A stretch of DNA of 64,000 nt from Lacrimispora indolis DSM 755 (GTDB lineage: Bacteria; Bacillota; Clostridia; Lachnospirales; Lachnospiraceae). The notes beneath the pieces are model-generated. The model was given only the letters and a program-made list of their open reading frames with translations, had not been told where the DNA came from and did no database searches. A program made the translations under genes and the position numbers. The stretch is from assembly GCF_000526995.1 (NCBI RefSeq), contig NZ_AZUI01000001.1, forward strand, positions 2,480,001-2,544,000. Reading direction: 5' to 3'. This document shows, in pieces, positions 1-64,000 of this stretch; the first letter of the stretch is position 1; each line of letters starts with the position of its first letter.

Positions 1-393
1 CTTTTTTGACCTCTCAAGACACACAGTATGCATTGACGAACTGTGTCGGAAGAGAGGATAACATGACCGGCTATGAGGAGGAAAGAAAAGTAACATTCGA
101 TGCTGTGATATATAAATATGTTTTAGGAGGGCAATAAATGGTATTAGAGCATAATATAACAGATTCAATTGGCAAAAGAATCAAAAAGGATTTTTAAAGC
201 AAATGTAAGAAAGACAAACATGGCAATCCGATTGTCGGATCAAAAAAGAGGGAAACTAACGGAAGGTGCCGTACTGTAAGGAATGGATTATAAATAAAGC
301 AGAAAGCCAAATGCTCTTTTACAATGTTTTTACAAGACAATGCTTAACCTTATGATATAATTGGATCATAAAGGCTGGAAGGAGTATTCAATA
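1..393. other. Leader region with two very short ORFs, possibly a decayed gene pair
   Basis: No full gene is visible. On the + strand an ATG at 63 opens a 24-codon ORF ending at 137. It is followed directly by an ATG at 138 with a good AGGAGG-type site, giving a 19-codon ORF that ends at 197. The second starts MVLEHNITDS, which faintly recalls the N-terminus of Fic-type addiction proteins; that is a weak impression. An extended -10 (TGATATAAT) lies just before the downstream transporter gene. Confidence 0.3.
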
Positions 394-1623
394 ATGAAGT
401 TAAGCAGAGAAGAGAAATCATGGATATTGGTTGATTGCGGAAATTCGGCTTACTCAATGGCTGTCACCACTGCATTACTGCCGATTATGTTCGGAATGTT
501 TGACAATGTGAGATACAGCATGGATCTGGGGTATTTTAACTCCATTGCCAGTATTCTAGTGGCGGTTTTAAGTCCGGTTTTAGGTGCCGCCGCCGATTAT
601 AAAGATAAAAAGAAACGGTTTTTTGTATTCTTTACCTGTCTGGGTGTCCTTGCAACCGCTTCGCTGGCGTTTATTCCTCCCTCCAGCGGACAATGGCAGC
701 TTTTAATTCTTTTTTTTATTTTATCGGCAATTGGATTTGCAGGATCCAATATTTTCTACGATGCATTTATCGTTGATGTTACCAGTGATGAGAGAATGGA
801 TAAGATATCTTCCCTTGGTTTTGCGTTCGGCTATATATCCAGTGTCATACCTTTTGGCATCAGTCTGGCGCTCATATTTCTTTTGGGGATGGACAAGTCA
901 ATCGGATATCAGATCGGATTTATCATTACTGCTTTATGGTGGGGACTCTTAACTTTTCCTATGATAAAAGATGTAAAACAGATTCATTATGTGGAACCCG
1001 AACAACATCCAATAAGAAACAGTTTTAAAAGACTGGCGGAAACATTTAAACAGATCAGGCAGTATAAAACCGTATTCTACTTTCTTGGTGCATATTTTTT
1101 CTATATTGATGGTGTGGATACCATAATTAAAATGGTAGTTCCTTATGCCACCGCTGTCCTTGGGAACCATACACTGGATACATTTTCATTGCTGGGAATT
1201 TTACTGATAATACAGCTGATCGCCTTTCCCTGTGCCATCTTTTATGGAAACCTGGCGAAACGGCTTTCTGCCAGAACCATGATTATCATCGGAATATTTA
1301 CTTATATCATTACCTGTATTGCTGCATTTTTTTTAGCTTCCCTATGGCATATTTTCATTCTTGGAGCCATGATTGGTTCTGCACAGGGAGGGATTCAGGC
1401 GCTAAGCCGGTCCTATTATGCAAAGATTATTCCAAAGGAAAAATCCAATGAATTTTTTGGATTTTATAATATATTCGGTAAATTCTCGGCCATTTTGGGT
1501 CCAACGCTGATGTCCCTTATAACAGCAATTACCGGTAATGCCAGATGGAGTATTTTGGGAATTATTCCTCTTTTTTTAATTGGATTAGTGATTTTTATGA
1601 TACTTCCTAAAGAACAAAAATAA
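394..1623 (+). CDS. MFS transporter, UMF1/Atg22-like
   Basis: This is a 409-residue polytopic membrane protein with about 12 hydrophobic segments. The N-terminal DCGNSAYSMAVTTALLP stretch is typical of the UMF1 branch of the major facilitator superfamily. A cytoplasmic loop with KDKKKR follows the third segment, as in MFS loop 2-3. I start it at the ATG at 394 because AAGGAG sits nine bases upstream; an in-frame TTG at 361 has no such site. It is probably an efflux or uptake carrier, but the substrate cannot be read from sequence. The next gene follows within about 25 bases and may be cotranscribed. Confidence 0.85.
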   Translation: MKLSREEKSWILVDCGNSAYSMAVTTALLPIMFGMFDNVRYSMDLGYFNSIASILVAVLSPVLGAAADYKDKKKRFFVFFTCLGVLATASLAFIPPSSGQWQLLILFFILSAIGFAGSNIFYDAFIVDVTSDERMDKISSLGFAFGYISSVIPFGISLALIFLLGMDKSIGYQIGFIITALWWGLLTFPMIKDVKQIHYVEPEQHPIRNSFKRLAETFKQIRQYKTVFYFLGAYFFYIDGVDTIIKMVVPYATAVLGNHTLDTFSLLGILLIIQLIAFPCAIFYGNLAKRLSARTMIIIGIFTYIITCIAAFFLASLWHIFILGAMIGSAQGGIQALSRSYYAKIIPKEKSNEFFGFYNIFGKFSAILGPTLMSLITAITGNARWSILGIIPLFLIGLVIFMILPKEQK

Positions 1624-1648
1624 GATGAAAGATGATGGAGCTGGAAAA

Positions 1649-2950
1649 ATGAGCAAAGGAAAAGCAAAGCATTTGGTAGTGATCTCCTATGATGCATTTT
1701 CTGAAGATAACTGGGAAAAGGCAAGTCGGCTTCCCAACCTTTCCCGATTAATAAAAAGCGGAGCATTCAGTACAAAATTAAAAAGCGTCTATCCGACTCT
1801 TACCTATGTAGTGCATACCACTATGGTGACCGGCGTTTATCCGGATAAGCATGGAATCTATCATAATACCCCTCTCCAGCCTTTTATTGATGAAGAAGAA
1901 CAGGCGTGGTTCTGGTTTAAAAAGGATATCAAGGCACCTGCTGTGTATGATGCTTTAAGAAATAGTGAAATGAAATCAGCAGGAATCCTGTGGCCTGTTA
2001 CCGGAAAGGCCTCCATTCGCTATAATCTTCCGGAGATAAAGGCAATCGGACGTGAGAATCAATCTCTTAAGATCTTAAAAAATGGAAGTCCATTTTTTTG
2101 TATTGGGCTTGAGAAAAAATATGGAAAATCAAGAAAAGGGATTGAACAGCCTTACCTGGATGATTTTACAGCTATGTGCGGAAAAGACACCATTCTAAGC
2201 AAAAAACCGGAACTTCTGATGATGCACTTCATTGAACTGGACGACGCGAAGCATCATCATGGGACAGACAGTCCTGAGATTGATAAGGTTCTGACCCGGA
2301 TGGATGAAAGAATCGGTAAGATTATGGAGGCAGTTCGGGAGGCAGGCATTTTTGAGGAAACGGTTTTTCTGGTGTTGGGAGATCATGGGCAGAAAAATGT
2401 AAGGTACAAGGTGAAGCTGAATCAATTGTTAAAAGAAGAAGGCCTCATTTATGAAGAAAAAGGGAAAATGTTTTGGAGAGCCTATATACAGTCTGCAGGA
2501 GGGTCTGCCTATCTGCACTTAAAGGAAAATGACGAGGAAGCAAAGCAGCGTGTACTACAGATTCTTCTAAAAGCGGCAGAAGAGAAGAACTTAGGTATTG
2601 AGAGGATCTATACCAGAGAAGAACTGGAACGTTTTCATGCGTTCCCGGTTTCTGAGTATATGCTGGAAGCGAAGACTGGTTACTGTTTTGATGACAGCCT
2701 TACCGGGTCCCTTGTGACTGACTTGGAGAAAGAAAATAGAAAGTATGCAACACATGGGTATTCACCGGAGAGACCAGAGTATGGATGTGGCTTTGTGGTA
2801 TCAGGAAATTGTATTAAGAAAGAATACCAGTTGGGAGAAATCCAGATGGTAGATATAGCTCCTACGATTGCAGCAATCCTAGGCATTGATTTCGGTCCTT
2901 GTGACGGCAGAGTGTTGGATGAGATATTCAGAATTAATACGAAAGCGTAA
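1649..2950 (+). CDS. Alkaline phosphatase superfamily, nucleotide pyrophosphatase/phosphodiesterase-like
   Basis: The 433-residue protein has the metal sites of type I phosphodiesterases/nucleotide pyrophosphatases. These are an N-terminal VISYDAF aspartate, PTLTYVVHTT with the likely threonine nucleophile, IELDDAKHHHG, LGDHGQ and a late THGYSPERPEYG histidine. No signal peptide is seen, so it is likely cytoplasmic. The start at 1649 has GGAG eight bases upstream; an ATG at 1625 gives eight more residues but lacks a ribosome site. It probably hydrolyses a phosphodiester or phosphate monoester; the substrate is unknown. It is paired with the upstream MFS gene. Confidence 0.8.
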   Translation: MSKGKAKHLVVISYDAFSEDNWEKASRLPNLSRLIKSGAFSTKLKSVYPTLTYVVHTTMVTGVYPDKHGIYHNTPLQPFIDEEEQAWFWFKKDIKAPAVYDALRNSEMKSAGILWPVTGKASIRYNLPEIKAIGRENQSLKILKNGSPFFCIGLEKKYGKSRKGIEQPYLDDFTAMCGKDTILSKKPELLMMHFIELDDAKHHHGTDSPEIDKVLTRMDERIGKIMEAVREAGIFEETVFLVLGDHGQKNVRYKVKLNQLLKEEGLIYEEKGKMFWRAYIQSAGGSAYLHLKENDEEAKQRVLQILLKAAEEKNLGIERIYTREELERFHAFPVSEYMLEAKTGYCFDDSLTGSLVTDLEKENRKYATHGYSPERPEYGCGFVVSGNCIKKEYQLGEIQMVDIAPTIAAILGIDFGPCDGRVLDEIFRINTKA

Positions 2951-2999
2951 AACCCCTGGGAAGGAGTATGCGTTTTCAGCATTATTTTTACTCACTCAA

Positions 3000-3026
3000 G
3001 GCATGTAGGTTTCATAGTCCTGTTGC
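3000..3026 (+). repeat. Short dispersed motif, copy 1
   Basis: GGCATGTAGG..CATAGTCCTGTTGC resembles 7263-7288, with one gap and about five differences. It lies in an otherwise empty spacer near the recombinase remnant. Its role is unknown. Confidence 0.4.
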
Positions 3027-3082
3027 AACGGTTAGATACTTGATAAATAGAGGATTTATAGAATTATAGATAGCAACATATT

Positions 3083-3118
3083 TTGACGTGAGAGGATACT
3101 TTCACGTCTTTTCTTTTG
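3083..3118 (+). terminator. Rho-independent terminator after phosphodiesterase gene
   Basis: GACGTGA (3085-3091) pairs with TCACGTC (3102-3108) and is followed by TTTTCTTTT. It ends the first two-gene unit. Confidence 0.7.
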
Positions 3119-3160
3119 GGTGGAGTCTTAATCTGCTGCCACATTTTATATCGATAATGA

Positions 3161-3340
3161 AGAATTATAAATGAAAAGTATAAAGGCGATACAATTCTGC
3201 AAAAGACTTTTACAGAAGATTTCTTGACAGGTAAGAAGAGCAAGAATATCAGTCAACGCGATCATTATTATGTACAGGACAGCCATCCGGCTATTGTTTC
3301 AGATCAAGTTTTAATAAGTTTCAGGAGGAAATGGCAAAAA
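3161..3340 (+). pseudogene. Serine recombinase fragment (remnant)
   Basis: Reading 3161-3340 in one frame gives NEKYKGDTILQKTFTEDFLT, then a lysine-rich stretch, then HYYVQDSHPAIVSDQV. This is the signature stretch in the middle of large serine recombinases of clostridial mobile elements, just before the zinc beta-ribbon. No catalytic N-terminus or C-terminal part remains, and a stop precedes the fragment at 3158. It is the scar of an integrated element or decayed phage/transposon. The family resemblance comes from memory of conserved motifs, not a search. Confidence 0.7.
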
Positions 3341-3532
3341 GTTTTTGTCAATTGTCCCATAACACCATTTCTTTTCAGTGTTGCAATGCTGCAACGTATT
3401 ATTGGGTATAAGCTTTATAATACTTATCTGCTGACATTACTATGAATAAATCGAAATATATAGGAAGATAATAGAAAAGATAAAACTATGATTGATTCAT
3501 GTGAGAACGTCAAATAGATGCAGGAGATTAAT

Positions 3533-4906
3533 ATGACAGCCAAAATAAATTTAAGCGAAATAACAATAACTGAATTAAGTAAGATAATAAAAAATAAGAC
3601 TTTCTCAATAAAAGAGATTGTTTCACAATATTTAGAGCAAATTGACTCTTTCGACAAAGGTTTAAATGGATTAAATTCTATTCTTGAGATAAATTCTGAT
3701 GTTATTACAATAGCAGAGGAGCTTGATGAAAGAAATAAGGATGATTCTGGTTTGCTTTATGGGGTGCCTATTCTTTTAAAAGATAATATAAATACTGCAG
3801 ATAGTTTGCACACATCCGCAGGGTCACTGGCATTGGCAGATTCAAGTCCAGAAACGGACGCTGAGATTGTTGAAATTTTGAGAAAAAAGGGTGCTGTTAT
3901 TCTTGGAAAAACAAATATGACTGAATTTGCCAATTATATGACGAAAGGAATGCCAAACGGATATAGTTCCAAAGGAGGAATTGTAAAATCACCATACGTT
4001 TTAGGTGAAAACCCGGCAGGTTCCAGCACCGGTTCAGGAGTTGCAGTAGCAGCTAATTTATGTACGGCAGCTTTTGGCACAGATACTTCCGGCTCTATCA
4101 TATCTCCCGGTTTAAAGAATGGTATTGTAGGGTATCGTCCAGGAAAGGGTACTTTAAGCATAAAAGGGATTATTCCGATAAGCTTTTCTCTTGATATGGT
4201 TGGTCCCATGACAAGAACCGTTAAAGATTCAATCATTATTATTAATGAAATATCAGCTAATAAAATACACTTTACAGAAAGGACAAATCTTAAAGGTACT
4301 GTAATAGGAATTGATCAATCTGCTATAGATAATATGTCGCAGGAAGAAGAAAAGAAGGCTAATGGTGTTTTAAATAAGTTAAAGGATGCTGGTGCGATCT
4401 TAAAACGAATCCATCTCAAAACAATTCCTAATAAAAAAATAGATAATATTAAAAAGTATGAGTTTAAGCATGCTATGAATCAATATTTAGCTGAGTTACC
4501 ACTAGATTATAAAATAAAAAATTTAAAGGAAATAATTGAATTTAACAATATTCATAAAGAAGAAACTTTAAGATATGGTCAAATATTATTAGAAGATGCC
4601 CAGAATAATACCTCTGGTGAAATGACAGAATCTATTTATCTGGATACGTTAAAAGATATAGAGTTCACTAAACTATATATGAAGGATCAGCTAAAGGATT
4701 TAAATGTATGTATTGTATTTAAAGATCACCCAATTGTTCAATATACAGGTTTACCGGCGATTACAGTACCCTGCGGGCTATATAATGATGGAATGCCTTT
4801 TGGAATAAATATCATCGCTCAAACGGACGAAGAACTATTAAACACAGCTTATGCAATAGAACAAATCGCAGGCAGAAGAGTTAAACCTAAATTTATTGGG
4901 TATTAA
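3533..4906 (+). CDS. Amidase signature family hydrolase
   Basis: The 457-residue protein has the Ser-cisSer-Lys catalytic core of the amidase signature family. Lys83 lies in GVPILLKDNI, GSSTGSG falls around residues 163-168, and GTDTSGSI around 181-188. The C-terminal PAITVPCG...MPFGINIIAQ motif is also conserved. CAGGAG six bases upstream supports the ATG at 3533 over the ATG at 3518. It probably hydrolyses an amide to a carboxylate and ammonia; it is not part of a gatCAB operon here. The gene is notably A+T-rich and stands alone between spacer DNA, in keeping with a horizontally gained cassette. Confidence 0.85.
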   Translation: MTAKINLSEITITELSKIIKNKTFSIKEIVSQYLEQIDSFDKGLNGLNSILEINSDVITIAEELDERNKDDSGLLYGVPILLKDNINTADSLHTSAGSLALADSSPETDAEIVEILRKKGAVILGKTNMTEFANYMTKGMPNGYSSKGGIVKSPYVLGENPAGSSTGSGVAVAANLCTAAFGTDTSGSIISPGLKNGIVGYRPGKGTLSIKGIIPISFSLDMVGPMTRTVKDSIIIINEISANKIHFTERTNLKGTVIGIDQSAIDNMSQEEEKKANGVLNKLKDAGAILKRIHLKTIPNKKIDNIKKYEFKHAMNQYLAELPLDYKIKNLKEIIEFNNIHKEETLRYGQILLEDAQNNTSGEMTESIYLDTLKDIEFTKLYMKDQLKDLNVCIVFKDHPIVQYTGLPAITVPCGLYNDGMPFGINIIAQTDEELLNTAYAIEQIAGRRVKPKFIGY

Positions 4907-4918
4907 AAAAGCAGTTGC

Positions 4919-5155
4919 TATACTGAAAAGCGGCTAAGATTAAAATTAGATATCAAAAAATGAGAGTTTCCATGTTATAATAAATGTAGCTATTTTATAA
5001 AAAAAGGTTGAGCGTCGAATTTGTCGAAAATATATTCTGACGCCAAGGGGGTACCAGGCTCGATGGTTATCAAAATTGCAGCAATAAGGCATACAGAAAC
5101 GATAGCACTGATAACAAGAGCTAGTGAACTTAATCCATCTTGCTCCCCAGATTAA
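4919..5155 (+). repeat. Dispersed ~200-250 bp repeat, copy A
   Basis: This copy shares a string of blocks with regions near 11.9, 16.4 and 19.6 kb: AAATTAGATATC, an extended -10 (TGTTATAAT), GTAGCTATTTTATAA, GTTGAGCGTC, GACGCCAAGGGGGTACCAGG and TTATCAAAATTGCAGCAA. GCGTC and GACGC can pair as a hairpin. One frame of the 3' part (5042 to a TAA at 5153) reads AKGVPGSMVIKIAA, then RHTETIALITRASELNPS. The other copies read HVETV at the equivalent place. Confidence 0.65.
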
Positions 5156-5259
5156 AGTGCTAAAATGCATTTATGATAATAAATAAAAAATTCACAGCAA
5201 ATTGTTGAATTATAAGCTTAAAAGTAATATACTTTAAATATATAAAAAATAAACACGAG

Positions 5260-5545
5260 GTAATTAATTAAAATGATCATATAATCATATCCAGTTTTTA
5301 TAAGTTATAGTAGTATAGACAAAGCGGGTATACTTTTAATATTTAAGGTATGCTGGTTTTGTATTACTTAAACTGCTGTAAGTTTTGGATAGGATTATAA
5401 TAATGTCAATTTAATTAGAATTTATATCGTGTTAATTTGCTATTTTTATTTTAAAATAGCTCTTTAATATTAAACTTCTATGATGAGACACTTATAACCT
5501 TTCCGAGACTTTTAGTTGGGAAAGGTTTTTTGTTTTTAAAATGAA
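5260..5545 (+). promoter_or_regulatory. Attenuator-like leader of vgb
   Basis: The leader holds a ribosome-site-like GAGG followed by an ATG near 5274 with a stop after a few codons. It also holds an imperfect GGTATAC/GTATGC pairing near 5330-5355. A strong intrinsic terminator lies directly before vgb: AACCTTTCC (5496-5504) with GGAAAGGTT (5519-5527), then a T-run. A terminator only about 30 bases before the start codon is the layout of transcription attenuation seen ahead of many ribosome-targeting antibiotic resistance genes. That it responds to antibiotic is inference. Confidence 0.6.
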
Positions 5546-5559
5546 AGGATAATAAGTAA

Positions 5560-6438
5560 ATGAATATAAATGAATATAAGCTCGAGATGGACAAATCAGG
5601 GCCATATGGAATTACTGCAGGACATGACGGAGCTATTTGGTTTACAGAAAATACAGGAAATAAAATAGGACGAATTACAATGGAAGGTAAAATTACAGAG
5701 TATTTACTTCCGACCCTAGATGCAGAGCCACTAATTATAACAAAAGGAATGGATGGAGTTATATGGTTTACAGAATATAAAGCTAATAAAATAGGAAAAA
5801 TTACAACAGAAGGAAAAGTTACAGAATATGATATACCGACTGCCAATGCAGGTCCTTGCGGGATAACATCAGGCCCTGATGGAGCAATGTGGTTCACAGA
5901 GATTACTGGCAATAAAATTGGAAGAATCACCGTGAATGGGGAAATTAGTGAGTATAATTTACCTGACCTGGGTTCATTTCCGTCAATGATTATAGACGGT
6001 TCAGATGGAGCACTTTGGTTTACAGAGAACCAAGGTAACAGGATCGGTAGAATTAGTATATCTGGGGAGATAACTGTATTTAGCATTCCAACTACTGCCT
6101 CTGGCCCAGTTGGAATTTGTAAAGGGGGAGATGGAGCCATTTGGTTCGTAGAAATAATAGGTAACAAAATAGGTCGAATTACAACGTCGGGCCAATTTAC
6201 TGAATACTCGCTGTCAACACGAGATGCTAAACCCCATGCAATTATATCGGGTAAAGAAGGTGAACTCTGGTTTACAGAATGGGGAAGCAACCAGATTGGC
6301 AGGCTTAAATCATGTGGCGAAATAATTGAACATCAAATTCCCACCATAGGTTCAGAACCACATGACCTTGTTCTTGGACCAGACGGAGCCATATGGTTTA
6401 CAGAGGAATGCGGGAAGATTGGTCAGTTAATCTACTAG
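5560..6438 (+). CDS. vgb: Virginiamycin B lyase (streptogramin B lyase)
   Basis: The 292-residue protein is built of about seven blades with the recurring pattern GPDGAIWFTE..GNKIGRIT..G..TEY.LPT, the beta-propeller of Vgb. Vgb opens the ester linkage of streptogramin B (virginiamycin B, quinupristin) by elimination rather than hydrolysis. His226 (KPHAI), Glu266 and His268 (SEPHD) and Glu283 (EEC) fall where the Staphylococcus enzyme has its catalytic residues. The stretch GNKIGRITTSG is nearly word for word that of the classical protein. A ribosome site (AAAGGATAA) precedes the ATG. It is followed by vat, so the pair would resist both streptogramin components. Confidence 0.88.
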   Translation: MNINEYKLEMDKSGPYGITAGHDGAIWFTENTGNKIGRITMEGKITEYLLPTLDAEPLIITKGMDGVIWFTEYKANKIGKITTEGKVTEYDIPTANAGPCGITSGPDGAMWFTEITGNKIGRITVNGEISEYNLPDLGSFPSMIIDGSDGALWFTENQGNRIGRISISGEITVFSIPTTASGPVGICKGGDGAIWFVEIIGNKIGRITTSGQFTEYSLSTRDAKPHAIISGKEGELWFTEWGSNQIGRLKSCGEIIEHQIPTIGSEPHDLVLGPDGAIWFTEECGKIGQLIY

Positions 6439-6495
6439 CAAGTTTGCTTCATATCTTTATCTATCGTTTAATCAGGTTGGGAGGAGCGAATGGTT

Positions 6496-7137
6496 ATGAT
6501 TGGACCAGATAAGAATAAACTTTATCCAAATGAAAATATAAAGACGGTTTGCTATATAAGTAATCTGCCTAAAAAATTAAATATAGAGATTGGAGAATAT
6601 ACCTATTACAGCGATAATAAAAATTCTCCAGAGAAATTCTACAATAATATAGAACATCATTATGAGTTCATGGGAGATAAATTAATAATAGGTAAATTCT
6701 GCGCAATAGCAGAGGGCATTAAGTTTATTATGAATGGAGCAAATCACAGAATGGACGGAATTACAACTTATCCATTTAATATCTTTGGCGGTGGCTGGGA
6801 AAAGATCACTCCAACAGTAGATCAATTGCCTTTCAAGGGGGATACAGTGATAGGTAATGATGTTTGGATAGGGCAAAATGTAACTATTATGCCAGGTGTT
6901 AAAATTGGCGATGGTGCAATCATTGCCGCGAACTCTACTATAGTAAAAAATGTTGAACCCTATACAATACATGGCGGGAATCCAGCTAAGTTTATCAAGA
7001 AACGATTTAGTGATCAAAAGGTTGAATTTTTGCTAATGATTCAATGGTGGAACTGGGACGAAGAGAAAATATTTAATAATCTTGAAAAGCTAACATCAGA
7101 AATCGGTTTAGAACAGTTAATGGAACAATACCTTTAA
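6496..7137 (+). CDS. vat: Streptogramin A O-acetyltransferase (Vat family)
   Basis: The 213-residue protein belongs to the left-handed beta-helix xenobiotic acetyltransferases. NGANHRMDG contains the catalytic His84, and GDTVIGNDVWIGQNVTIMPG, KIGDGAIIAANS and GGNPAKFIKKRF are hallmark hexapeptide repeats. It would transfer acetyl from acetyl-CoA to the hydroxyl of streptogramin A. GGGAGGAG at 6479-6486 could serve ATG 6490 or ATG 6496; I prefer 6496 because family members begin M-x-GP. It lies 57 bases after vgb with no terminator between, so both are probably on one transcript controlled by the vgb leader. Confidence 0.88.
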   Translation: MIGPDKNKLYPNENIKTVCYISNLPKKLNIEIGEYTYYSDNKNSPEKFYNNIEHHYEFMGDKLIIGKFCAIAEGIKFIMNGANHRMDGITTYPFNIFGGGWEKITPTVDQLPFKGDTVIGNDVWIGQNVTIMPGVKIGDGAIIAANSTIVKNVEPYTIHGGNPAKFIKKRFSDQKVEFLLMIQWWNWDEEKIFNNLEKLTSEIGLEQLMEQYL

Positions 7138-7543
7138 GCTGTTGTCTTAAAGATAATTTGATGTTCTATGTAGAAATAGAATATGATATAAATCCATTTT
7201 TACTGAAAAAATTGCCGCCAATGAATGACTAGATTTTGTTAATATCCTTATTAACTCCGCAGGGCATGTAAATCCATAGTTCTGTTGCCCCCAAAAACGC
7301 CTGAAAAAATCAGAAAATAACGTGCAATAAATAAGGATATAAGAGTAGCTGAAAGAGGAAAACGTGGCTGAGACGTTGAGAGAAGGTCAAAGCTCTTAAA
7401 AATCACAAGACAGTCATCGGTGCTTTGTTATCAATAATTTTTCTCACAGGATTTAATATCCGGCTGAAAGAAAAGAATAGACAAGTACACAATATAGGGT
7501 GTACTATAAAACCATTACGATTACAAGCTCATAAGGAGGCATT
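7138..7543. other. Spacer without intact gene; short motif and operator candidate
   Basis: A copy of the short GGCATGTA...CTGTTGC motif lies at 7263-7288. From about 7380 one frame runs open as VKALKNHKTVIGALLSIIFL, a hydrophobic stretch with no start site, possibly a decayed membrane protein. An inverted repeat sits just before the next gene and is listed separately. Confidence 0.4.
7484..7505 (+). promoter_or_regulatory. Inverted-repeat operator candidate upstream of dihydropyrimidinase
   Basis: AGTACAC, eight bases, then GTGTACT: a perfect 7-base inverted repeat about 40 bases before the start codon. It fits a dimeric repressor or activator site. No regulator gene is adjacent. Confidence 0.45.
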
Positions 7544-8935
7544 ATGAATAAATTAATTAAAAATGGCATGATTGTTACAGATTCAGAAGTGTTTCAGGGG
7601 GATCTCCTTATAGAAGGTGAATGGATTAAGGCAGTCGGAAAAAATCTTCCTGCTGAGGAGGCCGAGGTGATTGATGCTACGGGAAAGTATGTGCTTCCCG
7701 GCGGCGTGGATGTTCATACCCATATGGATTTACAGTCCGGAAAGTATCGTGCGGTAGATGATTTTTATGATGGGACGGTTGCGGCGGCATGCGGAGGAAC
7801 GACGACGATTGTAGATCATATGGCATTTGGTCCGGTTGGCTGCAGTCTCTGGCATCAGGTAGAGGAATATCACAGACTGGCTGATGGCAAAGCGGTAGTT
7901 GATTATGGGTTTCACGGTGTGATTCAGCATGTGAATGAGTCTATCCTGAAGGAAATGGGTGAAATATCCCAAAAAGAGGGAATTACTAGCTTTAAGATCT
8001 ATACAACCTATAATTTTAAGTTGAATGATGATGAGATATACCAGGTTATGAAGCAGGCAAAAAAGGATGGGATTGTGATTGCCGTACATTGTGAGAATGA
8101 CGGCGTTTTAGGTTATCTCAGAAAGACCTATGTGGAAAAAGGATATACACAGCCCAAATATCACCCCTTAAGCCGTCCGGCCCGCTGCGAGGCAGAAGCA
8201 GTGGACAGACTGCTGCATATCGCAGCCATGGCAGGGGAGGCGCCGCTTTATATCGTGCACTTATCCAGCAAAGAAGGTATTCTTGAGGTCATGAAAGCGA
8301 AGGCCGCTCATCAGAAGAATTTTGCAGTGGAAACTTGCACTCAGTATTTGACTCTGACTGATGAGATGTACGAGGATGATATCGAAGGATTTAAAGCAAT
8401 CCTTTCCCCGCCGCTTCGTAAAAATGAAGATATTGAAGCCATGTGGCAGGCGCTGCAGGACAATGTGCTTGATACCATCGGAACAGATCACTGCCCATTT
8501 AATTTTACTACAAAAAAACAGGCTGGTGCCAATGATTTTACCGCTTGTCCCAACGGCGCCCCCGGCGTGGAAGAGCGGATGCGCGTTATTTTTTCAGAGG
8601 GGGTACAAAAGGGAAGAATTACACTTCCTCAGATGGTGAAATATTTATGCACCAATCCTTCCCGTATGTACGGCATGTATCCGCAGAAGGGGACACTTTT
8701 ACCAGGTTCTGATGCGGATGTAGTGATTTTAGATCCCAATAAGGAACGTACTCTGACTCATGGGGATATGCATGGTGCTGCCGACTACACCTGCTACGAA
8801 GGAATGAAGGTAAAAGGTGATATTGACCTTGTACTGCTGAGAGGATGTGTCATTGTCAAAGATAATGAATTCCTTGGAAAGAAAGGCAGCGGTAGATATT
8901 TGAAGCGACATAAGAGTGTATTAGCGGAGGCTTAA
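7544..8935 (+). CDS. hydA: Dihydropyrimidinase / hydantoinase
   Basis: The 463-residue cyclic amidohydrolase hydrolyses the ring amide of dihydropyrimidines or hydantoins to N-carbamoyl amino acids. The full metal site is visible: His58 and His60 (HTHMD), Lys151 to be carboxylated (TSFKIYTTY), His182 (AVHCEND), His239 (YIVHLSS) and Asp315 (GTDHCPF). Length is normal for the family. AAGGAGG lies a few bases before the ATG. No dihydropyrimidine dehydrogenase or carbamoyl-amino-acid hydrolase gene is nearby, so the pathway partner is elsewhere or the substrate is different. A terminator follows. Confidence 0.9.
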   Translation: MNKLIKNGMIVTDSEVFQGDLLIEGEWIKAVGKNLPAEEAEVIDATGKYVLPGGVDVHTHMDLQSGKYRAVDDFYDGTVAAACGGTTTIVDHMAFGPVGCSLWHQVEEYHRLADGKAVVDYGFHGVIQHVNESILKEMGEISQKEGITSFKIYTTYNFKLNDDEIYQVMKQAKKDGIVIAVHCENDGVLGYLRKTYVEKGYTQPKYHPLSRPARCEAEAVDRLLHIAAMAGEAPLYIVHLSSKEGILEVMKAKAAHQKNFAVETCTQYLTLTDEMYEDDIEGFKAILSPPLRKNEDIEAMWQALQDNVLDTIGTDHCPFNFTTKKQAGANDFTACPNGAPGVEERMRVIFSEGVQKGRITLPQMVKYLCTNPSRMYGMYPQKGTLLPGSDADVVILDPNKERTLTHGDMHGAADYTCYEGMKVKGDIDLVLLRGCVIVKDNEFLGKKGSGRYLKRHKSVLAEA

Positions 8936-9002
8936 AACTGCTGAGCGTTATAACTATAGTACAGCACTGGATTTACTGCAAAAACAGTGGAGTCCGGGCT
9001 TA

Positions 9003-9050
9003 AATAAAGGTGCCGGTGTTAGCTTCTTGGAACGCCAGCACCTTTTAAAG
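9003..9050 (+). terminator. Terminator after dihydropyrimidinase
   Basis: AAAGGTGCcGGTGTT pairs with AACGCCAGCACCTTTT across a short loop (about 9005-9046). The 3' arm itself ends in the T-run. Confidence 0.65.
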
Positions 9051-9159
9051 TTGGGGAGAAAGAGGCGAAGAAAAGCCGTTATGGTCCATCGTTCGCTGCC
9101 ATCAACTTTCTTCCTACTCATATCAATTGCTCACTTAATAATCTTGTTTAATTAACATC

Positions 9160-9264
9160 AGGTGTGGTAAAGGGGATTTTGATATGAATTATAAAAAACG
9201 GCCCCACCACATTGTGAAACTTGTATCAGAATTATATCGAAAATAAATGCCACAGGAGGCAATC
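9160..9264 (+). promoter_or_regulatory. Leader hairpin ahead of ABC-F gene
   Basis: TGTGGT (9163-9168) and GGGG (9172-9175) can pair with CCCC (9202-9205) and ACCACA (9206-9211). The loop would enclose the GGGG ribosome site and the ATG of the 20-codon leader ORF, so folding would hide its start. This suggests regulation by translation of the leader. Confidence 0.5.
9184..9246 (+). CDS. Putative 20-residue leader peptide of ABC-F gene
   Basis: ATG at 9184 with an AGGGG-type site opens a 20-codon ORF (MNYKKRPHHIVKL...) that ends at TAA 9244-9246. It ends exactly where an ATG of the ABC-F frame begins, and 18 bases before the preferred ABC-F start. Its position and basic, proline-containing sequence suit a ribosome-stalling leader peptide like those of antibiotic-induced ABC-F genes. 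No homologue is recognised, and it could be a chance ORF. Confidence 0.45.
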   Translation: MNYKKRPHHIVKLVSELYRK

Positions 9265-11019
9265 ATGATTAAGGTTCAAAACTTGTCCTACTCGTATCCG
9301 CAAAAGGATTTATATAAAAAAGTTTCATTTACAATAGAAGATGATGTACATTGTGCATTGATTGGTTCTAACGGTACAGGAAAAAGTACGTTACTCGATT
9401 TGCTGATGCACTCCAAAGAGTATCTGTATGATGGAAAAATAGAAATTGACAACACAGACAGAATTGGATATGTCAGTCAATTTTCGCAGCTAGATCCAAA
9501 AGAAGATATGACCGTGTTTCAGTATATCAGTGATGAGTTTGTAAAGCATGAGCAGAAGATATTTGACTTTTGTAAGGAAATGGAAACTGCTGCAGATCTG
9601 GAAAAGATATTCGAAGGGTATCAAAAGGAATTAGATGAATGGAATGCGATTGATGGAGAGTCTTACGAAATCAATATTAAGAAGCAATTAAAACTAGCCA
9701 ATCTGCAAAAGTTAGAAGATCAGAAGATCAGCAGCCTGAGTGGCGGGGAATTTAAGCTGGTTCAGGTGATCAGGGAGATGATGCTGAGTCCAAGGTTCCT
9801 TATTATGGACGAGCCGGATGTGTTTTTGGATTTTAAGCATCTGAATGCATTAAGAAGTCTGATCAATGCCCACAAGGGAACGCTTCTTATTATCACGCAT
9901 AACCGGTACTTGTTAAACCATTGCTTTAACAAGATACTTCACATGGAAAATATGGATGTTCAGGAATTTAATGGAACCTATACAGAATATAATTATGAAC
10001 TTCTCGCTACGAAGATTGATTTAGAAGAAGCAGCAGCTGCAGACCAAGCTGAGATTGACCGTCAAAGTAAAATCTTACAAAGATCCAGAGCAAAAGCGTC
10101 GGAAATGGACAACGCATCCCTTGGAAGAGCCGTACATGCAAGACAGACCTTGGTGGATCGGCTGAAAGAAAGAAAAACAAAGGCTCCTTTTGTGGACATC
10201 AAACAGCCGGAGATTTATTTTGGACTGGAAAAGGAAGTGGCAGATGAAAATATTCTGGAATTAAAGGATTATAACGTTGCATTTGATGAGCAGCTTTTAG
10301 AACATGTGGATTTTGAAATGAAGCCTGCAGAGCATGTGGCAATTGTGGGGAATAATGGAACCGGAAAAACAACAATGCTATGCGAAATCTTTGAAAATAA
10401 GAAAGACACGATCAGGATTAGTGAAGATGCAAAGGTCAGCATGTTTTCCCAGATTACAGGCTCATTATATGACAATGAGAAAACGTTGCTTGAAATTTTC
10501 GAAGATAAAGGATTTGGTACAATAAATGATACAGAGAACTATTTGAAAAAATATGGTTTTGAAGGAGATACCCTTGGCCAGAAAGTGAGTGAATTATCTG
10601 GTGGAGAGAAAGATTTGTTTCAATTAGCAGTGCTCTCATTAGAAAAAGCCAACCTCCTTCTGTTGGATGAACCGACAGGGCATTTGGATGTTTATGCTCA
10701 GATTGCATTAGAACAGGCGGTTTCAGAGTACAAAGGTGGAATTCTTATGGTGTCCCATGATTATTATACGGTAGCCAATTGCATGGATTATGTGCTTTTG
10801 GTAGAAAATAATACTGTGCGCAGAATGAGCAACCGTAAATTCAGACAGATGATTTACGCCAATCATTTCGACAAAGATTATCTGCTGCTGGAGCAAAAGA
10901 AAAAAGAGTTAGAAACCAGAATTCAACAGCTGCTCCGAACGAATGAATTTGAAATGGCAAAGGCTCTGATGGAGTCATTAGAAGAGATTATTAAAAAATT
11001 GAAAATGTCTATGAAATAG
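9265..11019 (+). CDS. ABC-F family ribosome-associated ATPase, possible antibiotic resistance factor
   Basis: The 584-residue soluble protein has two ABC domains and no membrane segment. Domain 1 carries GSNGTGKST, LSGGE and LIMDEPD; domain 2 carries GNNGTGKTT, LSGGEKDL and LLLLDEPTGHLD. A charged linker of about 80 residues near 250-330 is the P-site tRNA-interaction region of ABC-F proteins. Such proteins either tune translation or protect ribosomes from pleuromutilins, lincosamides and streptogramin A. AGGAGG five bases upstream supports ATG 9265 rather than ATG 9247. The leader peptide ORF and nearby vgb and vat favour a resistance role, but this is inference. The C-terminus is a coiled, Lys/Glu-rich tail. 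Confidence 0.87.
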   Translation: MIKVQNLSYSYPQKDLYKKVSFTIEDDVHCALIGSNGTGKSTLLDLLMHSKEYLYDGKIEIDNTDRIGYVSQFSQLDPKEDMTVFQYISDEFVKHEQKIFDFCKEMETAADLEKIFEGYQKELDEWNAIDGESYEINIKKQLKLANLQKLEDQKISSLSGGEFKLVQVIREMMLSPRFLIMDEPDVFLDFKHLNALRSLINAHKGTLLIITHNRYLLNHCFNKILHMENMDVQEFNGTYTEYNYELLATKIDLEEAAAADQAEIDRQSKILQRSRAKASEMDNASLGRAVHARQTLVDRLKERKTKAPFVDIKQPEIYFGLEKEVADENILELKDYNVAFDEQLLEHVDFEMKPAEHVAIVGNNGTGKTTMLCEIFENKKDTIRISEDAKVSMFSQITGSLYDNEKTLLEIFEDKGFGTINDTENYLKKYGFEGDTLGQKVSELSGGEKDLFQLAVLSLEKANLLLLDEPTGHLDVYAQIALEQAVSEYKGGILMVSHDYYTVANCMDYVLLVENNTVRRMSNRKFRQMIYANHFDKDYLLLEQKKKELETRIQQLLRTNEFEMAKALMESLEEIIKKLKMSMK

Positions 11020-11076
11020 TTGCAATAGGTTACATTATATAATATAGAATTGCTGTCCCATAGCATGTGAGTCAGT

Positions 11077-11101
11077 GATTCTGATTCAGAATCTGTTTTA
11101 T
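11077..11101 (+). terminator. Weak terminator after ABC-F gene
   Basis: GATTCTG, a 3-base loop, then CAGAATC, followed by TGTTTTATT. The stem is short, so termination is probably partial. Confidence 0.4.
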
Positions 11102-11166
11102 TAGATTTTCCCCACAAAATAAAGCCGAAAATGTTTTTGGAAAAAGGGATTGAAAAAAATTTTAAT

Positions 11167-11178
11167 CCCCCAATTGGG
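11167..11178. promoter_or_regulatory. Palindrome CCCCAATTGGGG before cupin gene
   Basis: This is a perfect 12-base palindrome directly upstream of a TATATT -10-like box at 11180-11185. It stands out in A+T-rich DNA and could be an operator for the cupin gene 40 bases downstream. Confidence 0.4.
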
Positions 11179-11219
11179 GTATATTAAATTTTAAGCTTAA
11201 ATTAAAGGAGGATTAATCC

Positions 11220-11567
11220 ATGAACAAGTTTATTTTCAATGATTATTTTCATGAGCCACAAGGAAAAATCGCCAAGCGGATGCTTTTTAAAAGCGATAAT
11301 GTAATTGCCTTTGTTTTAAACATTGCAAAAGGGGAGATACTACCGGGACACACACATCTAGAGTCAACCCTTTTCCTTCAGGTCATGAAGGGAAATGCCA
11401 AGGTTGTCACAGATGGCAATGAAACTTCGTTGCAGGTGGGCGAGTTAATGCAGGTTGATGGGCAGGAAAGCCTGCAGGTTATAAACACCGGTGAAGATAT
11501 CTTACGCCTTTATGTCACAATTTCGCCAATGGGTTCAGAGGCCTTTGCAACAGATGCAGATGTTTAA
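11220..11567 (+). CDS. Small cupin-domain protein
   Basis: The 115-residue single-domain cupin has GEILPGHTHLESTLFLQVMKG, the first cupin motif with its metal-binding His pair and Glu. The second motif is weaker: the GELMQVDGQESLQVINTG region lacks the usual second histidine. AAAGGAGG precedes the ATG. Such proteins bind a metal or small molecule and may sense or detoxify it; nothing specific can be assigned. It is a single-gene unit with a palindrome near its promoter. Confidence 0.75.
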   Translation: MNKFIFNDYFHEPQGKIAKRMLFKSDNVIAFVLNIAKGEILPGHTHLESTLFLQVMKGNAKVVTDGNETSLQVGELMQVDGQESLQVINTGEDILRLYVTISPMGSEAFATDADV

Positions 11568-12427
11568 TGATTTATCTTTATCCCTGCCATGTGAAAAACT
11601 TTTTTCACCATTTATACTGTCTGTTAAAATTGATAGATAGAAGGCCGGATTCGCATACAGCAGCTCTGATAGCTGGTTGGATGAGAAAAAACTTGAAGGC
11701 TGCGGTAATCTGCATCAGCACGACAAAGGGCTCGTATCGAATTGAAACTATGGGGCTTCGTTTTTATGATGAGTGGATAGTAATAAAATTACAATAAAAA
11801 AACACAAGCAGGAACAGAGATATTGGTTTTTGTTGGAAAACTGCTAAAATTAAAACCCTCAGTAATGGGGGTTTTATTGTTAACAGCTTTTATCTTTGTT
11901 AAATTAGACATCGAAAAATAAGGGATGTCATGTTATAATTGGTATAGCTGATTTATAAATAAGTAAGGTTGAGCGTCAGAATTATTGAATATGTACCTTG
12001 ACGCCAAGGGGGCACCAGATTCGGCAGTCATCAGAATTGCAGTAACATCACATGTGGAGTTTTGATGACAAGGTGTAGGAAAGGCTATTTTAAAGGCTTG
12101 ATACAGGACTTTTGTGTGATTAAGAGGTTGAAATCAGATGTTTGAAAAGCTTTATTTTTTGGCTGAACGGGAACATATCAAAACTAGCCGTAATGCTTGT
12201 GACAAAGTGATTTAGATGTCATAGTCGGGTGAGTGGTCAGGTCGGATGGTGACGGGAAACTATAACACATAAAGAGCTGGGTATGATTGAATATATCTGA
12301 TATATTTGATTTTGTTTCAGCGATAAAATGAGTTGGAAATATTGATCATTTTTTGATAAATAGATATTTAAGCACTCAGGAAAGGAAATTGCATCTGTGA
12401 AAAAATGAACAGATGCGGAAAATTATA
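11568..12427. other. Long spacer containing repeat copy B and decayed sequence
   Basis: The first 230 bases hold an ORF at 11567-11797 with no ribosome site. A second frame (about 11650-11745) reads plausibly as SSSDSWLDEKKLEGCGNLHQ and then stops, suggesting a decayed gene. Repeat copy B follows. An ATG at 12138 with GAGGTTGA upstream opens a 25-codon ORF (MFEKLYFLAEREHIK...) ending at 12215, which could be a truncated gene start. Confidence 0.4.
11810..12060 (+). repeat. Dispersed repeat, copy B
   Basis: This is the longest copy. It begins with CAGGAACAGAGATATTGG, shared with copy D, then an AAAACCC...GGGGTTTT hairpin. Next come AGCTTTTATCTTTG, shared with copy C, AAATTAGACATCGAAAAATAA, TGTTATAATT, GGTTGAGCGTCA, TTGACGCCAAGGGGG, a CATCAGAATTGCAGTAACA block and CACATGTGGA. 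Confidence 0.65.
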
Positions 12428-13417
12428 ATGAAAAAGTTAAATGATTATTTATATTCAGGCGATACCGTTCTTAAGATATTACAGAGATATACCGAGGATT
12501 TGAAACAGTCGTCGAAAGAAACTCATAATCAGATTGATCTTGTGCACTGTAATTTTCTACTTCAAATTGCGGAACTTTTACAGCACAACGAATTCCTGAC
12601 TTCACAGTCTCAGCGGATTCGGGACTTCTATAAATATATGGCAAATGAATATCCTTTTCTTGCATTTACTTTTAAGGGCCGAATTAAATCTCTGATACGC
12701 GCGGAAGCAAAATTTAACGGATATATTGTGGAATATATTTACGAGTATTATATGAAACACGGCAATTATCCTTCTCTTCCTGAACTGAAAGACTATTTAA
12801 ACTGTTTTCGGGACCTGATTGCATACAGAATTGTGATTTCCCTTCCCAAATGTCATCTGAAAGAAGGTGAAAATTGCGCGGATGAAGAAAAAAAATATCT
12901 ATATGATGTTGCCAACCAGTTGCTGGGTTTCATGGAGGAACGCGGATTTACTGCAGAAATAGCTTCTTTAAAGGGTCAGAAAAAATCGCCTTTGTTAAGA
13001 GAGAGCATAAGCCCATATTATAGAGATTATGTTGTAAATCCAGAGACTAATGGCTATCGTTCGCTGCATATAACATTTTATGATAACATAGCACGTTGTT
13101 ATGTGGAAGTACAACTTCGTACAAAAGAAATGGACGATTTCGCTGAAATTGGTCCTGCCAATCATTTAGGTTACGAAAAACGACAGGAAAGTGAAAGAGC
13201 CAAACGAGATGCAATTCCTAAAGGAGAAAATATTTATTTTGATGATGCTTATGAAAGAGGTATCATGCTGCAGCAGCTTGAATTATCAAAATTGGATGTA
13301 AATATGTTTTCAGCAGTGAATAATTCACTTATTAATGATGGCTGCGGCCTTTACCGAGGAAGACTTATTCTTCCGTACGAGCATCTTTCAAGATTCCAAA
13401 ATGACCTTGTGGATTAA
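12428..13417 (+). CDS. RelA/SpoT-domain protein (GTP pyrophosphokinase-like)
   Basis: The protein of about 329 residues has a single RelA/SpoT nucleotidyltransferase domain with no HD hydrolase, TGS or ACT domain. Family motifs are GRIKSLIRAEAK, FRDLIAYRIV, YRDYVVNPETNGYRSLH and YVEVQLRTKEMDDFAEIG. NGYRSLH and VQLRT are substrate-binding stretches of (p)ppGpp synthetases. It may make an alarmone under some stress, or be a toxic small alarmone synthetase; ADP- or tRNA-modifying relatives exist too. No good ribosome site is seen for ATG 12428 or ATG 12413. It is isolated, with a terminator downstream. Confidence 0.72.
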   Translation: MKKLNDYLYSGDTVLKILQRYTEDLKQSSKETHNQIDLVHCNFLLQIAELLQHNEFLTSQSQRIRDFYKYMANEYPFLAFTFKGRIKSLIRAEAKFNGYIVEYIYEYYMKHGNYPSLPELKDYLNCFRDLIAYRIVISLPKCHLKEGENCADEEKKYLYDVANQLLGFMEERGFTAEIASLKGQKKSPLLRESISPYYRDYVVNPETNGYRSLHITFYDNIARCYVEVQLRTKEMDDFAEIGPANHLGYEKRQESERAKRDAIPKGENIYFDDAYERGIMLQQLELSKLDVNMFSAVNNSLINDGCGLYRGRLILPYEHLSRFQNDLVD

Positions 13418-13692
13418 TTATTTGTGGAGCAATTTAGAATATATATTAGTGGTACGAATATTTCAGAAGAAACAGCTTTATACATAGACAATCTGAGAGA
13501 TCAGGAACAAATGTCTTGATTTATTAGGATTGCCTGTAACTTTTGTAACAAGACCAGCGAAAATTTTTTTATAGCATTTACTAGAGAATCATAATAAACA
13601 ACAGGACTATCTTATGAAGAAATATTACAAATCCTCGTGCAAAGAATATAGTCTAAATAGTATTAGTTGTTTTATTGACATCAATACCATTC

Positions 13693-13742
13693 TCTCAACC
13701 GTATGGCTGAAATGAAGCAGTACGGTTGAGATTGTTTTTATG
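13693..13742 (+). terminator. Intrinsic terminator
   Basis: TCTCAACCGTA (13693-13703) pairs with TACGGTTGAGA (13721-13731) and is followed by TTGTTTTTA. The stem is strong. Confidence 0.75.
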
Positions 13743-13940
13743 GAGAGGGTTCAGTAGAATGGATATTTTAAGTGCTTTGAGTGGTTTTTATATAGGAATT
13801 TGAGATCAAACTAGATATGGATTGTATGTGGATTATTGGAGTGAAATCGATGGATAATGGTGGAAAGAATTATTTAAATAATTTTATCGTGTCTATCCCT
13901 GGTGGTGCGGAGTACTTAAGGGGTTAAAGCAATCTTACAT

Positions 13941-14045
13941 AGGATAAATGATCATGTGGTAGTGAATGATACACCAGTTGTCGAAGGAGCCCAGCATTTC
14001 TATAGAAAGCTCGGATGCAAAGATGGAGGAAGTTTTTTTAAATAA
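13941..14045 (+). pseudogene. GNAT acetyltransferase C-terminal fragment
   Basis: One frame reads VVNDTPVVEGAQHFYRKLGC then KDGGSFFK and a stop. A-x-x-FYRKLG is the typical last helix and strand of GNAT acetyltransferases. No upstream domain remains in frame. It is a decayed gene. Confidence 0.6.
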
Positions 14046-14136
14046 CACATCATTTGAACAATCACAATAAATGTATATGTTAATCATTTTTTAGCAGCCT
14101 AATAAGCAAGAGATGATAATTTAAAGGAGGGTAAAT

Positions 14137-14886
14137 ATGAATACTGATTTTGTGAACTTAACAACAGAAAATCTTGTCAATGAGCATTTATGCTGCATTA
14201 TCCGCAGTAAAAAGCCCCATCAAGGTATTGAAGCAAAGAAACAATGGCTTTCAGACCGGCTAAATGAAGGTCATGTCTTTAGAAAGTTAAATGAGAAGGC
14301 TACAGTTTTTATTGAATACGCTCCTCTTGAAACAGCTTGGGTTCCCATAACTGGTGAAAACTATTATTATCTGTATTGCTTATGGGTTTCTGGCAGTTAC
14401 AAAGGAAAAGGGTATGGGAAATTGCTGATGAAGTATTGTTTGGATGATGCTAAAGAAAGGGGGAAATCCGGCATTTGTATGCTTGGAGCAAAAAAACAAA
14501 AATCTTTTCTTTCTGACCAATCATTTGCGAAGAAGTTCGGCTTTGAGGTTGTTGATACTACCAATAACGGATATGAGTTGCTTGCACTTTCTTTTGACGG
14601 AACAACGCCAAAGTTCGCACAAAATGTTAAAAACCAAGAAATTGAAAGCAAAGAGCTAACTATTTATTATGATATGCAATGCCCCTATGTCTATCAAAGC
14701 ATTGAAATGGTAAAACAATATTGTGAAATGAATGACGTTCCTGTATCTTTTATTCAAGTGGATACGCTACAAAAAGCAAAGGAATTGCCTTGTGTTTTCA
14801 ATAACTGGGGGGTGTTTTATAAAGGAAAATTTGAGACAGTGAATTTGTTAGATGTCGCTTCCATAAAGAGAATACTTAAAAAATAA
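14137..14886 (+). CDS. yoaP: GNAT N-acetyltransferase with YoaP C-terminal domain
   Basis: The 249-residue protein, the same length as Bacillus YoaP, has an N-terminal GNAT fold with the acetyl-CoA loop GKGYGKLLM near residues 90-98. A second C-terminal domain starts around residue 168 (ELTIYYDMQCPYVYQS), a thioredoxin-like fold whose CP dipeptide recalls a redox motif with one cysteine lost. The acceptor is unknown. AAAGGAGGG lies before the ATG. No cotranscribed neighbour is seen, and the preceding spacer holds a fragment of a different GNAT gene. Confidence 0.8.
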   Translation: MNTDFVNLTTENLVNEHLCCIIRSKKPHQGIEAKKQWLSDRLNEGHVFRKLNEKATVFIEYAPLETAWVPITGENYYYLYCLWVSGSYKGKGYGKLLMKYCLDDAKERGKSGICMLGAKKQKSFLSDQSFAKKFGFEVVDTTNNGYELLALSFDGTTPKFAQNVKNQEIESKELTIYYDMQCPYVYQSIEMVKQYCEMNDVPVSFIQVDTLQKAKELPCVFNNWGVFYKGKFETVNLLDVASIKRILKK

Positions 14887-15271
14887 GGTTGTATTTCGGC
14901 TTTTTTCTTTTGATTATTAGGACTGTATGTTAAACAGCAAGCCGAATGCTTGTTATCTATATAATGTAAAGATAAGACTTAATTAAGAGTAATGTTTTAT
15001 TATGGCACGGAAATATAATAAATGGGGAAAAAGGTTACCTCCCACTTTAATATGCTAGTATGTTTTCGCCATGTATTATAAGACTTCCGCCTCAATGCAT
15101 GTGGAATGTGTAGTGGTGCTGCAGCGTTGTAGCTTGGAAAGTAAGTCGTAGGATTTGACCACAAGATGTTATGAATTGCGGACGATTTTGAGGTGAAATA
15201 CAGGCTGAAAAAGCTGCTTTTAACATCCTTAAAACAGGTTAAAATATAGGTGATATGAAGGAGATAAAATT
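14887..15271. other. Spacer, nothing identified
   Basis: I see no ORF, tRNA, clear hairpin terminator or strong promoter. A stretch near 15098-15125 loosely recalls the GCATGTGGA...GTGCTGC motif of the other spacers, but the match is too weak to call. Confidence 0.3.
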
Positions 15272-16222
15272 ATGAATGATAAAACTGTGGTTTTAAATGC
15301 CAGTTTGGTAAATTATGATGGGAACATTGATTACTCACAAATTGCATCTGAAGTGGTAATCTATGATGAAACGTCTGAAGATAAAATTTTAGAGCGAGTC
15401 GACGGTTTTACTATTGTTGTAACGAAAGAAATGAAAGTCACAGGTGATTTTATTAGAAAATTTCCCCATAGTGTAAAGATGATTTGCGAAGCCGGAACTG
15501 GATATAATAATATAGATTTGGATGCAGTGCGTGAAAAAGGAATAATATTATGTAACATCCCTGCGTATAGCAGTGAACGAGTGGCCCATACAGCAATCCT
15601 TATGATTTTAAACCTGGCAAGCTCAATGCAAAAACAAATTCGTATGCTTTCGGAAGGTAATCATGATAATTTTCATAAACATTTAATGGTGGACCATGTG
15701 GAATTAAATGGTAAAACACTGGGAGTTATCGGTTATGGAAATATTGCAAAAGAAATAATCAAAGTAGCTCAAGCAATGGGAATGAAAATTTTAGTATCGA
15801 CCAGAACCCCCAGAGCAGATGAGGAGAATATTCACTTTACAACAAATGAAGAAGTTTTAATGCAAAGTGATTTTATTTCTCTTAATTGCCCTTTAAGCGA
15901 ATCAACAAGACACATGATCAATAAAGAAACCTTAGCAATGATGAAACCGACAGCATATTTAGTCAATACTGCACGTGGAGCGTTAATTGATGAAAATGCA
16001 TTGATTGACGCATTGCAAAATAATGTAATTGCAGGTGCGGGATTAGATGTGCAAGAATTTGAACCATTAGATGATGCAAGTCCATTATATACAATGGATA
16101 GTGTTATAGTTACTCCACACATGGGATGGCGGGGATTAGAAACTAGACAACGTTTAGTTTCATTGATCCAAGATAATATTAGAGCTTTTTCTAATGGACA
16201 GCCGATCAATAGAGTAGACTAA
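15272..16222 (+). CDS. D-isomer-specific 2-hydroxyacid dehydrogenase
   Basis: The 316-residue NAD-dependent oxidoreductase interconverts a 2-oxo acid and a D-2-hydroxy acid. It has LGVIGYGNIAKEI (nucleotide-binding GxGxxG near residue 150), VNTARGALIDENAL with the substrate arginine, the QEFEPLDDASPL glutamate region and TPHMGWRGLETR with the catalytic histidine. The HMGW ending resembles glycerate or hydroxypyruvate reductase-like members. GAAGGAGATA precedes the ATG. No pathway genes adjoin it, so the substrate remains open. Confidence 0.85.
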   Translation: MNDKTVVLNASLVNYDGNIDYSQIASEVVIYDETSEDKILERVDGFTIVVTKEMKVTGDFIRKFPHSVKMICEAGTGYNNIDLDAVREKGIILCNIPAYSSERVAHTAILMILNLASSMQKQIRMLSEGNHDNFHKHLMVDHVELNGKTLGVIGYGNIAKEIIKVAQAMGMKILVSTRTPRADEENIHFTTNEEVLMQSDFISLNCPLSESTRHMINKETLAMMKPTAYLVNTARGALIDENALIDALQNNVIAGAGLDVQEFEPLDDASPLYTMDSVIVTPHMGWRGLETRQRLVSLIQDNIRAFSNGQPINRVD

Positions 16223-16801
16223 AAAGAAAATTTAAACTTATATCCTTATAAATATAATGGTACGTTGTCATATTTCAATTTATAAAGAGAAATAATTAAA
16301 AAAATGAGATATTGATTTATATTAAAGGCTGTTAAGGCAAAGGATCTCAGTACGATGAGGGTTTTTAGTCTTAGTAGCTTTTATCTTTGCCAAATTAGAT
16401 ATCGAAAAAAGAGCGTTGCCGTGTTATCATTAGTATAAATATTTTATAAAGAACAAGTGTTGAGTGTTGGAATTAATATAATTATACCCTCGCGTCAAGG
16501 GGTATCAGGTTCGACAGTTATCAAAATTGCAGCAACAACACATGTGGAAACAGTCGTATAGCTGGAGCAGAAATCCCAGTAATACAAAGGTCTTTCAGAT
16601 CTTGAGATTGTCTTGTAGGTGTGTTTTTATGTTTGGTATTCGTTAAATATATTCCCTTTTAGTAGAGTGGGTAAGAAAACGAATAAAGTTTAATTATATA
16701 AGACGTTATTGTGGTTAAGAGTCTTTGTTTTAGCAGTTGTAGAGAATTTATATTTTGTGAAGCAAATAATTAGGAGAGAGCATACTGCAAAAGGAGAAAA
16801 A
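16223..16801. other. Spacer containing repeat copy C
   Basis: Repeat copy C at 16340-16565 is the main recognisable content. The rest is A+T-rich with no convincing gene before the alkC-like start. Confidence 0.35.
16340..16565 (+). repeat. Dispersed repeat, copy C
   Basis: It shares CTCAGTA...GGGTTTT and TAGCTTTTATCTTTG with copy B. It then has AAATTAGATATCGAAAAA, a GTGTTATCAT in place of the -10, TATTTTATAAA and TTGAGTGTTGG. It ends with GCGTCAAGGGGTATCAGG, TTCGACAGTTATCAAAATTG and CAGCAACAACACATGTGGAA. In one frame the end reads GSTVIKIAATTHVETVV. Confidence 0.65.
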
Positions 16802-17890
16802 ATGCCGGATTTATTAAAAAATATGTTCAATCATGAATCGCTTCGTGAGATTGCATTGGCTATTCAATCAGTTTATCACTCATTTCAGGTCGACGAGTTC
16901 TTAAAAACAACAATGGACGAGACTTGGGATGATTTAGAGTTAAAAGCCAGAGTACGAAAAATAAGTATGAGTCTGGGAAAATATTTACCGGTAGAATATA
17001 GTGAAGCTCTTGTCATACTTAATAAAGTTGTTGAGGGCTGTCCTTCTGGTTTTTCAGGTATTTTTTTCCCGGACTTTGTTGAGGTTTATGGGCAGGATGA
17101 AGGGAATTGGGATTTATCCATAAACGCCTTAGAGAGATACACCTCACATTCATCTTCAGAGTTTGCAGTAAGGCCATTTATCATTAACCATGAGGAACGT
17201 ATGATGGCACAGATGTATGCTTGGTCTAAGCATGAAAATGAACACGTCCGCAGGCTTGCTAGTGAGGGCTGCCGGCCTCTGTTGCCATGGAGTCAGATAT
17301 TAACCAAATATAAAAAAGACCCTACGCCAATTCTGCCGATATTGGAGCAGCTAAAAACCGATCCATCATTGTATGTACGAAAGAGTGTTGCCAATAATCT
17401 AAACGACATTTCTAAAACACACCCGGATTTAGTTGCAAAGCTGGCAAAGGATTGGTATGGTAAAAATGAATACACTAACTGGATTGTAAAGCACGGATGC
17501 AGAACATTGCTAAAAAAAGGCAATCGTGATGTATTGGCTGTTTTTGGATACCATGATGCTAATTCTATAGATGTTGCTGATTTTATTTTAGAGTCGACCT
17601 CTATTTCGCTTGGAGAGGATATTACTTTTTCATTTAATATTTTGACAAATGAAGCGACAAAAGTAAGGCTGGAATATGGGATCGATTATGTAAAAGCTAA
17701 TGGAAAAAGAAATAGAAAGATTTTTCAAATTTCTGAAATTTCATTGAATGAAAATGAGAAGAAGTTTTACACTAAAAAACATTCCTTTGCAGATTTAAGT
17801 ACAAGGAAGCATTATCCGGGAATTCATTCAATTACACTTATTGTCAACGGTGTGGAACGAGGCAAAATAGATTTTAAATTAGTTACTTAA
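16802..17890 (+). CDS. alkC: AlkC-like DNA alkylation repair glycosylase
   Basis: The 362-residue protein has HEAT-repeat architecture. WSKHENEHVRRLASEGCRPLLPWS around residues 142-165 is the signature of the AlkC/AlkD family, which excises N-alkylated purines such as 3-methyladenine without base flipping. AlkC carries a C-terminal Ig-like domain, and the final 90 residues here (SISLGEDITFSFNILTN... to IDFKLVT) look like that beta-rich domain. I start at ATG 16802 because AAGGAG is five bases upstream; an in-frame GTG at 16709 is poorly supported. It stands alone after repeat copy C. Confidence 0.8.
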   Translation: MPDLLKNMFNHESLREIALAIQSVYHSFQVDEFLKTTMDETWDDLELKARVRKISMSLGKYLPVEYSEALVILNKVVEGCPSGFSGIFFPDFVEVYGQDEGNWDLSINALERYTSHSSSEFAVRPFIINHEERMMAQMYAWSKHENEHVRRLASEGCRPLLPWSQILTKYKKDPTPILPILEQLKTDPSLYVRKSVANNLNDISKTHPDLVAKLAKDWYGKNEYTNWIVKHGCRTLLKKGNRDVLAVFGYHDANSIDVADFILESTSISLGEDITFSFNILTNEATKVRLEYGIDYVKANGKRNRKIFQISEISLNENEKKFYTKKHSFADLSTRKHYPGIHSITLIVNGVERGKIDFKLVT

Positions 17891-18087
17891 TTCTGTCTGG
17901 AAGGAATATCAATATCTTGATTTTAGATTATTTTTAGATAGTGGGGAGATGAATATGATGAATACAGTCATATTGTAAATAACTAAGCCAGTTTAAGCCC
18001 TATGGATATGCCATTGTGGATATTATGACTGATAAAAGGCATGGCCTTGCCAAAATAAATTTACGATTACGAAAGGATATAGCCCAT

Positions 18088-18561
18088 ATGGATAATACGT
18101 TGATTGTATATTATTCACTTTTTCATAACACAGAGAATTTGGCATTAGAAATAGCATTGCAGACTGGCGGCACTTTAAGAGAGTTAATTCCTGAAAAGAA
18201 TTATTCCTTTGACTATAATACAGCTGCTAAAGAAGTGAGAAATCAAATTTCTTTAGGATACACTCCTAAGCTAATATCTGGATATGAGGAAATAAATGAT
18301 TATAAAACAATATTTATAGGAACACCTAACTGGTTTAAGACAGTAGCGCCGCCAGTGTTGAGCTTCCTCAGGCAGCATGATTTTACAGGCAAAATTGTAA
18401 TTCCCTTTTGCACTCATGGAGGCGGTGGGTTTGGACAGATTGAAAAAGATATAATGAAAGAATGCTCAAAGTCTGTAATCTTACCTGGCATTGCTGTAAA
18501 CGGTGCTGCTGCACAGGAAGACGTCATAAATTGGCTTGAAACAATTGGTTATGAATCATAA
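18088..18561 (+). CDS. Flavodoxin-like protein
   Basis: The 157-residue protein starts DNTLIVYYSLFHNTENLALEIA, the FMN phosphate loop of short flavodoxins. It also has TPNWFKTVAPPVLSFL and PFCTHGGGGFGQ, which flank the flavin. It would carry electrons or act as a flavodoxin-type reductase domain. An upstream in-frame ATG near 18025 would add about 21 residues (TDKRHGLAKINLRLRKD) that do not belong to the fold; AAAGGA ten bases before 18088 supports the shorter form. The upstream extension may be the relic of another gene. Confidence 0.8.
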   Translation: MDNTLIVYYSLFHNTENLALEIALQTGGTLRELIPEKNYSFDYNTAAKEVRNQISLGYTPKLISGYEEINDYKTIFIGTPNWFKTVAPPVLSFLRQHDFTGKIVIPFCTHGGGGFGQIEKDIMKECSKSVILPGIAVNGAAAQEDVINWLETIGYES

Positions 18562-18661
18562 TGGAAATCCAATTGATCGAGTAGCTTTGAACCAAAGGCC
18601 ATTTAAATACAATGCAGATAACCACGATTATTTAATCAATTAAATTTCTAAGAGGTGTAAC

Positions 18662-19537
18662 ATGGATACAGCACTAATTTTAAGGATTGCCCATGAAAAA
18701 AACGAATATTTAGATAATAACGAAATTGCTCATCTATTAAGTCAATCCAAACTGGTCGGCAAGCTTACCGGTGATTTTGTGGATCACCCTTTATTTGCTG
18801 TATTTCGGGTTATGGGACTAAGTGAAATCCCTTATATTGAAAGATTGCCTTACACCAAAAAAATAATTGATTATATAAACCGAAACATTGCCACAACCGA
18901 AGGCTTTTCATGTTTGGGCGGGGTAGAAGAAATCGTCCCTTGCTACAATGCCATGTTGTTGGAAGCCTATTGCCGGCTTGGTTTTTCTGATAGTAAAGAA
19001 GTAAAAGTCGCTTTAAGGTGGATCGAGCAATATCAGCTATTTGAACGTAATCAAACCACTCCATGGCCTTATAAAGGTATTTGCAAACACGGTGGTTGTC
19101 TTGGAAAAACACCATGCTATATTGGAGTCGGAAAAACCGTCCGTGCGCTTGCCACCTATATGGAGTGTGCAAAATGTGTAGATCGCAAAGCAGAAAGTCT
19201 TCTTATGCAGGGGACAGACTATATGCTTCGTCATAATATGTTTCAGCGGTTATCGGATGGGAGACCCATCAGTCCGCATATTACAGACATAATGTTTCCC
19301 CCAAATTATGCGCTCTCCCTCACTGATTTAATCTATATCGTTGGAAAAAGACAGCTAACTGCAACAGAAAACTGTGAATCCTTGCTGGATCTCCTTCAGG
19401 AGAAACAAATACAAGCAGGCCAGTGGAAAATAGATTACCTTTATAATTATAAAGGTTACGTTGGTTTTGAAACCAGACGCAAAGCATCGGAATGGATTTC
19501 GGCATTGTTTCAGATATGGCTGTCTATCCCATTATGA
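18662..19537 (+). CDS. Alpha/alpha-toroid (prenyltransferase/terpene cyclase-like) protein, unknown function
   Basis: The 291-residue soluble protein has no membrane segments. It shows helical repeats ending with a regularly spaced aromatic pattern, a PWPYKGICKHGGCLGKTPCYIGVGKTVRAL stretch and scattered cysteines (GGC, TPC, MECAKC) that could bind metal. Clostridial relatives are often labelled NifH-like or prenyltransferase-like, but I see no P-loop and no QW motifs, so neither label is justified. TAAGAGGTG precedes the ATG. It is a single-gene unit of unknown role. Confidence 0.6.
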   Translation: MDTALILRIAHEKNEYLDNNEIAHLLSQSKLVGKLTGDFVDHPLFAVFRVMGLSEIPYIERLPYTKKIIDYINRNIATTEGFSCLGGVEEIVPCYNAMLLEAYCRLGFSDSKEVKVALRWIEQYQLFERNQTTPWPYKGICKHGGCLGKTPCYIGVGKTVRALATYMECAKCVDRKAESLLMQGTDYMLRHNMFQRLSDGRPISPHITDIMFPPNYALSLTDLIYIVGKRQLTATENCESLLDLLQEKQIQAGQWKIDYLYNYKGYVGFETRRKASEWISALFQIWLSIPL

Positions 19538-19572
19538 GGATTATATGCAGCCGCAAAATTCCTGGATTTACA

Positions 19573-19725
19573 AAGAGAACTGACAAACAGGAACGGAGGT
19601 ATTGGCTTCTGGTAAAAAGATTGCTGAATTACATATCGAAAGATAAGAGTTGAAATACTATATTCAGTATAGCTATTTTATAAAAAACAAGGACTGAGCA
19701 TCCTTCATCTCAGAACCAAGGAGTG
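19573..19725 (+). repeat. Dispersed repeat, copy D (partial)
   Basis: CAGGAACGGAGGTATTGGCTT matches the start of copy B. ATATCGAAAGATAAGAGTTG, AGTATAGCTATTTTATAAAAAACAAGG and a diverged CTGAGCATCC follow. The GCGTC/GACGC half and the 3' block are lost. Confidence 0.6.
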
Positions 19726-19819
19726 AAATGGCTGGTACAGCATTGTCTGCTTGTCGCTTCGTTCTCTTCCATAGTAATTGACTAAACAGCCATGAATATA
19801 ATATAGAAACATTCGTAGA

Positions 19820-21148
19820 ATGGAGAAACCAGTGAATACAGCACAAAAAATAAAAACTCTGCGGAAGCATCCGCTAATTGAATTATTGAAACAGAATAAA
19901 GGAAATCCAAGAACTCTAATTTTTATAGAGCCTCTCTGGGGGATTCCGTATAACTTAATCGCACCTTTTGCCACACTGTATATGTACACACAGGGAATCA
20001 CGGACGTTCAAATCGGGCTGATGCTGTCGGTTGCCATGTTTGTTCAGGTGTTTTTTTCCTTCATTGGCGGTATCATCACAGATAAGTTTGGGCGAAAATT
20101 TACAACCATGATGGGTGATTTCTTTGGCTGGAGTGTTGCTTGCATGATATGGGCCGTATCGGGAAACTTCTGGCTCTTCTTAATTGCAGTTTTATTTAAC
20201 AGTTTTGAGCAGATTAACCAGACGGCATGGTTTTGTTTATTGATTGAAGATGCCGATTCCAAGGATTTATTAGGAATATATACCTGGGTCAACATAGGCG
20301 GTCTGGTTGCAATCTTTTTTGCGCCAATTTCAGGGTTGTTAATAAATTCCTTTACCGTGGTTCCGGTTGTTCGTGTCTTATATTTTGTTTTCGCTTTGAA
20401 TATGCTGATTAAAGTGATTGTTACTTTTCGGCATTGTGAAGAAACCCGGCAGGGAAAGATTCGTATGGCTGAGACGAAAGATACCCCTGTTTTACAGATG
20501 TTATACGAATACAAGGATCTGATACCCAAAGTAGTAAAGAATAAAGAGATTATGAAAGTGCTGATTGTCTCTGTGATATTACATATAACGAATCTTGTCA
20601 ATACCAACTTCTTCAGCTTGTATGTAACACAAAGATTAGGCATTGCAGATCGTTATCTGGCTTTTTTCCCTATTTTAAATGCTGCTGTGATGTTGATTTT
20701 CATGATTGGAATACAGCACCGCCTGGAATCGGTGAAATTCCGGATACCCATGTGGATCGGTTTAATATTGTACGCCGCGTGCTCGATTCTTCTGATATTG
20801 GCTCCGGTCGGAAGTATGTCCCTTATTATCATTTATGTTTTTGTTGCGGCAGTAGCCAGTGCTCTTGTAGTGCCTCGTAAAGATGCCTTGCTCCAGCTAA
20901 ACATTAACCCAAAGGAGCGTGCCCGTATTAATGCTTTGATTATGTCCTTTACCATTGCTTTTGCCTCACCGTTTGGCTACTTTGCCGGCTGGTTATCAAG
21001 CATTGACCGCCGCTTGCCATTTGTGTTCACATTTACTATTTTCATCGTAGCAATTGTTATCGTTGGCAATATCCGTGATCCCGAATTCGCTAAAGAACAA
21101 GAGCATAGGGAAGCGGATGATCCCGCGGCCTGTGGTATCAGTGATTAA
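19820..21148 (+). CDS. MFS transporter
   Basis: The membrane protein of up to 442 residues has about 12 hydrophobic segments. GGIITDKFGRKF, at the loop between segments 2 and 3, is the classic MFS motif A. RKDALLQLNINPKERARINAL lies in the second half, followed by a SPFGYFAGWLS helix. The ATG at 19820 has little ribosome site; a GTG at 19832 with GGAG seven bases upstream is an alternative start. The substrate is unknown; drug or sugar efflux is possible. It lies directly after the truncated repeat copy D. Confidence 0.8.
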   Translation: MEKPVNTAQKIKTLRKHPLIELLKQNKGNPRTLIFIEPLWGIPYNLIAPFATLYMYTQGITDVQIGLMLSVAMFVQVFFSFIGGIITDKFGRKFTTMMGDFFGWSVACMIWAVSGNFWLFLIAVLFNSFEQINQTAWFCLLIEDADSKDLLGIYTWVNIGGLVAIFFAPISGLLINSFTVVPVVRVLYFVFALNMLIKVIVTFRHCEETRQGKIRMAETKDTPVLQMLYEYKDLIPKVVKNKEIMKVLIVSVILHITNLVNTNFFSLYVTQRLGIADRYLAFFPILNAAVMLIFMIGIQHRLESVKFRIPMWIGLILYAACSILLILAPVGSMSLIIIYVFVAAVASALVVPRKDALLQLNINPKERARINALIMSFTIAFASPFGYFAGWLSSIDRRLPFVFTFTIFIVAIVIVGNIRDPEFAKEQEHREADDPAACGISD

Positions 21149-21166
21149 ACGCAAACTGTTACAGCA

Positions 21167-21370
21167 ATGAGAACCAAAAAGCATGATGTTAGTCCGTTTA
21201 CAATAAATATGGAAACTGCCATGAAAGCAGGAAGCAGACATGAAAGGCCTGTTGTTCATCTGATTAATGCCGGTTTCATGCCAAAGGCTGGTTATACATT
21301 TAATTACTCTGTAAATAGTATATTGCTGATAAAAGAAGTGCCTGAAATATTTCTTGAAAAAGTAAAATAA
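21167..21370 (+). pseudogene. kptA: Truncated KptA/Tpt1 RNA 2'-phosphotransferase C-terminus
   Basis: The 67-codon frame reads NMETAMKAGSRHERPVVHLI, then NAGFMPKAGYTFNYSVNSIL, then a KEVP end. This parallels the C-terminal half of KptA/Tpt1 (ETA.KVG.RHGKPVVL.IDA..M..DGY.F..S.NGVWLT..VP). The N-terminal domain that binds the RNA 2'-phosphate and part of the NAD site are missing, and there is no ribosome site. It is almost certainly a dead fragment. Confidence 0.65.
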
Positions 21371-21406
21371 TTCCCTTTTAATAGACTTGATGAGGAGAAA
21401 AAATAA

Positions 21407-21856
21407 ATGAAGATTTATGTGGATGCAGATGCCTGTCCGGTAGTTAAAATTGTGGAAAAAGTAGCAGCAGGAAATAAGATAGAAGTATGTCTGCTATGTG
21501 ATACAAATCATGTGTTACAGTCTGCTTACAGTGACATAAAGATTGTCGGTGCAGGAGCGGATGCAGTAGATTTTGCCTTGGTAAACTTATGCAGATCTGG
21601 TGATATTGTGGTGACACAGGATTATGGTGTGGCAGCAATGGTACTGGGAAAGGCTGCCTATGCGATTCATCAATCTGGAAGATGGTATACCAATGACAAC
21701 ATAGATCAGCTTCTCATGGAACGGCATATGGCAAAAGTAGCAAGAAGAGCAAAATCTAAAAATCATCTAAGCGGACCAAGAAAGAGAACTATGGAAGATG
21801 ATAAGTATTTTGAAGAGTCGTTCCGGAAATTAATTGCTCATGCTGTAGAAAAATAA
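21407..21856 (+). CDS. yaiI: YaiI/YqxD family (UPF0178) protein
   Basis: The 149-residue protein begins MKIYVDADACPVV and has GAGADAVDFALVNLCRSGDIVVTQDYGVA and HLSGPRKRTMEDD, all hallmarks of the conserved UPF0178 family. The aspartate-rich motifs resemble a PIN-like nuclease fold, but the function is unproven. GATGAGGAG precedes the ATG. A strong terminator follows. Confidence 0.9.
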   Translation: MKIYVDADACPVVKIVEKVAAGNKIEVCLLCDTNHVLQSAYSDIKIVGAGADAVDFALVNLCRSGDIVVTQDYGVAAMVLGKAAYAIHQSGRWYTNDNIDQLLMERHMAKVARRAKSKNHLSGPRKRTMEDDKYFEESFRKLIAHAVEK

Positions 21857-21868
21857 CTATTTGATATA

Positions 21869-21920
21869 GAAGCTTTTGCAAAGAGCGAATCAGCTAAATG
21901 CAAAAGCTTCTTTAACTTTT
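21869..21920 (+). terminator. Intrinsic terminator after yaiI
   Basis: AGAAGCTTTTGC (from about 21870) pairs with GCAAAAGCTTCT (to about 21913) and is followed by TTAACTTTT. Confidence 0.8.
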
Positions 21921-21952
21921 AAAGATAAACATTTAAATTCTGGAAAATATTA

Positions 21953-22000
21953 TTGACTTGATCCTTTGTTGTGCTATAATTTAATTGTTAAACAATTAAA
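21953..22000 (+). promoter_or_regulatory. Promoter and FadR-type operator of the AtuA operon
   Basis: TTGACT (21953-21958), a 16-base spacer, then TATAAT (21975-21980) make a strong sigma-A promoter. Overlapping its end is a perfect palindrome at 21980-22000: 10-base arms TTTAATTGTT and AACAATTAAA around a single A. Its core TTGTTAAACAA fits the FadR-subfamily consensus TNGTNNNACNA. The GntR/FadR regulator at the operon's end is the natural candidate to bind here and block transcription. Confidence 0.7.
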
Positions 22001-22048
22001 TAAATAAACTTATGAGTTTTTAATAGTACATTAAATTCTGGAGGTCAT

Positions 22049-23413
22049 ATGAAGAAAGAAATAAAAATACTGGCGCCATGCGGAATACTGGGTTATGGAT
22101 ATCCCAAGTCCTCTTTTCTGAAAGGAATGTCTTATAAACCGGATGCAATTGTTGTGGATGCGGGAAGTACTGATGCAGGACCCCATAAATTAGGTGCCGG
22201 AGTGGCAATTGTAAGTGAAAAGGCCTGTAAAAAAGACTTGGAAATCATGATTACGGAAGGTGCAAAAGCTAAGATTCCGGTAATAATCGGGTCAGCCGGA
22301 GGAAGCGGGGGAAGAGTTCATGTGGAATGGACCTGGAATATTATAAAAGAAATTCTTAAGGAACAGGCTTTGGAATCACAAAAGGTAGCAATCATATGGG
22401 CGGATATTCCTAAGGAAGCGGTAAGAGAAAAATTACATCATGGCAAAGTGCAGCCCTTAGGTCTTTCTGTAAAAAAATTGACGGAAGAACGGTTGGAACT
22501 GACCAATGGGATTGTGGCTCAGATGGGGCATGAACCCATTGCTAAAGCATTAGAATCCAAAGCTGATATAATAATCTGCGGAAGAGCTTATGACCCATCT
22601 CCCTTTGCGGCGGTAGCCGTGTATCACGGATTTCCCTTAAGCTATGGATATCATGCCGGCAAGATTCTTGAGTGTGCAGCCCTTTGTGCCGTACCGGGAA
22701 CTACGAAAGATTGTATGCTTGGAACAATAACAGAGGAAGGATTTATGATCACACCGTTATCTGATGAAAGAATTTGCACTCCTCTTTCTGTGGCAGCACA
22801 CACATTTTATGAAAAAGATCATCCCTATATCCTCCACGGTCCGGGGATTACCCTTGATTTAGAAGATTGTGAATTTAAGCAGGTTGATGAAAAGAGCGTA
22901 TTTGTAACCGGAAGCAGGATCGAAAAATCTACTCCTTATTGTATTAAATTAGAGGGAGCCATGAAGGTCGCCTACAGAACCTTTGTGGTAGCTGGGGTAA
23001 GGGATTCTCTTATGATATCACGGTTAGAGGAAATAGAGAGACTCGCAGAAGAACAAGTTAGAACTTATTATTCGGATATACCGGAAGAAGATTATACCAT
23101 TCACTTTATTAATTATGGAATGAATGGTGTAATGGGAGAGTTGGAGCCTTCAAAAGAATTACCTCATGAAGTGGGAATTGTTTTTGAGGTAATTGCAAAA
23201 TCCCAGGAACTTGCCAATGCAGTGTGCGGTTCGCTCCGATCCGGTTTACTTCATTATGGTTATGCCGGAAGAAAATCAACTGCCGGAAATCTGGCTTTTC
23301 CGTTCGCGCCAAGTGATATTCCATTTGGTGCAGTATATGAATTTTCTGTTTATCACTTAATGGAAGTAGAAGATAGTTGTCAGATGTTTCCCATTGAATA
23401 CCCTGATATGTAA
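22049..23413 (+). CDS. AtuA-like protein (DUF1446)
   Basis: The 454-residue protein begins with ILAPCGILGYGYP and has VVDAGSTDAGPHKLG and IGSAGGSGGR, typical of the DUF1446 family named after AtuA of acyclic terpene utilisation. ICGRAYDPSPFAA and the C-terminal GRKSTAGNLAFPFAPSDIPF region are also characteristic. The biochemical activity of the family is not settled; a dehydratase or hydratase role acting with DUF4387 partners is a possibility. GGAGGT precedes the ATG. It is the first gene of a seven-gene operon and is tightly followed by the DUF4387 gene. Confidence 0.82.
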   Translation: MKKEIKILAPCGILGYGYPKSSFLKGMSYKPDAIVVDAGSTDAGPHKLGAGVAIVSEKACKKDLEIMITEGAKAKIPVIIGSAGGSGGRVHVEWTWNIIKEILKEQALESQKVAIIWADIPKEAVREKLHHGKVQPLGLSVKKLTEERLELTNGIVAQMGHEPIAKALESKADIIICGRAYDPSPFAAVAVYHGFPLSYGYHAGKILECAALCAVPGTTKDCMLGTITEEGFMITPLSDERICTPLSVAAHTFYEKDHPYILHGPGITLDLEDCEFKQVDEKSVFVTGSRIEKSTPYCIKLEGAMKVAYRTFVVAGVRDSLMISRLEEIERLAEEQVRTYYSDIPEEDYTIHFINYGMNGVMGELEPSKELPHEVGIVFEVIAKSQELANAVCGSLRSGLLHYGYAGRKSTAGNLAFPFAPSDIPFGAVYEFSVYHLMEVEDSCQMFPIEYPDM

Positions 23414-23431
23414 TGGAAAGGAGGAGATAAA

Positions 23432-23752
23432 ATGGCGGAATGCAGTTTATACGATTGTGCAAAAGTAATACGTTCAAAAAACAGTGGACCCTTTGAGATT
23501 ACGCTGGATGTGCTTTTTGATGATCCGGTAATATATCAAAAAATAAAAAACAGTAATATTATTAATAAAACTACGATTTGCAATCTATACCGGTTGACAG
23601 AGGATAAGATTACACAAATTGTATTTTATGATAAGGCGTTGGGGTTTAAAATTACATTTGCGAGAAAAATATCATCAGGTACTTGTTATGATACCGATGT
23701 TTATGGGGCACAACAACATGCACCTTTAAGTGAATTAATCGTCAGCATTTAG
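23432..23752 (+). CDS. DUF4387 protein, AtuA partner
   Basis: The 106-residue protein starts LYDCAKVIRSKNSGPFEITLDVLF and has IVFYDKALGFKITFAR and a DTDVYGAQQHAPL ending, all conserved in DUF4387. This family is nearly always encoded beside or fused to DUF1446, so the two likely form one enzyme. AAAGGAGGAG precedes the ATG, 18 bases after the AtuA-like stop. Confidence 0.82.
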   Translation: MAECSLYDCAKVIRSKNSGPFEITLDVLFDDPVIYQKIKNSNIINKTTICNLYRLTEDKITQIVFYDKALGFKITFARKISSGTCYDTDVYGAQQHAPLSELIVSI

Positions 23753-23770
23753 AAAGGGAGTGTACGGGTG

Positions 23771-24691
23771 ATGGCAAAACGAGAAGCAGGAGGGGGACAA
23801 TCAAAGTTAAAGCGCATCTGGCGGGACAGGGTTTTATATCTTACCTTACTGCCCACTTTACTATATTTTTTTGTATTCCATGTGATTCCGATCATTGGTA
23901 TGAAATTGGCCTTTTATGATTACCGAATCAAGGGTGACAATGTATTTGTAGGATTTACATATTTTAAAAAGTTATTTTCAACTCCGGTATTTTTACAGAT
24001 ACTGGAAAACACTTTGATTATCAGTGGGATGAAGATATTCCTGTTTTTCCCTATGCCTATTATTTTCGCTATTATGTTAAATGAATTTAAAGCAGGTCCT
24101 TTTCGAAAGAGTGTACAGGTGATTTCTTATCTGCCTCATTTCCTTTCCTGGGTTGTAATCGCGGGAATATGGTTTGAGTTTTTATCCCCATCTACCGGGA
24201 TTTTAAACAGCATTTTGACTGGTCTTGGTTTTGAAAAAGTAAATTTGTTAACAAGCAAAGGTTCAATCAGATGGGTTCTGCTGGCATCAGAATCCTGGAG
24301 ATCCATTGGGTGGGATTCCATTGTATATTTAACGGCAATTATGGGGATAGACCCCACTCTATATGAAGCTGCAAGAATAGATGGGGCCAACCGTTTTCAG
24401 ATTGTTGGAAGCATCGTACTGCCGGCTTTGGCTGTAACAATGGTCACGGTTTTAATTCTGAATATCGGTTTCTTTATGAATGCAGGTCTGGATCAGGTGC
24501 TGAACTTTACCAATGCTGCGGTCAATTCTAAGATCGATATCATAGACACCTATGTTTACCGGATCGGTCTGCAGAATTCCCAGTATTCCTTGGCAACAGC
24601 AGCGAACTTATTTAAAGGTGTAATAGGTACGCTCTTAATTGTTTCTACCCATCTGTTTTCCAAAAAGCTGACCGGTAAGGGGGCATGGTAG
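23771..24691 (+). CDS. ABC transporter permease (LplB/YtcP-type)
   Basis: The protein of about 306 residues has six membrane segments after a basic N-terminus. The EAARIDGANRFQIVGSIVLPAL stretch is the EAA loop that docks the ATPase. The type (LplB/CUT1) imports oligosaccharides or glycosides. A GTG at 23768 is an alternative start one codon upstream. It is cotranscribed with the next permease and lipoprotein; no ATPase gene is in the operon, so a shared MsmX-like ATPase is expected. Confidence 0.85.
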   Translation: MAKREAGGGQSKLKRIWRDRVLYLTLLPTLLYFFVFHVIPIIGMKLAFYDYRIKGDNVFVGFTYFKKLFSTPVFLQILENTLIISGMKIFLFFPMPIIFAIMLNEFKAGPFRKSVQVISYLPHFLSWVVIAGIWFEFLSPSTGILNSILTGLGFEKVNLLTSKGSIRWVLLASESWRSIGWDSIVYLTAIMGIDPTLYEAARIDGANRFQIVGSIVLPALAVTMVTVLILNIGFFMNAGLDQVLNFTNAAVNSKIDIIDTYVYRIGLQNSQYSLATAANLFKGVIGTLLIVSTHLFSKKLTGKGAW

Positions 24692-24701
24692 GAGGATAAG
24701 T

Positions 24702-25589
24702 ATGAAAAGAAGAAAGAAAATATCAATTGGCAAACTTCTGTGCGGCTTTATTATGATGCTTTTAGCTTTATGTATGTTAGTTCCATTATTGAATATACTG
24801 GCAAGATCTCTTTCACAACCGGATTTGGTTCATGGCCTGAAAGGATATGATATTCTGCCCAAGGGATTTTCTACGGTGAATTATCAGGTCATTCTAGGAC
24901 AGCCTATTGTAATCAGAAGCATACTGAACTCATTATTTATTACGGCTGCAGGTGTGTTTTTAAATATAACATTGACTTCCAGTGCGGCCTATGTATTAAC
25001 AAGGCCGGGACTGGTTGGCAAAAAGGTCTTTATGTATTTCTTTATTATTATGATGATATTTGAACCGGGAATTGTACAGGAATATTTTTTGATGAAGAAT
25101 ATTCATTTATTGGATAACCTGTTTTCCATGGTTATTTACAGAAGCGTAAACGTTTATTACCTGATCATATTAATGAGATTTATGGAAGAGGTGCCGGCTT
25201 CCATTCAAGATGCTGCAAGAATTGATGGAGCCGGGCATTATAACATCTTATTTAAGATCATGATTCCTTTATGCAGAATCCCATTGATCACGGTAGGAAT
25301 GTTTTATGCGGTGTTCCGCTGGAATGAATTTTTTAAATCAAGTATCTTTTTAACCAGCAAAAATCACACTGTTTTACAGGTGCTTTTAAGACAATTTGTA
25401 GTTAATTCAGATTCCCAGGTAATTGTGGGAGCATCCAATATTTTAGCTAATAATAATATTGCACAGCTGGATAACGCTTCCTTAAAAGCTGCAACCATTG
25501 TAGTGGCTGTTGTACCAATTTTATTACTATATCCAATTATTCTTAAATACTATACCAGCGGTGTTATGTCAGGAGGTGTAAAAGAGTAG
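24702..25589 (+). CDS. ABC transporter permease, second subunit
   Basis: The 295-residue membrane protein has six segments, with the EAA-type loop ASIQDAARIDGAGHYNILFKIMIPL around residue 165. It resembles YtcP/LplC-type CUT1 permeases. GGAGG precedes the ATG, ten bases after the first permease stops. The two permeases would form a heterodimeric channel for the solute delivered by the following lipoprotein. Confidence 0.85.
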   Translation: MKRRKKISIGKLLCGFIMMLLALCMLVPLLNILARSLSQPDLVHGLKGYDILPKGFSTVNYQVILGQPIVIRSILNSLFITAAGVFLNITLTSSAAYVLTRPGLVGKKVFMYFFIIMMIFEPGIVQEYFLMKNIHLLDNLFSMVIYRSVNVYYLIILMRFMEEVPASIQDAARIDGAGHYNILFKIMIPLCRIPLITVGMFYAVFRWNEFFKSSIFLTSKNHTVLQVLLRQFVVNSDSQVIVGASNILANNNIAQLDNASLKAATIVVAVVPILLLYPIILKYYTSGVMSGGVKE

Positions 25590-25654
25590 ATTACAGATAG
25601 TTTTGTGAGAAGGCACAGAAAAAAATTATATTAATTTTATGGAGGGAATGTAAA

Positions 25655-27130
25655 ATGAAAAAAACGATTTCATATTTATTCGTTGTGGGAATGGCAGTAC
25701 TGTCCCTGGCAGGCTGCGGAAAAAAGATTGATTCCAGTTCCAATGTACAGAGCACCCAGGATATTGCCAATGATTCGGCATCTGTAACAATTAAGGCAGT
25801 AATTAAGGATTTGTCAGCAGATGATGAAGTTTCCGTAAGATTTCTGGAGGCAGTAAGCAGCGGTGTTTCAAAAGAGCTTGGCCGGGAAGTACATATTGAA
25901 CTGGCTCCGATCTCTGATGGAACTTACTCTGAAAGTATGAGCCTGCTGCTTCAAAGCGGCGAGATTCCGGATCTGATGTATTTCCAGGGCGGTGATTATC
26001 AATTTGCCATTACCCAGGGAATTTTGGAAGACTTGACCCAATATGTCAATGATTCAACGAATATTAAAGCATTAATGCAGCCATATAACAAGGAAAGGTT
26101 AGCCAACTATCCATATCTTATATGGTTGTCACCGGATAGAATAAAGGTTCCGGTTGTGAGACAAGACTGGTTTGATGCGGCAAAATCAAGTAAAACACTT
26201 TTGGATGACCCAACTGCAGATAATTATAAAGCATTCTTTCAGGAATTAAAGGAGAACAACAATCTAAAAGCTGCATTTACCGTTCCTGGAGATATAACAG
26301 AGCTGGATACTGTATTTAATCTGGCCTTTGGGGTTAAGGCAACCTGGATAAAAGAAGGTGATAAATATGTTTACAGTAAAGTTACAAATGCAGAAAAAGA
26401 AAAATTGGCTTTTTATGCAGAGCTTTATAAAGAGGGCTTGTTGGATAATGAATGGTTAACAAAAAAATGGGATACAAAAGAAAGTGCCTTTTACAATGGC
26501 GAAGTTGGAGTTGTAAGCGGAACCCAGGGCAGTGTGATTAATATTTACAATAATAAGATGGTTACACAAAATGGTGAAAATGCGAAATTAGTTATTCTTC
26601 CCCCGGCAAAGGGTGCAGCACAAGGATATACTCCAGGAGATGTCAGCAAGGAATCCCGCGGTTGGGCAATCAGCAAATATTCTGAAAATAAGGATGTTGC
26701 TTTTGCAGTCTTAGAGTATATGGCTGGTCAGGAAGGTCAGCTTCTTGATAAATTGGGCTACGAAGGTGAAGAATACAATATAGAGAACAATGAAATTGTA
26801 TTAACCGATAAAATATCAGAATGGTGGCCTCGTTTCCATGAATCAATTGCAAATTTTGATGCGCCTATATCAGATAAGACTCCGTATTTCAGCGAAGCAG
26901 CCCTTAAATCTTTAGACATGGTCAATACCTATTCCTCTTTTGACAATGGATTTGTTATACCGGATGAATATGCAACAAACTGGGATGCAAGTCAGGCACT
27001 TTACATAGAATTTGCCGCGGATGTAATAAGCGGTAACCGTTCCATTGATGAATTTGATCAATTTGTTGCAGATTGGAATGCATTAGGCGGAGCGGAAATT
27101 ACGGAATACGCGAACACAATATTGAAATAA
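25655..27130 (+). CDS. Extracellular solute-binding lipoprotein
   Basis: The 491-residue protein has a lipoprotein signal: a basic start, a hydrophobic core and an LAGC lipobox with Cys21. It is then a type 1 (LplA-like) binding protein with DLMYFQGGDYQFAITQGILEDLTQYV and SRGWAISKYSENKD motifs. It captures the sugar or glycoside imported by the two permeases. GGAGGG lies before the ATG. The ligand is unknown, but downstream ADP-ribosylglycohydrolase-fold enzymes hint at an N- or O-glycoside of ribose or a similar sugar. Confidence 0.85.
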   Translation: MKKTISYLFVVGMAVLSLAGCGKKIDSSSNVQSTQDIANDSASVTIKAVIKDLSADDEVSVRFLEAVSSGVSKELGREVHIELAPISDGTYSESMSLLLQSGEIPDLMYFQGGDYQFAITQGILEDLTQYVNDSTNIKALMQPYNKERLANYPYLIWLSPDRIKVPVVRQDWFDAAKSSKTLLDDPTADNYKAFFQELKENNNLKAAFTVPGDITELDTVFNLAFGVKATWIKEGDKYVYSKVTNAEKEKLAFYAELYKEGLLDNEWLTKKWDTKESAFYNGEVGVVSGTQGSVINIYNNKMVTQNGENAKLVILPPAKGAAQGYTPGDVSKESRGWAISKYSENKDVAFAVLEYMAGQEGQLLDKLGYEGEEYNIENNEIVLTDKISEWWPRFHESIANFDAPISDKTPYFSEAALKSLDMVNTYSSFDNGFVIPDEYATNWDASQALYIEFAADVISGNRSIDEFDQFVADWNALGGAEITEYANTILK

Positions 27131-27150
27131 CCAGGGGAAGAAAGGAACGT

Positions 27151-28140
27151 ATGATGTTAACAAGAGAATATCTGATTCAAAATAAAGAAGCTGCGCTGGA
27201 TAAAGCAATCGGTTCACTCTGTGGCTTAGCGATCGGTGACTCCTTCGGTGATGCCGCAAGAAGCCCGGAAAACCAGAGAGATTACGGAATCACTACGGAC
27301 TTTAATAAAGGCTCTTCCTGGAGTACGGATGATACGGAATTTGCCCTTTTGACGGCAGAAACCATAATTGAGGCCGGTGGTGATTTTACTTCAGAAGATG
27401 TAGTAACGATGTGGTTAAGACATGTGGCAACAGAAGATGAGCTGAAACGCGGCGGTGTCAGCGAAGTGGAAGCATGCAATAATCTGCGGAGAGGCATGCG
27501 TCCGCCGGAATCAGGAAGATTCAATGCTTACTATTTAAGCGATGGAGCTGCTATGAGAAGCGGCCCAATCGGTATCCTATGTGCAGGTGATCCGGAAAGA
27601 GCGGCCAGACTGGCGGAAATTGATGCCAGCGTAAGCCATCATATGGATGGCGTCTGGGGAGCACAGGCCGTTGCCGTTGCAGTATCCCTGGCAATGGTGG
27701 ATGCTTCCATGGACGAAATATTAGACTCTGTTTTAAAAACAGCACCAAAAGGGTCCTGGTTCAGAGAAACATTATTACGAGCCTTTCAAATAGTAGATGA
27801 TGCAAACGGTGATATTGCAGATGCCTGGATGCCATTGCATTATGAATTATTCTCCACACACCGTTCTACGGTGGCCGAAGCGCTGCCGGAAGTATTTGGG
27901 TGCCTGAAATTAGAACATGGCAGTTTTAAGTCAGGCTTGATTCTCGCCGGCAATTTCGGGCGGGATGCAGATACCATTGGAGCTGTAGCCGGGGCTGTTC
28001 TTGGAGCAAAATACGGGGCAAAAGGCATACCGGAGAAGTGGCTGCAAAAAACCAGATATCCATCCGGAACCTGTTTGGGCTTTACAAAAGGAATTGACAT
28101 CTTTGACCGGGCAGCCAGATTGGCAGCCTTAATTAAATAA
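27151..28140 (+). CDS. ADP-ribosylglycohydrolase family protein
   Basis: The 329-residue protein has the DraG/ARH fold. SLCGLAIGDSFGDAARS is the N-terminal motif, SSWSTDDTEFALL carries the first Thr-Asp-Asp metal site (about residues 58-60), and GRDADTIGAVAGAVLGAKYG carries the Asp-x-Asp-Thr second site. The dinuclear magnesium centre therefore looks intact. Family members remove ADP-ribose from protein, or hydrolyse other glycosides. In a sugar-import operon a small-molecule glycoside is more likely than protein deADP-ribosylation; this is inference. The start is supported by AAGGA just upstream. Confidence 0.82.
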   Translation: MMLTREYLIQNKEAALDKAIGSLCGLAIGDSFGDAARSPENQRDYGITTDFNKGSSWSTDDTEFALLTAETIIEAGGDFTSEDVVTMWLRHVATEDELKRGGVSEVEACNNLRRGMRPPESGRFNAYYLSDGAAMRSGPIGILCAGDPERAARLAEIDASVSHHMDGVWGAQAVAVAVSLAMVDASMDEILDSVLKTAPKGSWFRETLLRAFQIVDDANGDIADAWMPLHYELFSTHRSTVAEALPEVFGCLKLEHGSFKSGLILAGNFGRDADTIGAVAGAVLGAKYGAKGIPEKWLQKTRYPSGTCLGFTKGIDIFDRAARLAALIK

Positions 28141-28202
28141 TATCCTATGGCCTGTCTGTCTGGTTGACGGACAGGTCATAGTTATCAAAGGAGAATGAGA
28201 AT

Positions 28203-30305
28203 ATGATACCTGATAAATATTTGGAAAAGGTATATTCCGGATTTTTGGGGATGAATATTGGTATTCGTTTAGGGGCTCCTGTAGAGCCAACCATATGGAC
28301 TTATGAGCGTATTTTAAATACATACGGTGAAATTACGGATTATGTAAAAGACTATAAAAATTTTGCCGCAGATGATGATGTGAATGGGCCGGTTTATTTT
28401 CTCCGGGCTTTATATGATGATGCAAAAGACGGTGATTTGAAACCCCAGGATGTTGCCAGGGCATGGCTGAATTATGCCCGTGAGGGTGTTGGCATGTTCT
28501 GGTGGGGCGGCTATGGCATCAGCACGGAGCATACGGCTTACTTAAATTTAAAGCATGGCATTCCTGCACCCCAATCCGGGTCCGTGAATCAAAATGGCCA
28601 ATTGCTTGCAGAACAGATCGGAGGCCAGATATTCATTGATACCTGGGGACTGGTGAATCCGTGCCGGCCGGACAAAGCAGCTGAGTTCGGGCAGAGTGCC
28701 GCCAGTGTGTCCCATGACGGAGAAGGAATATATGGCGCCCGTTTTTTCTGCGCATGCATTGCCCATGCGTTCCAATGCCAGGATATCCATGAAATTATCC
28801 AAGTCGGGCTGTCGCAGATCCCTGAACATAGCTTATATACAAAGGTTGTAAATGCAGTACTTGATTTTCACAAAGAAAATAATAATTGGCGTGATTGTTA
28901 TAACATGCTGGTACGTGATTGGGGGTATGATAAATACGGCGGTGTCTGCCATATAATACCTAACGCAGGAGTATGTGCCTTATCCATGGTATATGGGAAT
29001 GGAGACTTTGCAAAGACAGTTGAAATTGCCACCATGTGCGGCTGGGATACAGACTGTAATGCAGGCAATGCAGGAACCGTGCTGGGTGTTATGTGCGGGA
29101 TCGAAGGACTGCCGGAAAGGTATCGCAAGCCAATCAATGATGGCATTATTTTATCCGGAGTTTCCGGCTATTTGAATAATCTGGATGTACCTACTTACGC
29201 AAAGGAAGTTGCTCTGCTGGGGTACAGACTGGCCGGGGAAAAAGCCCCTGCCTCCCTTCTTAACAGTATAAAAGAAGGAGAAGTGCATTTTGATTTTGAA
29301 CTTCCGGGATCCACTCATAATATGAGGTTATCAGATTCATTTTATTGCACTGCAGGCCATTCCACTGATATAGCATACAAAGGAAACGGCTCCCTGAAAA
29401 TATTAATTGATCGTATGACACGGGGAAATCAGTGTAAGCTTTACTATAAACCTTTTTACCGCCGGGATGAATTTTCTGATGAGCGTTATATGCCGGTTTT
29501 TACACCTACGGCATATCCGGGCCAGACAGTATCCATGAAGCTTTATCTGGATCAATGGAACGGCTGGGAAACACTTGGGATAGCGCCTTATGTCCGTTCC
29601 ATGAGCGATAAGAAGGAGCATTTACAGGGATATGTTAAATCAGTACAGGGGGAATGGATTGACTTGACCTTTGTGATACCGGAGGCAGACGGGGATTTAA
29701 TTGATGAAGTCGGTATTGTAATTGAAGGTTATTCCATTGCAAAGGCCAAAACCCTGGGATTCTTATACTTAGATGAATTTTCTATTACAGGTAAAAGCAG
29801 GTACACTGTTAAAATCGCAAAGCAGCGAAATGAATTTGGTACAATTACCCCATTTTCTATGAATCATGGAGCCTGGGCAAAAGACGGAGAAGCGCTGTCT
29901 CTGATGAGGTGTGAACCATCTTTTGCTTATGCCGGTAATTATTTTTCAAAGGATGTAAGGCTGACGGTGCCGGTTACTCCGGTCAATGGGGAAAGCCACC
30001 TGTTACAAATCCGTGCTCAAGGTGTAATGCGTGGATATATTGCCGGATTTTCAGAAGAGGGAAAAGCTGCAATTTATAAAAATGATTTTGGTTTTAAGAA
30101 ACTGGTGGAAACTGATTTTGACTGGAAGCAAGGGACTGCTTATAAACTCACTCTGGAAGCAGCAGGTGATTGGATTGCCTTGTCCATAGATGATGAGAAG
30201 ATATTAGAAATAAAAGATGACAGCTTCCGGTACGGCATGTTTGGCTGTGGGTCCATTGGTATGGGGAGAACCTTATTCGGTGATTTTGAAATTATAGAGA
30301 TTTAG
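28203..30305 (+). CDS. ADP-ribosylglycohydrolase-fold protein with C-terminal beta-rich domain
   Basis: The 700-residue protein has an ARH domain over roughly residues 1-350 and an unrelated C-terminal part (about 360-700). That part is rich in beta strands, for example WNGWETLGIAPYV and GYIAGFSEEGKAAIYKND, like a carbohydrate-binding or laminin-G-type module. The metal motifs differ from the first ARH protein: ADDDVNGPVYFL instead of TDDT, and GWDTDCNAGNAGTVLG with Cys in place of Thr. No signal peptide is seen. AAAGGAGAA precedes the ATG. It probably cleaves or binds the glycoside imported by this operon. Confidence 0.78.
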   Translation: MIPDKYLEKVYSGFLGMNIGIRLGAPVEPTIWTYERILNTYGEITDYVKDYKNFAADDDVNGPVYFLRALYDDAKDGDLKPQDVARAWLNYAREGVGMFWWGGYGISTEHTAYLNLKHGIPAPQSGSVNQNGQLLAEQIGGQIFIDTWGLVNPCRPDKAAEFGQSAASVSHDGEGIYGARFFCACIAHAFQCQDIHEIIQVGLSQIPEHSLYTKVVNAVLDFHKENNNWRDCYNMLVRDWGYDKYGGVCHIIPNAGVCALSMVYGNGDFAKTVEIATMCGWDTDCNAGNAGTVLGVMCGIEGLPERYRKPINDGIILSGVSGYLNNLDVPTYAKEVALLGYRLAGEKAPASLLNSIKEGEVHFDFELPGSTHNMRLSDSFYCTAGHSTDIAYKGNGSLKILIDRMTRGNQCKLYYKPFYRRDEFSDERYMPVFTPTAYPGQTVSMKLYLDQWNGWETLGIAPYVRSMSDKKEHLQGYVKSVQGEWIDLTFVIPEADGDLIDEVGIVIEGYSIAKAKTLGFLYLDEFSITGKSRYTVKIAKQRNEFGTITPFSMNHGAWAKDGEALSLMRCEPSFAYAGNYFSKDVRLTVPVTPVNGESHLLQIRAQGVMRGYIAGFSEEGKAAIYKNDFGFKKLVETDFDWKQGTAYKLTLEAAGDWIALSIDDEKILEIKDDSFRYGMFGCGSIGMGRTLFGDFEIIEI

Positions 30306-30474
30306 CATATATTATCTTTGCTGTGAAACTCTGCCGATCCGTTCACAGGATAGGATATAGGTTCTGTATTGCAGGGAGAGGTCAAGGCAATTCGTTGACT
30401 TATCTATTAATTAAGGTATAATTAAAGTATTAGACCTTTTAAACGTAAAGTTAGAGATGAAGCGAGGTATCAAT

Positions 30475-31146
30475 ATGGGTTTTGCTCCAATTGAGAATGA
30501 AAGATTATCAGATAAAGTTGTACGGGTTATAATGGAACAGATAAAAGACGGAACTTTAAAACCTGGAGATAAATTACCAAATGAACTTGATTTGGCTGAT
30601 GAATTCTGCGTAAGCAGAGGAATTCTAAGAGAAGCCCTGACGATATTACAAGCAAGAAATTATATCTGTAGAAAGCCGAAAGAAGGTACATTTGTTAATC
30701 CGAATATTTTAGATATTATGAATGTTTCAGCAGGAATTACACTAAAAGAAGGTACTTACAGCGATTTAATTGAAATGCGCATTTGCTTAGAACAAAGAAC
30801 TGTGGAGAAAATTATTGAAACTGCATCTGATGAGGAGATTGCAGAATTATATGATCTGATTTCAGAAACAGACAAGAAAAAAGGAGCGCGTTCCATTGAT
30901 CACTATTTTCACTATCGTCTTGCAGAGCTTTCCCATAATGCGATGTTTATGAATTTTATTGATTCCTATTATGATATCATTGATGAGGTTGCTGCCCATA
31001 CTACTAAGAATGCAAACCGCAGACAGGAGATATATAAAGAACATCGTGACATTATTCAGGCGCTTAAGGAAAGAGATAAAGAAAAGGCAAAAGCAGCTGT
31101 GGTAGGCCATCTTAAAAATGTATTACAAAATATTAAAAACGGTTGA
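30475..31146 (+). CDS. GntR family regulator, FadR subfamily (FCD domain)
   Basis: The 223-residue protein has an N-terminal winged helix (LSDKVVRVIMEQIKDGTLKPGDKLP, LADEFCVSRGILREALTIL) and an all-helical FCD ligand domain. Its metal-type residues include the H in YFHYRLAE and TKNANRR..E.H..I. It probably represses the AtuA operon and is relieved by a catabolic intermediate acid. I prefer ATG 30475, with GAGG seven bases upstream, over ATG 30457. It lies 170 bases downstream of the second ARH gene, with its own likely promoter. A terminator follows. Confidence 0.88.
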   Translation: MGFAPIENERLSDKVVRVIMEQIKDGTLKPGDKLPNELDLADEFCVSRGILREALTILQARNYICRKPKEGTFVNPNILDIMNVSAGITLKEGTYSDLIEMRICLEQRTVEKIIETASDEEIAELYDLISETDKKKGARSIDHYFHYRLAELSHNAMFMNFIDSYYDIIDEVAAHTTKNANRRQEIYKEHRDIIQALKERDKEKAKAAVVGHLKNVLQNIKNG

Positions 31147-31196
31147 GAGCAGAGCTCTGTTGCATAAAGCTGACGGGAGTATCTCAAGGAATGTGT

Positions 31197-31250
31197 AACC
31201 CTCCAAGCTGATGTAAATTAGAATGACTCAGTTTGGAGGTGTTTTTATAA
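31197..31250 (+). terminator. Terminator after FadR-type regulator
   Basis: CCTCCAAGCTGA pairs with TCAGTTTGGAGG (ending near 31240) and is followed by TGTTTTTAT. Confidence 0.75.
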
Positions 31251-31313
31251 CGGTATGAAAAAATAGTTAAGCTGAAATAATGAAATAGTGATAAATTTGA
31301 AATGGGGTGTGCT

Positions 31314-33863
31314 ATGAATTTACACGATAAAGTAAGTACCGGTTTAAATGGTTTTGATCAGGTAATTGACCATCTTCGGCTTGGAGATAATGTAGTCTGG
31401 CAGGCGGATTCGGTCTCTGACTATAAGAAAATGGTTGATCATTTTGTTGTAAAGGCTAAGATGGATCATATGAGATTGGTTTACATCCGTTTTGCCAGCC
31501 ATGAACAGATACTGGCTGACAGCCAGGATATCAAGGTATATCGCATCGATGCCAGTAAAGGGTTTGAAAGTTTTACTACAGAAATATATAACCTGATTAA
31601 AAAAGAGGGTAAAAGGGTCTTGTATGTTTTTGATTGTCTGACTGATCTGCTAAAATACTGGCATTCGGATTTGATGATCGGCAATTTTTTTAAGGCCACC
31701 TGTCCATATCTATATGAATTGGATACGGTAGCATATTTCGCTATTATACGAAACTTTCATACCTACAGCACAATTGCAGGTATTCGTGAAACGACTCAGC
31801 TTTTACTTGATATATATCAGGTAAATAATAAAACATATATTCACCCCCTCAAGGTATGGCAGCGGTATTCGCCTACCATGTTTTTCCCTCATTTGATTCA
31901 AGGCCAGGAGGCTGTCTGTATCACGGCCAGCTCTGACGCTTCTGAGTTGTTTACTAACATTCAGCGGGGGGAAAACCGGCTAGATTATTGGAATGTCATT
32001 TTTAACAGAGCAAAAGAGGTGTTGAACGGTTCCCTTAAGCAGCAGGAAGAAACGAAGAAGCACTTAATGTATATGCTGATAGGCAGTGATTCCAGAATGT
32101 TTGAACTGTGTGACCGCTATTTTACCTTAAGAGATATTCTGATGATTGCATCCAGGGAAGTCGGCAGCGGTTTTATTGGCGGAAAAAGTGTGGGTATGCT
32201 TTTGGCCAGAAAGATTCTGGAGATTGAAGGAAAAAATCGTTTCACGCCATTCATGGAACCTCATGATTCCTTCTATATCGGGGCGGATGTTTTTTACACC
32301 TATATTGTACAAAACGGTTGGTGGAGACTTCGTGCAAAGCAAAAGACGAAGGAGGGATATTATAAGTATGCACCTGAACTGAGAGATAAGCTTTTTCACG
32401 GAAAGTTCCCTAAGGACATTCAGGAACAGTTTTTGCAGATGCTGGAATATTTCGGACAGTCTCCAATTATCATTCGTTCCAGCTCTCTGCTTGAGGATAA
32501 CTTTGGGAATGCATTTGCGGGAAAATATGAAAGTGTTTTCTGCGTGAATCAAGGAACTCCTGAGGACCGGTATGAAGCCTTTGAACAGGCCATTCGTACT
32601 GTTTATGCAAGCACAATGAATGAGGATGCACTTGATTACAGGATGAACAGGGGGCTTTTTGAACTGGACGAACAAATGGCTATATTGGTCCAGCGTGTTT
32701 CAGGCGATCAATATGGAGAATACTTTTTTCCCCATGTTGCCGGTGTGGGAAATTCTTCTAATCTTTATGTCTGGGATGAGAGCATTGATATGAATTCAGG
32801 GATGCTTCGTCTGGTATTTGGCCTTGGTACAAGGGCAGTTAACCGGACGGATGGTGATTATGTGAAGGTTGTATGTTTGGATAATCCTTTGCGAATTCCC
32901 CCCATGAATTATGAGGATCAGAATAAGTTCTCCCAGCATCGGTTGGATATTCTTTCTTTTAAAGATAATGATTTAGAAAGCATAGACCTGGATGAAATCC
33001 TTTCGCTGGATTTAAAAACAGATAAGAAGATGTTTATGAGCCCTGATTATGCAACAGAGTCCCGAATGCGTGAGCTGGGATATATGGATCGAAAGATTCC
33101 TCATATTTTAGATTTTAAGAAATTGTTCACGGATACAGAGATCGCCTCAGTATTGAAAGAAATTCTGGCATTATTGTCCCAAGCCTATGATTACCCTGTT
33201 GATATTGAATTTACAGCTAATCTAAAAAAAGACAATCTTTTCAAAATCAATCTTCTGCAATGCCGCCCATTGCAAACCAAAGGTTTAGGCAGCACAGTAA
33301 AAATACCGGAGCTGGCGGATCATAAGGATTGCTTTTTCTCCGGAAAAGGAAATTTTATGGGGGGAAGTGTACGCCTGCCCATTGATTTTATTGTGTTTAT
33401 TCCGGCGAACACATACTTAGAGCTGAACGAGCAGGGGAAATATGCTGTGGCCAGGCAGATCGGTTTGATCAACAAAGAAATGAAAGGGAAACATGTCATG
33501 CTGGCAGGTCCGGGCAGATGGGGAAGTACAACACCATCCTTAGGTGTACCGGTACATTTTACTGAATTGTGTAACATGACGGTCATTTGTGAGTACTCAT
33601 CGAGAAAAGCAGGATTTATGCCGGAGCTGTCCTATGGAAGTCATTTTTTTCAGGATATCGTTGAGGCAGGGATTTTTTATGTGGCCATTTTTGATGGATA
33701 CAAAGATGTAGTATTTAACCCTGACCGCATTCTTAAGGAGGAGAATCGGTTGGCTTCTTTATTACCCCAAAGCGAACAGTTTTCAGATGTAATTCATATT
33801 GCTGAAACCGCTGGCATGGAGATATATTCTGATGTTGTGACACAAAGGCTGTTATGCAGATAA
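31314..33863 (+). CDS. PEP/pyruvate-binding domain protein with RecA/KaiC-like N-terminus
   Basis: This is a large protein of about 849 residues. The first 240 resemble a KaiC/RecA-type ATPase core (TGLNGFDQVIDHLRLGDNVVWQ, then YVFDCLTDL as a Walker-B-like strand), but the P-loop is missing, since no GKS/T is present. From about residue 300 it carries a PEP synthase-type ATP-grasp domain: GSGFIGGKSVGMLLA, SPIIIRSSSLLEDNFGNAFAGKYES and DQYGEYFFPHVAGVGNSSN. There is no central phosphohistidine domain and no PEP-binding barrel. The function is unknown. The start could also be ATG 31302. Confidence 0.75.
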   Translation: MNLHDKVSTGLNGFDQVIDHLRLGDNVVWQADSVSDYKKMVDHFVVKAKMDHMRLVYIRFASHEQILADSQDIKVYRIDASKGFESFTTEIYNLIKKEGKRVLYVFDCLTDLLKYWHSDLMIGNFFKATCPYLYELDTVAYFAIIRNFHTYSTIAGIRETTQLLLDIYQVNNKTYIHPLKVWQRYSPTMFFPHLIQGQEAVCITASSDASELFTNIQRGENRLDYWNVIFNRAKEVLNGSLKQQEETKKHLMYMLIGSDSRMFELCDRYFTLRDILMIASREVGSGFIGGKSVGMLLARKILEIEGKNRFTPFMEPHDSFYIGADVFYTYIVQNGWWRLRAKQKTKEGYYKYAPELRDKLFHGKFPKDIQEQFLQMLEYFGQSPIIIRSSSLLEDNFGNAFAGKYESVFCVNQGTPEDRYEAFEQAIRTVYASTMNEDALDYRMNRGLFELDEQMAILVQRVSGDQYGEYFFPHVAGVGNSSNLYVWDESIDMNSGMLRLVFGLGTRAVNRTDGDYVKVVCLDNPLRIPPMNYEDQNKFSQHRLDILSFKDNDLESIDLDEILSLDLKTDKKMFMSPDYATESRMRELGYMDRKIPHILDFKKLFTDTEIASVLKEILALLSQAYDYPVDIEFTANLKKDNLFKINLLQCRPLQTKGLGSTVKIPELADHKDCFFSGKGNFMGGSVRLPIDFIVFIPANTYLELNEQGKYAVARQIGLINKEMKGKHVMLAGPGRWGSTTPSLGVPVHFTELCNMTVICEYSSRKAGFMPELSYGSHFFQDIVEAGIFYVAIFDGYKDVVFNPDRILKEENRLASLLPQSEQFSDVIHIAETAGMEIYSDVVTQRLLCR

Positions 33864-33971
33864 GGTCACGCCGGTTTTGAGGAAGTACAGGGTGTGAATC
33901 AGACATTAATGGATACAATTTGATAAAGTAGTTATAAGTCTATCCAAACTTAATATTAGGAAGGTGAATCC

Positions 33972-35255
33972 ATGGGACATATTACAAGTAAGGATGCCTA
34001 TAAGAATTTAGAAGAAAGAATCAATTGGTTTACACAAGGGGCCCCTCCGTCGGACAGCCTGTATAAAATTTTGCAGGTCCTTTATACGGAAAAGGAAGCC
34101 AAATGGGTCTCGCTATTGCCGGTTCGTCCATTTACTGCAAAAAAAGCAGCAAAAATCTGGAATACCAGTGAATGGAAAGCAGAAGCTTTTTTAGAACATC
34201 TTTGCGGGAAAGCGTTACTTGTGGATTCATTTTATGATGGGGTGCGTCAATTTGTAATGCCGCCGCCAATGGCAGGGTTTATTGAATTTGCATTGATGCG
34301 CACAAGAGGTGATATTGACCAGAAATTTTTAAGTGAATTGTATTATCAGTATATGAACGTAGAAGAAGATTTTGTTAAGGACTTATTCTTCGCAACAGAG
34401 ACGCACCTTGGACGAGTTTACGTGCAGGAGCCGGTTCTGACTAATGAAAATACAATTCATATTTTGGATTACGAAAGAGCGAGCCATATTATTGAGGAAG
34501 CGGTTCATATAGGCCTTGGAACTTGTTATTGCAGGCATAAGATGCTGCATGCCGGCCACCCATGTGAAATAAATGCCCCATTGGATGTTTGCCTCACCTT
34601 TGGTAATGTTGCCCGTTCTCTTGCAGAAAATGGACACCATGCGAGGTTAATTGATAAGAAAGAGGCAATGGATGTATTAGAACGTTCTTATGCTGCTAAT
34701 CTGGTGCAAATTGGAGAAAATGTTCGTGAAGCCCCGGCATTTATCTGCAATTGCTGCGGCTGCTGCTGTGAAGCACTGCAGGCAGCAAGAAAATTCAGCC
34801 CAATGCAGCCGGTGGCCACTACAAATTATATACCTGAGATTTCAAAGCAATGTGTAGGCTGTGGCAAATGCGAAAAGGTATGTCCGGTATTGGCAATTTC
34901 TATGAAAAACAACAGCGGGGGTAAGAGAACAGCTCAAGTGGATCATGAAGTATGTCTTGGTTGTGGAGTATGTGTGCGGAGTTGTCCTAAAGATGCCATT
35001 GAGTTAGTGCGAAGAGAGGTTCAAGTTATTACGCCGGTGAATAGTACCCATAGATTTGTACTGCAGGCAATCGAAAAGGGAACCCTCCAAAATCTCATAT
35101 TTGATAACCAGGCATTTGCCAATCATCGTGCGATGGCGGCAGTACTTGGAGTGATTCTTAAGCTGCCCCCTTTAAAGCAGGTAATGGCCAGCAAACAATT
35201 TAAATCCATATATTTAGATAAACTGCTGTCAAATAAAAGTGCCAAAAGGCCGTAA
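33972..35255 (+). CDS. 4Fe-4S binding protein
   Basis: The 427-residue soluble protein has two ferredoxin motifs near the C-terminus, CVGCGKCEKVCP and CLGCGVCVRSCP. Upstream lie a CNCCGCCCEAL cluster and a GTCYCRHKMLHAGHPC motif, giving several possible metal sites. The N-terminal third is helical. Related proteins accompany oxidoreductases in anaerobes, but its partner is not evident. AGGAAGGTGA lies before the ATG. It follows the PEP-binding-domain gene by about 110 bases without a clear terminator. Confidence 0.8.
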   Translation: MGHITSKDAYKNLEERINWFTQGAPPSDSLYKILQVLYTEKEAKWVSLLPVRPFTAKKAAKIWNTSEWKAEAFLEHLCGKALLVDSFYDGVRQFVMPPPMAGFIEFALMRTRGDIDQKFLSELYYQYMNVEEDFVKDLFFATETHLGRVYVQEPVLTNENTIHILDYERASHIIEEAVHIGLGTCYCRHKMLHAGHPCEINAPLDVCLTFGNVARSLAENGHHARLIDKKEAMDVLERSYAANLVQIGENVREAPAFICNCCGCCCEALQAARKFSPMQPVATTNYIPEISKQCVGCGKCEKVCPVLAISMKNNSGGKRTAQVDHEVCLGCGVCVRSCPKDAIELVRREVQVITPVNSTHRFVLQAIEKGTLQNLIFDNQAFANHRAMAAVLGVILKLPPLKQVMASKQFKSIYLDKLLSNKSAKRP

Positions 35256-35857
35256 TATGCACTGCAAGTCCATAGCCATGTTTTAATGTACAAAATAAGA
35301 AATTATAAAAAATTTATCAAAATATTAAACGGGGTGCAGAGGCAATCGGGCTTTTGCTCCTTTTTTGTTAGAGGAAAATGTAATTTATTCAGTGCGTTTG
35401 AATATTTGATATTATCAAGAGGCTGCAGCGTGATGTAAGCTCTGTAGAGAGTGGGGCAGTTTTAGACCTAGGCAATAATTTTCTCAAAGGTACAGACAAT
35501 AAAATGAAAATGGAAACCCGTACAATGTATGTCCTGTGTAAGTGTCTATTTCTTATGCCCAAAGTGATCCTTGGCCGGTTGTGTGTAAACCGGATGATTG
35601 AAAAAAAACTCAGAGCCTGGACAGGCGGGGCAAAGGAGACAGGAAAGAGACAGGTGGATTTTTATTATCAAATGAATCTGATCATGAATCCACTCCATCT
35701 TTCAGCAAAATTAAAATCATTAAAGAACAGGCTTAATATATTTGATTTTTAAATCAATTATATTAATATAAAAATTAATATAATTGATTTTAATATTGAC
35801 ATTTTTAATATATAGTTGTATATTATAGTCAAATAACACATCAGGATGGTGAAAATA
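35256..35857. other. Spacer with weak terminator, doubtful ORF and a promoter
   Basis: Near 35330-35370 a G-rich/C-rich pair ends in TTTTTTG and may terminate the Fe-S gene. An 82-codon ORF at 35504-35752 (KKLRAWTGGAKETGKRQVDF within it) has no ribosome site and no recognised family. The inverted repeat and promoter at its end are listed separately. Confidence 0.35.
35751..35824 (+). promoter_or_regulatory. 17-base inverted repeat plus promoter of DUF2089 operon
   Basis: AAATCAATTATATTAAT (35751-35767) and its exact complement (35774-35790) flank six bases, so it is either an operator or a hairpin. Immediately after it TTGACA (35796-35801), 17 bases, TATATT (35819-35824) form a near-consensus promoter. 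The next ATG is 34 bases downstream of the -10. Confidence 0.7.
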
Positions 35858-36247
35858 ATGAAATACAAAGCTCCGGGCAAATGCCCCGTATGCGGCGAAA
35901 AGCTTTCCATAACAAGGCTTGGCTGTCCCAAGTGCTCCACAATCATTGAAGGAGATTTCCAGCCTTGTGAATTCTGCCGCCTTCCGGAAGAAGATCTTGA
36001 GTTTGTCAAGGTGTTCATAAGATGCCGCGGTAATATCAAGGATGTTGAGAAAGAACTGGGCATCTCTTATCCCACGGTCCGGGGGAAACTGGATTCGGTC
36101 ATAAGAGGCCTTGGGTATGAAGTATCATCAAAAGAATCAATTAAGGAGAATGAAGATAAAGCAACCGCCAGGAATGAAATTCTTGACCAATTATCAAAAG
36201 GTAAAATCTCCCCAAAGGAAGCAACGGAACGAATTAAAAATCTATAA
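35858..36247 (+). CDS. DUF2089 domain protein (zinc ribbon plus helix-turn-helix-like)
   Basis: The 129-residue protein has two zinc ribbons (CPVCGEKL..CPKC and CEFC) followed by RGNIKDVEKELGISYPTVRGKLDSVI, a helix-turn-helix-like stretch. The C-terminal LSKGKISPKEATERIKNL resembles a SHOCT-like tail. The layout suggests a DNA-binding regulator controlling its own operon. ATG 35858 is preferred over ATG 35846 because AGGATGG sits before it. It is the first gene of a four-gene unit. Confidence 0.82.
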   Translation: MKYKAPGKCPVCGEKLSITRLGCPKCSTIIEGDFQPCEFCRLPEEDLEFVKVFIRCRGNIKDVEKELGISYPTVRGKLDSVIRGLGYEVSSKESIKENEDKATARNEILDQLSKGKISPKEATERIKNL

Positions 36248-36266
36248 TTAATAGGAGGGTCAGTCC

Positions 36267-36710
36267 ATGAGTGAACAACAAAGAATACTGGAAATGATAG
36301 AAAAAGGGCAGATTACCGCTGCCGAAGGTATGGAGCTTTTGGAAGCTCTGAATGTGACTAAGGGAACAGAATCAATCCAAAGGGTTGAAGCTGTAACTGC
36401 TGCAAGACGAAACTATAAGTTCCTTAAAGTAAAAGTAACGTCGGATGATAATTCCGTTAATGTTAACGTAAATATACCGTTACGTTTGCTGACTACGATC
36501 AGTGAAATTGCTGATAAGATGACTACTATGGTTCCTGCTGATGCCAGAAGAGAGATGGAAGCCAAGGGGATCAATATTTCCAGCATCGATTTTGCAAAGA
36601 TAATCGAGGAGATCATAAACGGTACCTTGGATGATCCGAATATCGTTGATGTGGAAGCCTGGGATGAAAGCCATAAAGCAATGGTAAAGGTGAAAGTGTA
36701 TGTCGATTAA
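36267..36710 (+). CDS. SHOCT-like domain protein
   Basis: The 147-residue soluble protein starts EQQRILEMIEKGQITAAEGMELLEAL, a SHOCT-like helical hairpin also seen at the end of the DUF2089 protein. A beta-alpha domain follows (VKVTSDDNSVNVNVNIPL ... VEAWDESHKAMVKVKVYVD). Its function is unknown; co-occurrence with DUF2089 and small membrane proteins suggests envelope sensing. AGGAGGGT precedes the ATG. The next gene overlaps its end by 11 bases. Confidence 0.75.
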   Translation: MSEQQRILEMIEKGQITAAEGMELLEALNVTKGTESIQRVEAVTAARRNYKFLKVKVTSDDNSVNVNVNIPLRLLTTISEIADKMTTMVPADARREMEAKGINISSIDFAKIIEEIINGTLDDPNIVDVEAWDESHKAMVKVKVYVD

Positions 36711-37014
36711 GGGCTTTCATTTTTTGAGGATCAAGCTCCAGATCGAGAACAGAAGGTTCATAAGTATTCCCTTTCCAATCCCCTTGTATATCTTTCAGGA
36801 ATTATTGGACTGTTTTCAGGATTTACTGACTGTCGCATGTTTTTTTGTACCAAAAGTGCCTGATCCCGGTTCATCCTCCCCAATCACCGTCCATTCAGTG
36901 AAAGTACTCATTATTGCAGCCATGAAGCTGCTGGATTCCTTATCCGGGGATGAACCATATAATCTTGTGGATGTCACCACCGGCAAAGTCAAAGTATTAA
37001 TTAAAATCAGGTAA
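36700..37014 (+). CDS. Conserved small protein of the DUF2089 operon
   Basis: The 104-residue protein overlaps the previous gene by 11 bases with AAAGGTGA before its ATG, the hallmark of a coupled operon gene. It reads FHFLRIKLQIENRRFISIPFPIPLYIF, then a leucine-rich stretch, then DVTTGKVKVLIKIR. The paired beta strands at both ends resemble the SHOCT-like partner's C-terminal domain. No named family is recognised. Confidence 0.6.
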   Translation: MSIKGFHFLRIKLQIENRRFISIPFPIPLYIFQELLDCFQDLLTVACFFVPKVPDPGSSSPITVHSVKVLIIAAMKLLDSLSGDEPYNLVDVTTGKVKVLIKIR

Positions 37015-37036
37015 AGCATGTCTATTGGAGGTAAAA

Positions 37037-37378
37037 ATGACGAAGCCGTTCATAAAATATATATCAATCGTATTAACCATATATCTGATGTCATATGTAT
37101 CACACACGGTTTATATTGGCAGCATCCCGGCACTTCTTATTATGGGATTGGTACTGTTGGCAGTAAACTTTATATTAAAGCCGATTCTGCTGTTGCTTAC
37201 ACTGCCGGCCAACTTACTGACCTTAGGACTATTCAGCTTTATTGTGAATGCCTGGACGATTATGATCGCAGATCATTTTGTAGCAGACATAAGCATGGGA
37301 GGTTTTCTTAATTCACTGCTGGCTGCCTTTATCATTGCTGTCTTTAATCATCTGCTCAGAGATATGAATAAGGGGTAA
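37037..37378 (+). CDS. Four-helix membrane protein, phage holin 4_2-like family
   Basis: The 113-residue protein has four membrane segments, including ALLIMGLVLLAVNFILKPILLLLTLP and ANLLTLGLFSFIVNAWTIMIADHFV. This is the N-x-x-x-KP...P-x-N-x-x-T-x-G pattern of the YvlD/phage_holin_4_2 family found in bacterial genomes outside phages. TTGGAGG precedes ATG 37037. The partner genes upstream make this a likely envelope-stress operon similar in content to Bacillus yvlABCD; that comparison is inference. Confidence 0.8.
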   Translation: MTKPFIKYISIVLTIYLMSYVSHTVYIGSIPALLIMGLVLLAVNFILKPILLLLTLPANLLTLGLFSFIVNAWTIMIADHFVADISMGGFLNSLLAAFIIAVFNHLLRDMNKG

Positions 37379-37624
37379 ATAAATAGGTTATAAGTGTTGG
37401 GCGCATATGGAAATATTATAATCGAAGAAAAGAAGAGAAAGAGGGTAGTCCGGATATGATTTTGGAGTATCCTCTTATTTGTTGCGTCCTTCAAATAAAG
37501 CCGAAGGGAGAAGACTGAAAAAATTGTGATTTTTACACAAAATAATTCTGATAATTGTTATATAATTAACATTGAATAATAAAAAGAAAACCAATATAAT
37601 AACAGAGTATCAATTGTTCTTTGA

Positions 37625-37790
37625 AAAAATCATATCTATATAGCTGTTTAAAACGTAGCTGGGAACACGCGGCATACTGCTGGTATCATATATACCGATT
37701 AGCGTATGAGGGTGTTTCGTGGCCACCCGAACCGCCGGCAGTACACCAGTCATATAGTCTATGAAACAAAGCTTGTTATGTATTTAATAC
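37625..37790 (+). ncRNA. Structured 5' leader, riboswitch candidate
   Basis: In the leader of the deaminase gene TACTGCTGG (37675-37683) can pair with CCGGCAGTA (37735-37743). This would enclose a GGTAT/ATACC hairpin (37682-37696) and a GGGTG/CACCC hairpin (37710-37728). The G+C-rich block stands out from A+T-rich flanks. A purine ligand would fit the gene, yet the conserved purine-aptamer junctions are not recognisable. The class is unknown. Confidence 0.45.
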
Positions 37791-37802
37791 TAGGAGGTAA
37801 TG

Positions 37803-39161
37803 ATGAAAGGAACCCTGCTTGTAAAGAATGTAAAACATCTTGTGACATGTGACGCAGATGACAGACTGCTGGAGGGAGTGAATGTGCTGATAAAGAACGG
37901 TGTAATAGCCGAAATCGGCAGCAATGAACAAACAGCTGATGATGTGATTGACGCATCTAATATGGTGATGTATCCGGGACTTATTAATACTCACCATCAT
38001 TTATATCAAACCTTCAGCCGTAATTTACCTCAGGTTCAGAGGATGGAATTATTCCCATGGTTAAAAACTTTATATGAAATCTGGAAGCACGTAGACGAGA
38101 ACGTGGTTTATTACAGTTCCCTTACCGGACTTGGGGAGCTGTTAAAAACAGGGTGTACCACCTGTTTGGACCATCATTATGTGTTCCCAAAGAATGCCGG
38201 GACAGGGCTATTGGATGCCCAGTTTTCTGCAGCAGAAGCGCTTGGCATCCGTTTTCACGCCACAAGAGGCAGTATGGATCTGAGTGTGAAGGACGGCGGT
38301 TTGCCGCCGGATTCCGTTGTCCAGACAGTGGATGAGATTTTAAAGGATTCCGAAGCTGCTGTGAAAAAGTTCCATGATCCCAGCCCATATTCCATGCGCC
38401 AGGTGGCATTGGCTCCCTGTTCGCCCTTCAGTGTGACCGGGGAACTTTTGGAGGAATCGGCAAAGCTGGCCAGAAAGCTGGGGGTAAGACTTCACACTCA
38501 TCTGGCGGAGACAAAGGATGAGGAACAATTTACCCTTTCTCACTTCGGTATGCGGCCTTTAGCATATATGGAAAGCCTGGGCTGGGTCGGCCCCGATGTA
38601 TGGTATGCCCACGGGATTCATTTTAACGAGGATGAACTGGAGCTTTTGGCCAGAACTCAGACAGGTGTGGCTCATTGTCCCATTTCCAACATGAAGCTGT
38701 CTTCAGGCATTGCTTCCATCCCGGAAATGCTGAATCTGGATGTTCCTGTAGGTTTGGCAGTGGACGGATCAGCCAGCAACGACGGCTCCAATCTTCTGGA
38801 AGAAATGAGAGTGGGCTACCTTCTCCACAGGCTGAATGACAGCCGGAAGGCGCCCAGCGGATATGATATGCTGAAAATCGCAACCAAGGGCAGTGCAAGG
38901 GTGCTGGGCCGGGAAAATTTAGGAGAAATTTCTCAAGGTATGGCGGCGGATTTTTTCCTGGTCAATTTAAACCGTATTGATATGATAGGCGCTCAGTTTG
39001 ACCCAATGTCGGTTTTGTGTACGGTAGGGCTGAAGGGCAGTGTGGATTATACGGTTGTAAACGGCAATATTGTTGTGAAAGAAGGCCGGCTGGTGCGAAT
39101 GGACGAAGAGAATTTGGTTCGGAAAGCGAATGAGGCCGTAGCTGATTATTTAAATAACTAA
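37803..39161 (+). CDS. 8-oxoguanine deaminase-like amidohydrolase
   Basis: The 452-residue protein of the amidohydrolase superfamily has INTHHHLYQTFSR as the HxH metal site, RLHTHLAETKDEEQF, YAHGIHF and AVDGSASNDGSN with the catalytic aspartate. The pattern fits 8-oxoguanine deaminases and the related AtzB/TrzN-type hydrolases; it would convert 8-oxoguanine to urate with release of ammonia. AGGAGG five bases upstream supports ATG 37803 over ATG 37800. No purine transporter adjoins. The leader RNA suggests ligand-controlled expression. Confidence 0.82.
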   Translation: MKGTLLVKNVKHLVTCDADDRLLEGVNVLIKNGVIAEIGSNEQTADDVIDASNMVMYPGLINTHHHLYQTFSRNLPQVQRMELFPWLKTLYEIWKHVDENVVYYSSLTGLGELLKTGCTTCLDHHYVFPKNAGTGLLDAQFSAAEALGIRFHATRGSMDLSVKDGGLPPDSVVQTVDEILKDSEAAVKKFHDPSPYSMRQVALAPCSPFSVTGELLEESAKLARKLGVRLHTHLAETKDEEQFTLSHFGMRPLAYMESLGWVGPDVWYAHGIHFNEDELELLARTQTGVAHCPISNMKLSSGIASIPEMLNLDVPVGLAVDGSASNDGSNLLEEMRVGYLLHRLNDSRKAPSGYDMLKIATKGSARVLGRENLGEISQGMAADFFLVNLNRIDMIGAQFDPMSVLCTVGLKGSVDYTVVNGNIVVKEGRLVRMDEENLVRKANEAVADYLNN

Positions 39162-39199
39162 AACATTTCCTGTATCACTGAACAGAGTGGCGGGAAATG

Positions 39200-39245
39200 C
39201 TGCCCCTCTGTCAGATCAGGAAGATAGAGGGGTACTTTTGTTTGT
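39200..39245 (+). terminator. Possible terminator after deaminase
   Basis: CCCCTCT (39203-39209) pairs with AGAGGGG (39226-39232) and is followed by TACTTTTGTTTG. The T-run is imperfect. Confidence 0.5.
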
Positions 39246-39329
39246 ACCGATTACAAACAGTAAGCTTTCAGATACTGTAAAAAATCTTCATTTTGCAGTT
39301 GGCAGATATATTTTTATCCTGGTCAAAGA

Positions 39330-39620
39330 AATTACAGGACCTCAGGATATGGAGTTACCGGATGGCTGCTCTATTAGAGAATTTCAATCTGATCAAGATG
39401 AAGATGATTGGTGATGTATCAGGAACAAAGCTTTTTCAAATCTTAAAGGAAACACGACTCCCATCACACTGGAAATAGTGAGTGATCAGGTGTGCAGCTT
39501 TATGCAGACAGCTGATGAAAATGTGTAAAATGCTCATGCTGCAGGCTTTTATAAACGTTCCGGTTTAAAGGCCTCAGAACGTATAGAGTTAGACGAAAGG
39601 GAAATTCGCTTTTTATTTTG
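39330..39620 (+). pseudogene. GNAT acetyltransferase remnant
   Basis: Pieces in shifting frames read MELPDGCSIREFQSDQDEDD, then a stop, then NLKGNTTPITLEIVSDQ, and finally HAAGFYKRSGLKASERIEL. These match the beginning, middle and FYKRSG end of a GNAT acetyltransferase, broken by stops and frameshifts. It lies in the spacer between two operons. Confidence 0.6.
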
Positions 39621-39651
39621 AAGATGAAACTTAGAGAATTAAGGAAAAGTC

Positions 39652-39690
39652 AGACGCAGTCCGAAAATCGGGACTGCGTCTTTTGGTTCC
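39652..39690 (+). terminator. Intrinsic terminator
   Basis: GACGCAGTCC and GGACTGCGTC form a perfect 10-base stem around GAAAATC, followed by TTTTGG. It insulates the next operon. Confidence 0.8.
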
Positions 39691-39799
39691 GAATAATACA
39701 CAAAGACATTGAGAAAGTGCCATATTGTGAAAGCTGTTTTATGCAAAATTAATTACAATATAGAAAAAGGGTTTGTTTAAACAACGAGGAGGAATAAAG

Positions 39800-40567
39800 A
39801 TGCATCGGAAGACAGCGCTGGTTACAGGTGGAGCAAGAGGGATTGGGAAACAGATTTCTTTGGATTTAGCGGAAGAAGGGTACAACATCGTTATAAATTA
39901 CCACAATGACAAGGAAGCAGCCTGTGAGATATGCAAAACGGCAAGGGAGCATGGGGTAGAGAGTCTGGCTGTATATGCGGATTTGGGAAGTGTCAAAGAT
40001 ATTGAGCATATGTATCAGATTGCCTTTGATAAATTCGATGTAATAGATTTGGTTGTGAACAATGCAGGTATCAGCAGTGAAGTGTATTTTCTCGAGGCAA
40101 CAGAAAAGATGTTTGATGATATGACGGCAATTGACTGGAAAGGATTGTTTTTTAGCAGTCAGATTGCCGCAAAAAGAATGGTGGAAAAAAATGTGAAAGG
40201 AGTAATCATTAACATCTCATCCAATCAGGTAGAAGGATGCTGGCCAAGAGCCACCATTTACGGGCCCACAAAAGCGGCTGTTGCCAAGTTTACAAAAAAT
40301 GCAGCGATGGAGCTGTCGTTAAAAGGAATACGTATGGTAGCAGTGGCTCCGGGCTATACGGATGTGGGCTGGGAGCCTGGGGATATCCGGCTGGAAGCGG
40401 CAGAACGGCTTCCGTTCAAACGGTTTGCAACGACAAAGGAGATCGCTCAGGCGGTGGTTTATCTGGCATCGGATAAAGCGGCATATATTACAGGGACTTC
40501 TTTAATGATAGAGGGAGGGGCCACCCTTCCGGTGGTTGCAGCCAATGACTTTGTGGAGGTAAAGTAG
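39800..40567 (+). CDS. Short-chain dehydrogenase/reductase
   Basis: The 255-residue Rossmann-fold SDR has TGGARGIGKQI (cofactor), NNAGIS, NISSNQVEG and catalytic YGPTKAAVAKF, with an unusual Ser-Asn-Gln around the usual catalytic serine. It would oxidise a sugar or sugar acid with NAD(P). GAGGAGG seven bases upstream fixes ATG 39800. It is directly followed by an IlvD/EDD dehydratase and an RraA-like gene, so it likely supplies the oxidised substrate of that pathway. Confidence 0.85.
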   Translation: MHRKTALVTGGARGIGKQISLDLAEEGYNIVINYHNDKEAACEICKTAREHGVESLAVYADLGSVKDIEHMYQIAFDKFDVIDLVVNNAGISSEVYFLEATEKMFDDMTAIDWKGLFFSSQIAAKRMVEKNVKGVIINISSNQVEGCWPRATIYGPTKAAVAKFTKNAAMELSLKGIRMVAVAPGYTDVGWEPGDIRLEAAERLPFKRFATTKEIAQAVVYLASDKAAYITGTSLMIEGGATLPVVAANDFVEVK

Positions 40568-40568
40568 A

Positions 40569-42239
40569 ATGGAGGAGTATCAATACTACAATCAGCTCTT
40601 AAAAGGAGATGGAGGCGCACTGAAAAGAGCGTTGTATAAGTCTATGGGATTTACGGATTCAGCTCTGGAAAAGCCGCTGATTGCCATTGTCAATACATAC
40701 ACCAATGCAACGCCGGGCCATTTCAACATAAATGAAATGTGTGAACAGGTGAAAAAAGGAATTGAATCCGGAGGGGGTACAGCTATGGTGTTCGGCAGCA
40801 TTGCCCCATGTGACGGCATAGCGGAAGGCCATGATGGGATGCGGTACATTTTGCCATCCAGGGACTTAATAACCGCCTCCGTTGAATGCATGGTAAGGGC
40901 CCATAAATTTGATGGACTGGTATTGCTTGGTTCCTGCGATAAAATTGTACCGGGGCTGCTGATGGCTGCTGCAAGACTGGATATTCCTTCTGTTTTTTGT
41001 AATAGCGGCCCCATGATGCCTGCAGTATATAAGGATAAGCATTATGACGGAAATATTGTAACAGAAGCAATTGGCTGGAAACAACGGGGAGAAATCACAC
41101 AGGAGGAGTTCCGGGAAATAGAGAACCTGGCGGAGCCCTGTGTTGGTTCCTGTGCCATGTTAGGGACTGCAAATACCATGGGCTGTATGGCGGAAGCATT
41201 GGGAATGAGTTTGCCGGGAAGTGCGGCGGTACCTGCAATTCACTCCAAGCGCATGCAGATTGCATACACCACCGGAGAAGCAGTTGTTGAGCTGGTTGTA
41301 AAAAATATAACAGCCCGTAAGATCATTACAAAAGATTCCATATATAATGCCATGGCCGTTTTAATGGGAATCGGCGGATCGACCAATGCCATTATGCATT
41401 TACAGGCCATACACAAGGAAGCAGGATTAGGGGAATTGCCTCTGACTTTATTTGATGAATTAAGCAGAAGAATCCCCCAAATAGCATCGGTTTATCCTGC
41501 GTCTCCCTACGATATGGTGGATTTTTATGAAGCTGGAGGTGTGCCGTCGGTCATGAAGGAATTGGAGCCTCTGCTTCGTTTGGAATGCCTGAATATTACC
41601 GGTCATACCATGAAGGAATCTTTAAAGCAGCTGGGTTTTTCTAAACGAAGGGAAGTAATCAGATCCATCAGTGACCCCTTTCATTTAACAGGAGGAGTTG
41701 CAGTCTTAAGTGGAAATCTTGCTCCCCTTGGGGCCGTTGTAAAACCTGCGGCCATGCCGGGCCATTTGATGAGAATAGAGGGGAAGGCACGGGTATTCCA
41801 GAGTGAACAGGAAGCGTGCCACGCCATATTAGATGGACTGGTGGAAAAAAATACCATAGTGGTTCTGCGATATGAAGGCCCCAAAGGAGGCCCTGGTATG
41901 CCGGAAATGTATCGTCCTATGAAATGTCTGGAAGGCATGAATTTGTCAGACAGCTGTGCATTGGTAACAGACGGAAGGTTTTCCGGATCCAACAGGGGCT
42001 GCTTTGTAGGCCATATATCGCCGGAAGCCTACGAAGGAGGAACCCTTGCCCTGGTGGAGAATGGCGATATCATCCGAATTGATATAGATAACAGAGAAAT
42101 CTCTTTATTAGTGGAAGACGCCGTATTAAATGAAAGAAAAAGACATTGGATCCGCCCGGAAAAAGAAATTTCGGACGGATACTTAAATACTTATAAAAAA
42201 ATCAGCCAGTCAGCGGCACAAGGCGCAGTGGTGGGATAG
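40569..42239 (+). CDS. IlvD/EDD family dehydratase (sugar-acid dehydratase)
   Basis: The 556-residue protein has Fe-S cluster ligands and catalytic motifs of the IlvD/EDD family: PCDGIAEGHDGMRY, LGSCDKIVPG, PCVGSCAMLGTANTM and GRFSGSNRGCFVGHISPEA. The family includes dihydroxy-acid dehydratase, phosphogluconate dehydratase and pentonate/hexonate dehydratases. Its place between an SDR and an RraA-like gene beside a sugar importer favours dehydration of an aldonate to a 2-keto-3-deoxy acid. The start overlaps closely with the SDR stop, and GGAGG is present upstream. Confidence 0.87.
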   Translation: MEEYQYYNQLLKGDGGALKRALYKSMGFTDSALEKPLIAIVNTYTNATPGHFNINEMCEQVKKGIESGGGTAMVFGSIAPCDGIAEGHDGMRYILPSRDLITASVECMVRAHKFDGLVLLGSCDKIVPGLLMAAARLDIPSVFCNSGPMMPAVYKDKHYDGNIVTEAIGWKQRGEITQEEFREIENLAEPCVGSCAMLGTANTMGCMAEALGMSLPGSAAVPAIHSKRMQIAYTTGEAVVELVVKNITARKIITKDSIYNAMAVLMGIGGSTNAIMHLQAIHKEAGLGELPLTLFDELSRRIPQIASVYPASPYDMVDFYEAGGVPSVMKELEPLLRLECLNITGHTMKESLKQLGFSKRREVIRSISDPFHLTGGVAVLSGNLAPLGAVVKPAAMPGHLMRIEGKARVFQSEQEACHAILDGLVEKNTIVVLRYEGPKGGPGMPEMYRPMKCLEGMNLSDSCALVTDGRFSGSNRGCFVGHISPEAYEGGTLALVENGDIIRIDIDNREISLLVEDAVLNERKRHWIRPEKEISDGYLNTYKKISQSAAQGAVVG

Positions 42240-42248
42240 GAGCAGGGT

Positions 42249-42938
42249 ATGATAGAATGGAAAAATGATGATGAATTATTTGAATTAATGAGGCGTGAAA
42301 TGTATTCAGCCGTAATCGGTGATATTTTAGATAAGATGGGCTATTTTCATCAGTTTCTGCCCCAGAAGATACAGCCGGTCAATACCAGAATGGTAGTGGC
42401 GGGGCGTGCAATGACGGTGTTGGAGGCCGATGCGTTTGAAGAACTTTCCTATGGACAGAATCCCCTTATGAAGAAACCTTTTGGACTGATGCTGGAGGCG
42501 TTAGATGATTTAAAAAAGAATGAAGTATATATCTGTACCGGTTCTTCACCTTCTTACGCTCTGGTGGGTGAACTGATGTGTACCAGAATGCAGATTTTAG
42601 GCGCAGCAGGGGCTGTTGCAAATGGTTTCCACAGGGATACAAACGGAATAGAGGAATTAAAATTTCCATGTTTTTCCTATGGCAGATATGCCCAGGATCA
42701 GGCACCAAGAGGAAAGGTTATTGACTTCAGAGTGCCCATTGAGATTGAAGGGGTTCGCATTTTCCCGGGTGATATTATCTTTGGGGATTTGGAGGGGGTT
42801 CTGGTGATTCCTAAAGCAGTAGAAAAAGAAGTCATTCAAAGAGCATATGAAAAAGCTACTGGGGAGAAGATGGTGGCAGAGGCGATAAAAGGCGGAATGG
42901 GAGCAAAAGAATCCTTTGACAAGTTTGGGATTATGTAA
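42249..42938 (+). CDS. RraA-like protein, probable aldolase
   Basis: The 229-residue protein belongs to the RraA / HMG-aldolase family. It has GAAGAVANGFHRDTNGIEELKFPCFSYG with the conserved Arg-Asp pair and VDFRVPIEIEGVRI-type strands, then GDIIFGDLEGVLVIP. Some family members cleave 4-hydroxy-2-oxo acids to pyruvate. Here it would act on the keto-deoxy acid made by the preceding dehydratase, though a non-aldolase role cannot be excluded. AGGAGCAGGG precedes the ATG, nine bases after the dehydratase. Confidence 0.82.
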   Translation: MIEWKNDDELFELMRREMYSAVIGDILDKMGYFHQFLPQKIQPVNTRMVVAGRAMTVLEADAFEELSYGQNPLMKKPFGLMLEALDDLKKNEVYICTGSSPSYALVGELMCTRMQILGAAGAVANGFHRDTNGIEELKFPCFSYGRYAQDQAPRGKVIDFRVPIEIEGVRIFPGDIIFGDLEGVLVIPKAVEKEVIQRAYEKATGEKMVAEAIKGGMGAKESFDKFGIM

Positions 42939-43042
42939 ACAACTGGAATTGCTATATCTGACTGGTTATGATATCATGATACCGAATATTGCTCTGCTGC
43001 ATTTTGGTTGTTTTTTACGAAGGGAATCAAAGGAGATATCAT

Positions 43043-43909
43043 ATGCAGGAAATCATGAAAAGCATTTGTACATTATTAAACAATGAAGAGTATAAAGTGG
43101 CAATAAGAAAAGCCGGTAAATACAAGTTCCAAAAAAGTTATAGATTTGAGATGCATAAGCACCAGGAATATGAGATCAACTACATAAACGTAGGCTGCTG
43201 CGTCATGAAGATACATAATGAGTATGTTCCCTTAAAAGCAGGGGATTGTATTATTATTAATCCTTATGTAAGACATTCTTTTATGGTTGACATGAGCAAT
43301 GCATGCTGCATAACTCAGTTGGAGTATTCCGTAACCGTACCCAAAGAGCTTGAGGGAAAAATTCCGGTATTGGATCAGACGGGGATTTACACAAAAGTGG
43401 TGTCTTGTGAGAATTTGTGTAAAGCCCTGGAAAATGTGAGCAGAATATTCCGGGAACAGACGGAAGAAAATGAATATACAAGCGCACAATTGGAGCTGGC
43501 TTTGGCTCAGATGTACGTGGTGTTTTCGGAGCAGTATATTAAAATGAAGGAAGAGGAAGATTCGGAATTACATGGGGTGGTGGGGAAAGTGATACGGTAT
43601 ATCAATGATCACATAGAGGAAGAACTCAATGTGGAGGAGATTTCCAGGAAATACCATGTCAGCGACAGATATATCCGAAAGTACTGCAATAAATATCTTG
43701 GCATGAATTGCACAACATATATCACCATGCTCCGCATAGCAAAGGCCAAAGAACTGCTTTGGAACAGCAGTAAAAGTATTACTGACATAGCCATGCAGAC
43801 GGGATTTAGCAGTTCCCAGTATTTCAGCCGTGTATTTCGCAAATATGCCGGTATGACACCGGCTGATTACAGAGAAATGTGGAGAGGAAAAATTGCGGAT
43901 GAATTTTAA
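43043..43909 (+). CDS. AraC family transcriptional regulator
   Basis: The 288-residue protein has a cupin-type N-terminal ligand domain (FEMHKHQEYEINYI near residue 36) and a C-terminal pair of AraC helix-turn-helix motifs. These are LNVEEISRKYHVSDRYIRKYCNKYLG and ITDIAMQTGFSSSQYFSRVFRKYAGMTPADYR. It likely activates the flanking SDR-dehydratase-RraA and ABC transporter genes in response to the sugar. AAAGGAG seven bases upstream fixes ATG 43043. A terminator follows. Confidence 0.88.
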   Translation: MQEIMKSICTLLNNEEYKVAIRKAGKYKFQKSYRFEMHKHQEYEINYINVGCCVMKIHNEYVPLKAGDCIIINPYVRHSFMVDMSNACCITQLEYSVTVPKELEGKIPVLDQTGIYTKVVSCENLCKALENVSRIFREQTEENEYTSAQLELALAQMYVVFSEQYIKMKEEEDSELHGVVGKVIRYINDHIEEELNVEEISRKYHVSDRYIRKYCNKYLGMNCTTYITMLRIAKAKELLWNSSKSITDIAMQTGFSSSQYFSRVFRKYAGMTPADYREMWRGKIADEF

Positions 43910-44019
43910 AAGGAATGTTTTTGTCACAGGCCTTCAATTGGGAGAAGGGTGTATATGGGATCAAGAATGCGGCGGCGCTTATTAGAATCTTTTATTTGTG
44001 ACTACAGCCCGGAAAGAAA

Positions 44020-44066
44020 AAGACAAGGGAGAATCGATCATGGTACATTCTCCCTTGTTTTTTTGT
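44020..44066 (+). terminator. Intrinsic terminator after AraC-type gene
   Basis: ACAAGGGAGAAT and ATTCTCCCTTGT form a 12-base perfect stem with a T-run (TTTTTTTG). Confidence 0.85.
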
Positions 44067-44297
44067 GTAAAGTTATTATCAATCAGTTCCGAAAAATACA
44101 CAAAAAATCATATAAAGTTCCTGTGAGTTAAAGAGAATCATTGGAATCATTGATATAATGTCTATAGAAAATTGAAAAACATGAAATTATTTTATTTGAT
44201 TTGTATAACACATGACTTGCTTAAGGAACTTAACAGAAATAAGTGCTGATCATGAAACGGTCATAATGGTTTGACATTGGGTGAGGAGAAAATACAC

Positions 44298-45794
44298 ATG
44301 GGCCATGTACTTGAGTTTAAAAATATTTCAAAATATTTTCCAGGTGTGAAGGCACTGGATCAGATATGCTTCCAATCATTTGGGGGAGAGGTTCTGGCAT
44401 TCCTGGGAGAAAACGGAGCTGGAAAATCCACATTGTTAAAGGTGTTAAATGGAGATTATCAGCCAACAGAGGGAGAGTACCTGCTTGACGGGGTCCAGAA
44501 GCATTTTAACACGCCTCATGAAGCAATTCAGGAGGGAATCAGTGTCATTTATCAGGAAAGGCAGATATTGCTGGAGTTAAGTGTATCAGAGAATATTTTT
44601 CTGGGAAGAATGCCGGCCAACCGGCTGGGGGTGATTGATACAGCCAAAGCCAATAAAATGACACAAAAAATCATTGATGAATTTGGTTTGCCGATTGCCC
44701 CCGCTGCTAAGGTAAAGGATTTAAGCATTGCCTATCAGCAGATGGTTGAAATCATGAAGGCTTACAGCAGAGAAAATTTGAAGGTCATTTGTTTTGATGA
44801 GCCAACAGCCAGTTTAAGTGATTCTGAAATTGAGAGCCTGTTTCGTATCATAGAAAAGCTAAAAGAGCAAGGAAAAATTATTATTTATGTTTCTCATCGA
44901 ATGAGTGAAATACAGCGGATTGCGGATAAGGTGGCAATTTTCAAGGATGGCCGGTATGTGGACACGGTAATAACCAAAGAAATTGAGGAAAAAAAGCTGA
45001 TCAAGATGATGGTCGGCCGTGACCTGGGTGATATTTTCAAAAGTCTGGACAGGAATAAGCAAATAGGGGATGTTCTTTTAGAAATAAAAGATGTTTCCTC
45101 CGATTATGTGAAAAAGGCTTCCTTTACTTTGCGAAAAGGTGAGGTACTGGGGTTTTCCGGATTAGTTGGGGCCGGCAGGACAGAATTAATGCGGGCGATT
45201 ATAGGGGCAGATAAGCTTCGGACCGGAGAAATTTATCTGGAAGGAAAGAAGATTACCAACCATTCCCCAAAGGAGGCGGTAGAAAACGGAATTGTTCTTG
45301 TGCCGGAAGACCGTAAACTGCAAGGGATCTTATCCAACTTAAGTGTTTCAGGCAATGTGAATATATCCTTATTGGATAAAAATTCTAACAGGTTCGGTGT
45401 AATTGATACAAAGAAAGAGAAAGAAAAAGTAGAAAAAAGCATAAAGGATTTTCGGATAAAGACTCCTTCACCGGATAAGAAAATTGTGGAATTATCCGGG
45501 GGTAATCAGCAAAAATGCATTGTTGCCAGGTGGATTGTAACAAATCCCAAAGTACTGATCCTGGATGAGCCCACCAAAGGAATTGACGTAGGGGCAAAGT
45601 CTGAATTCTATCATATGATCTGTGAATTCGCAAAGCAAGGGTTTGGAGTTATCTTAATATCCTCAGAATTACCCGAAGTAATTGGTCTTTCCGATCGGAT
45701 TATTGTAATGAAATCCTTGCGGATATCAGGAGAAGTCAGTCGGGAAGAAGCAACGGAAGATGAATTATTAAGATTGGGAATGATAGGAGAATAA
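44298..45794 (+). CDS. Sugar ABC transporter ATP-binding protein (RbsA/XylG-type)
   Basis: The 498-residue protein has two fused ABC domains. Domain 1 has GENGAGKST and VICFDEPTASLSDSE; its signature is the altered LSIAYQQM usual in this family. Domain 2 has a degenerate P-loop (GLVGAGRTE), LSGGNQQK and LILDEPTKGIDVGAKSE. This is the CUT2 layout of ribose, xylose and galactose importers. GAGGAG nine bases upstream supports ATG 44298. It leads an operon with the permease and binding protein. Confidence 0.92.
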   Translation: MGHVLEFKNISKYFPGVKALDQICFQSFGGEVLAFLGENGAGKSTLLKVLNGDYQPTEGEYLLDGVQKHFNTPHEAIQEGISVIYQERQILLELSVSENIFLGRMPANRLGVIDTAKANKMTQKIIDEFGLPIAPAAKVKDLSIAYQQMVEIMKAYSRENLKVICFDEPTASLSDSEIESLFRIIEKLKEQGKIIIYVSHRMSEIQRIADKVAIFKDGRYVDTVITKEIEEKKLIKMMVGRDLGDIFKSLDRNKQIGDVLLEIKDVSSDYVKKASFTLRKGEVLGFSGLVGAGRTELMRAIIGADKLRTGEIYLEGKKITNHSPKEAVENGIVLVPEDRKLQGILSNLSVSGNVNISLLDKNSNRFGVIDTKKEKEKVEKSIKDFRIKTPSPDKKIVELSGGNQQKCIVARWIVTNPKVLILDEPTKGIDVGAKSEFYHMICEFAKQGFGVILISSELPEVIGLSDRIIVMKSLRISGEVSREEATEDELLRLGMIGE

Positions 45795-45798
45795 GATA

Positions 45799-46824
45799 AT
45801 GAACAAAAATGAGAGAAAGATAAAACAGATGAAAGATGGCGCTGCAAAACGGATTATGAATGGAATCGGAGAGGATAAATTAGTTTTGTCTGCTGCGATC
45901 GTTGTAGTATTTATACTGTTTACATCCTTAAACCCCAATTTTTTAAGCATGCAGAACATGATTAATCTATTGGTTGCCGCCTCACTGGTTGGGATGGTAG
46001 CGGTCGGTCATACCTATCTGATTATTGCAGGGCAGAATGATTTGTCTCCAGGCTCCCTGGCAGCTTTTTCCGGGGTTGTTGTGGCCTTATTGCTGAACTG
46101 GGGTATGCCGCTGCCCGTTGCAATTTTGCTCACCTTATGCAGCGGGGCTGCAGTGGGACTGTTCAATGCCTGGATGGTGAATAAAATCAAGCTGGAGGCG
46201 TTTATCGCCACCCTGGTGACCCAGGCAATTGTGAGAGGGTTTGCCTATATCATCTGCAATGGAAAGCCGGTTGCTATAAGCAACAAATCCTTTATCCTTT
46301 TAGGAAAACTGAGAATCCTCAATATTCCGCTGGCAGTCTGGTGTATGATCCTTTCTTTTGTAATTTTTGGGTTCATTCTATCAAAAACAAGATTCGGACG
46401 CAGCATTTATGCAATTGGCGGCAGCACGGAAGCAGCAAGATTGGCAGGATTAAATCCACAGAGAATGAATACTCTTTGCTTTATTATTATCGGTTTGCTT
46501 ACATCTTTAGGAGGAATCATATTTTCCGCAAGAATGAATTCAGGCCAGCCGTCAGCCAATATCAACCTGGAGTTTGATGCCATAACGGCTGTTATATTAG
46601 GCGGAGTCTCTTTTTTAGGCGGTGTGGGCAGTATGGGCGGGACCGTGTTGGGAGTCATTTTGATTCAGGCATTTAATACAGGACTTATTATGGTTAATGT
46701 GCCCAGTTTCTGGCAGTATGTAGCCCGTGGAGCTTTATTGCTGTTTGCTTTGGCATCGGATTACATCAGAAAGGAACGGCGGGAAAAGGAGTTATTAGCG
46801 GCAAGCATGAAAAGTGCATCATAG
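45799..46824 (+). CDS. Sugar ABC transporter permease (RbsC-type)
   Basis: The 341-residue membrane protein has about ten segments and the CUT2 signature GRSIYAIGGSTEAARLAGLN. The FDAITAVILGGVSFLGGVGSMGGTVLGV stretch is shared by ribose and xylose permeases. TAGGAGAA precedes the ATG, four bases after the ATPase gene ends. It forms the channel for the CUT2 importer. Confidence 0.92.
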   Translation: MNKNERKIKQMKDGAAKRIMNGIGEDKLVLSAAIVVVFILFTSLNPNFLSMQNMINLLVAASLVGMVAVGHTYLIIAGQNDLSPGSLAAFSGVVVALLLNWGMPLPVAILLTLCSGAAVGLFNAWMVNKIKLEAFIATLVTQAIVRGFAYIICNGKPVAISNKSFILLGKLRILNIPLAVWCMILSFVIFGFILSKTRFGRSIYAIGGSTEAARLAGLNPQRMNTLCFIIIGLLTSLGGIIFSARMNSGQPSANINLEFDAITAVILGGVSFLGGVGSMGGTVLGVILIQAFNTGLIMVNVPSFWQYVARGALLLFALASDYIRKERREKELLAASMKSAS

Positions 46825-46926
46825 AAACACCCGGTATAATACCAGGAGTATGGATACATACAGGCTTCGGTAACATTTCACATGAGAATGTGGATGGATA
46901 TAAAATTCTTAGAGGAGGAATAAAAG

Positions 46927-47961
46927 ATGAAAAAAAAGCTGTTAAGTGTATTGTTATGTGCGGCCATAGCAGGGGCAATGTTAGTTGGATGCAGCACAGG
47001 GGAGACAACGCAGACGGAAACAGGCGGAGAAAAAAAGACTCAGGAGGAAGAAAAATTAGTTGTTTATGGTATTTATAAAGCAGGAGATCAGACCTGGTTT
47101 ATTGATGAAGGGGAAGCTGCAAAAAAAGCAGTGGAAGCGGCCGGCGGAGAGTTTATCTATGTTGATGCTAAAATGAATCCAGAAGAATATTTAAAGGCCA
47201 TTGATAACGCAATTGCAAACAATGCTTCCGGTATTGTAACCTGCATCCCGGATCAAACCATGTCCCAGGCAGTCATAGACAAGGTACAGGCAGCAGGCAT
47301 TCCAATTGTTGCCGCAGATGATGCCCTTCAGGATGCTGCCGGTGAAAAACTTGCTCCATGGGTTGGAATCAATGCTTATAAAATTGGTGAAGCAAATGGA
47401 GAATGGCTGGGGAAATACGTAAAGGATAATAATCTTTCTTCCGATGGGGAAGCCGGACTTCTGATTATGACTATGGATACTGTATCCAGTTGCGTGCCCA
47501 GAGCAGAAGGCGAACTGGATAAATTCACAGAATTAGTTCCGGATTTTAATACCGGTAATATTTTCAAAGCGGATTACGATGGAACCACTGATAAAGGGAA
47601 TACGGCCGCCGCCGCCGTCATTACTGCGAATCCACAGATTAAAAAGTGGATTGTAACAGGTGCAAATGAGGAAGGCTGTATTGGTGCGGCACGTGCACTG
47701 GAAAGCGCCGGGCTTGATGGGGAGGCATGCGTAGTAGGGCTTGGCGCCTATATGTCCAAAGACGAATGGAATAATAAGGGAGCGGAAGGAACCTGTGTAA
47801 AAGCTTCCGCATATTTCTCGGCCGAATCAGTAGGTGCAGGATCCGTTAAGGTACTGTTGGACCTTATAAATGGAAAAGAGGTAGAAAAGGAGATTGCGGT
47901 AGATGCAATTGTTGTTACTCCGGAAACCTATAAAGAGGTTATGGGAAGCTATGCAGAATAG
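46927..47961 (+). CDS. Periplasmic-type sugar-binding lipoprotein
   Basis: The 344-residue protein has an LVGC lipobox with Cys22 and then a type I sugar-binding fold (YVDAKMNPEEYLKAIDNAIANNASGIVTCIPDQ, VAADDALQD, LPD-type hinge strands). It resembles L-arabinose-binding protein-like members of the Peripla_BP_4 group. AGAGGAGGAA precedes the ATG. It completes the importer; the neighbouring aldonate-type enzymes suggest an aldose or aldonate ligand. Confidence 0.9.
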   Translation: MKKKLLSVLLCAAIAGAMLVGCSTGETTQTETGGEKKTQEEEKLVVYGIYKAGDQTWFIDEGEAAKKAVEAAGGEFIYVDAKMNPEEYLKAIDNAIANNASGIVTCIPDQTMSQAVIDKVQAAGIPIVAADDALQDAAGEKLAPWVGINAYKIGEANGEWLGKYVKDNNLSSDGEAGLLIMTMDTVSSCVPRAEGELDKFTELVPDFNTGNIFKADYDGTTDKGNTAAAAVITANPQIKKWIVTGANEEGCIGAARALESAGLDGEACVVGLGAYMSKDEWNNKGAEGTCVKASAYFSAESVGAGSVKVLLDLINGKEVEKEIAVDAIVVTPETYKEVMGSYAE

Positions 47962-48109
47962 AAGGTCCTGGTAAGATCCCCGAAGCGATGAAAACTTTAT
48001 TAACCTAAAATTAAAAGTATATGGAAGTATGTCTGTACGGCATATACTCTGATTGAGCATGATTAAAAACCTTTTATTCCTTATATAGGCAAAATACTGG
48101 AGAATAGTA

Positions 48110-48139
48110 TTGAACAGTCAAGTATATCTTTGCTATAAT
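48110..48139 (+). promoter_or_regulatory. Promoter of treR
   Basis: TTGAAC (48110-48115), 18 bases, TATAAT (48134-48139). It leaves a very short leader before the regulator gene. Confidence 0.65.
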
Positions 48140-48173
48140 AAGAACAGCAGAATAAAAAGTGAGAGTGATTTCT

Positions 48174-48896
48174 TTGAATAAATATTATGATATATACTTG
48201 GACTTAGTAAAGGATATAAAAGAAAAGAAATATTTGCCGGGAGATTTTTTACCTGTTGAGATGAAGTTGGTTGAAAAATATCATGTTTCCAGAGAAACGG
48301 TGAGAAAGGCTCAGGCACTTTTGATGGAAAATGGCCTTATTCAGAAAAAGCAGGGCCGCGGGGCTATCGTTCTTGATATTAATAAACTTAAATTCGCCGG
48401 CTCTGGTCTGGTCAGTTTTAATGAAATGCAAAAAAAGCAGCATTTAAAAAGTGAAACAGCCATTTTGAAAAATAAAAGAGAAAGAATTTCAGGAGAATTA
48501 GCTAAGAAGCTTGATTTAAGTAAAAGAACGGAAGTGCTTTCTCTTGAGAGACTGAGAAAAATAAATGGAGAAGCAATTATCTTAGATAAGGATTACTTAA
48601 TAGCTGAAATTATTCCTGAGATTCCATCATCAGCGGCACAGCTTTCTATCTACAATTATATTGAACATGATCTGGGTCTGAATATTGGGTATGCCAACAA
48701 AGAAATTACCATTGAACCTGTGACAGAGGAAGATAAAATACTGCTGGATATTCATAATGACACGCATGTGGCGGTTATTAGAAGTGAAGTTTATTTAGAA
48801 GATACGAGATTTTTTCAATACCATGAAGCAAGGCAGCGTGTGGATACATTTCGGTTTGTTGATTTCGCAAGAAGAAAAAATTTAATAGATTTTTAA
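48174..48896 (+). CDS. treR: Trehalose operon repressor (GntR/UTRA)
   Basis: The protein of about 240 residues has a GntR winged helix (YLPGDFLPVEMKLVEKYHVSRETVRKAQALL) and a UTRA effector domain ending QYHEARQRVDTFRFVDFARRK, the TreR-like finish. It should repress the treP and sulfatase-treC transcripts until trehalose 6-phosphate binds. Neither start has a strong ribosome site. I choose TTG 48174 because it gives MNKYYDIYLDLV, matching family N-termini; GTG 48159 adds five residues. It is convergent with treP. Confidence 0.85.
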   Translation: MNKYYDIYLDLVKDIKEKKYLPGDFLPVEMKLVEKYHVSRETVRKAQALLMENGLIQKKQGRGAIVLDINKLKFAGSGLVSFNEMQKKQHLKSETAILKNKRERISGELAKKLDLSKRTEVLSLERLRKINGEAIILDKDYLIAEIIPEIPSSAAQLSIYNYIEHDLGLNIGYANKEITIEPVTEEDKILLDIHNDTHVAVIRSEVYLEDTRFFQYHEARQRVDTFRFVDFARRKNLIDF

Positions 48897-48897
48897 A

Positions 48898-48945
48898 TGA
48901 AATGAGGCTATGAAAAAACAATTAATTTTTCATAGCCTCATTTCA
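48898..48945. terminator. Bidirectional terminator between treR and treP
   Basis: A perfect 20-base inverted repeat (48898-48917 with 48926-48945) has an 8-base loop. The outer part pairs GAAATGAGGCTATG with CATAGCCTCATTTC and the inner part A-run with T-run. It serves both convergent genes. Confidence 0.85.
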
Positions 48946-48961
48946 TATGTTAAGTATAAAA

Positions 48962-50380
48962 TTATTCCTCTTGTAATTGCTTTTCAAAAATTTTCATTTT
49001 AGAAAATACAAGAGTAAGAACAACCGTGATCGCAATGGAAGTTCCCATTGCCAGGAAATATACGCCCCAATATTCCGTAAAGACAGAAAGGAAGGCAGGT
49101 AATCCGGAAATTCCAATTGATCCGGCTTTAACACCTGCAAATGAAACAATTCCTCCTGCAACTCCGGCACCAATCATTGAAGCAATAAATGGGAAACGGT
49201 AACGTAAATTCACCCCGAAAATAGCAGGTTCTGTAATTCCCAACCATGCAGAAATAGCGGCTGATACTGCAACGCCTTTCATTTTTTTGTTTTTACAGAT
49301 GAAGAATATTGCCAAAGCTGCGGCACCCTGTCCGAGACTTGCCATTACCTGGATTGGCCAAAGTGTTGCATAACCAAGAGCCCCAATCATTTGTAAATTA
49401 ACTCCTAAGAATAAATGATGCATTCCGGTAACAACAAGGGGAGATACGATAGCTCCGAATATTACTCCGGCTATTACAGGAGAAATATCAAATAAACCGA
49501 CAACTCCGTTTGTGATTAAGTTTGCAAACCACATTGTTACAGGTCCAATAATTGTAAAAGTAAAGAATCCGGTGATTAACAGTGTCAAAGGAGCAACAAA
49601 AATCAGCTGGACCATATCCGGTATTCTCTTGGATAAAAACTGCTCAGTTTTTGCTAAAAGGAAAGATGAGAATAAAATAGGTATAACCTGCCCTTGATAT
49701 CCGATTTTCGCAATGTTCAGCCCTAAGATATTCCAATACTGAACCTCCTCAGGTGTCCTTGCATATTGTGCACCTGGCATCAATGCGGGATTTATTAAGA
49801 TAAGTCCAAGTACAATACCTAAAACCGGATTTCCGCCAAACTTTTTAACTGCTGACCAGCCAACTAATGCAGGTAAAAATGAAAATGATGTGCTGGCGAT
49901 GACGTTTATCATATTAGAAATGCCGGCCCAGCCAGGATGAACTTCTAAAACGGGCTGTTCATAAAAGATTCCCGGATTGGCAAGAAGATTGTTCAATCCC
50001 ATCAATATGCCGGCGGCAACAATGGCTGGTAAAATCGGGATGAAGATATCAGCAAGGACCTTTACACCTCTTTGAACAGGATGTAACTTTTTATTGCTTT
50101 CCTGTTTTACTTCTTCCTTACTGGCTTCCTTTAACCCTGTTTCCTTGATAAGCGCAGCATATGCTTTGTTAACCAATCCCGGCCCGACAATGACTTGAAA
50201 TTGTCCATTGGCTGAAAAGCTGCCTTTTACAATTTCTATTTTTTCCAATTCTTTTGTATCAACCGCTTTTTCATCTTTTAAAATAAATCTTAACCGGGTG
50301 ACACAATGCGTTGCGGATGTTATATTGGGAAGTCCGCCGACAGCATTTATAATTTGTTTGACCTGCTCGTTTAAATCCAT
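48962..50380 (-). CDS. treP: PTS trehalose-specific enzyme IIBC
   Basis: The 472-residue protein has an N-terminal IIB domain with phosphorylated Cys26 (ATHCVTRLRF) and a ten-segment IIC channel with a GITEPAIFG motif. It takes up trehalose, or a close analogue, as the 6-phosphate. No IIA domain is present, so a shared glucose-type IIA is needed. The reverse-strand leader has GGAGGAGG before the ATG. Its transcript diverges from the sulfatase-treC operon under shared operators. Confidence 0.9.
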   Translation of the reverse strand: MDLNEQVKQIINAVGGLPNITSATHCVTRLRFILKDEKAVDTKELEKIEIVKGSFSANGQFQVIVGPGLVNKAYAALIKETGLKEASKEEVKQESNKKLHPVQRGVKVLADIFIPILPAIVAAGILMGLNNLLANPGIFYEQPVLEVHPGWAGISNMINVIASTSFSFLPALVGWSAVKKFGGNPVLGIVLGLILINPALMPGAQYARTPEEVQYWNILGLNIAKIGYQGQVIPILFSSFLLAKTEQFLSKRIPDMVQLIFVAPLTLLITGFFTFTIIGPVTMWFANLITNGVVGLFDISPVIAGVIFGAIVSPLVVTGMHHLFLGVNLQMIGALGYATLWPIQVMASLGQGAAALAIFFICKNKKMKGVAVSAAISAWLGITEPAIFGVNLRYRFPFIASMIGAGVAGGIVSFAGVKAGSIGISGLPAFLSVFTEYWGVYFLAMGTSIAITVVLTLVFSKMKIFEKQLQEE

Positions 50381-50414
50381 AGAAACTACCTCCTCCTTAA
50401 TCGTATGCCCTTTT

Positions 50415-50432
50415 AAATTTGACTAGACAAAT
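50415..50432 (-). promoter_or_regulatory. TreR operator at treP promoter
   Basis: AAATTTGACTAGACAAAT is the exact reverse complement of 50580-50597. On the minus strand it lies just downstream of TTGACA (50471-50466), 17 bases, TTAAAT (50448-50443), where a repressor would block treP transcription. Confidence 0.8.
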
Positions 50433-50539
50433 TATAAATATAATTTAACATGATTGAATCATGCATGTCAAGGTATACTTTAAAAAAACATGTATTTATC
50501 TGTACTTTATTTGATTGTTTTCTTCTTCTCATAAAAGTA

Positions 50540-50597
50540 TTGCATTTTTTATGAATAGTGAATATAATTACTATGTAACATTTGTCTAGTCAAATTT
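50540..50597 (+). promoter_or_regulatory. Promoter and TreR operator of sulfatase-treC operon
   Basis: TTGCAT (50540-50545), 17 bases, TATAAT (50563-50568), with the operator ATTTGTCTAGTCAAATTT at 50580-50597 near the start point. The operator is the exact reverse complement of the treP operator. Confidence 0.8.
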
Positions 50598-50667
50598 CGA
50601 GCAAATGCCTTTGAGAATAAAAATGTTTCAGTTTCAGCAAAGAAAAAAGATAGTGGAGGAGATTACA

Positions 50668-52047
50668 ATGAGACCAAATATTCTGTTGATGATTTCTCAT
50701 GACAGCGGAAGGAAATTTAGCAGCTACGGATATAAAGTAGATACTCCTGCGATTCAGCAGATGTCAGAAGAGGGGATTCAATTTAATCAATACTTCTGCA
50801 CAGCGCCGCAGTGCAGTCCCAGCAGAGCCAGCATTTTAACAGGTCTGTATCCCCATAATAACGGAATGATGGGGCTGGCTCACTTAGGTTTCTGCATTGA
50901 CGGAAGTCATACAACCTTGCCTAAAGAATTGCAGAAGAACGGATATGAAACCACATTGATTGGATTAAGCCATGAAACGATCAACGTTGCTCCGCCCATT
51001 GAAGAGCGGGTTTTCTCTTCAACCTATGACTTAGGGTATGACAACTTTATTCCTGTTCCAGGTGACAGAGCTCCGAGAGTTGCAGAAGAAGTGATTACGT
51101 TCTTAGAAAGGCATAAGGGAAATCAAGAACAGCCATTTTACCTAAATGTCGGTTTTTTTGAAACTCACAGGAGCTTTGACGAGTATGCACCATATGCAGA
51201 CAAACGGGAAGAAGTTAAGGTGTTTGACTTTCTGCCGGATACGCCTAATGTAAGAGAAGATATTACACTATTTAACGGTTCTGCTAAGGTCTTAGATGCT
51301 GCCATTGGAAAGATCAATCATACATTGTCAGAAACAGGATTAGATAAAAACACCATTGTTATTCTTACAACAGATCATGGAGTGGATTTTCCGGGAGCAA
51401 AAGGAACTTTAAAGAATGCAGGATTGGAAACCGCATTAATCGTTGTTTTGCCTGACGGCAAACAAAAGAACGCTCAAAAAGAGGCATTGCTGTGTAACGT
51501 TGATCTGCTGCCAACGGTTCTGGACTTGATCGGAGCAGAAATTCCTGATAATCTCGATGGAAAAAGCTTTGCTCATTTGTTGAAATCAAATGAGGATACC
51601 GGAAGAGAATCGTTCTTTTCAGAACTGACCTGGCATGATCGGTACCACCCAATGAGAGGATTAAGAACCAGGGAATTCAGTTATGTGAAAAACTTCGCAG
51701 ATGGTCCGAAAGTGTACTTGCCCATAGATTCCCATTTAAGCTTATCCGGCGTTGATACCAGAGATAAATATTATGTTCCAAATGAAGAAGAAGAATTGTA
51801 CGATTTACAAAAAGATCCTTTAGAGGAAAACAACGTGATCAATCATCCGGATTATCAGCATATTGCCTCTGAATTCAGAAAGAAAGTAGAGAACTGGATG
51901 GTTCAGACAAAGGATCCCCTTTTAAAAGGCCCGGTCATTGGTACCGGATCAAAAAGATGGGAGAAAGAGATAGAAGAGGGCAGGGCATACCCCGGAAAAA
52001 AGAAGTATTATGAACTGCATCCGGAAGGGGGAGGAGTTCAATCATGA
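50668..52047 (+). CDS. Sulfatase, heparan N-sulfatase-like
   Basis: The 459-residue type I sulfatase has Cys49 in CSPSRASILTG, the C-x-P-S-R motif converted to formylglycine. LLMISHDSGR provides N-terminal metal ligands (His-Asp rather than the usual Asp-Asp) and TTDHGVDFPGAKGT a later pair. Overall order resembles N-sulfoglucosamine sulfohydrolase. There is no signal peptide, so it acts in the cytoplasm. GGAGGAG six bases upstream fixes ATG 50668 over ATG 50605. It lies behind a TreR operator and overlaps treC by four bases, so it likely removes sulfate from a sulfated trehalose-like phosphate. Confidence 0.87.
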   Translation: MRPNILLMISHDSGRKFSSYGYKVDTPAIQQMSEEGIQFNQYFCTAPQCSPSRASILTGLYPHNNGMMGLAHLGFCIDGSHTTLPKELQKNGYETTLIGLSHETINVAPPIEERVFSSTYDLGYDNFIPVPGDRAPRVAEEVITFLERHKGNQEQPFYLNVGFFETHRSFDEYAPYADKREEVKVFDFLPDTPNVREDITLFNGSAKVLDAAIGKINHTLSETGLDKNTIVILTTDHGVDFPGAKGTLKNAGLETALIVVLPDGKQKNAQKEALLCNVDLLPTVLDLIGAEIPDNLDGKSFAHLLKSNEDTGRESFFSELTWHDRYHPMRGLRTREFSYVKNFADGPKVYLPIDSHLSLSGVDTRDKYYVPNEEEELYDLQKDPLEENNVINHPDYQHIASEFRKKVENWMVQTKDPLLKGPVIGTGSKRWEKEIEEGRAYPGKKKYYELHPEGGGVQS

Positions 52048-53735
52048 TAGATTTCAAAAAAAGCGTTGTGTATCAAATCTATCCAAAATCATTTAAGGAT
52101 TCAAACGGGGATGGATTTGGAGATTTAAAGGGTGTAACCGAAAAATTAGATTATTTGCAGGAACTGGGTGTGGATTACATTTGGCTCACCCCATTCTATG
52201 TGTCACCGCAAAATGATAACGGCTATGATGTTGCGGATTATGGGAATATAGATCCTGCTTTCGGGACAATGGATGATTTTGAAGAAATGGTAGCTGCCGC
52301 CAGGGAAAGAAATATGGATATTATGCTTGATATGGTATTTAATCATACATCTTCTGAACATGCGTGGTTTAAAAAAGCAATTGTAGGAGAGAAGAAATAC
52401 CGGGACTACTATATTTTTAAAAAGAGTGAAGGCGGTAAAGTACCAACCAACTGGAAATCTAAATTCGGCGGGTCTGTTTGGGAGCCTGTTGAAGGAACCG
52501 ATGAATATTACCTTCATCTGTTTGACAAAACTCAGCCAGACTTAAACTGGGAGAATCAAGAAGTAAGGAAAGAAATTTTTGATGTTGTAAACTTCTGGAT
52601 TAATAAAGGCATCAAAGGATTCCGCCTGGATGTCATTAACCTGATTTCCAAGCCTGATGATTGGAAGGACGATCATATGGGAGATGGAAGGCGTTTTTAC
52701 ACGGACGGTCCAAGGATTCATGAATTTTTAAAGGAATTGAACAGAGAAACATTTGGAAAATATGATGATATTATTACAGTGGGAGAAATGTCATCAACAA
52801 CCATAGACCATTGTATCCGCTACTCCAATCCAGAGGAACAAGAATTATCAATGGTGTTTAATTTCCACCATTTAAAAATCGATTATAAGGATGGAGAAAA
52901 ATGGTCGTTAAAGGATTTTGATTTTGAAGAGCTGAAAAACATCTTCGATTTATGGCAAAATGGAATGACAGAAGGCAATGGCTGGAATGCAGTGTTTTGG
53001 TGCAATCACGATCAGCCCCGTATTGTTTCGCGAATCGGGAATGACAGGGAATACCACAAGCAATCTGCAAAAATGCTTGCCACAGCCATTCATATGCTCA
53101 GAGGAACCCCTTATATTTATCAGGGCGAGGAGATTGGAATGACAAACCCTTACTTTGATTCCGTTGAACAGTATAAAGATGTGGAAAGCTTAAATTATTA
53201 TGATATTTTATGTGCTCAGGGAGTACCAAAAGAAGAAGTGTTAAGGATCTTAAGCGTAAAATCCAGAGATAACTCTCGTACACCCATGCAATGGAAGGAT
53301 AAGGAACATGGCGGTTTTACAACAGGAACTCCATGGCTGTCCGTGGGAGAAAGCTATCGGTCAGTCAACGCGGAAAATGCTCTCCGTGATAAGGATTCTG
53401 TGTTTTACCACTATAAGAAGCTTATTAAGCTTCGTAAACAGCATGACATTATTGCTTATGGAAACTATGAAACGTTATCCATTGAGCATCCAAAAGTATA
53501 TGCATACATGCGGAGCCTTGAGGAGCAGAGATTGATCGTTTTAAATAACTTTTACGGAGAAAATACCCAATTCCTGTTACCGGAAGAAATAAATATCAAT
53601 GGCTGTGAATCGAAAGTTTTAATATCCAACTATGAAGATTCTCCTGAAATGACCCGTTCTATTTCCTTGCGTCCCTATGAATCAATCTGTTATCTGCTTG
53701 ATCGTTTCCATTCCAATGGACTTGCGGGAATTTGA
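52044..53735 (+). CDS. treC: Alpha,alpha-phosphotrehalase
   Basis: The 563-residue GH13 enzyme has the four family regions DMVFNHTS, GFRLDVINLI with the nucleophile aspartate, TVGEMSS with the acid glutamate and FWCNHDQPRIVSR. It would split trehalose 6-phosphate to glucose and glucose 6-phosphate; oligo-1,6-glucosidase is the main alternative, but the trehalose context decides. ATGA overlaps the sulfatase stop, implying translational coupling. The terminator downstream also serves the convergent cupin gene. Confidence 0.9.
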   Translation: MIDFKKSVVYQIYPKSFKDSNGDGFGDLKGVTEKLDYLQELGVDYIWLTPFYVSPQNDNGYDVADYGNIDPAFGTMDDFEEMVAAARERNMDIMLDMVFNHTSSEHAWFKKAIVGEKKYRDYYIFKKSEGGKVPTNWKSKFGGSVWEPVEGTDEYYLHLFDKTQPDLNWENQEVRKEIFDVVNFWINKGIKGFRLDVINLISKPDDWKDDHMGDGRRFYTDGPRIHEFLKELNRETFGKYDDIITVGEMSSTTIDHCIRYSNPEEQELSMVFNFHHLKIDYKDGEKWSLKDFDFEELKNIFDLWQNGMTEGNGWNAVFWCNHDQPRIVSRIGNDREYHKQSAKMLATAIHMLRGTPYIYQGEEIGMTNPYFDSVEQYKDVESLNYYDILCAQGVPKEEVLRILSVKSRDNSRTPMQWKDKEHGGFTTGTPWLSVGESYRSVNAENALRDKDSVFYHYKKLIKLRKQHDIIAYGNYETLSIEHPKVYAYMRSLEEQRLIVLNNFYGENTQFLLPEEININGCESKVLISNYEDSPEMTRSISLRPYESICYLLDRFHSNGLAGI

Positions 53736-53779
53736 CTGCCAAACATGAGAACCTGCTGCTGAGTAACTGATATGTGCCC

Positions 53780-53825
53780 TTTAAAGGCCTTCCAATAACA
53801 ACTATGTGACTGGAAGGCCTTTAAC
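53780..53825. terminator. Bidirectional terminator
   Basis: AAAGGCCTTCCA pairs with TGGAAGGCCTTT around a 16-base loop (about 53781-53821). It serves treC and the convergent DUF985 gene. Confidence 0.8.
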
Positions 53826-53827
53826 AT

Positions 53828-54331
53828 TTATTCATTGGAAGTCAGTTTGTGAATGATCTGCTGATGCTGAGGGTATTTTTCTATTAAATCACTTCTTTTG
53901 AATAGCTCGAAGTCTTTAAATTCAAATCCTGGCGATACCATGCAGCCCACTAATGCATATCCCTTGTTATTCATAGCGGAACCAAATATATAATCCTTTG
54001 GCACCAATACCTGAGGCTTTTCACCATTTTCAATATCAAGTCCAAGCTGTTCGGTGAAAAACTCTCCCTTTGGGCTGATCATATAAATAGTCAGGGGAGA
54101 ACCCGAATGATAGTACCACATTTCATCTGATTTTAGTCTGTGGAAATTAGATACTTCTCCGTCTCTGAGTAAAAAATAGATGCTTGTCCAAAGTATTCGT
54201 GAACCTTCAAAGTCAACTTTTAACTCTTTTGATGTTATACTTTCTTCTGACGCATAAATTTCTTTATAAAACCCACCTTCCGGATGTGCTGTCATGTTCA
54301 GGTTCTTAATAAAATAATCTGCTGTATGCAT
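53828..54331 (-). CDS. DUF985 cupin-family protein
   Basis: The 167-residue beta-barrel protein starts HTADYFIKNLNMTAHPEGGFYKEIY and has SIYFLLRDGEVSNFHRLKSDEMWYYHSG, then VGCMVSPGFEFKDFEL. These are the conserved parts of DUF985 (YML079-like) cupins. AAAGGAGC seven bases upstream fixes the start at 54331; a longer reading frame to 54460 lacks a ribosome site. Function unknown; sugar or nucleotide binding has been proposed for the fold. Confidence 0.85.
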   Translation of the reverse strand: MHTADYFIKNLNMTAHPEGGFYKEIYASEESITSKELKVDFEGSRILWTSIYFLLRDGEVSNFHRLKSDEMWYYHSGSPLTIYMISPKGEFFTEQLGLDIENGEKPQVLVPKDYIFGSAMNNKGYALVGCMVSPGFEFKDFELFKRSDLIEKYPQHQQIIHKLTSNE

Positions 54332-54514
54332 AGTGATGCTCCTTTCAATTTTCCTTATTATATTATAACGGATTATTTCCATATGTACATTTGATTCTAT
54401 AAAATTTATATGTATGAGGCCATCTGGGCCTGGGTACAAAACAGCAGATGCCGGCAGCACCCATGGTCCCGGCCTGATTTACAGCGCGATAAGATTCTAT
54501 GTTTAATTATGGAA

Positions 54515-55795
54515 TCACGAACTTATTTTTATAGTATTTTGGTCCTCTGGCGCGCTCTCAGCTGCCGGTTCGATTTTTTTCCTATGAGCTGAAAGCTTAT
54601 CTTTTTTTATTGAGCCAGAATAGATCAAAGCAATTTTAGCACAGGCTGGCCCGATTAATTCATACAATACCGAGGAAGATAATATGATTGTCAGCAGCAT
54701 ATTTCCCATACTGTCGGGTAATACCCTTCTGCCCAGAAATGCAAGGCCAATTGCGACCCCGGCTTGAGGGATCAGGGCTAATCCTAAATAGTTTCGTATA
54801 GCTTTTGGTGTTTTAGCCATCATACAACCCAAATAAGCGCCAAGATATTTTCCTGCAATTCGAATTACAAAATAAGTTACGCCGATCACCCCCAGAGTAC
54901 TGAACGAGCTGATATCTAAACTCATCCCTGATACAACAAAGAATATTGATAATATAGGCGGAGTAAACCGTTCAACTTGCTTGTATAATTCCTTGTCTTT
55001 CGTCATATTGATATAGGTGGCGCCAAAAAGCATACAAGAAAGCAGGGGTGAAATATCTGCCGCGGAACATAGACCCGCAATTCCAAGAAGAAGTGAGATC
55101 GTTAATATCAACCGGTTATCCTCGCTCCGTTTAGGAGTCATTAGCTTGCTAAGTATAGCACCGCTTATAAAACCAATTACCAAAGCACCAATATTATAAA
55201 CGATAGGCATGGTAATTTCTGAAACAGAAATATTTTCACCAACATTAGCACTGACATAAGCAGAAGCTAAGCTGAAAGCAATAAGGCACACAGCATCATC
55301 AAGTGCAACTACCTGCAGTAAAGTATTCACAAAATTTCCACGTGCATGATATTGCCGAATGGTAACCATAGTGCTTGCAGGTGCTGTTGCCGTTGCAATC
55401 GCTCCCAAAAGCAGACAAAAGCCCCAGTTTAAATGGAATATGTAGTGCACGGACAAAGTTACGAATATTCCGGCCAGTAAAGCTTCCGATAAAGTAATAA
55501 CAATAACGCCCATTCCGGTTTCTTTAAAAGCCTCTTTTTTAAAAAAACGTCCCACACCAAATGCGATAAAGGCTAAAGCAATGTCGCTGATAAAGCCCAT
55601 ATTTTCAACCATTTCATGTGGAATCAAATTCAAAATATATGGCCCTATCAGGACACCGGCCACAATATAGCCAGTTACATTCGGCAGCTTAGCCAGTTTT
55701 GTAATACGGGTGAACAGAAATCCGGAAAGTAAAATTACTGACAAAGATGAAAGAACAATTGTTGTGTCATTTGAATGATTTAAAAGATTACCCAT
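54515..55795 (-). CDS. Cation/proton antiporter, CPA2 type
   Basis: The 426-residue protein has about 12 membrane segments. FTRITKLAKLPNVTGYIVAGVLIGPYIL, the LLGAIATATAPASTMVTIRQYHARG ion site and QVVALDDAVCLI are typical of the CPA2 (KefB/NapA-like) exchangers. The C-terminus lacks an RCK nucleotide-binding domain. AAAGGAGTG precedes the ATG. It sits in an operon behind a small membrane protein and divergent to a LysR regulator. Confidence 0.87.
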   Translation of the reverse strand: MGNLLNHSNDTTIVLSSLSVILLSGFLFTRITKLAKLPNVTGYIVAGVLIGPYILNLIPHEMVENMGFISDIALAFIAFGVGRFFKKEAFKETGMGVIVITLSEALLAGIFVTLSVHYIFHLNWGFCLLLGAIATATAPASTMVTIRQYHARGNFVNTLLQVVALDDAVCLIAFSLASAYVSANVGENISVSEITMPIVYNIGALVIGFISGAILSKLMTPKRSEDNRLILTISLLLGIAGLCSAADISPLLSCMLFGATYINMTKDKELYKQVERFTPPILSIFFVVSGMSLDISSFSTLGVIGVTYFVIRIAGKYLGAYLGCMMAKTPKAIRNYLGLALIPQAGVAIGLAFLGRRVLPDSMGNMLLTIILSSSVLYELIGPACAKIALIYSGSIKKDKLSAHRKKIEPAAESAPEDQNTIKISS

Positions 55796-55809
55796 TGATT
55801 AACACTCCT

Positions 55810-56265
55810 TTATAACATTAAATTTTCAAATGCGGATAAGAACACGCATGTTAAAGTCCAATATGATGATGAGACAAGACAAATAAAAAGATAAAGTAGT
55901 TTTAAATAATTTCGCCTGTCGCGAAAACGAAGCATATCGAACTTTTCCAGCATCATCAGAACAAGAACAGCATTGACTGTTATTTTTATCGAAAGCAGGT
56001 GTGCGGCATGAATTACTAAATCCGCTGAAAAACAAAGTGGTAAACAGAAAAACATGAGTGCAATATTGGCCAAGACTATTCCAGACCAACCTGAATGCTT
56101 CATTCCGAATTTAACAATTTCTACGTAGCGGGATAGTGAATCACAATCAGCAGAATTTTGTATTGTTGTCCGAAAGTGATTATTAAAATAGTCAGAAGAA
56201 TATGGCAGCGGTTTTATTACATTAAAAATTAGAATGTGCCATACAAATAAAAGTTTTAGCCTCAT
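55810..56265 (-). CDS. Small membrane protein upstream of antiporter
   Basis: The 151-residue protein has four probable hydrophobic segments (LFVWHILIFNVI, IVLANIALMFFCLPLCF, ITVNAVLVLMML, LLYLFICLVSSSYWTL). It carries a KFGMKHSGWSG loop. No family is recognised. GGGAGGCAAGG precedes its start, and it ends 14 bases before the antiporter gene begins, so it is likely cotranscribed and may be an accessory subunit. Confidence 0.6.
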   Translation of the reverse strand: MRLKLLFVWHILIFNVIKPLPYSSDYFNNHFRTTIQNSADCDSLSRYVEIVKFGMKHSGWSGIVLANIALMFFCLPLCFSADLVIHAAHLLSIKITVNAVLVLMMLEKFDMLRFRDRRNYLKLLYLFICLVSSSYWTLTCVFLSAFENLML

Positions 56266-56306
56266 TATCCTTGCCTCCCTTTCTGACTTATGCTATCATT
56301 ATAGTC

Positions 56307-56330
56307 ATAAATTTTATAATGTAAATTTAT
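56307..56330. promoter_or_regulatory. LysR-type operator candidate
   Basis: ATAAATTT, eight bases, AAATTTAT: an A+T-rich inverted repeat with the T-N11-A form, in the 113-base gap between the LysR gene and the divergent membrane-protein/antiporter unit. Confidence 0.5.
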
Positions 56331-56378
56331 AATATTTTAATATATAATAATAAATACTTATAATTGGAGATGGACTAA

Positions 56379-57281
56379 ATGGTTGATGCTAAACTCTACA
56401 CCTTATTGGCAGTGGTGGAATTTAACAGTTACACACGTGCGGCAGAACATTTGTCTTTGACACAGCCAGCCGTAACTCAACACATAAAACAATTGGAAAA
56501 AGAATTGAATATTAAGATCTTTAACCGTGCCGGAAGCGAGATAAAGCCCACAAATGAAGGGAATATCGTAATTCAGTATGCCCGGCGAAGCATCGCCTTA
56601 TATCAGAGGATGGAACAAAGTATTTTGGATGAACAGCGCCATATAAGACGGCTTACGGTTGGAATTACTCATACTGCGGAAAGCAATGCTGTGGCTGAAG
56701 TATTAGGAAAGTACAGCTCCAAAAGTCCAGGCACAAGCATAACAATTATTTCTGACTCCATAAATAATCTTTATGATATGCTTAGAAATTATGAGGTAGA
56801 TATAGCTGTTGTTGAGGGGAAGGTTCAAGATGCCAGCATTAACTCGCTTCTTCTTGATACAGATTCTTTAATGCTGGTGGTATCAAACAATAATCCTTTA
56901 GCAAAAAAGAGCATGGTGACCATAAACGAATTAAAAGAGGAGCCATTAATTCTTCGCAGGCCGTCATCAGGGACAAGAAACCTGTTTACTGCCCACTTAG
57001 AAAGCAATAACATCTCACTTGATGATCTGAATGTCATTTTAGAGGTTGATAATATTGCCACGATTAAAGATCTTATAAGACGGGATATAGGCGTTTCTAT
57101 ACTTTCCCGAAGCGTGTGTCTTGATGAACTGAAGAAAGGGAAGATCACTGTACTGCCAATTGAAAATCTCAGCATGATTCGGGAAATTAATATTCTATAT
57201 CACAGTGATTTTAAGCATGTAGATATTTTACAAAGTATTATGAAGGAATATAATAAGGTTATAAAGTTCTATGCTTCTTAA
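56379..57281 (+). CDS. LysR family transcriptional regulator
   Basis: The 300-residue protein has an N-terminal winged helix (YTLLAVVEFNSYTRAAEHLSLTQPAVTQHIKQLEKEL) and a periplasmic-binding-like effector domain. It is transcribed divergently from the antiporter operon, the usual place for the controlling LysR gene. The effector is unknown. Its own promoter shares the A+T-rich gap with the operator candidate. Confidence 0.9.
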   Translation: MVDAKLYTLLAVVEFNSYTRAAEHLSLTQPAVTQHIKQLEKELNIKIFNRAGSEIKPTNEGNIVIQYARRSIALYQRMEQSILDEQRHIRRLTVGITHTAESNAVAEVLGKYSSKSPGTSITIISDSINNLYDMLRNYEVDIAVVEGKVQDASINSLLLDTDSLMLVVSNNNPLAKKSMVTINELKEEPLILRRPSSGTRNLFTAHLESNNISLDDLNVILEVDNIATIKDLIRRDIGVSILSRSVCLDELKKGKITVLPIENLSMIREINILYHSDFKHVDILQSIMKEYNKVIKFYAS

Positions 57282-57456
57282 AGCCAGATCAACAAAGCGT
57301 CAAACCGCACCAATCGCTGCGGCTTGCTGATTGATACCAGAAATGTAAAAGAAATCTTTAGAAATTGTTCATTTCTGCGCTTTGAGTGATATACTTATTT
57401 TATTACGTCTATCAATCATTGCAGGAATAAGATCATAACGGAAGCAGGGACAAATA

Positions 57457-59175
57457 ATGAAGCTATATGGTAAATATTTCAGAAGATACAAAGTGCCGTT
57501 TTTTATAGCAGTTGTGTGTGTGACGCTGGAAGCGGTCTGCGATTTGCTGGGCCCCACACTGATGTCCCGCATCGTGAACAGCGGAATTGAAAAAGGCTCT
57601 CTGGCAAAGGTTTATTACTGGGGGATGCTGATGCTCATTGTAACTCTGGCAGGCGCTTGCTTTGCTGTTTCACGAAATATTCTGTCAAGCCAGGTTTCTC
57701 AAAAAATGGGCGCGGATTTACGGGCGGACTTATTTGAGAAAATCATGTCCTTTTCGGAAGTAAGTGTGGATAAGGTTGAAAGCGGTTCACTCATAACCAG
57801 AATGACAAATGATACTTCTCAGATCATACAGTTTGTAAATGGAATCATGCGTATTTTCCTTAAGTCTCCCATTACCTGTATCGGCAGTATTGTAATGGCA
57901 AGCCTGCTCAACTTCCGGCTCAGCCTTGTTATTTATGGAGTAGTAGCCGCTGTTACCATATTAATTTATATCAGTATGAAAATCAGCTATTCAAGATTTT
58001 ATCAACTGCAAAAGGCTATGGATCAGGTTAATTCAAAGGTACAGGAATATTTGATCGGTGTCCGGCTGGTCAAAGCATTTGGTACTTATGAAAGGGAAAC
58101 AGATAAATTTGAAAAAGCAAACTCAAATTTAATGCAAAAGGGAATATCCTCCCAAATGGTCATCACAGTGATCTCGCCTTTTCTGACCTTAGTTGTAGGA
58201 ATCGGTACGGTAATTGTGATTTTCATTGGAAGCAGGCTATTTGCCCTGAATCTGGCAAATACGGGAGATATTACGGCGTTTACGATCTATATGGCGCAAA
58301 TACTTACTTCTCTCATTATGATAACAAATGTATTTACTGTCTTTGTTCGTACTAAAGCTTCTACAGCCCGGATCCGTGAAGTATTTGACTGTGAAGAAGA
58401 TTGTTTAAGAAGTAACAAAGACAGAAAACTCAGTGGAAAAATCACCTTTGAAAATGTCACCTTTGCCTATCCCGGCGGAAGTGGAGTTCCGGCAATCAAA
58501 GAACTTTCTTTCACCGTAAACAGCGGGGAAAGCCTTGCGATAATCGGCCCAACCGGGAGCGGCAAATCAACAATTACCTGGCTGCTCCTTCGTTTTTATG
58601 ATGTGGACAGGGGAAAGATAATTCTGGACAATTACGATATAAAAATGCTGGGCGCAGATGAGGTCCGAAGCAATGTGGCGATCGTTCCTCAGAAACCAAT
58701 GCTGTTTTCAGGATCAGTAGCGGAAAACCTCAGATGGGGAGATAAATCCGCCGCTATTGAGGAACTGCGGCAGGCAGCTGAAAGAGCACAGGCAGACTTT
58801 GTTATGCAGATGCCTGATGGGTATGACAGTCTTCTTGGAAGCGGCGGAGTTAATCTGTCAGGAGGACAAAAGCAGCGCCTTTCAATCGCCAGGGGGATGC
58901 TGAAAAAAGCTCCGGTATTGATTTTAGATGACGCAACCAGTGCACTGGATGCCGTCACCGAAGCAAAGGTACGGGAAAACCTTAAAAATAAAGAGTTCAG
59001 CCAGACGGTCATTATGATCACACAGCGCTGTGGAACAGCCATGTCTGCGGATAAAATTCTGGTTATGGAGAATGGAAGGAACGTGGGATTTGGTACACAT
59101 GAGGAATTAATGGAGTCTTGTGAAGTTTATCAGGATATCTATCATACACAGATTGAAAGCGGCAGGGAGGCATAA
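57457..59175 (+). CDS. ABC exporter half-transporter with degenerate ATP site
   Basis: The 572-residue protein has six membrane segments followed by an ATPase domain with GPTGSGKST, LSGGQKQR and VLILDDATSALD. The glutamate after Walker B is Asp here and the H-loop reads ITQRCG rather than IAHR, so this half should form the non-catalytic site. This asymmetry matches heterodimeric exporters such as LmrCD, BmrCD and TM287/288. It is followed four bases later by its partner. AGCAGGGA precedes the ATG. Confidence 0.88.
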   Translation: MKLYGKYFRRYKVPFFIAVVCVTLEAVCDLLGPTLMSRIVNSGIEKGSLAKVYYWGMLMLIVTLAGACFAVSRNILSSQVSQKMGADLRADLFEKIMSFSEVSVDKVESGSLITRMTNDTSQIIQFVNGIMRIFLKSPITCIGSIVMASLLNFRLSLVIYGVVAAVTILIYISMKISYSRFYQLQKAMDQVNSKVQEYLIGVRLVKAFGTYERETDKFEKANSNLMQKGISSQMVITVISPFLTLVVGIGTVIVIFIGSRLFALNLANTGDITAFTIYMAQILTSLIMITNVFTVFVRTKASTARIREVFDCEEDCLRSNKDRKLSGKITFENVTFAYPGGSGVPAIKELSFTVNSGESLAIIGPTGSGKSTITWLLLRFYDVDRGKIILDNYDIKMLGADEVRSNVAIVPQKPMLFSGSVAENLRWGDKSAAIEELRQAAERAQADFVMQMPDGYDSLLGSGGVNLSGGQKQRLSIARGMLKKAPVLILDDATSALDAVTEAKVRENLKNKEFSQTVIMITQRCGTAMSADKILVMENGRNVGFGTHEELMESCEVYQDIYHTQIESGREA

Positions 59176-59178
59176 CAT

Positions 59179-61053
59179 ATGGCAGAAAAATTCAGTCAGC
59201 AGCAGCCAAAAGTGCCGGCCATGGGGCGCCGTCTGGGCGCCGGAAGGGATCGTTTTGCTCCGACTGCAAAACCTAAGAATGCAAAAGGAACGTTAATCCG
59301 GATTGTAAAAATCTATATGCGGTGGGCTAAGACTATATTTGCTGCAATTTTTTTAACAGTTATTTCTTCTATGATATCGGTTGCAATTCCGTATTATGTG
59401 GGTAAGGTATTCAATACCTTTGATACTGCCAATAGGAGCGTGGACTCCCAAAGACTGGTTTCGCTTCTGATCATCATATTCAGTTTATATCTGGTCAATT
59501 GGCTGCTTCAATTAATAAACGGTGTCATAATGCTGCGGATCTCCCAAAAGCTGGTTTTTACGCTTCGTACTGAATTTTTTGGGAAGATGCAGAAGCTTCC
59601 TCTGGATTTTTATGATACACGGTCTCATGGAGATACCATGAGCAGAATTACCAATGACGTGGATAATATCAGTTCCACCATAGCGCAGACAACGACGCAG
59701 CTGATCTCCAGTATCTTAACGCTTGTGGGTTCTCTGGCCGTCATGCTTCGTCTGAATCTGCCGCTTACCTTTACGGTTTTGCTGTGTGTGCCGCTGGTTT
59801 CCTTATTGACCAAGATGATTGCTTCCAAAAGCCGTGCTTACTTTTTGGCACAGCAGAGAAGTCTTGGAGCACTTAACGGTGTCATTGAAGAGAATATTCT
59901 TGGTTTAAAAATGGTGAAGGCCTTTGACAGACAAGAGGAGGTTATTTGGCAGTTTAAGGAAATCAACGATCGTTTATGTGAAAGCAGCAATAAAGCGCAG
60001 GTCTGGTCTGGTTATATGATGCCCTTAATGAATGTCATTAATAATTTTGTATTTGCTGTTGTTGCCATCTTAGGCGGTATCTTATCCGTAAGCCATGGCC
60101 TGAAAGTAGGTACGGTTGTGAGCTTTTTAAGCTATTCAAAGCAATTTGCACAACCGCTGAATTCAGTGGCAGGCATGTTTAACACAATACAATCTGCACT
60201 GGCCGGAGCCGAGCGGGTTTTTGAAATATTGGATCACGAGGAAGAAGCAAAAGATCAAATAGACGCAATTGAAGTCCGGCATCCCATAGGAGAGGTTTCT
60301 TTTCATAATGTTTGCTTTTCTTATGATAAGGAAAAACCGATTCTTAAAAACGTAAGCTTTCATGTAAATCCAGGTGAGGTCATTGCATTAGTCGGAGAAA
60401 CAGGGGCAGGAAAAACCACAATCGTCAATCTGTTAACCCGGTTTTATGATGCGGACAGCGGTGAAATTATGATTGACAAGATACCCCTCACCCATATCAA
60501 ACGGGACAGCTTAAGAAAATGCTTCTCCGTTGTGCTTCAGGATACCAGCCTGTTCAGCGGAACGATCATGGATAATATCCGTTATGCGAAAAATGACGCT
60601 GCAGAGGAAGAGGTGATCAAAGCGGCGAAAATTGCCCGTGCCCACGACTTCATCAGTAAACTTCCCAAAGGATATTCTACAAATATCTCCGCAGCCACTG
60701 ATAATTTGAGCCAGGGACAGAGACAGCTGATATCCATTGCAAGAGCAGTTCTCTGTGACAGTCCGATTTTAATCCTTGACGAAGCAACAAGCAGCGTTGA
60801 TACAAAAACTGAGAAAGAGATACAGAAAGCTTTGGTCAGTCTCATGCAGAACCGCACAAGCTTTTTGATTGCCCATCGCCTTTCAACAATCCGGGACGCG
60901 GACCACATTATGGTAATTGGTGACGGACAGATCCTGGAAAGCGGAGATCACCAAAGTTTAATGAAGGAGCAGGGCCGTTATTATGAAATGGTTATGAATC
61001 AGATGGGAAAGACATTAGCTTCAAAGAAATCTATTGTTTTTAAAGAACTATAA
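59179..61053 (+). CDS. ABC exporter half-transporter, catalytic partner
   Basis: The 624-residue protein has an extra N-terminal arm of about 45 residues rich in Arg, Gly and Gln, six membrane segments and a complete ATPase domain: GETGAGKTT, LSQGQRQL, LILDEATSSVD and IAHRLST. It supplies the catalytic ATP site for the heterodimer. The long basic arm is typical of the larger subunit of multidrug-type pairs. GGGAGG precedes the ATG. The exported compound is unknown. Confidence 0.88.
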   Translation: MAEKFSQQQPKVPAMGRRLGAGRDRFAPTAKPKNAKGTLIRIVKIYMRWAKTIFAAIFLTVISSMISVAIPYYVGKVFNTFDTANRSVDSQRLVSLLIIIFSLYLVNWLLQLINGVIMLRISQKLVFTLRTEFFGKMQKLPLDFYDTRSHGDTMSRITNDVDNISSTIAQTTTQLISSILTLVGSLAVMLRLNLPLTFTVLLCVPLVSLLTKMIASKSRAYFLAQQRSLGALNGVIEENILGLKMVKAFDRQEEVIWQFKEINDRLCESSNKAQVWSGYMMPLMNVINNFVFAVVAILGGILSVSHGLKVGTVVSFLSYSKQFAQPLNSVAGMFNTIQSALAGAERVFEILDHEEEAKDQIDAIEVRHPIGEVSFHNVCFSYDKEKPILKNVSFHVNPGEVIALVGETGAGKTTIVNLLTRFYDADSGEIMIDKIPLTHIKRDSLRKCFSVVLQDTSLFSGTIMDNIRYAKNDAAEEEVIKAAKIARAHDFISKLPKGYSTNISAATDNLSQGQRQLISIARAVLCDSPILILDEATSSVDTKTEKEIQKALVSLMQNRTSFLIAHRLSTIRDADHIMVIGDGQILESGDHQSLMKEQGRYYEMVMNQMGKTLASKKSIVFKEL

Positions 61054-61081
61054 ACGTATAAAGTTCAGAAAGGAGTAATTT

Positions 61082-61603
61082 ATGTTATTTGATATTTTAA
61101 AAACCAGGAGAAGTATCAGAAAGTTTCAAAATAAGGAAGTTGAAAAGGAGAAGATCGATGTAATTCTTAAAAGTGCCCTGTTAGCCCCGTCATCGCGATC
61201 AATAAGACCTTGGCAGTTTGTTGCCGTCACCGATGCAGAACTGATTCGGCAGCTCTCTCTGTGCAGAGAACCTGGTTCTCAGTTTTTAGCAGGTGCACCA
61301 TTAGCAATAGTAGTAATAGCGGATAACGGTTCCAGCGATGTGTGGATTGAAGATGCTTCCATATCGGCAACCATAATTCAATTGATGGCACAAGATTTAG
61401 AACTGGGGTCATGCTGGATTCAGGTAAGAGAAAGATTTCATACAAAGCAAGAGACAGCAGGGGAATACATTAAAAAAGTGCTGGAGATCCCTGAACAATA
61501 TAGTGTGGAATGTATGGTTGCCGTTGGTTATCCTGCGGAGGACAAAAAGCCATATGAAGAAAATGCGCTGCCATATCAAAAACTCCATTTTAACAAATTT
61601 TAA
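61082..61603 (+). CDS. Nitroreductase family protein
   Basis: The 173-residue FMN-binding protein starts FDILKTRRSIRKFQNKEVEKEKI and has LLAPSSRSIRPWQFVAVTD and GSCWIQVRERF, typical of short nitroreductases that act as dimers on FMN. It would reduce nitro, quinone or flavin substrates with NAD(P)H. AAAGGAG precedes the ATG. It follows the exporter by 28 bases and may share its transcript. Confidence 0.85.
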   Translation: MLFDILKTRRSIRKFQNKEVEKEKIDVILKSALLAPSSRSIRPWQFVAVTDAELIRQLSLCREPGSQFLAGAPLAIVVIADNGSSDVWIEDASISATIIQLMAQDLELGSCWIQVRERFHTKQETAGEYIKKVLEIPEQYSVECMVAVGYPAEDKKPYEENALPYQKLHFNKF

Positions 61604-61604
61604 C

Positions 61605-61775
61605 TTTAATATCCGGGAATGGGAAAGAGGGAACGATGTATTTTATTACGGCGGTTGGATTCGTGAACCGGGTGTTGCGATTTGCAGCTGCAATGATGGA
61701 TTAAGGCCAGTTATATTTAAGCTGGAAGCCATGGAGGAGAAGTCACATATAGAATATGAGCCTGTTAATCGCTAA
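61605..61775 (+). pseudogene. Orphan C-terminal coding fragment
   Basis: The frame open through 61605-61775 reads NIREWERGNDVFYYGGWIRE then PGVAICSCNDGLRPVIFKLE and stops. No start codon with ribosome site exists in frame unless it lies inside the nitroreductase gene in another frame. It looks like the tail of a lost gene; the family is not recognised. Confidence 0.4.
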
Positions 61776-61886
61776 ACAGGAAGAAAATTTATAAATAATA
61801 ATGGTTTTTTGTTTTTGGAAGGCTGGAATAAGTTGTTTTAAATGGCGGGAAAAGGATTATTAATGCGAAACCTGGAGGTAAACAGA

Positions 61887-62246
61887 ATGGAAAAAGTTAA
61901 TATCAATGAAAAGCTGAATGCGTTTAGTGAATACTGGAGTCCCAAAATCGTTGGTGATATCAATGAATCCTATGTAAAGCTGGCAAAGCTGAAAGGCGAA
62001 TTTGTATGGCATATGCATGAGAATGAAGATGAAATGTTCATGGTTATCAGGGGAAGATTGTTGATTAAGCTGCGCACAGAAGATATTATTCTAAACGAAG
62101 GGGAATTTTTTATTATTCCAAGGGGAATTGAACACATGCCTGTTGCTGAGGAGGAAGTCCATGTAATGCTCCTTGAACCCAAGACAACATTGAATACTGG
62201 AAATATTAAAAACGAAAGAACTGTGGAAGTTTTAGAAAAGATATAA
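61887..62246 (+). CDS. Cupin-domain protein
   Basis: The 119-residue single-domain cupin has KLKGEFVWHMHENEDEMFMVIRG as the first motif (His pair, Glu) and GEFFIIPRGIEHMPVAEEE as the second with its histidine, so the metal site is complete. It resembles small cupins annotated as mannose-6-phosphate isomerase-like. GGAGG eight bases upstream fixes ATG 61887; an ATG at 61842 is less likely. Function unknown. Confidence 0.82.
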   Translation: MEKVNINEKLNAFSEYWSPKIVGDINESYVKLAKLKGEFVWHMHENEDEMFMVIRGRLLIKLRTEDIILNEGEFFIIPRGIEHMPVAEEEVHVMLLEPKTTLNTGNIKNERTVEVLEKI

Positions 62247-62339
62247 CTGACCGCATGTTTAAAAGAATTTCGGTAATGGAAGAGCAATAGGCTGCTGAGG
62301 AAAAATGCATACATAAAGCCGGCAGAACTGGAGAATCAG

Positions 62340-63158
62340 ATGACAAATATATTTATAGAGGGAATGCAGGGTTCTGGCAAAACCACATTAATGAGATCAC
62401 TACATGAGAAACTAAATGGATATCACATGTATCTGGAAGGAGATATTTCGCCGGTAGAACTGTCATGGTGCAGTTACATGACAGAGGAAGAATATCAACA
62501 GGCTCTTGCGGCATTTCCTGATCTGGCACCAGAAATAGAAAAGTATACGGTAAAAGAAGAAAGTCACTTTATCACGGCGTATACGCGGATCATTACTGAT
62601 GTAAAGGGGTTTCATCAATATATGGAGCAGTATGAAATATATGGCGGAAGGCGTTCCTTTGATGAATTTAAAAATGTGATTTTTAGCCGCTTAGAAAACT
62701 TTCATGGTACAGGCAATCTGTTTGAATGTTCATTCTTTCAAAACATAATTGAGGAGTTGATGCTGTATTATTGTAAATCAGAAGAAGAAATTCTTGATTT
62801 TTACAGAGAACTATTTACAGTTATCAAGCAAAAAAGTTTTAAATTGCTCTATCTCTGTTCTGATAATATCGAAGGCGATGTTCTAAGGATCAAAAAAGAA
62901 CGGGCCGATGAAAATGGTGTGGAGATGTGGTTTCCCCTCATGATGAAATATTTAAATGCTTCACCCTATGGAAAGAAATGTGAGTTTGTGGATATGTCTC
63001 ACATGATTGCTCATTTTAGGAGACGTAGGGATTTAGAATTGAGAATAATGAAAGAAATACTGGGAGAGCATTCTATTATTTTGCCTTCTAAAGCTTATGA
63101 TATTGGGGGTGTTGTAAAAGGGATAGGGAATGATATCACTCGTTCGAAAACACTGTAA
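62340..63158 (+). CDS. P-loop kinase-like protein
   Basis: The 272-residue protein begins IFIEGMQGSGKTTLMRSLHEKL, a Walker A as in deoxynucleoside or shikimate-type kinases. A middle helical part contains NLFECSFFQNIIEELMLYY, and a late RIKKERADENG could be a lid. No HNH or helicase features appear. It probably phosphorylates a small molecule or handles a nucleotide; the exact substrate is unknown. TGGAGAATC precedes the ATG. Confidence 0.72.
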   Translation: MTNIFIEGMQGSGKTTLMRSLHEKLNGYHMYLEGDISPVELSWCSYMTEEEYQQALAAFPDLAPEIEKYTVKEESHFITAYTRIITDVKGFHQYMEQYEIYGGRRSFDEFKNVIFSRLENFHGTGNLFECSFFQNIIEELMLYYCKSEEEILDFYRELFTVIKQKSFKLLYLCSDNIEGDVLRIKKERADENGVEMWFPLMMKYLNASPYGKKCEFVDMSHMIAHFRRRRDLELRIMKEILGEHSIILPSKAYDIGGVVKGIGNDITRSKTL

Positions 63159-63671
63159 AGGAGTTGGGATTTTGGATAACAAAAGAGAACAGCTCATGAA
63201 CGATAAGGAATTAATTGGCTGATAACTTTGCTGTCAGAACAATTGCTGCTTCCGGCAGCCTGTTTGTCGCCGGTTCAAAGGGCATCCCTCATTGGATAGG
63301 GATGCTCTTTCTGCTATCTGTGCATGATAATTATCAATTTCCAATGATTATCACCTTCATAGGATCGTCATGTTCAAATGCCCGCCATTTCTCAATGATC
63401 CACATTTCCTGCAATCTGACTTTCTAACCGTCGTTTTATTAAAATCACATATATATTCCGTAACTCCTGACCATAATAAATCTCAAAAACTCAATTGCCC
63501 GCAGAAACACAAAGTTCATATAAATTTTATAAATCTGACAGGAAATTAATAAAAAAACGTAAAAAGTGCTACAATATAATATTGCGCTATTTTTTACGGA
63601 AAAACAGACAAACTATCTGTAAAAGGATGTTGGCATGTATGAGGGATTTCTTAAATAAGGAGGAGCTTCAA
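63159..63671. other. Spacer with truncated ORF, terminator and -10
   Basis: AAAGGAG serves a TTG at 63172 opening only 16 codons (MDNKREQLMNDKELIG), apparently the stub of a lost gene. The terminator at 63277 follows. A TATAAT at 63575-63580 may serve the last gene. Confidence 0.4.
63277..63312 (+). terminator. Intrinsic terminator
   Basis: AAAGGGCATCCCT (63277-63289) pairs with AGGGATGCTCTTT (63298-63310). The 3' arm carries the T-run. Confidence 0.7.
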
Positions 63672-64000
63672 TTGGAAAGCTTGTTGGAAAAAATTAATTT
63701 TTATATAAATTCTCCGTTTTTGCTGTACATTTTATTGATACTGGCGGTATTGATTTGTTCTGCACTGTTTATCCAGTATTACCGGCTGTATCACTTTAAT
63801 AAGAAGGCGCGTTTTCCGGCCTGTTTCCAGGAAGAAGATAATAAACCGGGGCCCAGCGAGTGGGAGAAGCAAATGCTTGATCTGGCAGAAGGCCACAGCC
63901 AGGTCAGACTGGTGGGACGCAGCTTTGTCCTTAATGATTATAATCAGGCTGCCTATAAAAAACTGAATAAAATAAGAGACAGCATCTCCGCTGCATCTAC
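63672..64000 (+). CDS. Membrane-anchored protein, N-terminal part (cut by window end)
   Basis: From TTG 63672, with AAGGAGG nine bases upstream, an open frame runs to the window edge (109 codons) without a stop. Residues 13-38 form one membrane segment (SPFLLYILLILAVLICSALFI). It is followed by a charged region with EWEKQMLDLAEGHSQVRLVG and a helical NQAAYKKLNKIRDS. The one-segment anchor plus cytoplasmic domain suits a sensor or signalling protein, but the rest lies outside the window and no family is assigned. Confidence 0.6.
   Translation, partial: MESLLEKINFYINSPFLLYILLILAVLICSALFIQYYRLYHFNKKARFPACFQEEDNKPGPSEWEKQMLDLAEGHSQVRLVGRSFVLNDYNQAAYKKLNKIRDSISAAS

Follow-up and report, generated by a model that had tools for sequence, protein, structure and literature searches.

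A second trehalose operon with its own sulfatase in Lacrimispora indolis, probably dedicated to sulfated trehalose

The 64,000-nucleotide stretch of DNA analysed here (the window) carries a sulfatase gene inside a second trehalose (tre) operon. The comparative evidence and a predicted protein fold suggest, with a probability that we put at about 60%, that this operon is specialised for sulfated trehalose, with 2-O-sulfotrehalose as the likeliest form. Gene content, gene overlap, operators, the paralogous second operon, family linkage and the predicted fold were computed directly. Beyond these, we infer the substrate, the position of its sulfate, the order of steps, the action of the repressor and the maturation of the enzyme. 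Specifically, TreP2 would import 2-sulfotrehalose and phosphorylate it at position 6, the leaderless sulfatase would remove the C2 sulfate in the cytoplasm after conversion to its formylglycine form by an anaerobic sulfatase maturase whose gene lies at another place in the genome, and TreC2 would cleave trehalose 6-phosphate to glucose and glucose 6-phosphate. By way of a separate operator, different from the one at the ordinary tre genes, TreR2 would repress the two divergent promoters. A sequence-only reading of the window had proposed PTS import, desulfation and phosphotrehalase as a route. That route is now supported and sharpened to C2, and appears the best fit to the comparative evidence because of the family linkage, the second operon with its own operator, the maturase genes and the C2-type predicted fold.

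The window locus

Table 1. Features of the proposed sulfotrehalose operon (window coordinates).
Feature	Position	Strand	Remarks
treR2	48159..48896	+	GntR/UTRA repressor; start codon uncertain (48159-48177); TIGR02404 283.6 (cut-off 211.95)
Inverted repeat	48897..48946		about 20 bp per arm; between convergent treR2 and treP2; read by eye
treP2	48962..50380	-	PTS EIIBC, trehalose/sucrose branch; putative uptake of the sulfated disaccharide
Operator, treP2 side	50415..50432		AAATTTGACTAGACAAAT; exact inverse of 50580-50597
Operator, sulfatase side	50580..50597		exact reverse complement of AAATTTGACTAGACAAAT; directly 3' of TATAAT
Sulfatase	50668..52047	+	leaderless type I, CSPSR; proposed trehalose 2-sulfate sulfatase
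treC2	52044..53735	+	alpha,alpha-phosphotrehalase (GH13); TIGR02403 892.8 (cut-off 799.05)

Judged by its genes, the window locus is a second, dedicated tre operon, because the genome carries a separate treR-treP-treC set (locus L110) with a different operator, ACATATACGTATATGT; the same set rules out a single ordinary tre operon. TreR2 and TreC2 both score above the cut-offs of the models for the trehalose repressor and the phosphotrehalase. TreR2 is 44.5% identical to the other TreR of the genome, 68% to the TreR of L120 and 52% to that of an Enterobacter (L001), and TreC2 is 60% identical to the housekeeping TreC. TreP2 is classed as TreP-like because it falls below the cut-off of the trehalose EIIBC model TIGR01992 (562.9 against 591.95; the housekeeping TreP scores 687), though it exceeds that of PRK11007 (417.2 against 409). 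It shares 36% identity with the housekeeping TreP and 61% with a sulfatase-linked TreP of an Enterobacter, and in a tree it groups with four other sulfatase-linked TreP proteins (99/99, with a long-branch warning). Bit score or identity alone would make a weak case for a specialised TreP family, because TreP2 shares 52-55% identity with the housekeeping TreP proteins from four genomes of Bacilli.

The sulfatase open reading frame as listed starts at 50605, and its likely start is the ATG given in Table 1, which is preceded by GGAGG. The protein has the sulfatase fold (Pfam Sulfatase, 142.3 bits against a cut-off of 25) and an intact CxPSR motif that together define type I (S1) formylglycine sulfatases. 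It was predicted to be cytoplasmic, which is probable because its N-terminus has no leader; a leader is likewise absent from the N-termini inspected for 30 of 120 database homologues. As the sequence-only reading also held, the gene comes first in the treC transcript and overlaps treC by 4 nt. Two anaerobic sulfatase maturases (anSME) encoded in the genome lie above the cut-off (TIGR03942, 392.2 and 387.9 bits against 349.45), and no maturase gene adjoins the sulfatase at the window locus or at L111, the locus of another species in the genus.

The identity of the two operators, one the reverse complement of the other, was borne out as a perfect 18-bp inverted pair. No longer inverted match occurs in the 287 bp between the genes, 200 first-order Markov simulations reached 11 bp at most, and a model of window composition leads one to expect about 0.0002 genomic copies of the 18-mer. 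Exact copies of its 14-bp core occur only at the two window sites in the 6.38-Mb genome, with one additional site at one mismatch. Both operators are conserved in L111 and related sites occur in L120 and L001; an operator of this type was looked for at L003 and not found. Scanned for promoters, the intergenic stretch yielded 5 matches, where shuffled versions averaged 2.7 (sd 1.4), so the promoter geometry is suggestive at most. The inverted repeat between treR2 and treP2 is likely a bidirectional terminator.

A sulfatase family linked to trehalose genes

The family was examined at 31 loci including the window, with relatives at about 49-92% identity, and compared with 20 control regions. Conservation of sulfatase-treC pairs had been named as a check, and the pairing does recur. 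Genes of the tre-PTS are found at 9/31 loci (window, L111, L120, L159-L162, L001, L003) and at none of the controls, and treC itself is adjacent at six, lying outside the cluster at L001, L003 and L161. GH65 phosphorylase genes occur at 14 loci and at one control (L140), and maturase genes at 24 (FGE 19, anSME 5). These neighbourhoods thus present one sulfatase family that is linked with several unrelated trehalose-type enzymes. Within the stretch examined, eight loci (L002, L004, L005, L007, L009, L019, L020, L112) have neither tre nor GH65 genes, and carry other-type PTS, ABC or GPH transporters only, so that the substrates of the sulfatase may differ between branches.

Assignments of GH65 and TreT in related loci are based on names and below-cut-off scores. 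Of the 14 loci with GH65, ten have in addition a beta-phosphoglucomutase and a second GH65 (GH65b), for which several sources name alpha,alpha-trehalose phosphorylase, most database rows giving just GH65 and one kojibiose phosphorylase. The nearest solved chains to the GH65 proteins are kojibiose phosphorylase (366 bits) and maltose phosphorylase (355 bits), and a further protein search with GH65a, too, returned mostly bare GH65 names.

The sulfatase is rare in the genomes sampled: 2/391 in the window's class, 1/198 in Enterobacteriaceae, and 5/398 and 6/397 in the class and order of G328, respectively (samples that share genomes). A DNA match was looked for in E. coli genomes and none was found, and phage records gave three matches at 30-37%, all in unannotated faecal scaffolds.

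More distant kin, at 38-40% identity, adjoin a trehalose synthase in three Natrialbaceae, among them Natrialba magadii, in which 2-sulfotrehalose was found by NMR according to the available text of PMC3403918. The synthase is called TreT-like because the haloarchaeal proteins miss the NF041139 cut-off (374.4 and 358.9 against 775, in a Thermococcales model) and, among solved structures, the N. magadii protein matches TreT chains best (323 bits). At 9 of 13 haloarchaeal loci examined there is no recognised trehalose gene nearby, and a solved-structure search with the Natrinema GH15 gave no match. In Tsukamurella, kin in the same identity range lie in one cluster with FGE, cysC, cysD and an Stf0-type trehalose sulfotransferase, and the product of Stf0 is given as trehalose 2-sulfate in the part of PMC10638397 available. 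The occurrence of sulfated trehaloses in mycobacterial sulfolipids and as haloarchaeal osmolytes, which the sequence-only reading had pointed to, accords with the accessible text of PMC1224877, where 2-sulfotrehalose is a major solute in several haloalkaliphilic archaea and, with its sulfate likewise at C2, the core of mycobacterial sulfatides.

Predicted fold and competing explanations

Among the 50 matches listed, the predicted fold of the sulfatase is closest to sulfamidase, by 4 Z units, followed by S1_8C and S1_8A, which are tied with S1_25 (38.7); sulfamidase belongs to subfamily S1_8, which thus holds the closest S1 fold in that set. S1_8B chains are not among these 50 matches, but S1_8B does appear in the Foldseek listing. 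S1_8 enzymes are described in the available text of PMC12549532 as sulfohydrolases acting at C2, and the predicted fold is consistent with 2-sulfotrehalose as substrate. In the family alignment, the DD metal motif begins with His instead of Asp in 37 of 38 rows and the GKxH lysine position is Q, S, F or H in all 38; because neither feature is conserved, the enzyme is classed as S1_8-like and not as an S1_8 member.

The substrate could instead be another sulfated trehalose or trehalose-like alpha-glucoside (a 6-sulfate, a disulfate, N-sulfo-trehalosamine or sulfated kojibiose), sulfated at another ester position or on an amine. We consider this unlikely: sulfamidase as the single closest fold, the GH65a beside the sulfatase in Bacilli, which is closest to kojibiose phosphorylase, and the other transporters in several branches speak for it, but S1_8 members, as described, work at C2, sulfotrehalose reported from haloalkaliphilic archaea and mycobacterial sulfatides carries its sulfate there, and the links to N. 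magadii and Stf0 argue for the same position. The sulfamidase-like predicted fold may also reflect an N-sulfoglucosamine-type activity. It is more doubtful still that TreC2 or GH65 cleaves sulfotrehalose (or its 6-phosphate) first and the sulfatase then takes glucose 2-sulfate or its 6-phosphate. S1_8A, a close structure, is described as a monosaccharide-specific 2-sulfatase, and the sulfatase gene is placed after treC in L120, L159, L160 and L162, whereas in lambda-carrageenan breakdown the alpha-galactosidase GH110A requires earlier 2-O-desulfation (both statements from the accessible part of PMC12549532), and TreC2 scores as an ordinary phosphotrehalase, for which a 2-sulfated ring would not be an expected substrate.

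The best-matching structures, sulfamidase and S1_8 sulfatases, together with the Stf0/cysCD neighbours in Tsukamurella and the TauE-family genes at L120, L159-L162 and L112, make it highly improbable that this protein is not a sulfatase but a formylglycine phosphodiesterase or a phosphonate monoester hydrolase that takes some phospho-trehalose derivative as its substrate. Least credible is the idea that an unrelated sulfatase gene landed in a tre operon by chance. The gene is present in just 2/25 genomes of the genus, against 16/25 for housekeeping-type TreC, but sulfatase and tre genes are paired, in differing gene orders, in Aquibacillus, in Enterobacter and in a further genus of the class too; the pairing is absent from the control regions and sits in a second operon with its own operator; such recurrence makes insertion unlikely as the main account.

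Implications and relation to known systems

More tentatively, at somewhat less than even odds, the family (HDxG, CSPSR, DHGxxxPxxK) could constitute a dedicated trehalose-2-sulfate sulfatase across bacteria and archaea, with which Bacillota and an Enterobacter would consume 2-sulfotrehalose by PTS-TreC or by ABC-GH65 phosphorolysis, and the Natrialbaceae and Tsukamurella kin would turn over their own trehalose sulfate. If true, the family would fill in the degradative side so far missing from the 2-sulfotrehalose cycle. Among the matches listed in a literature search of titles and abstract openings, with subscription journals mostly outside it, no description of an enzyme or route for 2-sulfotrehalose breakdown was found, and the data point to an apparently undescribed route for its consumption or recycling. 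Such a route would provide a gene set that marks organisms consuming or recycling 2-sulfotrehalose, a tool enzyme for detecting or removing trehalose sulfate, and a case of one sulfatase family paired with several unrelated trehalose enzymes.

Compared with sulfamidase (N-sulfoglucosamine sulfohydrolase, SGSH, S1_8), the window enzyme is leaderless and tied to trehalose genes, with HDxG for DDxG, DHG for DNG and the GKxH lysine missing. The lambda-carrageenan enzymes S1_8A/B/C resemble it through the next-closest folds of S1_8C and S1_8A and are, as described, 2-O-sulfohydrolases, but they serve periplasmic galactan breakdown in Pseudoalteromonas (available text of PMC12549532). Stf0 is related in that Tsukamurella carries a homologue close to a sulfatase from the family, yet its chemistry runs the opposite way and it is not among the genes of the window locus. 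The KojP-ABC-bPGM and TreP region of Thermoanaerobacter kivui has the same gene content as the GH65 group of sulfatase loci, although the accessible text of PMC9834392 does not mention a sulfatase there. With the PTS trehalose operons of the Bacillus subtilis type (treP-treC-treR), the window operon has in common an IIBC permease, a phosphotrehalase, a GntR/UTRA repressor and palindromic operators. It differs from them in that a sulfatase leads the treC transcript, the operator is different, TreP2 falls in a different clade from housekeeping TreP, and a normal tre operon coexists in the same genome.

The sulfated-trehalose catabolism proposed by the sequence-only reading stands, and it now gains a sulfate position (C2), a wider family and natural sources. 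What the analysis shows is the genetics and a predicted fold; all biochemical steps of the route are inferred. Specifically, TreP2 would take up sulfotrehalose as the 6-phosphate, the sulfatase would remove the C2 sulfate and TreC2 would yield glucose and glucose 6-phosphate, while induction would release TreR2 from both operators.

In the window, the order is treR2, treP2, a 287-bp stretch, the sulfatase and treC2. Family models support the TreC, TreR and sulfatase identities; TreP2 scores below the cut-offs of both the trehalose and sucrose EIIBC models, yet above that of PRK11007. The overlap noticed earlier between sulfatase and treC2 is borne out as ATGA, and so are the reverse-complement operators: the two predicted sites form an exact 18-bp inverted pair, against inverted matches never above 11 bp in 200 simulations, and their 14-bp core has no other exact copy in the rest of the genome. 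Elsewhere in the window, two ORFs resemble ADP-ribosylglycohydrolase-type proteins, immediately preceded by an apparent sugar ABC transporter, both by eye only.

The window's set is a second tre operon: the same 6.38-Mb genome also carries the ordinary treR-treP-treC locus L110, whose TreP reaches 687 with the trehalose model and whose operator-like palindrome is ACATATACGTATATGT. Among 25 genomes of the genus, 16 have TreC of this type and two have the window-type sulfatase: the window's and G318, where the sulfatase is 91% identical and the whole layout recurs, both operators included.

Coordinates of the loci and genes discussed
Feature	Position	Strand	Assignment
treR2	48159-48896	+	TreR family model
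treP2	48962-50380	-	EIIBC between trehalose and sucrose models
sulfatase	likely 50668-52047	+	sulfatase family model
treC2	52044-53735	+	TreC family model
window ORF pair	27073-30305		ADP-ribosylglycohydrolase-like, by eye
window transporter	23768-27130		apparent sugar ABC, by eye
L110	C1:3196355-3200245		treR-treP-treC
L120 treP (G1387)	L120:11928-13366		two reading frames
L130	G000:C1:6141000-6157000		sulfatase, PTS EIIBC and EIIA
L140 (G291)	L140:4049-7703		sulfatase and GH65
Natrinema sp. SYSU A 869	L168:9986-11322		sulfatase homologue
Tsukamurella tyrosinosolvens plasmid cluster	L169:8974-15732		sulfatase, FGE, cysC/cysD, Stf0 sulfotransferase

Across 31 loci (window, L001-L020, L111-L115, L120, L159-L162) with sulfatases about 49-92% identical to the window's, tre-PTS genes occur in nine: the window, G318, Aquibacillus sediminis, an Enterobacter and, in a second genus of the window's class, five genomes (5/71 genomes of that family). 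The class is taken to be Clostridia, since a 74% homologue comes from Clostridium. treC adjoins the sulfatase in 6/31. The second-genus run is treC-sulfatase-anSME-TauE-EIIA (L120, L159-L162), with treC missing in L161 and EIIA not seen in L160; the single anSME scanned there scored 342 against a cut-off of 349. treP reads in two frames in L120 but is one stretch by tblastn in its four congeners.

A treP/sulfatase-treR cassette is also present in a gammaproteobacterium, Enterobacter sp. kpr-6 (L001/L163), with TTGTCTGGACAA twice between treP and sulfatase-treR and treC elsewhere in the genome. Found in 1/198 genomes of its family and 61-66% (treP, sulfatase) and 52% (treR) identical to the window's genes, it has probably undergone cross-phylum transfer. 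A search of the Aquibacillus locus for a site of the TTGTCTGGACAA kind found none.

Another 14 loci, all from Bacilli, instead encode GH65 phosphorylase-like proteins together with a sugar-binding ABC system and FGE (14/14); beta-phosphoglucomutase and a second GH65 are also seen in 10/14 and a LacI regulator in 7/14. Here, the sugar would enter unphosphorylated and undergo desulfation, then phosphorolysis, the beta-phosphoglucomutase product entering glycolysis. The remaining 8/31 have only another PTS, ABC or GPH transporter. Because GH65 loci are confined to one sulfatase branch and tre-PTS linkage to two places in the tree (window/L120/L001 and L003), these counts are not independent events.

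In 20 control regions (11 around the genome's 14 other sulfatases, nine around 33-36% relatives), no TreC, TreP or TreR match exceeded 31% identity. The one GH65, 49% identical to GH65b, adjoins a distant-branch sulfatase (33%) in L140, so linkage of the trehalose type may extend beyond the 31-locus family to deeper branches. In L130, another sulfatase of the window's genome adjoins PTS EIIBC (31% identical to TreP2) and EIIA, which suggests a second sulfated-sugar PTS locus.

FGE accompanies 19/31 sulfatases (as two separate matches in L004) and anSME 5/31; the window's genome has two anSME, both away from the sulfatase locus. TauE-family genes occur in L112 and 5/5 second-genus loci, and since controls L123, L126 and L138 also have them near their sulfatases, they point to general sulfur-anion release rather than to 2-sulfotrehalose.

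A plasmid search returned 18 records at 35-41% identity, 15 of them haloarchaeal. In the tree, the haloarchaeal sulfatases form the sister group of the Bacillota/Enterobacter family (97/97), except for L171, which groups with the distant branch; an actinobacterial pair lies outside (90/76). In Natrialba magadii, Halopiger xanaduensis and Natronosalvus rutilus, an NDP-sugar synthase follows the sulfatase and a TreT-like trehalose synthase lies 2-8 kb away; NMR has revealed 2-sulfotrehalose in N. magadii (PMC3403918). At a Natrinema locus, a GH15 whose N-terminal domain is of the trehalase type lies 4 kb from the sulfatase. The other nine of 13 haloarchaeal loci fetched showed no recognized trehalose gene nearby by search and annotations (two of the nine are unannotated). 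In Natrinema sp. SYSU A 869, the homologue is in two pieces without an annotated gene. The Tsukamurella sulfatase (38% identity) clusters with FGE, cysC, cysD and an Stf0 sulfotransferase whose sole solved-structure match is the trehalose sulfotransferase 1TEX; synthesis and breakdown of trehalose sulfate may be encoded there side by side.
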